This document shows positions 1-29,230 of a stretch of DNA of 29,230 nt, one piece after another. Below the pieces are notes generated by a model, which did not search any database, had not been told where the DNA came from, and saw only the letters and a list, made by a program, of their open reading frames with translations. Location: the IMG/VR virus record IMGVR_UViG_3300043446_000627, positions 1 through 29,230 of that record; one strand, given 5' to 3'. The DNA comes from a virus. Position numbers and translations under genes: made by a program. Within the stretch, counting starts at the first letter, position 1; each line of letters begins with the position of its first letter.

Positions 1-81
1 TTTTGTTTCGTAATAAATACGAATTCCATCTTCATCCCTGTACCACGCCACAGGCTCTTGTTTCATTGCTTCTATGCTCAT
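1..81 (-). CDS. Small phage protein with EPVAW module (3' end outside window)
   Basis: The gene starts at 81 behind a clear ribosome site (AAGGAG, seven bases before the ATG) and runs off the left edge, so only 27 residues are visible: MSIEAMKQEPVAW followed by YRDEDGIRIYYETK. The QEPVAW stretch matches the one inside the protein at 3982-4347, and the DNA under it is nearly identical (positions 45-60 and 4126-4141). In many phage proteins this motif opens a small C-terminal module of unknown function that ends in PLYTHP. The gene lies 54 bp downstream of rusA and is probably the next gene of the same leftward operon. Function unknown; the start is well supported. Confidence 0.65.
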   Translation of the reverse strand, partial: MSIEAMKQEPVAWYRDEDGIRIYYETK

Positions 82-135
82 GTGTTCTTCTCCTTGAATT
101 AGTGGGGCTTCCTGAAACGCTGCCCCGTCACGTTC

Positions 136-522
136 CTAACTGTCCTCTAGGGACTCGCCTTCAGGATGGCGGGGGGTTATTTCTTCTATGACAACGTGCA
201 GTAGACCGCCCTTGATTTGAGTTCCTCGAATCATCTCAATGTGGTCTACTTGGAAGTCATCGTCAAACACTCCAGCGTGTTCTAGTGCATCTAAGACCGC
301 TTTGATACGGTTGTCGATGTCGATTTTTCTTTTGTCTCTAGGACGCAGAATTAGTGTTAGTTTCAATTTCTTATCCCCAAATTTAGGAATGTTGTTGTCA
401 ATGACAAATTGGATGACTGCTTCTCTGAACTCTCTGCCGTTTTTGCTGATGATGGTTCTACCGCGAAAGTTGCGCCAGTAGGTGTTCATACTAGGCGGGA
501 ATGGCAGAGTAAAGCTAGTCAT
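136..522 (-). CDS. rusA: RusA-type Holliday junction resolvase
   Basis: This 128-residue protein matches the RusA family in length and motif order. It opens with FPPSMNTYWR, typical of RusA. The catalytic segment RPRDKRKIDIDNRIKAVLDA (residues 61-80) holds Asp68 and Asp70, and the third acidic cluster is at FDDDF (residues 86-90). RusA enzymes are homodimers that cut four-way junctions symmetrically using Mg2+ held by these aspartates, so this one probably resolves recombination or replication intermediates before packaging. The ATG overlaps the stop of the upstream gene (TGATG), with GGAGA just before it, so the two are translated together. It closes a recombination cluster with the SSB-like, RecT-like and YqaJ-like genes upstream. 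All catalytic acids appear present. Confidence 0.93.
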   Translation of the reverse strand: MTSFTLPFPPSMNTYWRNFRGRTIISKNGREFREAVIQFVIDNNIPKFGDKKLKLTLILRPRDKRKIDIDNRIKAVLDALEHAGVFDDDFQVDHIEMIRGTQIKGGLLHVVIEEITPRHPEGESLEDS

Positions 523-797
523 CAGAACGGCACGTCTCCTGCATCAACGTGTCTAACCTCTCTCGGATACTGCTGCTGTTGTTTGTTCCAGTTAGGGTCG
601 TTGATTTTCAGATTGAAATAAGGTCCATGACCAGCATCGTTTTGCCAAGCACCAAAGGTGATTACCTCACCCCTGAACATGAACGTGCCTTTCCAGTCAG
701 GTTCTTTATCGTTCTTCTTAAAAGCGTTCTTTGTCATCCGACCTTTCATCTCAAGTGGAACAAAGGGTGCTTTCTTGGGTTTGTCATCTGTATACAT
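522..797 (-). CDS. Small protein with SSB-like acidic tail, candidate ssDNA-binding protein
   Basis: The call is a 91-residue protein starting MYTDDKPKKAPF. The central part (DWKGTFMFRGEVITFGAW, then GPYFNLKI) reads as alternating beta strands, compatible with an OB-like fold. The C-terminus VDAGDVPF resembles the DDDIPF tail by which bacterial SSB recruits partner proteins. I therefore suggest, without a clear family match, a phage ssDNA-binding protein working with the RecT-like annealase and RusA on either side. The frame stays open to an ATG at 899, but that upstream part is occupied by the winged-helix frame at 784-918. The start at 797 overlaps that gene's stop (ATGTATACAGATGA) and has GGAAAGG about 12 bases upstream. 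A start at 818 is also possible. Confidence 0.6.
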   Translation of the reverse strand: MYTDDKPKKAPFVPLEMKGRMTKNAFKKNDKEPDWKGTFMFRGEVITFGAWQNDAGHGPYFNLKINDPNWNKQQQQYPREVRHVDAGDVPF

Positions 798-918
798 AAC
801 GTGCGTATTCCTTTCCATTTTCTTTAACCATAGTTGTAAGGATGGGATGTCCTTGTTTACGAAGATACTCGATATGTGCTGCAAGCCTGAATGAGCCATA
901 TTTTTGTAATGCGTCCAT
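784..918 (-). CDS. HTH_39-like winged-helix protein, 5' end unclear
   Basis: Read on the minus strand, this frame gives MDALQKYGSFRLAAHIEYL, then RKQGHPILTTMV and KENGKEYARYVYR. That is the core of the small phage winged-helix family HTH_39 (GSxTPxEAL, then FRLAARIxxLRxxG). Similarity continues upstream of the ATG at 918 without a stop: the codons from about 966 read REN, ILNHLQNIGSLTP, which is the missing first helix. No ATG or GTG exists in that extension; it offers only TTG at 945, CTG at 954 or ATT at 957, so the true start is unusual or reached by frameshift from recT (see findings). The stop overlaps the next gene's start. The likely role is DNA binding or regulation inside the recombination cluster. 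Confidence 0.6.
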   Translation of the reverse strand: MDALQKYGSFRLAAHIEYLRKQGHPILTTMVKENGKEYARYVYR

Positions 919-950
919 AGGAGTTAGTGAACCGATATTCTGCAAGTGGT

Positions 951-1799
951 TCAGAATATTCTCTCGTTGGCTTCCATGTCGGCTACGAACTGGGACGCTT
1001 CCGACTTTGGGTTGAGGTTTACCCCAACCTTGGCTAACTCTCCGCGTATCTTGATTTTGTCAAAAGAGCTAAAGTTATCGGTTACCGCCTTGTTTGCTTC
1101 TGCAAAGGCAGCAATCTTCTCGGTGCGTTGCTCGTCAGTTATCTTGGCTGCTTGCATGATTTTGCCGGCTAGTCCAACGTAGGCTTCTATCCACTCTTGG
1201 GGACTGCTGTAGAGGGCGTAGACCTCGCCATCGGGCTTGATGATGGGGTAGTCCCCAGTCGGCTCTTCTATGACCTCTACGGGCTTAATATCCTCAACTA
1301 CGCCCATATGTTTCGGCATAGGGCTATCAAAGTCCATAACCTCTTCTGTGGCGTAGTGACCCAAGATACAAGCAGGATAGATAGAACGAACTGCTCGGCT
1401 GATAACCCTAGCTCTGAGCATATCTTCAGGGTACTTAGACCAGCCTGAACCCTCGCGGTAGATGCCAGCCTGTTTAGCCATCTCGATAGTCCATTCGACT
1501 GTCAGCGTACCGCCCTGTGGGTGCTTGAATGTCCCCTTGACCTTTTTAGGCGTTACCTCGTCCCATTGAACTGAGCCACCGCTAAGTTGGAAACGGGCAA
1601 GGATAGCCTGAGACTTCAGAGCTGGCTTGCCTTGGATGATGTCGTATTCTTGGACAACAGAGGCTGGATGCTTGTTTTCCGCTTGCGCTACAAGCATGAC
1701 AGCCATAACTTGCTCTTTGGATTTGAACCCATAAAAGCCACTCTTGACAATGCTGTCAGCCATGACGGTCATGTCTGATACAGGGATGATGTTACTCAT
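951..1799 (-). CDS. recT: RecT-family single-strand annealing protein
   Basis: At 282 residues this is normal length for RecT-type annealing proteins. The N-terminal half carries the family pattern: KSKEQVMAVMLVAQAENKHP, then QGKPALKSQAILARFQ. Around residues 116-155 comes GSGWSKYPEDMLRARVISRA followed by VRSIYPACILGHYATEEVMD, the conserved RecT core. These proteins anneal complementary single strands produced by a partner exonuclease, here the YqaJ-type nuclease two genes upstream. The ATG at 1799 follows GGAGAAACTAAT, and the box ATAGTTAGGAAT lies just upstream at 1815-1826. The C-terminus is a variable tail ending ANERIF. Its stop lies inside the beginning of the winged-helix frame downstream. 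Confidence 0.88.
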   Translation of the reverse strand: MSNIIPVSDMTVMADSIVKSGFYGFKSKEQVMAVMLVAQAENKHPASVVQEYDIIQGKPALKSQAILARFQLSGGSVQWDEVTPKKVKGTFKHPQGGTLTVEWTIEMAKQAGIYREGSGWSKYPEDMLRARVISRAVRSIYPACILGHYATEEVMDFDSPMPKHMGVVEDIKPVEVIEEPTGDYPIIKPDGEVYALYSSPQEWIEAYVGLAGKIMQAAKITDEQRTEKIAAFAEANKAVTDNFSSFDKIKIRGELAKVGVNLNPKSEASQFVADMEANERIF

Positions 1800-1814
1800 A
1801 TTAGTTTCTCCAAA

Positions 1815-1826
1815 ATAGTTAGGAAT
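1815..1826 (-). promoter_or_regulatory. Recurrent upstream box ATAGTTAGGAAT (copy 1, before recT)
   Basis: On the coding strand this reads ATTCCTAACTAT and ends 15 bases before the recT start codon. The same 12 bases occur before the gene at 3683-3907, and close variants occur before ardC and before the gene at 5882-6073. Its role is unknown: it could be part of a promoter giving short leaders, or a binding site in DNA or RNA. Confidence 0.5.
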
Positions 1827-1878
1827 AGGTCGACAACCGATGTGGCTGCCATTACATATATTGCGACATCTTGAGTAG

Positions 1879-2061
1879 TCACAAGTCCCTCGCTTTCAGC
1901 ATTTGGTCTGCTATTTCGTAAGCCTGTTGAGGTATTCCTGAAAATGAAACATCATTGTCAATTAAGGCTTGCATAGCCTTTGCTGCGAAATAGTCTCTCA
2001 GACTCATGCCCTTGTCATCAGAGCCAGTCTTAGGGTCACGGGGACTAGGAAATGCGTTCAT
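1879..2061 (-). CDS. Small conserved-looking phage protein (SLRDYFAAKAMQALI)
   Basis: This 60-residue protein starts MNAFPSPRDPKTGSDD and contains SLRDYFAAKAMQALI, a segment I recognise from many small phage and prophage proteins without known function. An upstream ATG at 2103 is in frame. I prefer 2061 because AAAGG stands six bases before it and because the segment upstream is coding in another frame for the gene at 2045-2224. The two genes overlap by 17 bases, so this one is probably translated by coupling. No membrane segment or metal-binding motif is visible. Confidence 0.7.
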   Translation of the reverse strand: MNAFPSPRDPKTGSDDKGMSLRDYFAAKAMQALIDNDVSFSGIPQQAYEIADQMLKARDL

Positions 2062-2224
2062 CTTTAACCTTTCTGCCGGGCTTGGCTTTAGGAGTGCCGT
2101 CAATTCTCAGCCCCCATTGAGACTCTTCTAGCTTAGACAAACGCATAAGAGTGTCCTTGTACAACTCTTCTAGCATCACAATTTCACGCTCTAAGCGTTC
2201 TAATCTTTTAGTATTGAAAAACAT
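2045..2224 (-). CDS. Small charged helical protein between exonuclease and recT
   Basis: This 59-residue frame starts MFFNTKRLERLEREIVMLEE and continues as an amphipathic, probably coiled-coil helix. A basic tail, GTPKAKPGRKVKDERIS, follows. It begins four bases after the stop of the YqaJ-type gene, whose last codons supply the ribosome site (AAGGGGTAATGT before ATG). It ends inside the next gene. The tight fit on both sides and the helical composition support real coding. Function is unknown; the basic tail could touch nucleic acid, and the location suggests a helper of the recombination proteins. Confidence 0.72.
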   Translation of the reverse strand: MFFNTKRLERLEREIVMLEELYKDTLMRLSKLEESQWGLRIDGTPKAKPGRKVKDERIS

Positions 2225-2227
2225 ACA

Positions 2228-3133
2228 TTACCCCTTGTTAAGAAAACGTCTACCAGATGGATACTCACGCTTGAATTGGTTAAACAAGTCAGGCATGGAT
2301 TGCTCAAAGAGTTTGGAATCAAACTTAATGCTTGGCTTTGCTGACTTCCAAGTGGCTAAGACTCTGCCGTCCAAGGTGACCAATTCGCTGTTAACCCCCA
2401 TAAATTTTTGGATTTCTAGGGCTAACTTCTCTTCCTCAGCTTCCCATTTCTTAATCTCTTTCTTAGTGTAGGCAAGGGCTTGGCAAATCTGCTCCATTGA
2501 TTGCGTAGCGGTTATGCTTGTCGGTGCGGATGCTGAGTAGATGAGTTTCGCTTGCTCGGTAGTCTCAGGCTCAAGCGGGAGCTTAGTCTCAACGTGCGCC
2601 CAGTACTTCGCCATATCCTTGATGAGCTGCTCCTTTTGCGCTTCCGCAATGGTGAATCTAAACACTTCAAAGTTTTGTCCACCGAATAAAACAGCCAACA
2701 CAATGTCGTTGATATTGTGGACTGCCGCCTCATGGATGAGTTGCGCCATATCAGCCGCAGGGATGATGTTGGCTTCACTATCGAACTTGTTGCGTACGCT
2801 AGCGTTGTAGTTCTTGACTTCCACAAGTGTTTGCCCGTCAGTCGAGATGAAATCAAAGTGTGACTTGAGCCAAACTTCTTTCGGGTGAGTGAGCGCATAG
2901 TCTGCTTCCTTGAGTTCAATGCCTAGTTTTTGTTGAGCAAGAGTGCCGATTATGGGCTGGAGAACATGACCCATCTGCACCGCCTCAACTTCAGATAAGT
3001 CGGGGCGTTCCATGAGTCCCAGCTTTTGTAGGACAGCATCGTTGCCTCTGCCGTTGGCTGCCATGCGTGAGTCCCCAGACCACCAAGCGGAGTTGCGTAT
3101 CTCTGGTGCGAATTCTGAACGGTCATTAGCCAT
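2228..3133 (-). CDS. YqaJ/lambda-exonuclease-type viral recombinase nuclease
   Basis: This 301-residue protein has the layout of the YqaJ viral recombinase family. NSAWWSGDSRMAANGRGN opens the fold. MGHVLQPIIGTL (residues 54-65) is the first conserved helix. The PD-(D/E)XK active site is seen as HFDFISTDGQTLVEVKNYN, with Asp94, Glu105 and Lys107. Such enzymes degrade one strand of a DNA end, loading a RecT- or Bet-type annealase; the recT gene lies just downstream. The helix motif usually reads GxxxEP; here the acid is replaced by Gln59. About 100 C-terminal residues are charged and helical (ATQSMEQICQALAYTKKEIK). The gene overlaps its upstream neighbour by eight bases. Confidence 0.87.
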   Translation of the reverse strand: MANDRSEFAPEIRNSAWWSGDSRMAANGRGNDAVLQKLGLMERPDLSEVEAVQMGHVLQPIIGTLAQQKLGIELKEADYALTHPKEVWLKSHFDFISTDGQTLVEVKNYNASVRNKFDSEANIIPAADMAQLIHEAAVHNINDIVLAVLFGGQNFEVFRFTIAEAQKEQLIKDMAKYWAHVETKLPLEPETTEQAKLIYSASAPTSITATQSMEQICQALAYTKKEIKKWEAEEEKLALEIQKFMGVNSELVTLDGRVLATWKSAKPSIKFDSKLFEQSMPDLFNQFKREYPSGRRFLNKG

Positions 3134-3413
3134 TGCTTTTCTCCCTCAATGTGGCAATCTGGTCATCCCATTTCAAGCCATTCATGTGTTTCCAACCTTC
3201 TAACTTGTCAGCCAAGAACTTTTCGTTGCCCTTAAACAGCCGTGTGTTAAGTGCCATGTTTGCTACTATCTCCATATCAACAGCGTGTTTACGCACTTCC
3301 TCTGCGTTGCGTTGAATACCAGCTACTAGCGTAAGAATGATTGACTTGAACATATCTGGGTCTTTAGCCCTAAGAGATACTTCTGATAAAAACTTCATGT
3401 CTTCATTTGTCAC
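3126..3413 (-). CDS. Unrecognised 95-residue early protein
   Basis: MTNEDMKFLSEVSLRAKDPD begins a mainly helical, soluble protein with no cysteines and no membrane segment. It contains LTLVAGIQRNAEEVRKHAVD, a likely amphipathic helix, and ends KWDDQIATLREKSNG. It overlaps the start of the exonuclease gene by eight bases and the end of the coiled-coil gene upstream by eleven, so all three are probably translated as a coupled set. I do not recognise the family. The position suggests an accessory role in DNA metabolism, which is inference from context only. Confidence 0.75.
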   Translation of the reverse strand: MTNEDMKFLSEVSLRAKDPDMFKSIILTLVAGIQRNAEEVRKHAVDMEIVANMALNTRLFKGNEKFLADKLEGWKHMNGLKWDDQIATLREKSNG

Positions 3414-3693
3414 GGCTACTCTCCTTAGTTAAGAAATAAACTGCTTCACCCAATGCTTGGGCAACAATCTTCGTGCTTGCGTACAGCTCGACATACTTGT
3501 CTAAATCGTCTTGCAACTGCTCAATCTTGTCGTTGAGTTCTGCCTTGGAGTTGATGCACTTCTTCAAGGCTAGTTCAAGGTTATTAGATTCGTCTTGCAC
3601 TTCCCTGAGAAATTGCTTGTCTTTCTCTGCTTGTGCGAGTAGGTCTTTGATGGTGGCTCTAAGAGCCATATTGGTTTGCAACTTAGCTGGCAT
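3403..3693 (-). CDS. Small coiled-coil protein
   Basis: A 96-residue protein starting MPAKLQTNMALRATIKDLLA. Residues 15-75 form an almost uninterrupted heptad pattern (AQAEKDKQFLREVQDESNN, then ELNDKIEQLQDDLDKYVELY), so it is likely a homo-oligomeric coiled coil. The frame is open to 3774, but the start at 3693 has an excellent ribosome site (GAGGAGG, six bases before ATG), and the longer version would cover the preceding gene. It overlaps both neighbours. No family is recognised; early phage coiled-coil proteins of this size are often adaptors or inhibitors. Confidence 0.75.
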   Translation of the reverse strand: MPAKLQTNMALRATIKDLLAQAEKDKQFLREVQDESNNLELALKKCINSKAELNDKIEQLQDDLDKYVELYASTKIVAQALGEAVYFLTKESSRDK

Positions 3694-3907
3694 CTTGCAC
3701 CTCCTCGGCTTGGTTGAGTTCAAAGAGCTTGCCGTCCATACCGCACTCTGCGTTAGCAACACGCATGGATTCACAGTACTGGTATTTGGCTTCGCCAGTT
3801 ACGAGGTTAATAACCTCTGAGGCTTTGCAACGGTCGTAGTTCGCTATGCTGCTACTTTGTTTAGATGGAATGTGCCACTTACAGTCAGCACAGATTAGTG
3901 GTTTCAT
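3683..3907 (-). CDS. Cysteine-rich small phage protein
   Basis: The 74-residue product begins MKPLICADCKWHIP and has five cysteines (positions 6, 9, 27, 45 and 55), several paired with basic residues (DRCK, YCESMR, ECG). This pattern resembles small zinc-binding proteins often seen in phage early regions, with the closing ECGMDGKLFE segment typical of them. Function is unknown. The start is preceded by AAAGGGG and, further up, by the exact 12-base box ATTCCTAACTAT also seen before recT. Its end overlaps the coiled-coil gene by eleven bases. It may be the first gene of a transcript, given the 74-bp gap upstream. Confidence 0.78.
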   Translation of the reverse strand: MKPLICADCKWHIPSKQSSSIANYDRCKASEVINLVTGEAKYQYCESMRVANAECGMDGKLFELNQAEEVQDAS

Positions 3908-3922
3908 GTTTTCCCCTTTCGG

Positions 3923-3934
3923 ATAGTTAGGAAT
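3923..3934 (-). promoter_or_regulatory. Recurrent upstream box ATAGTTAGGAAT (copy 2)
   Basis: Identical to the box at 1815-1826. It ends 15 bases before the ATG at 3907 and is followed by CCGAAAGGGG. A TATAAT is present a further 10-15 bases upstream (minus strand, near 3947-3952), so box and promoter may belong together. Confidence 0.5.
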
Positions 3935-3981
3935 GAGATTAGATTATAGATAGAGATTATGGGGATTAGCCATTGTATTTA

Positions 3982-4347
3982 TTAATCGGTTTGTCCTTTC
4001 TGATAGTTTGGTTGTGGGTGGGTGTAGAGAGGCTCAATCTTAATTCCATGTTCTTTAGCCAATTCAGCCTTTTCAAGGTCATCACTCAAAACATAAGTTC
4101 CCCAAACTTCTGAAGGTATCCATCGCCACGCCACAGGCTCTTGCTCTACCTTTGGTTGTGCTTTCTTCCCATCGTAAAAGCCACTCATGTAGGCAATGGT
4201 GAGTACGTCAGACTCTTGCTCACGCTCTTTCTCTGCTACCAGTTTGGCAAAGGCTTCAATTTCTTTTGCATGAAGCAAACGCTTGTCGTTGTAGTCAGTT
4301 GGAAATCCAGCCTGTTTAGCCAGTTCAATGATTTCATCTTGTGTCAT
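3982..4347 (-). CDS. Phage protein with EPVAW...PLYTHP module
   Basis: A 121-residue protein. Residues 1-50 are helical (MTQDEIIELAKQAGFPTDYN, then HAKEIEAFAKLVAEKEREQE), a layout common in phage accessory proteins. The C-terminal part runs from QEPVAWRW to IEPLYTHPQPN, a module I recognise from many phage proteins of otherwise different sequence; its function is not known to me. AAAGGG stands five bases before the ATG. The truncated gene at the left end of the window opens with the same EPVAW motif. These modular proteins tend to be exchanged between phages, which fits their place among small early genes. Confidence 0.75.
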   Translation of the reverse strand: MTQDEIIELAKQAGFPTDYNDKRLLHAKEIEAFAKLVAEKEREQESDVLTIAYMSGFYDGKKAQPKVEQEPVAWRWIPSEVWGTYVLSDDLEKAELAKEHGIKIEPLYTHPQPNYQKGQTD

Positions 4348-4360
4348 ATATCCCTTTCAT

Positions 4361-4714
4361 TTAGACAATAGTTCCCCAAGGGTGAGAAGCATCTCTCCCA
4401 AGCCCATGCGTATGCACTAGCTTCCCCATAAGGGTGCGATTCTTTCGATAGAGGTCTTGTCTCACCATGTCCCTCTGTCTTGCCCGATACCTCGCACACA
4501 GTTCGGTAGGGTTATCAACGGGGTGATGCGCTGCCCTATGTTTTCTTCCAAGCCATCCATGTAAATGCTCTGCTATCGCGTGGAGTGCGATTGAAGACGG
4601 GCAACAAAAAAGCCACTTAACCCAGAACCCCTGTCGAACCCCCGATATGTTGGGGAGGGATGCTGGCTTAAATGGCTTTGAGTTATTGCGTTCGACTGCA
4701 ACGGTGCGAATCAT
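4361..4714 (-). CDS. Doubtful reading frame, Arg/His-rich
   Basis: A 117-codon open frame with composition unlike its neighbours: rich in Arg, His, Trp and Cys, with segments such as GWLGRKHRAAHHPVDNP and NRTLMGKLVHTHGLGRDA. The region 4606-4677 inside it forms a long stem followed by a T-run on the same strand, which looks like a terminator for the genes upstream, so the first third is probably not translated. A second frame over the last 150 bases (VCEVSGKTEGHGETRP onward, ending at 4343) is about as plausible. I see no clear HNH or other motif. Treat as unresolved: it could be a small gene downstream of the terminator or non-coding. Confidence 0.25.
   Translation of the reverse strand: MIRTVAVERNNSKPFKPASLPNISGVRQGFWVKWLFCCPSSIALHAIAEHLHGWLGRKHRAAHHPVDNPTELCARYRARQRDMVRQDLYRKNRTLMGKLVHTHGLGRDASHPWGTIV
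4606..4677 (-). terminator. Long-stem intrinsic terminator, minus strand
   Basis: On the minus strand AGCCATTTAAGCCAG (4677-4663) pairs with CTGGGTTAAGTGGCT (4625-4611): 15 positions with one wobble and one mismatch. A run of T follows (4611-4606). The 37-base loop contains a small secondary stem (CCCC AACATATC GGGG). This would end the leftward transcript of the genes at 4793-5878 and beyond. The long loop is unusual. Confidence 0.55.
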
Positions 4715-4792
4715 ATCAGGTTTTAATCCTTGTCAACAAGTATCAAAAAGATACAAAGCCCAATAAATACACAAAAGAGTATGACTTCTATA

Positions 4793-5023
4793 TCAGGCAT
4801 GGTTACTAGGACAATCGGGGCAATGGTTAGGTCTGTCATTACATACCCCTAAATGCTTGCACTCATAGGGGTGTTGGGGAATACGCGCAAAGGCTTCATC
4901 TTCTAGCTCTTGGTCTTCTATCTCGCGTTTGCGCCATACGGTCTTACGCATACGGCAACCGTCTTCACAGTCATTGAGACATAGGCGCGTGTGTGGGTAA
5001 TGGCAATCAGTCTGGTCACGCAT
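4793..5023 (-). CDS. Small cysteine-rich protein, probable zinc binder
   Basis: The 76-residue protein has eight cysteines: one in MRDQTDCHYPHTRLC, further ones in LCLNDCEDGCRMRK, and a C-terminal group YECKHLGVCNDRPNHCPDCP. The spacing suggests one or two structural zinc sites, as in small zinc-finger or Fe-S-like phage proteins. The middle is strongly charged (KREIEDQELEDEAFARI). It starts inside the end of the upstream gene (ATGCGTGA overlap), with AAGGAG before the ATG. It is the last gene before the putative terminator at 4606-4677. The family is not recognised. Confidence 0.7.
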   Translation of the reverse strand: MRDQTDCHYPHTRLCLNDCEDGCRMRKTVWRKREIEDQELEDEAFARIPQHPYECKHLGVCNDRPNHCPDCPSNHA

Positions 5024-5210
5024 GGTTCTTCTCCTTGAGTTTGGCTTCGGTTATACGCACGGCATCCATTGGCAATTCCAATGCAATTTCTTGTATTTCC
5101 TCATCTGTCAGGCTTTGCCATTCAAACGGCATGATGCGTTGATATATCTCGCCATTCTTATCAAAGCCAGTTATGACTTTGCTATGGAAAATTTCTACCT
5201 TCTCAGTCAT
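5016..5210 (-). CDS. Small early protein with LTDEEIQEIA motif
   Basis: A 64-residue protein, MTEKVEIFHSKVITGFDKNG, with the motif EWQSLTDEEIQEIALELP. That motif is frequent in short phage proteins of unknown role. GGAGA stands before the ATG, which overlaps the end of the upstream small gene; the 3' end overlaps the cysteine-rich gene by eight bases. Soluble, acidic, no metal motif. Function unknown. Confidence 0.7.
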   Translation of the reverse strand: MTEKVEIFHSKVITGFDKNGEIYQRIMPFEWQSLTDEEIQEIALELPMDAVRITEAKLKEKNHA

Positions 5211-5313
5211 TTATATCTCCAGTCAAAATAAGGGCAATAGTAATCAGGTACACGGGAGCGTTCTGCCCCTCGCGTACTCTATCCAATAGCCTACGGGCTT
5301 CCTCTAGGGTCAT
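5203..5313 (-). CDS. 36-residue conserved-looking small phage protein
   Basis: This short frame encodes MTLEEARRLLDRVREG, then QNAPVYLITIALILTGDIND. I recognise the pattern (LLxxVRxGxxxPxYxIxxALxxTGD) from very small phage genes. It starts with an ATGA overlap on the stop of the upstream gene (5310) and ends eight bases into the next one, leaving no intergenic space. The overlaps on both sides and the family resemblance make it a real gene in spite of its length. Function unknown. Confidence 0.72.
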   Translation of the reverse strand: MTLEEARRLLDRVREGQNAPVYLITIALILTGDIND

Positions 5314-5534
5314 TGGGGCTTTAATGGGGCTTTCCAGCCATGCTTGCGCCATGTCTCAGCCACATTAGTAGCGCGTGCTGGCGTGTAGTCAAAGTCGGGG
5401 TTAGTAATGGGCAACCTTGGGCGCGTGGGTGTGCGCGTGGGGGGAATTGGGCATAGCTTAGGGGTGAACTCTCTAGCGTCCCAATAAGCGGGGTGCAATG
5501 AGTTTTGGGGAGATTTCGTGTAGTCAATCGGCAT
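5310..5534 (-). CDS. Proline-rich small phage protein
   Basis: The 74-residue protein opens MPIDYTKSPQNSLHPAYWDA and has a proline- and arginine-rich middle (PIPPTRTPTRPRLP). It ends with DYTPARATNVAETWRKHGWK, a C-terminal motif shared by many small phage proteins (TxVxxTWxxxGW). GAGAGGTAACC precedes the ATG. A second, overlapping frame on the same strand (5321-5527) is open but has no motif or ribosome site. It is coupled by ATGA to the 36-residue gene. Function unknown. Confidence 0.7.
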   Translation of the reverse strand: MPIDYTKSPQNSLHPAYWDAREFTPKLCPIPPTRTPTRPRLPITNPDFDYTPARATNVAETWRKHGWKAPLKPQ

Positions 5535-5543
5535 GGTTACCTC

Positions 5544-5708
5544 TCAAATAAAGATTAGTAGGGTTACAGAGACAATGAAGATTAAAGCACAAATTAGGTC
5601 ATCATTTGTGGGGGCATGGGTGCGCGTGTGGGGAATTCGCTCTACCTCACGGGCAATGGCGGCGGTAATGTCTTGATTCATTTGGGTGAATAGGTAACGG
5701 GTTTTCAT
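5544..5708 (-). CDS. Small protein with C-terminal membrane segment
   Basis: A 54-residue protein beginning MKTRYLFTQMNQDITAAIAR and ending in a hydrophobic stretch, LICALIFIVSVTLLIFI (residues 38-54). The last 17 residues are thus a likely single transmembrane helix with the basic and acidic part in the cytoplasm. It starts by ATGA overlap with the gene at 5705-5878, behind GAGGAG. Tail-anchored miniature membrane proteins in early phage operons often act on the host envelope or on superinfection, but here that is a guess from topology only. Confidence 0.68.
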   Translation of the reverse strand: MKTRYLFTQMNQDITAAIAREVERIPHTRTHAPTNDDLICALIFIVSVTLLIFI

Positions 5709-5878
5709 TTGGTTATCTCCTCAACCTGTTCAATTTTCCAGTCGCCTGTTTCGCCTTCATTGTGAAAGTCTCCGCCATCAGCCGCCAAAGCTGATAGCCA
5801 TGCTTGGTTTTCGTTTTCCGCTTCAATCTCTAGCGTGCAAAATGTTAAATAGCTCGCTGTTATTTTGTAGGTTTTCAT
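5705..5878 (-). CDS. Small acidic phage protein
   Basis: The 57-residue frame reads MKTYKITASYLTFCTLEIEA, then ENENQAWLSALAADGGD, and ends GDWKIEQVEEITK. The plan (YxIxxxxxxxxxxEIEAENEEQA...W.IEEV) is that of a small two-layer alpha/beta protein found in many phages and plasmids, unknown in function. The ribosome site is GGAGAG, supplied by the last codons of the upstream gene at 5882. It overlaps the small membrane protein by four bases (ATGA). Confidence 0.72.
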   Translation of the reverse strand: MKTYKITASYLTFCTLEIEAENENQAWLSALAADGGDFHNEGETGDWKIEQVEEITK

Positions 5879-5881
5879 GGA

Positions 5882-6073
5882 TTACTCTCCCAATTCGACA
5901 ATATGGCGGGTTTCAGCCCCGTGTTCGGTGAGCATACGATTAGCCAGCGCTGTATCACGGGTGACGAATCGAAACCCATTTGGCATAATGACTAGGTGAT
6001 GCAAGTCATACTCGTATAGGTCATGCGCTTCACAAAACTGATTTAGTTCTGGCGTCATTTGAATGATAGACAT
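5882..6073 (-). CDS. Unrecognised 63-residue early protein
   Basis: MSIIQMTPELNQFCEAHDLY begins an acidic protein with MPNGFRFVTRDTALANRML in the middle and HIVELGE at the end. AAAGGGG stands five bases before the ATG, preceded by a variant of the recurrent box (GTTAGGAA, plus-strand 6094-6101). It is the gene next downstream of ardC after an 81-bp gap that holds two inverted repeats. No motif or membrane segment is visible. Function unknown. Confidence 0.68.
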   Translation of the reverse strand: MSIIQMTPELNQFCEAHDLYEYDLHHLVIMPNGFRFVTRDTALANRMLTEHGAETRHIVELGE

Positions 6074-6093
6074 AAAAGCCCCTTTGTAGGTTG

Positions 6094-6101
6094 GTTAGGA
6101 A
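6094..6101 (-). promoter_or_regulatory. Variant of recurrent box (GTTAGGAA, copy 4)
   Basis: The coding strand reads TTCCTAAC followed by CAACCTACAAAGGGG and the ATG at 6073. It keeps the left half of the 12-base box found at 1815, 3923 and 7040, and the same box-then-AAAGGGG arrangement as the last two. Confidence 0.35.
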
Positions 6102-6103
6102 AT

Positions 6104-6143
6104 CGGTACAAAGTACCGCATAGAGGGCTTATAAAACCCTCTA
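6104..6143. repeat. Two adjacent inverted repeats downstream of ardC
   Basis: CGGTAC AAA GTACCG (6104-6118) is a perfect six-base inverted repeat with a three-base centre. Two bases on, TAGAGGG (6121-6127) pairs with CCCTCTA (6137-6143) around a nine-base loop. No T-run follows on either strand, so these are either a factor-dependent terminator or processing structure between ardC and the next gene, or protein-binding sites. Confidence 0.45.
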
Positions 6144-6154
6144 CACGCTATTTT

Positions 6155-7021
6155 TTACGCCGCTAGGGGTAAGGGTACTATCTCGGCGTTTGATTCGTCC
6201 AAGGCGTTTATGTAATCCGCCGCCTTTTGAGCTAATGCGGCGGCTTTAAATATCGCCTTTGAGTCCTCTTTTAGGACTTTTAACCAGCTTTGCAAGTATC
6301 CGGCATGGCGTAACTCGCCTTGTATGCGGTAATCTTGACAGAGGAAAGCCGCGCCCATTTCAGCAACTAATTCCTCGAAAGCATAGGCGTTATCGCCAAA
6401 GCGTTTGCCAAATACGCGCTTTTCCCTATGCTCCGCGCCCGTCCAATGTACTAACTCATGAAATACGGTTGCATAGTAATTTGACTCAGTTAAAAAGCTA
6501 GCTTTATGCGGCACGTTGATTTTGTCAACGCTTGGAGCATAAAAGGCACTATCGCCGCCATGCGTGATAACAGCGCCGGTTAGCTTGATGCGTAGCTCGG
6601 CGGCTTCAATGGCGTTAAATGGCTTTGTATCGGCGCTAGGTGCTTGGATTGTCACGCCGTCAACTTGACTAGCATTGAATACATAATATGCTTTTAGCAA
6701 GTTATAGCTTTCAATGTCGCCGGTAGCTTTATTCTCTTTTGTGACCGGCGAGTAAAAGACAATCTTAGTACCGCGCTCGCCTTTGCGTACGTTAGCGCCG
6801 ATACTTTGCCATTGTTTAAAGCTAGCCCATACTGGACAATCAAAAGAGTTAACCATGCTCGACAAACCTAGAATGAGCCGGTTTACGCCTTGGTAAGGCT
6901 TTTGTGAGAGAAAGTTTTTATCGGCAGTGCTATCGGTTTTCCAAGGCTTAATCCACGGCGTAGCGCCATTTTCTAATTGCTTGATGATGCTATCGGTTAC
7001 TTCTTGATAGACTGTAGACAT
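6155..7021 (-). CDS. ardC: ArdC-type antirestriction protein (ssDNA-binding plus metallopeptidase domain)
   Basis: The 288-residue protein has both ArdC parts. The N-terminal domain (residues 1-125) begins YQEVTDSIIKQLENGATPWI and contains WKTD, YQGVNRLIL and ANVRKGERGTKIVFY, the ssDNA-binding DUF1738 pattern. The C-terminal domain carries a zinc-peptidase motif, FHELVHWTGAEHR (His188, Glu189, His192), with acidic residues in YAFEELVAEMGAAFL as likely third ligand. Plasmid ArdC protects entering DNA from restriction and binds single strands; here the gene is the first of the leftward early region, the natural place for an anti-defence protein. The start has AAAGGGG and the recurrent box upstream. 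The length is close to the family norm and all motif residues are intact. Confidence 0.92.
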   Translation of the reverse strand: MSTVYQEVTDSIIKQLENGATPWIKPWKTDSTADKNFLSQKPYQGVNRLILGLSSMVNSFDCPVWASFKQWQSIGANVRKGERGTKIVFYSPVTKENKATGDIESYNLLKAYYVFNASQVDGVTIQAPSADTKPFNAIEAAELRIKLTGAVITHGGDSAFYAPSVDKINVPHKASFLTESNYYATVFHELVHWTGAEHREKRVFGKRFGDNAYAFEELVAEMGAAFLCQDYRIQGELRHAGYLQSWLKVLKEDSKAIFKAAALAQKAADYINALDESNAEIVPLPLAA

Positions 7022-7039
7022 TGTGAAACCCCTTTGTTG

Positions 7040-7050
7040 ATAGTTAGGAA
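7040..7050 (-). promoter_or_regulatory. Recurrent upstream box ATAGTTAGGAA (copy 3, before ardC)
   Basis: Eleven of the twelve bases of the box before recT and the gene at 3683 are repeated here, 18 bases before the ardC ATG, followed by CAACAAAGGGG. A TATAAT lies upstream on the same strand (7072-7067), but I see no good -35 at the usual distance. Confidence 0.5.
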
Positions 7051-7177
7051 AACATAGTATAGCATGATTATATTGAACATATGAATTATGCTACCCTATA
7101 CCCTATATGGCGAAAGAATCATGCCAACCTATCATAAGTTATTGATTTATATAGGTGACTATTTTTTTATACACAAG

Positions 7178-7186
7178 TTATCCACA
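7178..7186 (+). promoter_or_regulatory. Perfect DnaA box TTATCCACA
   Basis: This is the exact high-affinity DnaA site. It stands at the left edge of the iteron cluster, 15 bases before the first ATGTAGATA, next to a tract of seven T. Host DnaA could open the adjacent AT-rich DNA here. Confidence 0.7.
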
Positions 7187-7200
7187 ATTTCTAGCGTATT

Positions 7201-7425
7201 ATGTAGATATTTATTATGTAGATAATTAGATAAAAAAATTATGTAGTTGTATGTAGATACCTATATAATATCTATAAACAATAGTAGAACTATTGTTTAT
7301 AGTATCTACATACAATATATGTAGATAATTATGGTATCTACATACTATATATATTATATATAGTAAACTATGATATGTAGATAAATGTATTATATATATT
7401 GTAATTGTCTATAAACTATCTACAT
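7201..7425. repeat. Iteron array ATGTAGATA (5 forward, 3 reverse copies)
   Basis: Eight exact copies of a nine-base unit, five forward and three reverse, plus a near copy at 7241. Starts are at 7201, 7216, 7251, 7319 and 7375 forward, and 7303, 7335 and 7417 reverse. Spacings are irregular (15 to 56 bases), and copies face each other across the central palindrome. Such an array would bind a phage initiator or repressor many times; no initiator gene is visible in the window. Confidence 0.75.
7272..7302. repeat. Perfect 14-bp inverted repeat in origin region
   Basis: CTATAAACAATAGT (7272-7285), centre AGA, then ACTATTGTTTATAG (7289-7302), without a mismatch. TCTATAAAC also recurs at 7408-7416. 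It could be a dimer binding site or a cruciform or hairpin on single-stranded DNA; it lacks the GC-rich stem of a terminator. Confidence 0.8.
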
Positions 7426-7430
7426 AATGA

Positions 7431-7713
7431 CAATGTAAAGAAAAGAGGGAAAGTTGACATAATATCTACTCTCCACCCTACTGCAAAAGGGGTTTATTGT
7501 GTGTGTAGCGCCATGCTATGCGGCGTACCATGCGAGCTACACGCTACTGGTAAGGGCAACGGGTAAGGCGAGAGCTAACCATGCGAGAGAGAGCGTGTGT
7601 GGACATCACTTGGGTTTGAGGGTGCTGAGGTGCGTGCCCCATTCCCCTTTCCCCCCAAAAAAAATATGTGTTTTCTGGTATGCTGATGTTTTGTCAGTTG
7701 TCCTTCTGGGCTT
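7431..7713 (+). other. Probable transcribed leader without a convincing gene
   Basis: Between the origin repeats and a terminator lie about 280 bases. TTGACA at 7454-7459 could be a -35, but no good -10 follows. AAAAGGGG at 7484-7491 stands six bases before GTG 7499, opening a frame of 93 codons (starting VCVAPCYAAYHASYTLLV). That frame runs through the terminator hairpin and its T-run, and its composition (Cys, His, Trp, Leu clusters) is not protein-like. A short peptide or an untranslated leader or small RNA ending at the terminator is more plausible. Nothing like a tRNA is seen. Confidence 0.35.
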
Positions 7714-7741
7714 AAGCCATTCTTGCGAGTGGCTTTTTTTT
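7714..7741 (+). terminator. Intrinsic terminator, plus strand
   Basis: AAGCCATTC (7714-7722), loop TTGC, GAGTGGCTT (7727-7735): nine pairs with one wobble, running into eight T (7734-7741). It ends a rightward transcript starting near the origin, just before the first gene of the late arm, and so isolates that arm from origin transcription. Confidence 0.8.
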
Positions 7742-7776
7742 CGCCTATACTGCCCACTATGGATATGGGGATGCAA

Positions 7777-7989
7777 ATGATTAGTATGGAATTAACTAAA
7801 GATGTACCAGTTCCTCCTGACAAGCGGAGGTATCCGTACAAGGTGATGGATGTGGGGGACAGTTTCTTTGTTGCCGAGGGTAAGTTACAAGTGGTGTGTA
7901 ACAACAACTATCGGACTGGGAAGAAGTTGGGTCGTAAATTTATCGCTCGTTGTGAAGAGCATGGTGTAAGGGTATGGAGGGTGTCGTAA
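7777..7989 (+). CDS. Conserved small phage protein (YPYKVMDVGDSFFV)
   Basis: The 70-residue protein has the pattern of a family I know from many phages: PPDKRRYPYKVMDVGDSFFV in the first half and RKFIARCEEHGVRVWRVS at the end. A two-strand, basic, compact fold is likely, and DNA binding has been a common guess for the family but is not shown. Several in-frame ATGs precede (7759, 7765, 7771); I choose 7777 because GGGGA stands five bases before it, and 7786 is possible too. It is the first gene after the terminator at 7714-7741. Confidence 0.72.
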   Translation: MISMELTKDVPVPPDKRRYPYKVMDVGDSFFVAEGKLQVVCNNNYRTGKKLGRKFIARCEEHGVRVWRVS

Positions 7990-8017
7990 GACCCCTACAT
8001 TACGAAAGGAGTGAGTA

Positions 8018-8236
8018 ATGGAGAACGGTGTAATCAATGGACACAATGCCATGATGCCTATGGCTGCTGAGGACATGAAGGCTGCGTATATGGCGCGTGT
8101 ATCTCGGATGAACGCTGTAGAGCTGTTCCAAGAGCTGATGCGTGTGCATACGGAGTCTGCTCGTTTGATGCTGATGGCGCAAGAGGAGTTAGAGAAGGTG
8201 CGAAGCCAACTTGAGCAATACGAACCAATCCATTGA
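8018..8236 (+). CDS. Unrecognised 72-residue helical protein
   Basis: MENGVINGHNAMMPMAAEDM begins a methionine-rich protein whose second half is a likely coiled coil (MNAVELFQELMRVHTESARL, then MAQEELEKVRSQLEQYE). AAAGGAG stands seven bases before the ATG. Its end overlaps the start of the next gene by 26 bases. No family is recognised. Position before terminase suggests a role in packaging or late control, but no motif shows it. Confidence 0.7.
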   Translation: MENGVINGHNAMMPMAAEDMKAAYMARVSRMNAVELFQELMRVHTESARLMLMAQEELEKVRSQLEQYEPIH

Positions 8237-8438
8237 ACAGCAGTTAAGGGAGAGTCGGATTTGGTTACAAGGTGAGATAAGGTCAGCCTTGGCTTGCAGA
8301 ACTAAGAAGCAAAAGATTGCTTTAGTTGAGAGATGGAAAAGTCAGTATTCGCCCATAACTGTTCAAGAGCTACTAAATGTTGCTAGGAACAAGTCGGCTG
8401 CCGGGGACATCATTCATTGGAACTTAGATGAAATTTAA
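8211..8438 (+). CDS. Small protein directly upstream of terminase, possible small subunit
   Basis: The frame encodes about 75 residues: SNTNQSIEQQLRESRIWLQG, then TKKQKIALVERWKSQYSP, then TVQELLNVARNKSAAGD. It is basic in the middle and helical. In this frame only TTG at 8211 offers a start after the preceding stop, and no ATG follows, so translation likely begins at TTG, helped by coupling with the gene it overlaps. It overlaps the large terminase start by eleven bases. That place is where small terminase subunits sit, and the size would fit a minimal one, but I see no clear helix-turn-helix, so the role is inferred from context. Confidence 0.6.
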   Translation: MSNTNQSIEQQLRESRIWLQGEIRSALACRTKKQKIALVERWKSQYSPITVQELLNVARNKSAAGDIIHWNLDEI

Positions 8439-10188
8439 CTTACAACAGTTCTATAAGTTCTGTGCCAACTTGAAGATTGAGACTAAGGAGCAAGGTCTAA
8501 GGAACATGGACCAACTTCTTGGAACTCAGACCTATGTCATGGAGGAAATCTCCTCTGGCTTGGCTAACGGGATTCACTTCTTTGTTATCTTAAAAGGGCG
8601 ACAGCTAGGGATTACGACTATAAGTCTAGCCTTAGACCTTTATTGGCATTTCACTAACGCTGGTCTTGGAGGGACACTTGTTACAGACACCGAAGAAAAC
8701 CGAGATATGTTCAGAGGAACACTCGGTGCATACATGGATGGACTCCCAAAAGAGTACAAAATCCCCATGCTTGCCCACAACAGAAACTCTCTGTCCCTCA
8801 AAAACAGAAGCAGAATCTTCTACCAAGTCGCTGGACTTAGAGCAAAGGGTTCTCTCGGACGAGGAAAAGGCATCACATTTCTTCACGGCACAGAAACGTC
8901 TTCTTGGGGTGACGAGGAAGGTCTGGCTTCCCTCTTAGCCTCTCTTGCCGAGACAAACCCTGAACGCCTCTACATCTTTGAATCTACCGCCCGTGGCTTC
9001 AATATGTTCCATGAGATGTATACGACTGCTAAACGGGCTAGAACTCAGAAAGCAATCTTCTGTGGTTGGTGGCGCAATGAGTTCTACTCTGCTGACCCAG
9101 ACTCAGACATCTACAAAGTCTATTGGGATGGGAAGTTGACCGTAGAGGAGAAGGAATGGACAAAGGACATCAAGAAGCTCTACAACTTTGAAATCAACTC
9201 AAGACAAATGGCTTGGTGGCGTTGGAAGATGTTGGAAGGCATCAAGGACGAGAGCCTGATGTACCAAGAGTTCCCACCGACTGAGGACTATGCCTTTGTG
9301 ATGACTGGCACATCCTTCTTCTCTATTGCTCGCTGTACGGATGCAGCCAAGATTTCTAAGAAGATAACCTACGACAACTACCGCTATGTCTTTGGGGCTA
9401 ACTTTCAAGACACCCAAGTAGTCAAGTCAACTGAGCGCTTGGCAAGCCTTAAAGTGTGGGAAGAACCTGTGGACACCGCCTACTATGTCATAGGCGCAGA
9501 CCCCGCTTACGGGTCAAGCGACTGGGCTGACCGCTTCTGTATTCAGGTCTATCGTTGCTACTCTGACGGCATGGAACAAGTCGCTGCCTTTGCTACCTCT
9601 GAACTCAACACCTACCAGTTCGCTTGGGTAATTGCTCACCTTGCTGGCGCATACAAGAACTCAACCTTGAACCTTGAGGTGAATGGTCCGGGGCAAGCGG
9701 TTATCAATGAACTACGCAACTTGAAGCGCCAAGCGGCTGCTATGGCTGGCGAGATTGGCAGACAGCTCATGGATGTCTACGGTTCAATGTCCAACTACAT
9801 CTGGCGCAGAAACGACACGATGGGAGGACCATCCAACTCTATTGGCTGGCTGACAACCGTGCAGACCAAAGAGCGGATGCTCTCCTACATGAAGGATTAC
9901 TTTGAGCGCGGAATGATGGCGGTCTACGACATGGAAACCCTTGAAGAGATGAAGACCATTACCAGAGAGGGCGGGTCAATAGCCGCTTCTGGTCGCAACA
10001 AGGACGATAGGGTTATTGCCTCTGCTTTGGCAAGCGCAGCCTATGCCGAGCAGTTGCAACCTCGCCTTATCAACATGAAGATTAGCCGAGCCGTCTCTAG
10101 AGCCTTAGAAGACAAGACCCCTGAAGAGGTGGCTGTCGGTCGCAATGTCTCCGAGTACCTCAAACGGATTGGCGTGTATGGAACATAA
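8428..10188 (+). CDS. terL: Terminase large subunit (DNA-packaging ATPase and nuclease)
   Basis: At 586 residues the protein is of normal TerL length and has both domains. The ATPase shows an atypical Walker A, LKGRQLGITTIS (residues 55-66), a Walker B region GITFLHGTETSSW (148-160) with the catalytic acid, and the coupling motif IFESTARG (183-190). The nuclease has its three metal-binding acids at GADPAYGSSDWADRF (Asp358), NLEVNGPGQ (Glu417) and NKDDRVIASAL (Asp526 and Asp527). It moves DNA into the prohead through the portal and cuts the concatemer. The ATG lies inside the end of the upstream gene. The following gene starts within its last codons. Confidence 0.96.
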   Translation: MKFNLQQFYKFCANLKIETKEQGLRNMDQLLGTQTYVMEEISSGLANGIHFFVILKGRQLGITTISLALDLYWHFTNAGLGGTLVTDTEENRDMFRGTLGAYMDGLPKEYKIPMLAHNRNSLSLKNRSRIFYQVAGLRAKGSLGRGKGITFLHGTETSSWGDEEGLASLLASLAETNPERLYIFESTARGFNMFHEMYTTAKRARTQKAIFCGWWRNEFYSADPDSDIYKVYWDGKLTVEEKEWTKDIKKLYNFEINSRQMAWWRWKMLEGIKDESLMYQEFPPTEDYAFVMTGTSFFSIARCTDAAKISKKITYDNYRYVFGANFQDTQVVKSTERLASLKVWEEPVDTAYYVIGADPAYGSSDWADRFCIQVYRCYSDGMEQVAAFATSELNTYQFAWVIAHLAGAYKNSTLNLEVNGPGQAVINELRNLKRQAAAMAGEIGRQLMDVYGSMSNYIWRRNDTMGGPSNSIGWLTTVQTKERMLSYMKDYFERGMMAVYDMETLEEMKTITREGGSIAASGRNKDDRVIASALASAAYAEQLQPRLINMKISRAVSRALEDKTPEEVAVGRNVSEYLKRIGVYGT

Positions 10189-10978
10189 GGACTTAACCGT
10201 TGTTGCAATCTACGGCAACGGGGACGGCTCGCAAGCCATACCCGCCTTGAAGCACAGCGTTGACCAACTCTCTGGGTCATGGGGGCTACTGCTCTCTACT
10301 GAGCGCCCTGCCGACCTACCGCCAAACATTGTGTGGGAAAAGATTGGGGCGCTGTCCTATCAACAGTATTCAGTCTTTGTCATGCACAGCCTTCATTCAT
10401 TCATCAAGACCGATTACTGCCTGATTGTCCAAGACGATGGTTGGGTGTTAAATGGGCAGAACTTCAAACCCAATTACTACAAGTACGACTACATTGGCGC
10501 ACCTTGCCATGCAGCCATTGTCGGCAACGAATTACAACTCGGCTTTGCTTGGCGGGACAACCCAGAGCGCATAGTTATCCAAAACGGGGGATTGAGCCTG
10601 AGAAGCAAGCGTTTTTTGGAAGCGCCCAACAAGTATGGACTCACACACATCCCTGCTCTTGACCAACGCCTATGGAATGAGGATGTTCAGTTGACTGGCA
10701 TCTATCGCCCTATCCTAGAAGTCTATGGATTGAAGTTTGCTCCTGAGTCTGTAGCAAAACAGTTTGCTATTGAGTACCTTGCCCCAGACTTCCATGACGA
10801 TTTAGACCTGACAAACCTTTTTGGACATCACGCCTCTTCTCGCAAGTTGGTCAGCCCCAACCATGTGGTTGTTGACTCGGACTCCTTAGAGTCATACCGA
10901 GAAGCCGATGTGCTTGCACATTTTCAAAATCTTGGATACACCGTAGAGTATGTTGCTAGTAACCATACCCAAGCGTGA
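10178..10978 (+). CDS. DUF5672 family, glycosyltransferase-like protein
   Basis: The 266-residue protein shows the DUF5672 pattern. After KDLTVVAIYGNGDG at the N-terminus come the acidic motif LIVQDDGWVLNG, then YKYDYIGAPCHA, then the signature NGGLSLRSKRFLEAPNK. Members are GT-A-like sugar transferases in bacterial and phage glycan loci; QDDG is the likely metal and nucleotide-sugar site. In a packaging and head operon it could glycosylate virion proteins or host surface sugars; the acceptor cannot be told. The ATG at 10178 overlaps the terminase stop; an in-frame ATG at 10145 would reach further into terL and is less likely. The family assignment is fairly sure, the activity is inferred. 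Confidence 0.82.
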   Translation: MEHKDLTVVAIYGNGDGSQAIPALKHSVDQLSGSWGLLLSTERPADLPPNIVWEKIGALSYQQYSVFVMHSLHSFIKTDYCLIVQDDGWVLNGQNFKPNYYKYDYIGAPCHAAIVGNELQLGFAWRDNPERIVIQNGGLSLRSKRFLEAPNKYGLTHIPALDQRLWNEDVQLTGIYRPILEVYGLKFAPESVAKQFAIEYLAPDFHDDLDLTNLFGHHASSRKLVSPNHVVVDSDSLESYREADVLAHFQNLGYTVEYVASNHTQA

Positions 10979-11348
10979 GCTGCTTCGCATCATCAAGCGG
11001 TTTATCAAAGACCAAAACAGAGGCATCTCTGTCAAGCTCTTTGCTGAACTCTGCGGGGTCAACAAGGAACATTTGCTCGATGTCTTCTTCTACCGCGTCC
11101 AACCCCTGACCGAATATATGCAGATTCGAGTCAGCAAAGGCTATAACTCATGGCTAAAAGGCGAAGTAGCCGTCATGCAAAACAGAGACAAGACACGGTT
11201 CGTGGAATACAGACGCGAACCAAAGCCCCGACTAGCCCGTACAACGGGATTACACCTAGTCAACGGGGAGATAAAGATTAAGGTAGGGGTGAGCAATCGT
11301 GGGGATTACTCAGGTCAGACCTTAGATGAAGCACTTGAAAGGGGATAA
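10950..11348 (+). CDS. Conserved phage protein with possible HTH, between terL and portal
   Basis: A 132-residue basic protein, MLLVTIPKRELLRIIKRFIK, with ISVKLFAELCGVNKEHLLDV, which could form a helix-turn-helix. It then continues RVSKGYNSWLKGEVAVMQNR and TTGLHLVNGEIKIKVGVSNR. I recognise the arrangement from other podovirus-like genomes where it also lies between terminase and portal; no function is known to me. The HTH and basic character would suit a DNA-binding packaging factor such as a small terminase or late regulator, an inference only. The start at 10950 overlaps the DUF5672 gene by 29 bases. Confidence 0.7.
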   Translation: MLLVTIPKRELLRIIKRFIKDQNRGISVKLFAELCGVNKEHLLDVFFYRVQPLTEYMQIRVSKGYNSWLKGEVAVMQNRDKTRFVEYRREPKPRLARTTGLHLVNGEIKIKVGVSNRGDYSGQTLDEALERG

Positions 11349-11350
11349 CT

Positions 11351-11848
11351 ATGGCTGTGCTGAAAGACTATAAATGCGACAAACACGGGTATTTTGAGAG
11401 TAGAGAACCCAAATGCCCGATGAAGAACTGCTCAGAAGAGGTGTATGTTGTCTTCTTGCAAGCACCCGGACTCATGTCCGACTCGACCAAGAAGAACGAC
11501 AAAACCGTCAAACAACTGGCTATGGACTTTGACATGACTGACATCAAGTCCACACGCGAGGGCGAGAACCAAGGTGGATTCTTTACCCGCAAGAACAAGA
11601 CAAGCAAAAAACAACTGCAGAAAGAAGCCAAAGAAGCAGCCGAGCGCCCAAGAGAGCCAAGACCTAGGGACGCTGCCATCTGGGGTGGCGATAGCCGTTA
11701 TAGTATGAGCAATCTACTCAGAGGCAATGCGGTCAGACCAGTTCGTGATGAAGCGGTATCTATTTTGCCTAGAGATGTGGGAAATTTGACTGGACCTAAG
11801 ATGGCTAGTTATACTGCCGACCATGAAAACCTAAGTCTGAAGAAATAA
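11351..11848 (+). CDS. Zinc-ribbon-like N-terminus, structural operon protein
   Basis: The 165-residue protein begins with LKDYKCDKHGYFESREPKCP, then MKNCSEE. This C-x2-H ... C-x4-C knuckle is typical of phage proteins annotated as zinc ribbon. The rest is charged and probably disordered (KNKTSKKQLQKEAKEAAERP, then REPRPRDAAIWGGD) and ends with LTGPKMASYTADHENLSLKK. GGGGATAACT before the ATG is repeated exactly before the scaffold-like gene at 14674. It overlaps the portal start by one base. Perhaps a chaperone or minor head component; not determined. Confidence 0.7.
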   Translation: MAVLKDYKCDKHGYFESREPKCPMKNCSEEVYVVFLQAPGLMSDSTKKNDKTVKQLAMDFDMTDIKSTREGENQGGFFTRKNKTSKKQLQKEAKEAAERPREPRPRDAAIWGGDSRYSMSNLLRGNAVRPVRDEAVSILPRDVGNLTGPKMASYTADHENLSLKK

Positions 11849-13470
11849 TGCGGATACCATCCAACGAACTTCTTAGAGAACAGTTCTACCGTGACTTGAT
11901 AGAAAAGTGCATGGTGTCTTTGCAAGAACGCAAGGGAGACTATTCTTCTTTGCGCTCCTTCTACCTCTTTGGCTCTGGTCCAGATGAGTCCCCGACCATC
12001 TTCAACAAAATCTATCCGCACATTGACCAGCTCACCTCTTTCCTGTACTCAGCAGAGACAACACGCTTTTCCATCAATGTCGGTGCGTCTGTTGCAGACC
12101 AAGAACACATCAAGATTCCTCGCCTAACCCTCGCCTTAAATGACGAGTGGCTGAACTCTAATGCTGACCAAGTATTTAGTTCTGCTCTGACATGGGCGCT
12201 GTGTTTCAACACCACATTCATCAAACTTGTCTACAACAACGGCATACACCCCTACATGGTCGAACCCGCCAGTATGGGTGTGCTGAGAGAAGATACGCCA
12301 TACACAGACAGACAAGAAGCCATAGTCCAAACGTACTACATCACAAAGTCTGAGTTATACAACCGCTTGTATTCGCACCCTAAAAGGGAATCTATTGTCA
12401 AGCGCATCACGACTAGCGTCCATACTAAGACTGAGGACATCCCAGAAGGCGTTGACCGCATCATCATGTCGCAGTCCAACCCGACTATCTACGGCAATGT
12501 GAACCTAGACCTCTTTGGCATGAACCGCTACAAGGCGCGTGTAGCTGAAGAAACAGTCAAGATGTATGAACTCTGGGTATGGAATGACGAGATAGAAGAC
12601 TATCAATGCGTCACAATGGCTGACCCAGATGTGTTTATCTACGACAGACCCGGTGCATCTATGTTCTTGAAGGGCGAGTTGCCCTTTGTGCAGATATGCC
12701 CCAACCCGCAGTTTGATTACTACTGGGGACAGTCTGAGGTGCAACGCCTGATATTCTTGCAACAGTTACGCAATAACCGCATGACCGAAATCTTAGACTT
12801 GCTCTCTAAACAAGTCTCGCCCCCAACAGCCCTGACAGGTTTTACTGGCATCTTGGATGAGAAGAACTTTGCGCTAAACCGCGCTGGTGGCTTACTGGCT
12901 ACGGATATGCCAAACGCAAAGGCTGAAAGACTTGCCCCTGATATGCCCTCATCCTTGTTTGAGGTGATACATGAGGTGGACAATATGTTCTCAGAAGCCT
13001 CTGGCATCTCTTCTGTATTGCAAGGCAAAGGCGAATCTGGCGTCCGTTCTTCTGGTCACGCTTCCCAATTAGCCCGTTTAGGCTCTAGCAGAGCCAAGAA
13101 ACGCGCCCTAATTGTGGAAGATTCACTCGAAAAAGTGGCTACTCTGTATCTAAAACTGATGCAAGCGTATGACAAAACCCACTTCAAGGACGAAGATGGA
13201 CGGCAATTTATTGCTGAGCAGTTCACAAAAGACTATGTGGTCAAGGTTGACGCACACTCTAACTCGCCAATCTTTACAGAAGACTTGCGCCAGTTAGCCT
13301 TTAACCTATTCAAGGCTAAGGCAATCGACACAGAATCTTTGCTTGACTTGCTAGAACCTCCGATGAAACAATTGCTCAAGGACAAGTTGAAGAAGAGAGA
13401 AGCACAACAAGCCTCTCAGCCTCAACAAGAACCGCCCCAACGGGCTAAACCAGATTTGAAGGCGCTCTAA
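11848..13470 (+). CDS. Portal (head-to-tail connector) protein
   Basis: The 540 residues match phage portal proteins in size and order. The N-terminus LREQFYRDLIEKCMVSLQER is followed by KIYPHIDQLTSFLYSAETTR, then a beta-rich wing (ETVKMYELWVWNDEIEDYQC). The crown and channel part follows with FEVIHEVDNMFSEASGISS and SGVRSSGHASQLARLGSSRA, the usual portal kink near residue 400. The C-terminus is a charged, Gln-rich tail (LKKREAQQASQPQQEPPQR). Twelve copies form the vertex ring through which terminase pumps DNA. Position after terminase and before scaffold and capsid agrees. Confidence 0.9.
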   Translation: MRIPSNELLREQFYRDLIEKCMVSLQERKGDYSSLRSFYLFGSGPDESPTIFNKIYPHIDQLTSFLYSAETTRFSINVGASVADQEHIKIPRLTLALNDEWLNSNADQVFSSALTWALCFNTTFIKLVYNNGIHPYMVEPASMGVLREDTPYTDRQEAIVQTYYITKSELYNRLYSHPKRESIVKRITTSVHTKTEDIPEGVDRIIMSQSNPTIYGNVNLDLFGMNRYKARVAEETVKMYELWVWNDEIEDYQCVTMADPDVFIYDRPGASMFLKGELPFVQICPNPQFDYYWGQSEVQRLIFLQQLRNNRMTEILDLLSKQVSPPTALTGFTGILDEKNFALNRAGGLLATDMPNAKAERLAPDMPSSLFEVIHEVDNMFSEASGISSVLQGKGESGVRSSGHASQLARLGSSRAKKRALIVEDSLEKVATLYLKLMQAYDKTHFKDEDGRQFIAEQFTKDYVVKVDAHSNSPIFTEDLRQLAFNLFKAKAIDTESLLDLLEPPMKQLLKDKLKKREAQQASQPQQEPPQRAKPDLKAL

Positions 13471-13646
13471 TGGCAACAACACAGCAGTTGACACCCAAAG
13501 CAGACCAACCTCGCGTAACTACGGGTGAACTCGGACGCGCAGAGAGAAGTGGCGCTGGTGGACAATTGCAATACAAGAATGTTGATGTTAGAGTCAATCC
13601 AGCAGTTAAAGCACAACGCTCGATGAGAGCAATCAAACGAACTTAA
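13470..13646 (+). CDS. Small protein after portal
   Basis: A 58-residue frame starting MATTQQLTPKADQPRVTTGE and ending NPAVKAQRSMRAIKRT. The start overlaps the portal stop by one base (TAATG). Composition is basic and low in hydrophobics, so it is probably unfolded or binds nucleic acid or a head protein. No family is recognised. Confidence 0.65.
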   Translation: MATTQQLTPKADQPRVTTGELGRAERSGAGGQLQYKNVDVRVNPAVKAQRSMRAIKRT

Positions 13647-13655
13647 GGAGTTTGT

Positions 13656-13700
13656 ATGTACGGAAAAAAAGCAAAGCGCGGTCGTAAGTCCTGTCGCTAA
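13656..13700 (+). CDS. Fourteen-residue basic peptide MYGKKAKRGRKSCR
   Basis: A minute reading frame, MYGKKAKRGRKSCR, with a near-perfect ribosome site (AAGGAG five bases before ATG). Eight of fourteen residues are Lys or Arg. A second such peptide follows at 13779, and the two share the patterns K-A-(K/R)-(R/K)-G-R-K-S-(C/R)-R. That two tiny frames with good ribosome sites encode nearly the same peptide argues for real translation. Role unknown: DNA compaction in the head is one idea, a regulatory leader peptide another. Confidence 0.5.
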   Translation: MYGKKAKRGRKSCR

Positions 13701-13703
13701 GAG

Positions 13704-13720
13704 TTTCCCCGAAAGGGAAA
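13704..13720 (+). other. Hairpin between the two basic peptides
   Basis: TTTCCC (13704-13709), loop CGAAA, GGGAAA (13715-13720): a six-pair stem just after the first peptide's stop. An alternative pairing uses CCCC at 13707-13710 with GGGG at 13722-13725. No T-run follows, so it is more likely an mRNA-stability or translation element than a terminator. Confidence 0.45.
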
Positions 13721-13778
13721 AGGGGTGTGGCTTCCTTCCCCAACCAAAAGGTCGCCGCCTCTAACTATGGAGAAGACT

Positions 13779-13817
13779 ATGCGTAAAGCACGTAAAGGTC
13801 GTAAGAGCCGCAAGTAA
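13779..13817 (+). CDS. Twelve-residue basic peptide MRKARKGRKSRK
   Basis: MRKARKGRKSRK is preceded by GGAGAAG three to nine bases before the ATG. Nine of twelve residues are basic. A start four codons earlier (13767, MEKT...) is in frame but has no ribosome site. It resembles the peptide at 13656 and the C-terminus of the protein at 28793 ([13 protein letters not shown]). It is followed immediately by a strong hairpin. A real but unexplained minigene seems the best reading; a leader peptide of an attenuator is the alternative. Confidence 0.48.
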   Translation: MRKARKGRKSRK

Positions 13818-13844
13818 TTAGCGGGGGTTTCGCCCCTGTTAATT
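13816..13844 (+). terminator. Strong hairpin, probable terminator of the packaging transcript
   Basis: AATTAGCGGGGG (13816-13827), loop TTTCG, CCCCTGTTAATT (13833-13844): twelve continuous pairs with two G-T wobbles. The downstream sequence GTTTGGCTT has only a weak T-run, so termination may be partial. The hairpin overlaps the stop codon of the 12-residue peptide and lies 59 bases before a promoter, so it separates the packaging and head transcripts. Confidence 0.65.
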
Positions 13845-13902
13845 GTTTGGCTTGACCACTCAAATTCCTTTCGGGGGGCTGGAATCCAAAAATGCCCTCC
13901 AC

Positions 13903-13930
13903 TTGACAAACTACAATAGTTTGGTTTAAT
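13903..13930 (+). promoter_or_regulatory. Sigma70-type promoter with operator-like palindrome in its spacer
   Basis: TTGACA (13903-13908) and TTTAAT (13925-13930) are separated by 16 bases: a perfect -35 and a five-of-six -10. Within the spacer lies CAAACTA CAA TAGTTTG (13907-13923), a perfect seven-base inverted repeat overlapping the -35. A protein bound there would block polymerase. It precedes the scaffold and capsid operon, whose first start is at 13960, giving a leader of about 22 bases. Confidence 0.65.
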
Positions 13931-13959
13931 CCGAACTGTTGAACCGATAGAGGGCATAT

Positions 13960-14460
13960 ATGGCAGACGATAAGATGATGGAGTTGATTCGCTCACAGCA
14001 AGGTGGAGCAGGGACAACTACCCCTTCAACAACTCCAGAAGCAGCAATGTCAGATGCTTCTACTCCTCCGATGTCTTCCCCCATGTCTACGCCTGAACCC
14101 AAGATGGGAAACAAAGAAGGCGCTCTTGTTAACATAAGTATGGCAATGGATTTGATTGAACAAGCCTTGCCAAGCCTCGGTAGCGAATCTGAAGAAGGTC
14201 AAAAAGCGTTAGCCGCTATTCGCAGTCTCACAGGACTCTTAGGACCGAAGAAACAAAAAACTGGTGAATTACAGCAGTCTGAGATTATTCAGATGCTACA
14301 AAACTTGCCTCAAGCTGGTGGTGCAACGCCAGAAGGTCGTGCAATGTCTCAAGCCCCGGCTGTTCCCAACTTACCGCCAATGCCGGGCGCAGCCCCTAGC
14401 CCCATGTCAATGCCGGGTGCTGGTGGAGGCGGTGCTTCTCCTCAACCAACTCCAATGTAA
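13960..14460 (+). CDS. Low-complexity head-operon protein
   Basis: The 166-residue protein starts MADDKMMELIRSQQGGAGTT. Residues 18-50 are Pro, Thr, Ser and Met rich (PSTTPEAAMSDASTPPMSSP). Only one segment looks folded, NISMAMDLIEQALPSLGSES to GQKALAAIRSLTGLLG, a helical pair. The tail is again Pro, Met and Gly rich (PMPGAAPSPMSMPGAGGGGA). It is the first gene after the promoter at 13903. Such proteins accompany scaffolds in podoviruses; a scaffold helper or minor head protein is a guess. Confidence 0.75.
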   Translation: MADDKMMELIRSQQGGAGTTTPSTTPEAAMSDASTPPMSSPMSTPEPKMGNKEGALVNISMAMDLIEQALPSLGSESEEGQKALAAIRSLTGLLGPKKQKTGELQQSEIIQMLQNLPQAGGATPEGRAMSQAPAVPNLPPMPGAAPSPMSMPGAGGGGASPQPTPM

Positions 14461-14469
14461 GGAAAAATC

Positions 14470-14655
14470 ATGGACTTATTTAAGCCCCGTGGCGCTAACA
14501 ACCCACGCAGACCCACAGACAACAACCAACAAAATGGTGTTGTAACCAACACTCCTCGCTTCTCACAATTGGGTGGCTTGGACTCTCCAACTGCAACTGG
14601 TTCTAAGAACAAGATGCAAGTTCAAAAGCCCGGTGACGGCAAAAAAGTAATCTGA
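14470..14655 (+). CDS. Small polar head-operon protein
   Basis: The 61-residue product, MDLFKPRGANNPRRPTDNNQ through KMQVQKPGDGKKVI, is rich in Asn, Pro, Gln and Lys with almost no hydrophobic core, so it is probably disordered. GGAAAA stands before the start. It sits between the low-complexity protein and the scaffold-like protein in one transcript. No family is recognised; it may be a short peptide binding capsid or DNA. Confidence 0.65.
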   Translation: MDLFKPRGANNPRRPTDNNQQNGVVTNTPRFSQLGGLDSPTATGSKNKMQVQKPGDGKKVI

Positions 14656-14673
14656 GTTAATTAGGGGATAACT

Positions 14674-15204
14674 ATGAGTTTAGAAGATATGAGCTTTGAG
14701 CAACGCGACCAAATGGCGTTGCTAATGCGTGAGTTGTCTGACAATCCAGAGACTCGGAAAGAAATTCTGCGCTTGACCAAGAAAGTCAAGCCCGGTTTAG
14801 TCATTCCTGAGTTGGATATTGAAGAACACACTCACACGGCTGTGTCTGCTGCGAATAGACGAGTTGAAGAACTCGAAGCCAAGATGCGTGAAAAAGAGGC
14901 TCTTGAAGACCTCCAAAAACGCAGAATGAGTTTGATTAAAAAAGGCTTGATTCAAGACGAAAGCGAAATTGAACAAGTCGAAAAAATAATGCTCGACAAG
15001 GGCATTACGAATCACGAAGCGGCTGCGGAATACTGGGACTGGATGAAACAGTCTGCTGTACCCACACCGACTGGCTACAACCCAAGTGCTGTTGCAAAGT
15101 TCGACTTAGGTAAATACTATAAGAACCCAGTAATGGCAGCGAGGGATGAAGCCTCGAAAGCGCTCAATGAGTTGCGGAGAAATCCACGACCCATTGGTTT
15201 GTAA
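14674..15204 (+). CDS. Probable scaffolding protein
   Basis: The 176-residue protein lies directly before the major capsid gene, the classical scaffold position. It is acidic and helical: SLEDMSFEQRDQMALLMREL, then a coiled coil RVEELEAKMREKEALEDLQK. The C-terminal third is more basic (YYKNPVMAARDEASKALNEL, then RRNPRPIGL), as expected for a coat-binding end. No sequence family is recognised, so the call rests on position, size and helical content. The ribosome site GGGGATAACT is the same as before the gene at 11351. Confidence 0.65.
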   Translation: MSLEDMSFEQRDQMALLMRELSDNPETRKEILRLTKKVKPGLVIPELDIEEHTHTAVSAANRRVEELEAKMREKEALEDLQKRRMSLIKKGLIQDESEIEQVEKIMLDKGITNHEAAAEYWDWMKQSAVPTPTGYNPSAVAKFDLGKYYKNPVMAARDEASKALNELRRNPRPIGL

Positions 15205-15232
15205 ACAGGGGATATTTTTTTAGGAGATTCTT

Positions 15233-16234
15233 ATGCCAATAGGCGGCGGTATCGTTCCAGCAACGGGTAGTACCCAATACACCGAGCTTACGTATGTAAC
15301 TCGCCGGGCATTTATCCCTAAGCTGGTCGTTCAACTTTATAACTCTACGCCCTTGATGGCAGCATTGATTGCTAACAGTCAATCTGCTTCTGGTGGTGTT
15401 TCATCTGTAACCGTTCCCGTTCAGGGCGCTCAGTTTGTTAACGCTCAATGGTCTGACTACTCTGGTTCATTCAACCAGCCTTCAGTCCAACAAGGTGCTT
15501 TCAACGCTGAGTTTGACTTGAAGCTGATGATTGCTCCCGTGCCGTTCCTCGGTATGGAAGGTGCAGTTCAGCAAGACGCTGCAATCATTCCTTTGATTGA
15601 AGCCCGTATGAACGATGCAACCAACGTGATGATGGATGCAATGGCAACAGCCTTGTACACCAACAGCACAAATACACAACAATTTACAGGACTTCCTGCT
15701 GCTGTTTCTGCCTCTGGCACATACGGCAACATTAGCCGTTCTGCATACACTTGGTGGCAGTCAAAGGCTTATTCAGCCGGTAACGTCAACCCAACCCGTC
15801 AAAACATCCTCCAGTACATCTCTGGTACTGTGAAGAATGGTGCAGAAGTGCCTTCATTTGGTGTTTGCGGATTTGGAACTTGGACGCTCTTGGCTCAAGA
15901 CTTTGTTGGTCAAGAACAATATGTAATCACACCTGGCAACGGTTTCGATGGTGATGCTAACGGTCCTCAAGCCGCTTTCCGCGCTTTGATGGTCGCTGGT
16001 GTGCCAATCTACCCAGACCCATACTGTCCAGAAGGTACTGTGTACTTCCTGAACACTAACTATCTCTCGCTCTACGTCCATGAGCAAGGTTCGTTCGTGT
16101 TTACAGGATTCGAGTCCACACTCCCCAACTGGCAAATTGGTTATGTTGGTGCTGTGCTGATGATTGCGGAAATGGTTTCGACCAAGCCAAAATCTATGTC
16201 AGTAGTGTCTGGTTACAACTCTTTGTCACTATAA
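15233..16234 (+). CDS. Major capsid protein (HK97-like fold)
   Basis: The 333-residue protein has the composition and plan of HK97-type coats. An N-terminal arm (GSTQYTELTYVTRRAFIPKL) is followed by the E-loop region (VQGAQFVNAQWSDYSGSFNQ) and a helical P-domain (AIIPLIEARMNDATNVMMDA). The A-domain follows, with PSFGVCGFGTWTLLAQDFVG and ALMVAGVPIYPDPYC. The last part, TLPNWQIGYVGAVLMIAEM, is the usual closing strand region. It follows the scaffold-like gene with a strong AGGAG site. Small beta-rich genes follow, as decoration proteins often do. Confidence 0.88.
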   Translation: MPIGGGIVPATGSTQYTELTYVTRRAFIPKLVVQLYNSTPLMAALIANSQSASGGVSSVTVPVQGAQFVNAQWSDYSGSFNQPSVQQGAFNAEFDLKLMIAPVPFLGMEGAVQQDAAIIPLIEARMNDATNVMMDAMATALYTNSTNTQQFTGLPAAVSASGTYGNISRSAYTWWQSKAYSAGNVNPTRQNILQYISGTVKNGAEVPSFGVCGFGTWTLLAQDFVGQEQYVITPGNGFDGDANGPQAAFRALMVAGVPIYPDPYCPEGTVYFLNTNYLSLYVHEQGSFVFTGFESTLPNWQIGYVGAVLMIAEMVSTKPKSMSVVSGYNSLSL

Positions 16235-16247
16235 GGAGAAACGAACC

Positions 16248-16574
16248 ATGTCATTAAGCACGAATAAAATCATACTGTCGGGCGCACAAACCAACACGGC
16301 TGGTGCGTACTTTTTAACAACCACAGTCACGGCTGTCAGCACCGGCAACGGTACTGTTATCCCTGCTGGCGTGTATGTGATGTTCCCACAAGCAAACACT
16401 TCTGTGATTGCTTACAACGGCTCTTCTAATGCAACTGTTATGGCTGCAAATACTGGTGGCGTTGTTATCTCTGATGGTGTGAACGTCTATGCGAAAACAA
16501 CTGCATCTAGCGATACTGTGACTCTGTTGGCAACCAACGGTGGTCAGAACGTCTCTAGCACTTACGCAAGTTAA
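16248..16574 (+). CDS. Beta-rich virion protein, possible head decoration protein
   Basis: The 108 residues (SLSTNKIILSGAQTNTAGAY, then GNGTVIPAGVYVMFPQANTS) consist almost wholly of Thr, Val, Asn, Gly and Ala in alternating patterns, so an all-beta fold is likely. AAGGAG lies before the ATG, 14 bases after the capsid gene. Position and size fit a capsid decoration or cement protein, not proven. It shares composition but not clear sequence with the next gene and with the protein at 21363. Confidence 0.65.
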   Translation: MSLSTNKIILSGAQTNTAGAYFLTTTVTAVSTGNGTVIPAGVYVMFPQANTSVIAYNGSSNATVMAANTGGVVISDGVNVYAKTTASSDTVTLLATNGGQNVSSTYAS

Positions 16575-16583
16575 GGAGAGAAC

Positions 16584-17036
16584 ATGGCTAACGCTGATTC
16601 AGTCGGTCAGTTTAATCTTGATAGCTTTAGCAATGGTCGTTTGGGTGTAGTTAAAGCAACTACGCTCAACACGGCTGGCAACGCTGTCGTTACCATTCCA
16701 ATTCTGAGTGGTGGATTAACTAACGGTGGTGGTGTAGCCAATTCTGGAGGAATTATTGTTCGTAGAGTTACGTTCCAAAATTCCTCTGGTAATGTGTCTA
16801 ATGCTAATGTCAGCATTTCAACTACAAGTGATGGTGCAAACCTTGTTACGGCTAACACCGTCTTGACTGCACTAAGCACTACTGGTCGTTATGTTGACAT
16901 CAATGCAGCAGCACCATTCACTAGCAATGTTGTCTCTGGTAGCGTAACCCAATGCCTATATGTGAACATCAACGCTATTGCTAACAACGGCAATACTGTT
17001 GACATTTGCGTATATGGCGATGTCGTGAGCTTCTAA
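16584..17036 (+). CDS. Second beta-rich virion protein after the capsid
   Basis: A 150-residue protein starting MANADSVGQFNLDSFSNGRL. Strands such as VVKATTLNTAGNAVVTIPIL and GGIIVRRVTFQNSSGNVSNA, and the end VDICVYGDVVSF, suggest a jelly-roll-like or Ig-like beta sandwich. AAGGAG precedes the start. It is probably a minor capsid or decoration component, expressed at high level with the capsid gene. No specific family is recognised. Confidence 0.65.
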   Translation: MANADSVGQFNLDSFSNGRLGVVKATTLNTAGNAVVTIPILSGGLTNGGGVANSGGIIVRRVTFQNSSGNVSNANVSISTTSDGANLVTANTVLTALSTTGRYVDINAAAPFTSNVVSGSVTQCLYVNINAIANNGNTVDICVYGDVVSF

Positions 17037-17040
17037 ATCC

Positions 17041-17379
17041 ATGCAAACCTTATATGTGACAAATAAATGGGAAAAACCCATCACCTTTTCCTACGCTTAC
17101 AAGCCGTATACCTTTCCAGTCGGAGAGACGGTTGAAGCACCAGAGGAGGCGGTTTGTCACATATTTGGTCATGGTGACCCCAATAAAGAACAATACATGG
17201 CGAGGCTCGCCCTGATTAAGACGAGAAACGACATTCCTGAAGGATTGAAGATTCTCTCTAAGATTGAAATATCAGATAAGCCTCCTATGAAGAACCACTT
17301 GTTATCCCCGGTGGTTGAGCGAGTACCTCTGCCTTCCAAGAAGGTAGGGGGAAAAGTCAACTCTGAACACGATGGATAA
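17041..17379 (+). CDS. Small head or connector-operon protein
   Basis: MQTLYVTNKWEKPITFSYAY begins a 112-residue protein. A beta N-terminal half (PYTFPVGETVEAPEEAVCHI, then FGHGD) is followed by a helical part (ARLALIKTRNDIPEGLKILS) and a basic tail. I have the impression of a small structural protein placed before the adaptor in related podoviruses, but no function is known. No ribosome site is evident; the start is four bases after the previous stop, so translation is probably coupled. Confidence 0.65.
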   Translation: MQTLYVTNKWEKPITFSYAYKPYTFPVGETVEAPEEAVCHIFGHGDPNKEQYMARLALIKTRNDIPEGLKILSKIEISDKPPMKNHLLSPVVERVPLPSKKVGGKVNSEHDG

Positions 17380-17382
17380 CGC

Positions 17383-18231
17383 ATGGCTCAAACACTCCAA
17401 GGCTATATCACGCAAGTTAGATATTTGCTGCATGATGCACAAGCTAACTTCTACACTAATGACCAGCTAATCGGATATATCAATAGTGCGCGTGAGCGTG
17501 TCGTGCGCGACACAGGGTGTCTGAGAACAATCCAAGTCTCTCAAACTCCAGCTCCTCCCGTTGCGGGTGGAAGCAACCCAGTCATTTGGTCTGCTGGATT
17601 GACAGTAGCGACTAATAGTTATGTCTTCTCTAACATCTACATTTACCAAGTTGTAACTGGTGGTGTGCTTGGCACAACCTCCCCTGCCTACCCATCCGCT
17701 AACTACATCTACCCACCATCGACACCATTTACAGATGGCACGGCTACCTTGCAGTATGCAGGACCGTGTGAGGTGATTAACTACGCAGCGCTCCCTCAAG
17801 GGTTGCTGACATTAGACGTTATCAACATCAATCTGTATTGGGGAAACTCTCGGATACCCTTGCGCTATTTGCCTTGGTCTGACTTTAATGCCCAGTTGCG
17901 TTATTGGCAGAACAATGTGCAAAGACCTATTTGCTTTAGCATTTATGGTCAGTCTCAAATTTATGTCGGACCAGTCCCAGACCAAGCCTATGTGATTGAT
18001 TTGGATACGGTCATCTTGCCAACAGTTATGGTTAATCTGACGGATGCAGATACCATTATTGACCCCTATGATTCTGTGGTGCAGTTCTACGCAGCGCATT
18101 TAGCCAAATACTACGAGCAGTCTTTTGGTGAAGCTGAGATTTACTTGCAGCAGTACAAGCAGAAAACCCAAGCGGTGTTGGCATCTGTCTTTACTAGAAG
18201 GATACCAACCCCGTACTCCACACCGTTCTAA
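17383..18231 (+). CDS. Tail tubular protein A-like head-tail adaptor
   Basis: The 282-residue protein opens with LQGYITQVRYLLHDAQANFY and INSARERVVRDTGCLR, the helical start shared by podovirus adaptors of the gp11 or P22 gp4 kind. A beta insertion follows (VTGGVLGTTSPAYPSANYIY), then FSIYGQSQIYVGPVPDQAYV. The last helices, VVQFYAAHLAKYYEQSFGEA and EIYLQQYKQKTQAV, close the core. Twelve copies would extend the portal ring and bind the tail nozzle encoded next. It starts four bases after the previous stop. Confidence 0.8.
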   Translation: MAQTLQGYITQVRYLLHDAQANFYTNDQLIGYINSARERVVRDTGCLRTIQVSQTPAPPVAGGSNPVIWSAGLTVATNSYVFSNIYIYQVVTGGVLGTTSPAYPSANYIYPPSTPFTDGTATLQYAGPCEVINYAALPQGLLTLDVININLYWGNSRIPLRYLPWSDFNAQLRYWQNNVQRPICFSIYGQSQIYVGPVPDQAYVIDLDTVILPTVMVNLTDADTIIDPYDSVVQFYAAHLAKYYEQSFGEAEIYLQQYKQKTQAVLASVFTRRIPTPYSTPF

Positions 18232-18234
18232 GAT

Positions 18235-20211
18235 ATGGCAGCCGCAGAGCAAAAAAAATCCTATGAGGTTGTCAAACAGTTCAAGGGTGTAAACACCAAG
18301 GCGAACAGAACGGCTATTGGTGACGATGAGTTTTACTGGCTTGAGAACGCTATGCCTATTGGCTATGGCAACCTCAAGATTACGCCTACCTATTCAAATG
18401 TCGGTAGCGTTACCTTTTCCAATACAGTCACTTTCTATTGTTCAGCCAATATTGGTTTGGTTGACTATTTGCTTGCGTTTCAAGCGGATGGCTCTGCTGA
18501 GTATGTGCGCTTGGATACTAATGCCAAGGGAACGATAGCGGGTGCAGGGACTTTTAGCGGTGCAGGGGTTAACACCTCGCAATGGAAGAATGACCGAGTT
18601 CTGATTGCTGACCCTGCCAAGGGTTATTTCACTTGGGATGCCAAGGATTTAATCTTTGTTGGCTCTGTAGGACAGATTGGCGTTGTCAAGGGTGGTTCAG
18701 GTTATACCTCTGCTCCAGCAGTCATCATCTCAGCTCCCAACACATCTAATGGCGTACAGGCTACTGCTACTGCTACTATTACAGCTAATGCGGTATCTTC
18801 CATTGTCATTACAGAAGCTGGCACGGGCTATACAAGCTCACCTACCGTTACTTTTAATGGTGGCGGTGGTTCTGGTGCTAATGCCGTAGCGGGAATTACT
18901 ACTTTTGCGACAGGAACAGTCTCAGTCTTAGTGACTGCTGGTGGCACAGGTTATACCAATGCGTCTAACCTGACTGTCACTATTGCTGGTGGCGGTGGCG
19001 CTAATGCTACGGCTCAGGGCATTGTTGCGGGTGGCATCGTGACCCAAGTCGTGATGACCAATGTCGGTAGTGGTTACACCAATGCTTCCAACATCACGGT
19101 AACCATAGCGGGTGGAGGCGGTTCTAACGCTACAGCCAAGGCAATCATCAATACAGAACCAGCAGTCGGCATCCAGTCGTTCTCAGGGCGTGTTTGGATA
19201 GCCAATGGACGCACAGTTACCTACTCGGCTGCGGGGTCGTATAGCGACTTTACAAGCATTTCTGCGGGTACGGTTACCCTGACTGACGCTACCTTACATG
19301 GCAACATTACTCAGCTCTTGTCGGCTAACAACTTCCTCTACATCTTTGGCGATGACTCTATCAATGTCTTCTCGGATGTGCGGGTGACCAATGCTGGAAC
19401 TACGCTGTTTACAAACACTAACGTAAGTGCGTCTGTTGGAACTAAGTTGCCATACGCCATTTACCCTTATTTCAGGTCTGTTTTGTTTATGAACAACTAT
19501 GGCGTTTACGCTTTGGTTGGTTCTACAACGACCAAGATTTCAGATAACCTAGATGGGGTTTTCCCTTACATTGACTTTACAAGCCCTGTTTATGCGGGTC
19601 AGGTCTTGTTGAACAACATTCTGTGCGCTGCCTTTAACTTCAAATACACGGGTGGATTGGGAGCTTCTAGCTCTAGTCGGTATATCCAAGCCATTTTCTT
19701 TGAGAAAAAGTGGTTCTTTACAAGTGCTAGTAGCGACTTGGCTTACATCACTTCTGCACCTTTGGCTGGCAAGATTAACCTCTACGGCACAAACGGCAAT
19801 TCTTGTGTGCGTCTGTATTCGGATTCTTCCTCTGCAATTAACAGTTATGTGCAGACTTCTCTGAATCCCATGAAAGACCCAATTCGGACTAAGCAAGCGC
19901 TCAAAGTTGGGGTCGAAGCTACCTTGACTAGCGGAACAGAGATTACGGTGACGGTTGACTCAGAAGTTGGGTCAAGTTTGCCTGTGCTACTTGGAGAATT
20001 AGTCACTTGGGTGAATAATCTCAGTAATGTAATTTCTTGGGTGAACGGCAGTTCTACAGTAATTACTTGGTATGGCGGTGGAGGGTATACCCTATACAAG
20101 ACTGATGCAAGACAATGGGGTAAGTATTTGGGTATGACCGTCACATCGACTGGTCCAAATTTTGTAATCAATGGGTTCGAGTACGAACACGAATTAAGAG
20201 TGAGGTTCTAA
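18235..20211 (+). CDS. Tail nozzle / tubular protein B-like, with Gly-rich repeat insertion
   Basis: At 658 residues this fits the podovirus nozzle (tail tubular protein B or stabilisation protein) class. The N-terminus VKQFKGVNTKANRTAIGDDE and FYWLENAMPIGYGNLKITP is typical. Propeller-like strands follow (GDDSINVFSDVRVTNAGTTL, then LFMNNYGVYALVGSTTTKIS), and the end reads GYTLYKTDARQWGKYLGMTV. Between residues about 150 and 306 there is a four-fold Gly, Ala and Thr-rich repeat not part of the core. Six copies would form the nozzle through which DNA leaves; the insertion would project outward, possibly toward the host. Confidence 0.8.
   Translation: MAAAEQKKSYEVVKQFKGVNTKANRTAIGDDEFYWLENAMPIGYGNLKITPTYSNVGSVTFSNTVTFYCSANIGLVDYLLAFQADGSAEYVRLDTNAKGTIAGAGTFSGAGVNTSQWKNDRVLIADPAKGYFTWDAKDLIFVGSVGQIGVVKGGSGYTSAPAVIISAPNTSNGVQATATATITANAVSSIVITEAGTGYTSSPTVTFNGGGGSGANAVAGITTFATGTVSVLVTAGGTGYTNASNLTVTIAGGGGANATAQGIVAGGIVTQVVMTNVGSGYTNASNITVTIAGGGGSNATAKAIINTEPAVGIQSFSGRVWIANGRTVTYSAAGSYSDFTSISAGTVTLTDATLHGNITQLLSANNFLYIFGDDSINVFSDVRVTNAGTTLFTNTNVSASVGTKLPYAIYPYFRSVLFMNNYGVYALVGSTTTKISDNLDGVFPYIDFTSPVYAGQVLLNNILCAAFNFKYTGGLGASSSSRYIQAIFFEKKWFFTSASSDLAYITSAPLAGKINLYGTNGNSCVRLYSDSSSAINSYVQTSLNPMKDPIRTKQALKVGVEATLTSGTEITVTVDSEVGSSLPVLLGELVTWVNNLSNVISWVNGSSTVITWYGGGGYTLYKTDARQWGKYLGMTVTSTGPNFVINGFEYEHELRVRF
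18691..19152 (+). repeat. Four-fold GxGYT repeat inside the nozzle gene
   Basis: The encoded repeats begin at GGSGYTSAP (residue 153), AGTGYTSSP (195), GGTGYTNAS (236) and VGSGYTNAS (277), spaced 41-42 residues. Each includes a VTIAGGGGxxATA-type strand. Repeats 3 and 4 are nearly identical. This beta module is known from many phage virion proteins as a transferable surface element. Confidence 0.82.
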
Positions 20212-21363
20212 ATGGCAGTTCCATATACCTTTGGTAGCGCAACAACAAGTATTCCTCTGTCTCAATTAGACAGTAACTTTGCTACAACCATAACGCTTGG
20301 CAACACAGCTATTCAGTTAGGTAACACCGTTACTACGCTAAACAACATGACATTAGCTAATGTGACCATAACTAGTGGTACAAGCAATATTGTTGCGACA
20401 TCTATTGCTAATGGCACATCTAATGTGACTATTGCATCTTCTAATGGCAACATTAGTATGTCTACTAATAATATTAAAGCAGTAACCATAGATACATCAC
20501 AAAATGTAAATATTGCACAAGCAATCCTTTTGGCTTATAGCTCAAGTATTCAATACGCAACCGATGGAGCATTAACTAATTACGCATCAAATAATGGTGT
20601 ATACATAAATGGTAATGCTGGTGGATTTTTACAAATAGCGGGTGATGGAACACAAGCCTCAAAAATTGCTATACAAGGCTCTTCTGCTGCAACTCCAAAC
20701 ATAATTCAATTTTCTACGGCATCTTCTGAACGTGCGCGTATCACTTCTGGGGGTAATTTTTGTGTTTTAGGAACAGATACTCTTGCAACTTTGTATGTTC
20801 AAAATACAGGTTCTGCTGGTTGTCCTAGCGTTGGAGTATTAGGTCAACCTCAAGCTGGTTTATATCTTAGAAGACAAACCTCTGGAGATACAAATACAAA
20901 TGCCACATTTTGTATTGGTGTTGATGACACAGCTGGCGCTGGAGGACAACCAACTTTAACTGTTGGTATCAATACAGGAGGTGTTGGAGCATTACCAAGA
21001 AATATCAGTAATGGAGTTAAATTAACTTACAACGCTACTGCTTGGGCTTCAAATTCAGATAAAACTTTAAAAGATATTACATCTTATATAACTGACGGTC
21101 TAAATGCTATTGACCAAATTAAACCTATTAAATTTACATGGAAATCTGATGAAAGTAAATTTCCTTGTGTAGGTGTTATTGCTCAAGATGTTCAAAAAGT
21201 TATTCCAGAGGCTGTTGCGGTAGACAATCCAGAAACAGGCACTTTGTTAGTTAAATATACAGAGTTAATTCCTCATTTGATTGCATCAATCAAAGAATTA
21301 AAATCTATTGTTGATTTACAAGCCACAGAAATTTCAGAACTAAAAGCAAAGGTGGGTGTGTAA
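20212..21363 (+). CDS. Tail fibre/spike with C-terminal S74 self-cleaving chaperone
   Basis: The 383-residue protein has three parts. The N-terminus TFGSATTSIPLSQLDSNFAT is the short adaptor seen on many fibres. A repetitive beta stem follows (NGTSNVTIASSNGNISMSTN and after). The C-terminal domain from residue 280 starts SDKTLKDI, the intramolecular chaperone (peptidase S74) motif, with Ser282 and Lys287. It continues IKPIKFTWKSDES, GVIAQDVQKVIPEAV and YTELIPHLIASIKELK, ending in a coiled coil. S74 domains fold the trimer and then cut themselves off before the serine, so the mature fibre should end near residue 281. The DNA from 20400 on is richer in A and T than its neighbours, a sign of exchange. 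Confidence 0.88.
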   Translation: MAVPYTFGSATTSIPLSQLDSNFATTITLGNTAIQLGNTVTTLNNMTLANVTITSGTSNIVATSIANGTSNVTIASSNGNISMSTNNIKAVTIDTSQNVNIAQAILLAYSSSIQYATDGALTNYASNNGVYINGNAGGFLQIAGDGTQASKIAIQGSSAATPNIIQFSTASSERARITSGGNFCVLGTDTLATLYVQNTGSAGCPSVGVLGQPQAGLYLRRQTSGDTNTNATFCIGVDDTAGAGGQPTLTVGINTGGVGALPRNISNGVKLTYNATAWASNSDKTLKDITSYITDGLNAIDQIKPIKFTWKSDESKFPCVGVIAQDVQKVIPEAVAVDNPETGTLLVKYTELIPHLIASIKELKSIVDLQATEISELKAKVGV

Positions 21364-21692
21364 TGGGACTTAATGCCTTTACTAAAACTGGCAACACCGT
21401 TGCATTTGTTGCAAATGTGGCTGCACCAACGGCTGTTCAATGCTTGTCCACTACGATTGGTGGCAACCAATACCGCATCATTAACTCTGGCTCTGTTGTC
21501 GTATTCCTTGGTTACGGCACAAGCGCAAGTGATGCTGCCAACAACTGTGCGGTTGTATCGACTACAGGACCATCCTTCCCGCTACTTGCTGGAACTGATG
21601 AGATTCTTACTTTTGTGCCAAACGCTTACTTTACGGGCATTACGGCTAGTGGCAACGCCACTATCTATATCACGCCCGGTGATGGGCTTTGA
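21363..21692 (+). CDS. Small beta-rich virion protein after the fibre
   Basis: The 109 residues (MGLNAFTKTGNTVAFVANVA through GGNQYRIINSGSVVVFLGYG) form strands rich in Thr, Ala and Val. The start overlaps the fibre stop by one base (TAATG), so it is coupled. Its size and composition resemble fibre-associated or decoration proteins. GC content returns to the window norm directly at the boundary with the AT-rich fibre. The 3' end overlaps the convergent HNH gene by 28 bases. Confidence 0.68.
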   Translation: MGLNAFTKTGNTVAFVANVAAPTAVQCLSTTIGGNQYRIINSGSVVVFLGYGTSASDAANNCAVVSTTGPSFPLLAGTDEILTFVPNAYFTGITASGNATIYITPGDGL

Positions 21693-22147
21693 ACTAAAGT
21701 ATTACACCATGATTTATAGCCCAAATGTTCAATATGGAGTTGATTGTGATGTTGCTGGCATAGCCACGTCACAACAAGTTTCATATCTTGGGCGTATGAA
21801 GAGTGGTGTGCTTGCCCAGTTTCTCCGCAAACAAAGCATGGCTCTTTTTGGATTTTTCCCGTCCTCAATGCGTGTCGAACAGCATTTTTTGCAGATTCTC
21901 TTGTTGGGTCACGCTTGTACCGCTTGGCTGACAACTTGCCTTTCTCGCTTTGTTTGTACCTTTTTTTGTTTTCTGGGTACTGTTTCTCTCTCTTCCTTGC
22001 TTCTTTTCCAGATTCTGTTTTTCTATACTCTTGGTTCTTTTTCTGTACGCAAATTTTGCATTGCTTTAAAAGACCATCGGGCATACCTCGGTTTCGGAAA
22101 AATTCAGTCAAAGGCTTGGCTTGCTGACAGCAGTTACAAGTTTTCAT
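21665..22147 (-). CDS. HNH-type (zinc finger) endonuclease, inserted on the opposite strand
   Basis: The 160-residue protein has two zinc sites. The N-terminal one is CNCC (4-7) with CKIC (30-33). The C-terminal one reads CFVCGETGQAHHSSYAQD (104-121), then WLCQQHHNQLH (129-139), the phage HNH / endonuclease VII-like pattern with His114 and His115 as likely catalytic pair. The middle is a very basic linker (KRYKQSEKGKLSAKRYKRDP) for DNA contact. It is the only minus-strand gene in the late arm. AAGGGG precedes its ATG. Freestanding HNH genes move as homing endonucleases, cutting phages that lack them; the intact motifs suggest it is active. The last twelve residues lie in the overlap with the convergent gene. 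Confidence 0.87.
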   Translation of the reverse strand: MKTCNCCQQAKPLTEFFRNRGMPDGLLKQCKICVQKKNQEYRKTESGKEARKREKQYPENKKRYKQSEKGKLSAKRYKRDPTRESAKNAVRHALRTGKIQKEPCFVCGETGQAHHSSYAQDMKLVVTWLCQQHHNQLHIEHLGYKSWCNTLVQSPSPGVI

Positions 22148-22185
22148 TTGCGCCCCTTAAGTTAATGCGGGACGGAGTATAACAT

Positions 22186-22737
22186 ATGTTAAAGACAGTA
22201 GTAACAGTTGGCGGTAGTGGAACAAACGGCACGGTAACCAATATTGCCACAGGCACGGGGCTTACTGGTGGTCCTATTACGACCACGGGAACTATCTCGC
22301 TTGCCAATACTGCTGTTACTGCTGGCTCTTATGGAACTGCAAGCCAAGTCTCTCAGGTAACCATCAATGCACAGGGTCAGATTACTAACGCTGTAAACGT
22401 AGCCATTGCTATTGCTAACTCTGCCGTGTCAGGGCTTGGCACGATGTCAACTCAAAATTCAAATAATGTCACTATTACTGGTGGCAATATTTCTGCCAAC
22501 CTAACAGGCTCAACAATTCCCTCTGGAAATGTGACTGGTTTGGGAACGATGGCTACGCAGAACGCCAATGCGGTGGCTATCACGGGTGGCAACGTAGTGG
22601 CTAACGTGACTGTGACCAATACAACCGCAGCAAGTGCAACTTACCAAACATCTAGCTTGCCTCTTGTCCCTGCTGGATACATCCAAATTCAGTTAGCCAA
22701 CGCTACTGTTGTCAAAGTCCCTTACTACGCTTCATAA
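22186..22737 (+). CDS. Tail fibre-like protein with repeats
   Basis: A 183-residue protein with fibre hallmarks. TGTGLTGGPITTTGTISLAN followed by TAVTAGSYGTASQVSQVTIN and AQGQITNA is a widespread phage-fibre segment. Two repeats follow, SGLGTMSTQNSNNVTITGG and TGLGTMATQNANAVAITGG, 37 residues apart. It ends in YIQIQLANATVVKVPYYAS, a small closing domain common in host-range modules. GGAG stands eight bases before the ATG. It begins just after the HNH gene's 5' side. Likely a second fibre or side tip joined to the S74 fibre. Confidence 0.8.
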   Translation: MLKTVVTVGGSGTNGTVTNIATGTGLTGGPITTTGTISLANTAVTAGSYGTASQVSQVTINAQGQITNAVNVAIAIANSAVSGLGTMSTQNSNNVTITGGNISANLTGSTIPSGNVTGLGTMATQNANAVAITGGNVVANVTVTNTTAASATYQTSSLPLVPAGYIQIQLANATVVKVPYYAS

Positions 22738-22739
22738 AC

Positions 22740-22973
22740 ATGGAATTTCAAGTCATTTTTAACTTAATTGGTGGTGCAGTTCTGGTCGCAGTTGGCTGGT
22801 GGTGCAAAGAGATTTGGGATTCTGTAAAGAAACTCAAGGATGACATTCAGGCTATCGAGGTTGATTTGCCTAAGAACTATGTCAGCAAGTCTGATATTGA
22901 CTCACGCTTAGACAAGATTGACCAAGTGCTTGAGCGCATCTTTGACAAGCTAGATGGAAAGGCAGACAAGTGA
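22740..22973 (+). CDS. Membrane protein with coiled-coil tail, holin-like candidate
   Basis: The 77 residues consist of one membrane helix (FNLIGGAVLVAVGWWCKEIW, about 6-25) and a charged coiled coil (KLKDDIQAIEVDLPKNYVSK, then DSRLDKIDQVLERIFDKLDG). I know the plan from many phages, where it is found near the lysis or tail genes and is often annotated as a holin or unknown. One membrane helix only and no lysin next to it keep this open. The start is two bases after the fibre stop; no ribosome site is evident. Confidence 0.7.
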   Translation: MEFQVIFNLIGGAVLVAVGWWCKEIWDSVKKLKDDIQAIEVDLPKNYVSKSDIDSRLDKIDQVLERIFDKLDGKADK

Positions 22974-23314
22974 ACTTTGACACCTTGTCAGTTGTAGAGT
23001 ACGGCAACAATGACTCTTTGCAGGAGTTTTTGTTCGAGAACGGCTTACAACACAAGTTATTTCAGCAAACCTTTATGGATGCTGGCATAAGTGTGCCAAT
23101 TTTCCCTTTAATTGACGCTGAAACCTCTAATTTAGATGACTGGTTATTAGCTCATCAGGTCGAACATCAAGCCTTTTCTAGCCTCTTAGAACTGAATAAT
23201 CCCTTCAATATGTTGGATGTGGACTTCAATAATGAGTCAGATTTCTATGACTGGGTAGCCAGCCATTTGTACATTCACCAACAGATAGCTGCGTCCCTCA
23301 ACCTGAGTTCTTGA
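22970..23314 (+). CDS. Small protein with three internal repeats
   Basis: A 114-residue acidic protein starting with GTG in a GTGA overlap. It contains three repeats of a (L/F)xxx(W/F)LxxxxxH pattern: LQEFLFENGLQH (17-28), LDDWLLAHQVEH (55-66) and FYDWVASHLYIH (92-103), about 37 residues apart. Repeated acidic-aromatic helices ending in His suggest an alpha-helical repeat fold. The family is not recognised, but it accompanies ejection proteins here, so a virion or assembly role is probable. Confidence 0.68.
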   Translation: MNFDTLSVVEYGNNDSLQEFLFENGLQHKLFQQTFMDAGISVPIFPLIDAETSNLDDWLLAHQVEHQAFSSLLELNNPFNMLDVDFNNESDFYDWVASHLYIHQQIAASLNLSS

Positions 23315-23316
23315 TT

Positions 23317-23622
23317 ATGAATACACTTCCCCCGCCCCAAAAAAAATCAGGTTTTTCAGAACAACCTTCGGGACAACAAGTCAAGCAAATGATTGTTGAT
23401 GGTATCCAATCTCAGAAAATAAACCCAACACAAGTAGTTCAGCTTGGTCAAATGGCTCAAGCAACTATCAAAGACCCTGCTCTTTATGAAATGCTTAAAC
23501 AACAAACTATCCAAGCGGGGGTGTTGGATGATGCTGATTTTGGCAAAGGTGTTAACTACCAACTTTTAGCAACTATGGTTGCTGTTGGAAAAGTTGCAGA
23601 AAAAATGGCTGGAGGTATGTGA
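23317..23622 (+). CDS. Helical protein before the ejection block
   Basis: MNTLPPPQKKSGFSEQPSGQ begins a 101-residue protein that is helical afterwards (VKQMIVDGIQSQKINPTQVV, then NYQLLATMVAVGKVAEKMAG). A TTG two codons upstream overlaps the previous stop and could also serve as start; I prefer the ATG at 23317, though neither has a strong ribosome site. The Gln-rich, Ala-rich helices resemble those of the internal virion proteins that follow. Function unknown. Confidence 0.65.
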   Translation: MNTLPPPQKKSGFSEQPSGQQVKQMIVDGIQSQKINPTQVVQLGQMAQATIKDPALYEMLKQQTIQAGVLDDADFGKGVNYQLLATMVAVGKVAEKMAGGM

Positions 23623-24320
23623 TGGGATGGCTTAGTAAAATTGTTAAACAAGTAGCTCCCTATGCACCAGTCATTGTTGCTATTGTTGCGCCAGAGATAA
23701 TTCCTATTATTGGTGAAGCACTAGGCGCATCTGCGGGTGCTGGCGCTAGTGCTGCTGGCTCTGCTGCTATAGCGGGAGGCACAACCTTGGCTACTGGGGG
23801 GACTCCAGAACAAGCGGCTAAGTCGGCTGCTGGGGCTGGCGTGGCAAGTGGCATAACTTCTGAATTGACATCATCTGGAACAAGTAAACCAGTTGCTACG
23901 GGAATTGGTCAAACTGGCGGTGCATTGGTGACTGGAGCAAAACCAGAAGAGGCTGTCAAAAGAGGTGTTATTTCTGGTGGAGTTGAGGCGGCATTTGGAA
24001 GCCCTGAGAAAGATGCAACAACAGCAGATAGAGCGTTATCTGCGGTAGAAAAAGGCGTAGCAACAAAAACTTTATCAGACTTGTTTGCTCCGACTACTCA
24101 ATATAGGTCTGCTCAAACTGTTGGCGGTGGTGCAACTCCCGTTCCAACAAGCGTGACTACAACTGGGGCTGGACAAGCGCCCGGTTCACAGGCATTGGCT
24201 CAAGCGTTGAGGATTGGTGACCCCGGTGCGCCAATATTCGGTGGTGACAAGGAAGACAAGGGTAAACAGTCGGGTTGGAACGTGGAATCCCTAAGATATA
24301 TGGGTCAGGAGGAAAAATGA
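23622..24320 (+). CDS. Ala/Gly-rich internal virion (ejection) protein candidate 1
   Basis: The 232-residue protein starts MGWLSKIVKQVAPYAPVIVA and has a long hydrophobic Ala/Gly stretch (IIPIIGEALGASAGAGASAA and on). Repeats follow, TPEQAAKSAAGAGVASGITS and KPEEAVKRGVISGGVEAAFG. This amphipathic, glycine-zipper-like composition is found in podovirus ejection proteins that form a channel across the envelope. GGAGGT stands five bases before the ATG, which overlaps the previous stop by one base; GTG at 23619 is less likely. The charged C-terminus holds GGDKEDKGKQSGW. Confidence 0.65.
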   Translation: MGWLSKIVKQVAPYAPVIVAIVAPEIIPIIGEALGASAGAGASAAGSAAIAGGTTLATGGTPEQAAKSAAGAGVASGITSELTSSGTSKPVATGIGQTGGALVTGAKPEEAVKRGVISGGVEAAFGSPEKDATTADRALSAVEKGVATKTLSDLFAPTTQYRSAQTVGGGATPVPTSVTTTGAGQAPGSQALAQALRIGDPGAPIFGGDKEDKGKQSGWNVESLRYMGQEEK

Positions 24321-25360
24321 AAAAGATTGCTAAACTGCTTAAAGCAGACTTTAACGAGTCTAGTGACTTGGCTTCTATTGCCGCTATGTTGGCTGGCAAA
24401 GGTCGTGGCAACGACACTCTCCTTGCTCACATTACTCCTAAAGAGGCTGAAATCCTCAAGGCTGCCGGCGGTTCAGGCACGATTAACCCTGATACTGGCT
24501 TGCTAGAGTTTTTTGACGGGGAAGGTAGTTATGTTCCTGACTTTGGTTATGGTCAAGAGGGTGATATATCCACAACTCAAGGCGTTAGCCCTGAAACAGG
24601 ACAGATTTACACCGTAGAACCTCCTTCTGGCGGTGATGTAGCTCCAGTTTATATCCCCCAAACACGCGATGAAATAAGTCAAGCGCAAGACGTTATGTTC
24701 GCTGGACCGAGCGCTGGAGTGCCTCAAGGACAGGCGTTGCCAACTGGCGAAGGCGCTGCTTTCTCGCCTACTGGTGTGCCATATACGCCTAGAGATTTGG
24801 CAAGAATAGCTACGGACAGAGCGCCTCTTTCTCAAGCTCCAACAGCCGTTACCCCGCCCCAAGAAAAATCGTTTTTTGACAAGATGTCAACGCAAGACAT
24901 GGTTCGCCTTGGACTGGCTGGCGGTCTAGGACTCTATGGCGCAACGCAAGCCAAGAAGGGCGCAAAGCAAGCAGAGCAAGTAGCAGCACAGCAACGCGCT
25001 ATTGGCGCACCTTACCAAGCCAAAGGAACAGAACTACAACGTGCTGCACAAGCTGGAGAACTAACCCCGACAGGACAGCAGTCGTTGCAAGCCTTACAAG
25101 CCCGTCTAGCGCAAGGCGTTGAGTCTCGCGGTGGCGTGGGTGCGGCTCAAGCGGCAGCACAGGCAGAAGCCTACCGTCAACAGTTGTTGGCTCAACAGTA
25201 CAACCTCGGATTACAAGTCAGTAATATTGGTGACCAAATTGCTCTTGGTGCTATTAAGACTGGGCTTGCAGCAGACCAAGCATTGAACCAAGCAAGCGCT
25301 AACTTCTATACTAACTTGGCTGCAATTGGTGCTGGTATTCCAATAGCGAGGACTGCGTAA
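24317..25360 (+). CDS. Internal virion (ejection) protein candidate 2
   Basis: A 347-residue protein. The N-terminal part has LLAHITPKEAEILKAAGGSG and TINPDTGLLEFFDGEGSYVP, a motif I recognise at the start of many podovirus proteins beside the ejection genes. The C-terminal half is a helical Ala/Gln-rich region (AKKGAKQAEQVAAQQRAIGA, then LQARLAQGVESRGGVGAAQA). Such proteins are packed in the head and leave with the DNA. The ATG at 24317 has a perfect AGGAGG and an ATGA overlap; 42 more bases upstream stay open but are not needed. Confidence 0.72.
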   Translation: MKKIAKLLKADFNESSDLASIAAMLAGKGRGNDTLLAHITPKEAEILKAAGGSGTINPDTGLLEFFDGEGSYVPDFGYGQEGDISTTQGVSPETGQIYTVEPPSGGDVAPVYIPQTRDEISQAQDVMFAGPSAGVPQGQALPTGEGAAFSPTGVPYTPRDLARIATDRAPLSQAPTAVTPPQEKSFFDKMSTQDMVRLGLAGGLGLYGATQAKKGAKQAEQVAAQQRAIGAPYQAKGTELQRAAQAGELTPTGQQSLQALQARLAQGVESRGGVGAAQAAAQAEAYRQQLLAQQYNLGLQVSNIGDQIALGAIKTGLAADQALNQASANFYTNLAAIGAGIPIARTA

Positions 25361-26814
25361 TGGCTGAACAAACACCCGAACAAGCTGCTCTGATTGAGCA
25401 ACCAAAGGCTTTTACTGTAAAGCCTCCACCTGAACTTGCTGGTCTGTCTACACAGATTGGCGGTGGTGTGCCGGGTGTACCTGAAGATTATGCGGCTGCA
25501 CGGGCTAAGTTTAAGAAACCTACGGATGTTTCTACTGAACAAGCCAGAATGTTGCAACAGCAAGGCAAGCTAGAGCAAAACATTGGCATGGCAACACAAG
25601 CCAAGGAGCAATACCTCGCAGAAGCCAAAGCAGACATTGCAACGCAAGAGCGTCAGGCTGCACAAAAGATTGAGGCTGATTTAGACGCTACTCGCAAGAA
25701 ATTTCCTTATCCTGAGTTTCATCCAACCAAAGACAACATTGAGTCTTTGTCTACCCTTTTCGGTTTGATTGGCGTTATTGGCGCTGCCTTGGGTGGCTCT
25801 GGAAAGATGTCGGCTACTGCATCATTGAACGCCATGGGCGGGATGATGAAAGGCTGGCAACAAGGCAGAGCAGACCTTTGGAAGAAGGAAAAAGAAGAGT
25901 TTGACAAGGGTATGCAAAAGGTTAAAGCAGTTCTAGAAGATGCTTACCGTGATGCAGACCGCGCCATGAAAACGCTTGCCTACAACCGTCAGGAAGCTGA
26001 GGCTCTGGCTACTCAGTCGGCAGCCAAGCTAGGCGGTCAAGTTGGCAAACAGATTCTTGCTAAACAGGGTGTTGAGCGTTATTTCACATTTCTTGATAAT
26101 GTTAAAAAGGACTTAACAGAAGCCGAAAAACGCGCTTTTGAAAGAGAAAAGTTTGGTGCAGAGCAAGCGCAACGTGAGCGTCAGTTTCAATTACAAGAGC
26201 GCAGAATTGCTTTGCAAGAGAAAAAAGCTGACCTAGAAGCAAAAAAGAAAACTGATACAGGCGAGATACCTAAAGACGCTAAAACTAAAGAAGAGTATCG
26301 CGCTCGTTATGAGATTGTTAAAAACATTGAAGACATCCAATCATTGTTGGAAGACCCTAAGTACAGAGGACTTATTACTCCTGCCACTAAATTTACGCCA
26401 GATGTTATTAACAACTTGAGAGCAAACTTTCCTGAGTTGTCTCAAAAACTTGCGCGTATTCAAGCAATTGAGTTCCAAATTGGCGGTAAGGCTCTTACGG
26501 CTAAAGAACAAGAAATTTTGTCACCTATTTATGCTTGGAAAGGCTTGACTGCTGATGCCCTAAAGTCTCGGATTTCTGGCGTGAAAGAAAATTTACAAGA
26601 CGTAAATAATATGACTGAGGTGTATTACCCCGGTTTGAAGCGGATTCACGGTGAATGGGACAGACTCTATGAACAAAAAGGCAAAGTACCTGAAGTTCCT
26701 AGTTCTGGAGGCGGTGATATTGAGGCTCAAGCTAAAAAGTCTTTTGGCTCTTATGAACCAGATAAATATGAATACGGCTATGAAAATGGCAAGTTTTATC
26801 GGGACAAAAAATAA
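25360..26814 (+). CDS. Coiled-coil ejection protein candidate 3
   Basis: The 484 residues are mainly coiled coil: QARMLQQQGKLEQNIGMATQ and QAAQKIEADLDATRKKF in the first third, RQFQLQERRIALQEKKADLE in the second. One hydrophobic patch, STLFGLIGVIGAALGGSG (about 128-145), could insert in a membrane. The C-terminus (YGYENGKFYRDKK) is a short folded-looking end. The start overlaps the previous stop by one base. Predicted internal virion protein by context and composition; no exact family is recognised. Confidence 0.7.
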   Translation: MAEQTPEQAALIEQPKAFTVKPPPELAGLSTQIGGGVPGVPEDYAAARAKFKKPTDVSTEQARMLQQQGKLEQNIGMATQAKEQYLAEAKADIATQERQAAQKIEADLDATRKKFPYPEFHPTKDNIESLSTLFGLIGVIGAALGGSGKMSATASLNAMGGMMKGWQQGRADLWKKEKEEFDKGMQKVKAVLEDAYRDADRAMKTLAYNRQEAEALATQSAAKLGGQVGKQILAKQGVERYFTFLDNVKKDLTEAEKRAFEREKFGAEQAQRERQFQLQERRIALQEKKADLEAKKKTDTGEIPKDAKTKEEYRARYEIVKNIEDIQSLLEDPKYRGLITPATKFTPDVINNLRANFPELSQKLARIQAIEFQIGGKALTAKEQEILSPIYAWKGLTADALKSRISGVKENLQDVNNMTEVYYPGLKRIHGEWDRLYEQKGKVPEVPSSGGGDIEAQAKKSFGSYEPDKYEYGYENGKFYRDKK

Positions 26815-28790
26815 TGGCACGAGAATACGCACCTGACGAACCCGTTACAAAACAACGGGAATACGCGCCTGAACCTACTGCGCCAAAAGATGACCTTTAC
26901 GAAAAGGTGTCTGGTCAGTTGCGGGAGGTTTTGCCCGTGCAAGAAGGTCGGCAACGAGTTGTTGGTCCTATGTTGGCTGCTGGCGCTGGTGAGTTAGCCC
27001 GTGGCGTTGGTGCAGCTACTCAATTGGTTGCGCCCGAAACAGGCAAAAAGATTAGCGATGTTGGTCGTGCTGTTGTGGATGTCACCAAAGAGCGTTATCC
27101 AATTACAGGAACTCTTGGTCAATTTGGCTCTTACATTTACCCTTACAAAGCAGCAGAAACGGCTGTAACCAAGGTTTTGCCTCGCACAGGAATATTGGGG
27201 CGTGAGGCGCAGATTGCTGGCGCTGCTGGCGGTATAACTGGTGCTGCAACAACTGAAGGCGATTTAGTTGACCGTGCTTTTGGCGGTGCGCTTGGCACGT
27301 CTTTAGGAATTGCTGGCACATACGGTGCTGCGCTTGCAACAAAAGGCTATCAATATACCAAGGATGTTTTGCAAAAAGCATTTGGCGGTGATGCCAAGCG
27401 TATGGCTAATGCTTTGAGGGATTACGCTTCTAAGCGTTCTGGCGCGGAAGCAGAGGCGGCTCAAAAAATGGCTACTGAGGCAGAGCAAAAGGCTGGTATG
27501 GCTGAGACTGCTGAACAAAAGGCTGCTCGCCAACAAGAACTGGCATACCGCGAATTACCCGGCACAAAGACCGAGAAAGAAGCTGGTCGGTTCAAAGCCG
27601 TGCCAACTTCAGAGCAAGCGGTTGGTGACCGTATTCGTGGCTATGTAGACAAGGTTTTTAAAGACTTGAAAGCAGTTCGCGCAAGAAACGCTGAAAAGTT
27701 AAAAGGCGAGGCTTTTGGTGATGCTTTGACAAAAGAACAGGCAGGACAAAAGATTGCTGACACCCCTGCTTATCAAAGACTTCAGCAGTCGGTTAGAAAC
27801 GAGATAAGAACACCAGAGGGTCTTGTTAGCGCCCCCGGTTCTACTGGCTCAAAGCTAAAAGAGTTAGACAATATTCTTAAAGGCACAGCATTAGACGAAT
27901 CCACAGGCGTTGTTGTATCTAATGATTTGAGCTTTCAGGGCATGGAGCGTTTGCGGAGACAATTAAATGACCGTGCTTATGGCTTCCCTGAGACTGGATT
28001 TGACGCATTGAGTCAACAAGAAGCTGGTAAATACGCCAAGATGATTTCAGAGGCAATGGAAGAGTTTTCTCCTAAGATTAAAACTTTCCTCAACCAATAC
28101 AAAGCTGATTCTGAACCTTTGCAAGTTTTTCAAACTAAAACGGGAAAAATCTTTGAAGAGCAGTTGCCCGGTGTCAAAGGCTATTCCAAAGTTGCATCCG
28201 AAAACATCCCTAGCAAAGTGTTTCAAAACAGAGAGTCTTATCAAGGTTTGATTGAGGCTTTGGGTGGAAACAAGGCTTTTGCTGAGAATGAAGCGCGTAA
28301 ATACTTTGCTGGTCAAATGGAAAAACTGGCTGGTGACCCGAAGAAGCTAGAAGCCTTTATCCGCGATAACCGAACCATGCTCAACCTAACTAATGCTCGT
28401 GATATGGCTGAGAGCTACATTGCTCGTGCGTCAGCATTTGCCAAGCGTGGCGAAGCTGCCAAGACCCGTGCTGGAGAAGAGAGAGGCATTGCAACAAAGC
28501 AAGCAGAGCTAGCCAAAGACTTTGCCAAATTAGAGTCAGACTTAATAACTGCCCAGACTCCGCAAGAAATTGCAGGGTTGCATGAAAACCTTGCTAAGAA
28601 ACTTCTTAGTGAAGGAACAATCAATCAACAGCAATACCGCACCATGCTTCAGGAAGCGACTCGCGTGTTGCAGACGGTCAAAGATACGGCTCAAGCCAAG
28701 CAACAACTATTAGGATTGACTTGGCGCGGTGTGGGAGGGGGTGCATTAGGCGCAGTCACTTACATGGGCATTAAGAAATTTGGAGAATAA
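26814..28790 (+). CDS. Large internal virion (ejection) protein candidate 4
   Basis: At 658 residues it is the largest of the block. A tail-like N-terminus ([20 protein letters not shown]) is followed by an Ala/Gly-rich amphipathic region ([20 protein letters not shown], then [17 protein letters not shown]) and long coiled coils ([20 protein letters not shown]). It ends [20 protein letters not shown], a likely membrane-active segment. The plan resembles the gp15/gp16-type ejection proteins without a visible lytic transglycosylase motif. The start overlaps the previous gene by one base. Confidence 0.72.
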
Positions 28791-28792
28791 AT

Positions 28793-28942
28793 ATGCCACT
28801 AGCAAAAGGTACTAGCAGAAAGACTCTCAGCAAGAACATCCGCAAGATGATGCGTGAGGGCTATCCGCAGAAACAGGCGGTAGCAGCATCCTTGTCTAGC
28901 GCTCGTAAGTCTAAGAAGGCAAAGCGAGGAAAGCGTGGCTAA
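28793..28942 (+). CDS. Small basic phage protein, DUF6496-like
   Basis: The 49 residues read [20 protein letters not shown], then [20 protein letters not shown], and end KKAKRGKRG. The pattern (GxSxKTxSxNIxxxxxEGxPQxQAxAIAxxxAR) is a known family of tiny basic phage proteins, here called DUF6496-like with moderate certainty. GGAGA precedes the start by six bases. The lysine- and arginine-rich tail resembles the basic peptides at 13656 and 13779. Binding to DNA or capsid is plausible; function is unknown. Confidence 0.8.
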
Positions 28943-29141
28943 GAAGCAAAAAGGGATAAACCCCGACCTAGAGGAAGCCATCTCTACGATGCTCAAGGCG
29001 GTGATGCTAGACCCTACGGCAAGCATTACAGACAAGACCAAGGTGATTGACCGCGCTCTGAAACTAGAAGCCATCAAGCTCAAGATGTCGGATGACGAGT
29101 GGGGTTCAGGCTTTGGCGCTGTTGATGAAGAAGATGAGTAA
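28935..29141 (+). CDS. Conserved small acidic phage protein ([15 protein letters not shown])
   Basis: The 68-residue protein opens with [23 protein letters not shown], followed by [20 protein letters not shown] and [21 protein letters not shown] recognise this compact helical protein from many podoviruses, where it stays without a function. GAGGA stands just before the GTG, and the start overlaps the previous gene by eight bases. Its acidic tail (DEEDE) contrasts with the preceding basic protein. It is placed at the end of the ejection block. Confidence 0.82.
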
Positions 29142-29181
29142 GGTTAGACTATGACTTCAATCAACTACTTTGGGGATAAAT

Positions 29182-29230
29182 ATGGACGGCATAGCTTTAG
29201 TGCGCTTGGCTTTAGGCGTTATCACAGACA
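29182..29230 (+). CDS. Start of next gene, cut by the window edge
   Basis: Two starts compete. ATG at 29182 has GGGGATAAAT just before it and reads MDGIALVRLALGVITD, resembling an N-terminal membrane or signal segment. ATG at 29151 (AGG seven bases upstream) opens a different frame (MTSINYFGDKYGRH). The first is preferred for its ribosome site and protein-like sequence. The 3' end lies outside the window. Confidence 0.4.
   Translation, partial: MDGIALVRLALGVITD

Follow-up and report, generated by a model that had tools for sequence, protein, structure and literature searches.

Programmed -1 ribosomal frameshifting is already known, and the phage examples that dominate the surveys, as far as these were available to us, lie in tail genes. 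OrfA of IS3/IS911 carries a helix-turn-helix (HTH), which is N-terminal in OrfAB. The OrfAB transposases depend on -1 heptamers accompanied by stimulators (PMC4066793, from the part available), and in them DNA-transaction and HTH parts are fused. In Escherichia coli dnaX, which encodes tau and gamma, a slippery heptamer is combined with an upstream Shine-Dalgarno (SD)-like element and a downstream hairpin, and two forms of one DNA-transaction protein result; in phage lambda G/GT a -1 frameshift near the 3' end of the gene gives a minor product that is extended at the C-terminus (both from the accessible part of PMC5009743).

Here we describe a phage recT gene with features of each of these systems. 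It lies in the virus contig IMGVR_UViG_3300043446_000627, and the window analysed is the whole of this record, positions 1 to 29,230 (29,230 bases). The locus shares with dnaX the heptamer and the upstream SD-like element, one clade of relatives has an 11-bp hairpin to match that downstream of the dnaX heptamer, and here too two forms of one DNA-transaction protein are predicted. The dnaX frameshift, as described in the material available, yields the shorter product, whereas that in recT would yield the longer one, which bears a winged helix. The main recT heptamer is C CCA AAG, in contrast to dnaX, and A AAA AAG is confined to the L096/L203-L207 clade. Unlike lambda G/GT the gene belongs to recombination and not to the tail, and the extension is an HTH_39 winged helix; unlike OrfAB the winged helix is C-terminal and is carried on an annealase. 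No frameshift is described for phage RecT/Red beta annealases in the literature searched. Nor was recT or annealase frameshifting found in the frameshifting literature, that is in the available portions of PMC3711429, PMC10885494, PMC9512822 and PMC10299305 among others, and in PMC4066793 apart from its supplementary tables (five prophage clusters). Within that literature a recT or annealase gene would be new as a carrier of such a signal.

Organization of the recT locus

Profile matches identify the recT neighbourhood in the window as a RecE/YqaJ-like exonuclease, recT, an SSB-like gene and RusA. The relevant features are as follows.

951..1799, minus strand: recT, 0 frame, 282 amino acids, TGA at 951-953; RecT-like match to phrog_561
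1022..1025, minus strand: SD-like GGGG at 10 nt upstream of the heptamer; its best anti-SD pairing over 8 nt is -6.1 kcal/mol
1005..1011, minus strand: putative slippery heptamer C CCA AAG, in recT-frame phasing
784..1011, minus strand: -1-frame extension, 75 codons with CCC AAA of the heptamer counted in, terminated by TGA at 784-786
793..972, minus strand: HTH_39 winged-helix domain, extension residues 14-73, from Pfam and AlphaFold2
951..1011, minus strand: dual-coding overlap from the heptamer to the recT stop, with constraint on the HTH frame and near neutrality of the recT frame
522..899, minus strand: SSB-like gene, next in the operon after recT; phrog_18154, E 1.1e-4

The true start of the SSB-like gene is probably the ATG at 797. 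Assignment of the 282-residue product as a putative RecT-like single-stranded DNA annealing protein, and with it the likeness to phage RecT/Red beta, rests on the PHROG match (phrog_561, E 2.8e-22); in contrast to those annealases its Pfam RecT score of 21.6 bits is below the curated cut-off of 24.

The HTH frame is -1 relative to recT and is open from 1059 to the TGA at 784-786. A preliminary description of this DNA had recognized an HTH_39-type winged helix in the minus-strand frame at 784-966, and profile searches agree (PF14090 HTH_39, E 4.2e-10 and 39.8-40.5 bits against a curated cut-off of 21.3; phrog_4973, E 1.3e-16). The sequence it gave for the 3' end of recT is also correct. The first ATG of the frame is at 918, as then reported, to which we add an in-frame TTG at 945. 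The homologous part does begin upstream of that ATG, but further upstream than the suggested position of about 966, since the Pfam domain starts at extension residue 14, near base 972; conservation of the HTH frame in the window reaches back to about 1011, at the C CCA AAG heptamer. Likewise a -1 shift that creates a RecT-HTH fusion is strongly supported as a type of event, although not at the site first proposed. That site, GAG AGA (965-960), is rejected because it is not a slippery motif and because conservation of the HTH frame extends 5' of it; the supported site, C CCA AAG (1011-1005), is 46 nt upstream.

Distribution among environmental phages

A 61-residue HTH query found 39 loci in IMG/VR and a recT query found 80. 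Among the latter, 47 have the HTH in the -1 frame; a further 29 are without HTH, three are cut by a contig end and one is broken. Close relatives, and also L033-L036, show conservation of the HTH frame 5' of the recT stop (SR-x-G-[ST]-Q-R), and this stretch holds no ATG, GTG or TTG in any of them. The other possibility raised at the outset, relatives that start at an ATG equivalent to 918 and lack the upstream helix, was not encountered, and all 32 members of the alignment match HTH_39 with E <= 0.001.

A profile of the extension, A1, matched at least 570 candidates, of which the best 80 were used. Among these, 57 loci were classified; CCCAAAR stands at the start of the conserved block in all 57, and recT is upstream in the expected frame in 56, the exception being L190 at a contig edge. 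Since the A1 query contained the Pro-Lys linker and only the best 80 of at least 570 matches were used, the scan was repeated with a query starting at GTQ. This linker-free scan gave 80 loci, with the heptamer present in 72, absent in seven and one locus truncated.

The combined set consists of 106 loci, the window and 105 other records; these come from many metagenomes, and RecT identity falls to about 42-45%. The RecT sequences form 43, 26 and 13 clusters at 90%, 80% and 70% identity, respectively. Only loci with a heptamer of the kinds listed below were admitted to this set, but before that selection all 47 HTH-carrying recT loci and all 57 classified A1 loci had the heptamer. Outside the count are L040/L113 (one contig, in which indels break both frames), L190 (heptamer present, no recT upstream of it at the contig edge), L071, L077 and L112 (where the contig ends within recT), L037-L039 (HTH genes that stand alone) and duplicates of a single contig such as L120-L138, L179, L184 and L198. 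Recurring as it does in 47 of the 80 recT loci and in many further contigs, the -1 arrangement of recT and HTH is more than chance.

A base wrongly gained or lost in sequencing or assembly could make one continuous recT-HTH gene look like this in any one contig, and the preliminary description had allowed for a single-base assembly error. The relatives refute this. The error is excluded: recT and HTH stand in this -1 relation, and the stop codon is retained, in the 105 other records as well, and an in-frame RecT-HTH fusion was seen at none of the loci classified in the recT, A1, further and linker-free scans; we give this explanation practically no weight.

All cases are metagenomic IMG/VR contigs with the exception of MW202825, the sole GenBank case found, which is itself metagenomic and flagged UNVERIFIED_CONTAM. 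The HTH gene of this entry (L117, MW202825.1, 3346-3555) is annotated only from its first ATG, at 3442. In a second entry, MW202753.1 (L118), the recT at 2792-3806 is without any annotation. No cultured phage with the -1 arrangement was found. The phage collection yielded two recT records close to that of the window, both of metagenomic origin and one of them with the HTH, but no DNA-level match to window positions 784-989. A scan of genome contigs for prophage or genome cases returned three distant recT loci, all of which lack the HTH and have no heptamer close to the end.

The candidate slippery heptamer

Where the HTH frame opens, the 106 loci carry a canonical X_XXY_YYZ heptamer, CCCAAAG in 101, CCCAAAA in four and AAAAAAG in one. 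The 47 HTH carriers of the recT scan have C CCA AAG, except for C CCA AAA in L073 and A AAA AAG in L096, at 25-58 nt upstream of the recT stop. L203-L207 have AAAAAAG in five of five, and in three of these the HTH frame opens just two codons before the heptamer. Among heptamers tested in E. coli, C_CC.A_AA.G ranked first in -1 frameshifting, which reached 54% when the IS3 pseudoknot was present, and A_AA.A_AA.G was within the top three, so that on the part of PMC4066793 available to us CCCAAAG and AAAAAAG are among the best motifs known.

The stop codon that bounds the HTH frame restricts the point at which ribosomes could change frame. It lies no more than 20 codons upstream of the heptamer in 97 of the 106 loci and abuts it in nine. 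In L083-L086 it touches the heptamer and in L073 and L080 it is one or two codons away, and a switch of frame elsewhere is for this reason hardly possible in these loci.

The base preceding CCA is C in 42 of the 43 cluster representatives, in a codon that spans 11 different amino acids, and the proline codon itself is CCA in 42 of the 43. Outside the heptamer the same genes have C at 26% of wobble positions and use CCA for 33% of prolines, and just two of 40 other Pro-Lys pairs are encoded as C CCA AAR. The heptamer is absent from the last 100 nt of all 30 recT relatives that lack the HTH. Four loci (L153, L154, L156 and L158) have tandem heptamers, CCCAAAA and then CCCAAAG, 9 nt apart, with the spacing of the SD-like element suited to the first.

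Candidate stimulatory elements

The SD spacing published for -1 stimulation is 9-14 nt (PMC5009743, in the section available). In the 43 representatives, windows of 8 nt whose 3' edge lies 6-10 nt from the start of the heptamer have a mean anti-SD pairing energy of -6.1 to -7.4 kcal/mol, and a ΔG of -4 or lower is reached in 88-91% of them. A second, smaller peak, 25-30 nt 5' of the heptamer, involves up to 33% of the representatives. The SD core occupies the conserved position in 38 of the 43, compared with 13.1% of windows taken in frame from these genes, and is absent in five; glycine codons at the element are GGR in 79% of instances against 32%. The element in the window is modest, since at -6.1 kcal/mol 15% of control blocks are equally good.

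On the 3' side of the heptamer the 43 representatives display a mean z of -0.72, with values of +0.07 and +0.08 in two control regions. Only in the L080/L172/L175/L191/L197 clade is a hairpin clear, the one of 11 bp, in which 98.9% of cells are paired, with one compensatory change only and with 57 of 500 shuffles matching it. The L072-like group retains a GUCCC/GGGAC pairing, which is uninformative because it never varies. No conserved downstream RNA structure was found in the clade of the window, where the signal is weak (-1.36 kcal/mol).

Coding selection and potential start codons

Selection was assessed with 54 unique sequences having a 58-nt overlap, which make up 312 pairs of 75-97% identity; both pairs and loci are phylogenetically dependent. 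In the 60 nt upstream of the heptamer the ratio of observed to expected synonymous changes is 2.78 for the recT frame and 0.68 for the HTH frame. Within the overlap the values become 1.19 and 2.87, and beyond the recT stop 0.58 and 3.98. These ratios suggest that the RecT tail is nearly free after the slip and that constraint on the HTH frame begins at the slip. A frame with no start codon and an out-of-frame junction might be taken for a decaying remnant, the pseudogene of a former fusion. The substitution pattern contradicts this, given strong purifying selection with the synonymous ratio of 3.98 in the HTH frame and an amino-acid identity of 0.936 in the HTH-only part, and we consider decay scarcely credible.

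A separate winged-helix protein might instead be made by internal initiation, or by termination and reinitiation, at an unusual start codon close to the end of recT. The window offers a CTG overlapping the TGA (951-954), an ATT at 957 and the TTG at 945, and the preliminary description had proposed starts of these three kinds. The geometry of the overlapping CTG resembles that of ATGA coupling, and the overlapping codon is in fact ATG in eight of the 106 loci (L145, L151, L152, L167, L168, L176, L177 and L181). The L284 clade (L284-L300, 17 loci) likewise combines ATGA at the recT stop with a retained heptamer, the L276 clade has an ATG just 3' of the recT stop, and some HTH_39 genes (L037-L039, L304 and L305) stand alone and have an ATG of their own. 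However, a protein initiated at such positions would be without the conserved linker and would lack the beginning of the Pfam domain. In 103 of the 106 loci no ATG, GTG or TTG occurs from the point where the HTH frame opens as far as the Q of GTQ. Selection on the HTH frame sets in at the heptamer, 58 nt 5' of the stop, and not at the CTG or TTG; the codon across the recT stop is TTA, CTA, GTA or ATA in 27 of the 106 loci, and both the heptamer and the SD-like element would be left unexplained. As the main route to the winged helix a separate start is therefore improbable.

Initiation may nevertheless play a part in some lineages. The L284 group and the eight loci named above may produce a free winged helix besides the fusion. 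A single clade, consisting of L276-L280, L282 and L283 and accounting for seven of the 80 linker-free loci, has the HTH in the -1 frame with no X_XXY_YYZ heptamer. CCC CAA GAG TCA AAG is found in its place; there is also a strong AGGAGG, and an ATG follows the recT stop. This clade may have changed to reinitiation or may use the A_AAG tetramer.

A programmed -1 ribosomal frameshift in phage recT very probably explains the hidden HTH frame. Comparison of the loci shows a conserved heptamer of the slippery type, an SD-like element at the right spacing for stimulation, a switch in apparent selection and no usable start. Ribosomes would translate recT from 1799, and a fraction would pause at the SD-like stretch near the 3' end. 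On C CCA AAG (1011-1005, minus strand) the paused ribosomes would re-pair from CCA AAG to CCC AAA, and those that slip would read 73 more codons in the -1 frame, up to the TGA at 784-786.

Predicted products and structural models

The standard reading gives 282 amino acids. The predicted slippage product has 338, of which 265 are RecT residues and 73 are read in the new frame. We infer two products, a 282-residue RecT with a short dispensable tail and a 338-residue RecT with the winged helix on a flexible linker.

The AlphaFold2 model of the extension is a winged helix of the order H-H-H-E-E with a mean pLDDT of 87. Residues 1-10 probably form a flexible linker, since their pLDDT averages about 50. 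The best Foldseek match is Stf76 of pSSVx (TM 0.67, E 6.1e-3), followed by the winged helices of TFIIE, PadR and ROK, all with E > 0.001. The extension has 12 Lys and Arg residues to five Asp and Glu. The domain that it would add to RecT is probably DNA-binding.

In the RecT model a helical region at 200-257 precedes the slip and residues 265-281, which follow it, are of low confidence. The slip falls in the tail after 200-257, within this low-confidence segment, so the model suggests that fusion should not disturb the RecT fold. The pTM of the model is 0.37, and a fold search places the A118 RecT (7ub2) only at rank 50 with E 2.1. Compared with PDB sequences, the RecT alignment gave no match and the HTH alignment matches at chance level only.

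Stand-alone homologues and possible function

Stand-alone HTH_39 proteins of phages (MW202722, CSP3, CRP-227 and 587AP2) are 42-52% identical to the domain in the window and, unlike the start-less HTH frame there, have their own annotated start. Their neighbours are genes of replication and recombination. In Roseobacter phage CRP-227 the gene adjoins that for a primase, in Burkholderia phage CSP3 it adjoins initiator and DnaC-like genes, in Mannheimia phage 587AP2 a helicase loader is one gene on, and in MW202722 it adjoins an exonuclease-RecT operon. In IMG/VR the 12 loci related to the HTH of MW202825, and those related to the HTH of L039, have no recT, and most are stand-alone with their own ATG. 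In MW202722.1 (L119) a gene at 4055-4288 annotated as PrtN-like has its own ATG and overlaps the 3' end of a different RecT.

What might the longer protein do? RecT annealases act as oligomers, and slippage would therefore set a sub-stoichiometric dose of winged-helix-tagged subunits in mixed RecT oligomers. By binding DNA or a replication partner, the winged helix could then bring the annealase to the phage replication machinery. We favour a role in bringing RecT to DNA or replication partners because the stand-alone HTH_39 genes adjoin replication or exonuclease-RecT genes, and offer sub-stoichiometric tagging of this kind as a tentative proposal that may well prove incomplete or wrong. There is an analogy in dnaX, where frameshifting gives two subunit forms of one clamp loader, which the recT products might parallel.

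Even with a genuine frameshift, the winged helix could instead act in autoregulation, as a repressor of the recombination operon, or in docking of the exonuclease or the SSB-like protein, rather than in taking RecT to replication sites. Winged helices are typical of repressors and, as noted, the Foldseek neighbours include PadR and ROK (all E > 0.001). Partner docking through RecT helices 200-257 would not need a frameshift, however, because these precede the slip and are present in both products. We regard repression or docking as possible, while not expecting it.

Beyond tagging as such, frameshifting might be a dosage device for recombination, which sets the fraction of RecT that is tagged and addresses mixed rings or filaments to a DNA site or primosome. 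We think this rather unlikely, but if it were true such mixed RecT rings or filaments would couple single-strand annealing to recombination-dependent replication, and in the ATGA clades (the groups of L284 and L167) free winged helix would be released as well and act as a second signal. It would become directly testable whether annealases depend on untagged and tagged subunits being mixed in a defined proportion. The frameshift, if real, is a conserved one in a recombination gene, present in at least 43 RecT clusters of environmental phages, and would place a hidden domain on an annealase of the recombineering type, one that gene callers miss or shorten, as in MW202825.

Three other open reading frames of the window deserve mention. 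That at 6155-7021 (minus strand) encodes an ArdC-like anti-restriction protein (ArdcN, E 1e-32; MPTase-PolyVal, E 3.5e-47). A Cys/His-rich reading frame of 160 amino acids at 21665-22147 (minus strand), on the opposite strand within the tail-gene region, has no Pfam match and by eye resembles an HNH-type endonuclease. The third, at 10145-10978 (plus strand), precedes the portal gene and encodes a DUF5672 protein (E 3.9e-15).

What the first reader, a model, noticed from the sequence alone, without database searches (positions are those of the whole stretch)
7080..7430. Divergent AT-rich region with perfect DnaA box and iteron array looks like the phage replication origin
Seen: TTATCCACA at 7178 and eight exact copies of ATGTAGATA (five forward, three reverse) in about 225 bp, flanked by divergent transcription. 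Known: DnaA box, iterons and an AT-rich tract are the parts of theta-type plasmid and phage origins. Inferred: this phage may begin replication by host DnaA plus a phage-coded iteron-binding protein not recognised in the window, which is unusual for podoviruses with their own primase and polymerase. Alternatively the repeats are operators governing both arms.
Basis: partly seen in the sequence, partly recalled or inferred. Interest (0 to 1): 0.75.

Follow-up and report, generated by a model that had tools for sequence, protein, structure and literature searches.

The report
DnaA-box mini-origin in freshwater phages
A family of uncultured, mostly freshwater phages with no recognisable replication-start, helicase or polymerase gene carries a small DNA element that looks like a miniature bacterial replication origin (paired host DnaA-protein sites beside the most easily melted DNA of the genome), which suggests that they may borrow the host's own start-of-replication machinery.

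Summary
TTATCCACA is at 7178, and eight exact copies of a 10-mer (TATCTACATA) lie at 7200-7426. All 17 distinct close-relative gap sequences keep the main box, with a partner box 11-12 bp away on the same strand or 16 bp away on the other. The least stable 100 bp of the record (7314-7413) lies about 130 bp away. Other clades carry 2-4 boxes at 11-12 bp steps in a different left-arm gap, usually beside an AT-rich tract. One phage has 18-bp-spaced iterons there instead. The premise that the phage has its own primase and polymerase is wrong: none was found, and the genomes carry only SSB, RecT, a RecE/YqaJ-type exonuclease and RusA. Best reading: a host-DnaA-type origin, followed by recombination-dependent replication. 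The TATCTACATA array is a separate dyad-like element, probably sites for an unidentified dimeric protein, and is found without DnaA boxes in some relatives. Weak points: most long family records lack the box pair, GC skew is mixed, and nothing functional was measured. DnaA-regulated transcription remains a live rival.

The parts
7167..7175 (+). DnaA box 1, TTATACACA (fits TTATNCACA)
   Evidence: partner box present in all 17 clade-A gaps, same strand 11-12 bp away in 10, opposite strand 16 bp away in 7
7178..7186 (+). DnaA box 2, TTATCCACA (E. coli high-affinity consensus)
   Evidence: 17 of 17 close relatives keep 8 of 9 positions, position 6 is C in 14 and A in 3
7187..7430 (.). AT-rich tract, putative DNA-unwinding element; least stable 100 bp of the whole record at 7314-7413
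   Evidence: nearest-neighbour stability profile
7200..7209 (-). repeat 1, TATCTACATA
7215..7224 (-). repeat 2
7250..7259 (-). repeat 3
7303..7312 (+). repeat 4
7318..7327 (-). repeat 5
7335..7344 (+). repeat 6
7374..7383 (-). repeat 7
7417..7426 (+). repeat 8; this TATCTACATA column block is one of the conserved blocks of the clade-A alignment
7272..7302 (.). perfect 14-bp inverted repeat with a 3-nt loop inside the AT-rich tract
6155..7021 (-). ArdC-like antirestriction gene, first gene of the leftward arm; absent from several relatives that keep boxes and repeats
   Evidence: Pfam ArdcN and MPTase-PolyVal; gene table
7723..7989 (+). first ORF of the rightward arm, unknown function; used as anchor for the comparisons
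136..3133 (-). recombination block: RusA 136-522, SSB-like 522-899 (weak PHROG hit), RecT 951-1799, RecE/YqaJ-like exonuclease 2228-3133

Best explanation
The boxes and AT-rich tract (about 7167-7430) are most likely the replication origin of the phage, of the host-DnaA type. Host DnaA binds the pair of co-oriented boxes at 7167 and 7178, opens the adjacent AT-rich tract, and the host helicase, primase and polymerase III follow. The phage-coded SSB, RecT, exonuclease and RusA then support recombination-dependent replication and concatemer processing. The TATCTACATA array is a second element laid over the same tract: probably binding sites of an unidentified dimeric protein that controls origin opening or the divergent early transcription. 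Shown: the sequence elements, their conservation, the instability of the tract, and the absence of recognisable replication initiator, helicase, loader and polymerase genes. Inferred: DnaA binding, strand opening, origin function, the switch to recombination, and any role of the repeats.
For: (1) Pairs or clusters of TTATNCACA boxes occur in 32 of 236 family loci (some loci overlap one contig) against 0-1 in each of 20 Markov-randomised sets. (2) All 17 distinct gap sequences of the close clade keep the main box plus a partner; box 2 is invariant at 8 of 9 positions where 30% of gap columns reach 16/17. (3) In the window, G1, G2, L168, L175, L184 and L192 the least stable 100 bp of the stretch lies beside the boxes; in L042, L066, L056, L039 and L108 the second distinct minimum, and in L074, L143 and L236 the lowest, lies beside the boxes although they sit in a different gap or clade. 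(4) The module is separable from the divergent promoter gap: other clades have 2-4 boxes at 11-12 bp steps inside the leftward arm, patchily on the TerL tree. (5) Sister phages L042 (boxes) and L051 (four ATAGCCATA repeats at exactly 18-bp spacing plus two inverted) have different replicator-like elements beside the same homologous gene. (6) No DnaB_C, DNA_pol_A, Rep3_N, IstB/DnaC or Phage_rep_O match in 28 records, with controls ringing; none among the extra genes of near-complete G2. (7) A tandem pair with at most 3 bp between boxes beside the unwinding site is the commonest arrangement predicted in bacterial chromosome origins (PMC8287927), and helical phasing and co-orientation matter there (PMC6669920; PMC10721633). 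(8) The exact tandem pair is rare in the bacterial genomes checked: 1 of 60.
Against: 24 of 31 long family records lack a same-strand pair of TTATNNACA boxes with a 2-3 bp gap; some of these have inverted pairs, but most have no cluster, so the module is not general even within the family. GC skew is mixed: its minimum falls in or beside the divergent gap in circular L084 and L085, which lack the boxes, but not in G2, which has them, and transcription direction confounds it. L113 and L122 have the boxes without a strongly AT-rich neighbour. In seven close relatives the partner box is on the opposite strand, unlike the co-oriented chromosomal pair. Where it was looked at, the boxes also lie upstream of a leftward gene, so DnaA-controlled transcription is possible. 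A divergent phage initiator could be among the unknown small genes. The host is unknown and no binding or replication was measured.
Confidence: 0.6

Rival explanations
1. Transcriptional control region: the DnaA boxes let host DnaA regulate the leftward early promoter, and the repeats are operators for a phage regulator of both arms. No replication starts here.
For: The gap separates divergent arms, with 12 promoter-like matches against 4.9 expected. Boxes lie about 80-230 bp upstream of a leftward ORF both in clade A and in the left-arm sites. The repeat flanks (G before in 31 of 57, C after in 19 of 57) make a GTAT...ATAC dyad, typical of dimeric regulators. Repeats occur without boxes in L197.
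Against: Does not explain why boxes travel with an unstable tract to another gap, why sister L051 carries spaced iterons at that place, or how a phage with no recognised replication initiator replicates.
Confidence: 0.22
2. Plasmid-like iteron origin: an unrecognised phage initiator binds the TATCTACATA repeats and DnaA only assists, as in P1 or RK2 replicons.
For: Many close relatives show the repeats as direct copies 16 bp apart beside DnaA boxes and an AT-rich tract; one relative has 18-bp-spaced iterons.
Against: No Rep3_N match in 28 records. In the window the repeats are of mixed orientation and irregular spacing. Boxes occur without these repeats in L112, L236 and the left-arm sites examined. 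ArdC cannot be the required partner, since it is undetected in L008, L168, L175 and L184.
Confidence: 0.12
3. Packaging (pac) region: the repeats are terminase sites, since TerL lies 1 kb to the right.
For: Position next to the terminase genes.
Against: DnaA boxes are unexplained, the repeats are missing from many relatives whose TerL is 80-84% identical, and the box module occurs in another part of the genome.
Confidence: 0.04

Closest known systems
Bacterial chromosome origin with paired DnaA boxes next to the unwinding site (basal unwinding system, PMC8287927, PMC6669920, PMC10721633)
   Same: Two co-oriented boxes with 2-3 bp between them directly beside the least stable DNA.
   Different: Sits in a phage genome, only two strong boxes in the window, DnaA-trios not established, partner box inverted in some relatives.
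Iteron plasmid / P1-type theta origin (from general knowledge; reviews PMC4980987, PMC5043065 listed)
   Same: DnaA boxes, AT-rich tract and repeats in one 250-bp stretch.
   Different: No initiator gene recognised; repeats of mixed orientation and irregular spacing in the window; repeats and boxes occur independently in relatives.
Phage lambda ori (O-protein iterons) (general knowledge; PMC3985674 listed)
   Same: Phage origin that uses the host replisome.
   Different: No O-family match in 28 records; boxes are for host DnaA rather than a phage initiator.
Phage origins predicted by software, e.g. Pseudomonas phage vB_PseuGesM_254 (PMC11512268)
   Same: AT-rich region with DnaA boxes proposed as a phage origin.
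   Different: That is a single large myophage predicted with Ori-Finder; here the pattern is conserved across a clade of phages that lack recognised replication proteins.

Membership tests
DnaA-dependent replication origin | Cluster of high-affinity DnaA boxes beyond chance | tested here: met
DnaA-dependent replication origin | Adjacent AT-rich, easily melted tract | tested here: met
   7314-7413 is the least stable 100 bp of the record
DnaA-dependent replication origin | Conservation of the boxes in relatives | tested here: met
   17/17 in the close clade; patchy outside it
DnaA-dependent replication origin | Strand-composition switch at the site | tested here: inconclusive
   skew minimum at or beside the gap in L084 and L085, not in G2; confounded with gene direction
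DnaA-dependent replication origin | Binding by DnaA and initiation at the site | not testable with these tools
   needs footprinting and nascent-strand or coverage mapping
Basal unwinding system (BUS) | Tandem co-oriented DnaA boxes with at most 3 bp between | tested here: met
   2 bp between the boxes in the window; definition from PMC8287927
Basal unwinding system (BUS) | At least three DnaA-trio motifs within 16 bp of a box | not tested
   strand orientation not established from the text; the motif is too loose in 77% A+T DNA
Iteron (Rep) plasmid-type origin | Cognate initiator gene (Rep3-type) | tested here: not met
   PF01051 absent from 28 records
Iteron (Rep) plasmid-type origin | Regularly spaced direct repeats | tested here: inconclusive
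   irregular and mixed orientation in the window; 16-bp spaced direct copies in many close relatives
Lambda-type origin | O initiator / helicase loader pair | tested here: not met
   PF04492 and PF01695 absent from 28 records; the lambda P family itself was not searched

The most novel reading that the evidence does not exclude
Phages that encode no initiator, helicase, loader or polymerase and start replication directly with host DnaA on a captured or convergent mini-oriC, with the replicator behaving as a swappable cassette (DnaA boxes or iterons, in at least two genomic positions) within one phage family.
Probability: 0.4. Interest if true: 0.75.

Novelty: new variant of a known kind. Interest (0 to 1): 0.55.

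Why it matters
If true, these uncultured phages run a minimal replication strategy: no recognised initiator or replisome gene, the host's chromosome initiator used directly, recombination proteins for the rest. That would tie phage replication to host initiation control and give a very small natural substrate for testing DnaA-driven opening. It also offers a way to ask how phages exchange replicators, because box-type and iteron-type elements sit beside the same gene in sister phages. Tandem DnaA boxes were found in 120 stretches of viral DNA before the scan hit its limit, only about four of them showing window genes, so the pattern may be wider than this family.

Tried and rejected
Repeats as weak DnaA boxes (TTATCTACA is one mismatch from TTATCCACA): rejected as the main reading because the base before the repeat is mostly G (31 of 57), not T, and the flanks form a dyad. 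ArdC as the repeat-binding protein: rejected, undetected in several relatives with repeats. Structured RNA: no Rfam family, only a chance-level hit. Possible phage helicase: the phrog_16 hit belongs to a DNA methyltransferase. GC skew as proof of an origin: mixed and confounded. Host identification through TerL in bacterial genomes: five matches, binned under unrelated bacteria (alpha, beta, Paludibacterium, Patescibacteria, Saccharibacteria), so no host call. Literature searches found no direct precedent for a DnaA-only phage origin, but only open-licence papers are held and the phrases were narrow.

Full report
WHAT IS THERE. The window is a 29,230-bp virus record without end repeats. Its left arm is transcribed leftward: RusA, an SSB-like protein, RecT, a RecE/YqaJ-like exonuclease, small unknown genes and an ArdC-like gene. 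Its right arm is transcribed rightward: three small genes, TerL, portal, capsid and tail genes, with SU10-type portal and adaptor matches. The finding lies in the divergent gap between them. All eight extend to the exact 10-mer TATCTACATA. Shuffles of the same AT-rich region never gave more than four copies of any 10-mer.

CONSERVATION. TerL, ArdC and exonuclease searches of viral contigs gave hundreds of relatives. In 236 loci (some overlapping the same contig) 32 carry close pairs or clusters of TTATNCACA; Markov-randomised copies gave 0 or 1. In the close clade, which is one TerL clade with 100/100 support, 17 distinct gap sequences all keep the main box 477-617 bp before the first rightward gene as anchored by tblastn. 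The partner box is 11-12 bp away on the same strand in ten and 16 bp away on the other strand in seven. Box 2 is invariant at eight positions and C or A at the sixth. The TATCTACATA repeat is present as 3-8 exact copies in 15 of the 17; L005 and L089 have TATATACATA instead.

MELTING. By nearest-neighbour stability the least stable 100 bp of the record is 7314-7413, 5.3 sd below the mean. In the other close relatives tested (G1, G2, L168, L175, L184, L192) the minimum also lies within about 200 bp of the boxes.

THE MODULE MOVES. In other clades (L039, L042, L049, L056, L066, L074, L108, L113, L122, L143, L195) two to four boxes at 11-12 bp steps sit inside the leftward arm, where both genes are held between the exonuclease and ArdC genes, usually next to an AT-rich tract. 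The label is patchy on the TerL tree. L051, sister of L042 with 100/100 support, has at that place no boxes but four ATAGCCATA repeats exactly 18 bp apart plus two inverted copies, beside the same homologous gene. This separability argues that boxes plus unstable DNA form a replicator-like cassette and are not merely part of the divergent promoter region.

NO REPLICATION PROTEINS. G2 (35,767 bp) has overlapping ends (376 of 405 positions identical when its first and last 405 bp are laid together; TerL split over both ends), so it is near-complete. Its genes not found in the window include methylase, glycosyltransferase, holin and endolysin matches but no replication protein; one helicase-family hit is the methylase. 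DnaB_C, DNA_pol_A, Rep3_N, IstB/DnaC and Phage_rep_O are absent from 28 related records while the control genomes ring. The two public circular relatives list none either. B-family polymerases and primases were covered only by the gene-by-gene scans.

THE REPEATS. They are not simply weak DnaA boxes: the base before TATCTACATA is G in 31 of 57 copies against 15% background, and C follows in 19 of 57, giving a GTAT...ATAC dyad. In many relatives two or three direct copies are 16 bp apart. L197 has repeats without boxes, and L112 and L236 have boxes without repeats. ArdC is undetected in several phages with repeats. The repeats are best read as sites of an unidentified dimeric protein, regulatory or accessory.

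MECHANISM. Proposed: DnaA binds the pair, opens the tract, the host replisome loads, and the phage recombination set takes over later. A tandem pair with at most 3 bp between boxes is the most frequent arrangement predicted at bacterial origins (PMC8287927), and co-orientation and helical phasing matter there (PMC6669920; PMC10721633). None of the functional steps is shown here.

LIMITS. In 24 of 31 long records there is no same-strand pair by the looser pattern TTATNNACA (inverted pairs such as in L168 and L175 are not counted by it), and these must replicate some other way or with unseen elements. GC skew minima fall in or beside the gap in the circular relatives L084 and L085, which lack the boxes, and not in G2, which has them. 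L113 and L122 have boxes without an extreme AT-rich neighbour. The host is unknown. The exact tandem pair was found in one of 60 genomes related to a betaproteobacterial bin, which shows rarity but not in the true host. I rate origin function 0.6, transcriptional control 0.22.

Noticed in passing
window 7660-7760: Conserved stretch before the first rightward gene: CCAAAAAAAATATGTGTTTTC block, then a terminator-like hairpin at 7714-7735 and a promoter-like TTGCGA-N17-TATACT at 7723-7751. It could be a short conserved transcript with its own terminator.
   Followed up: partly
L051 1548-1731: Four ATAGCCATA repeats at exactly 18-bp spacing and two inverted copies, with no DnaA boxes, in the left-arm gap where its sister L042 has tandem DnaA boxes.
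   Followed up: partly
L239-L358: Tandem TTATCCACA pairs in 120 stretches of viral contigs (scan stopped at its limit), only about four with window genes; 55% lie near DNA in the least stable 2% of their stretch against 29% for random positions.
   Followed up: partly
L005 and L089, divergent gap: Both DnaA boxes read TTATCAACA and the repeats read TATATACATA: box and repeat changed together in the same two phages.
   Followed up: no
window 21665-22147: Minus-strand ORF inside the tail-fibre region with an HNH/endonuclease VII-like look (endonuclease PHROG matches in the batch scan, assigned to it by inference); perhaps an inserted homing-type endonuclease.
   Followed up: no
L362:12470-13522 (G2 30069-31121): N6/N4 DNA methyltransferase gene in the left arm of G2, with no counterpart found in the window.
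   Followed up: no
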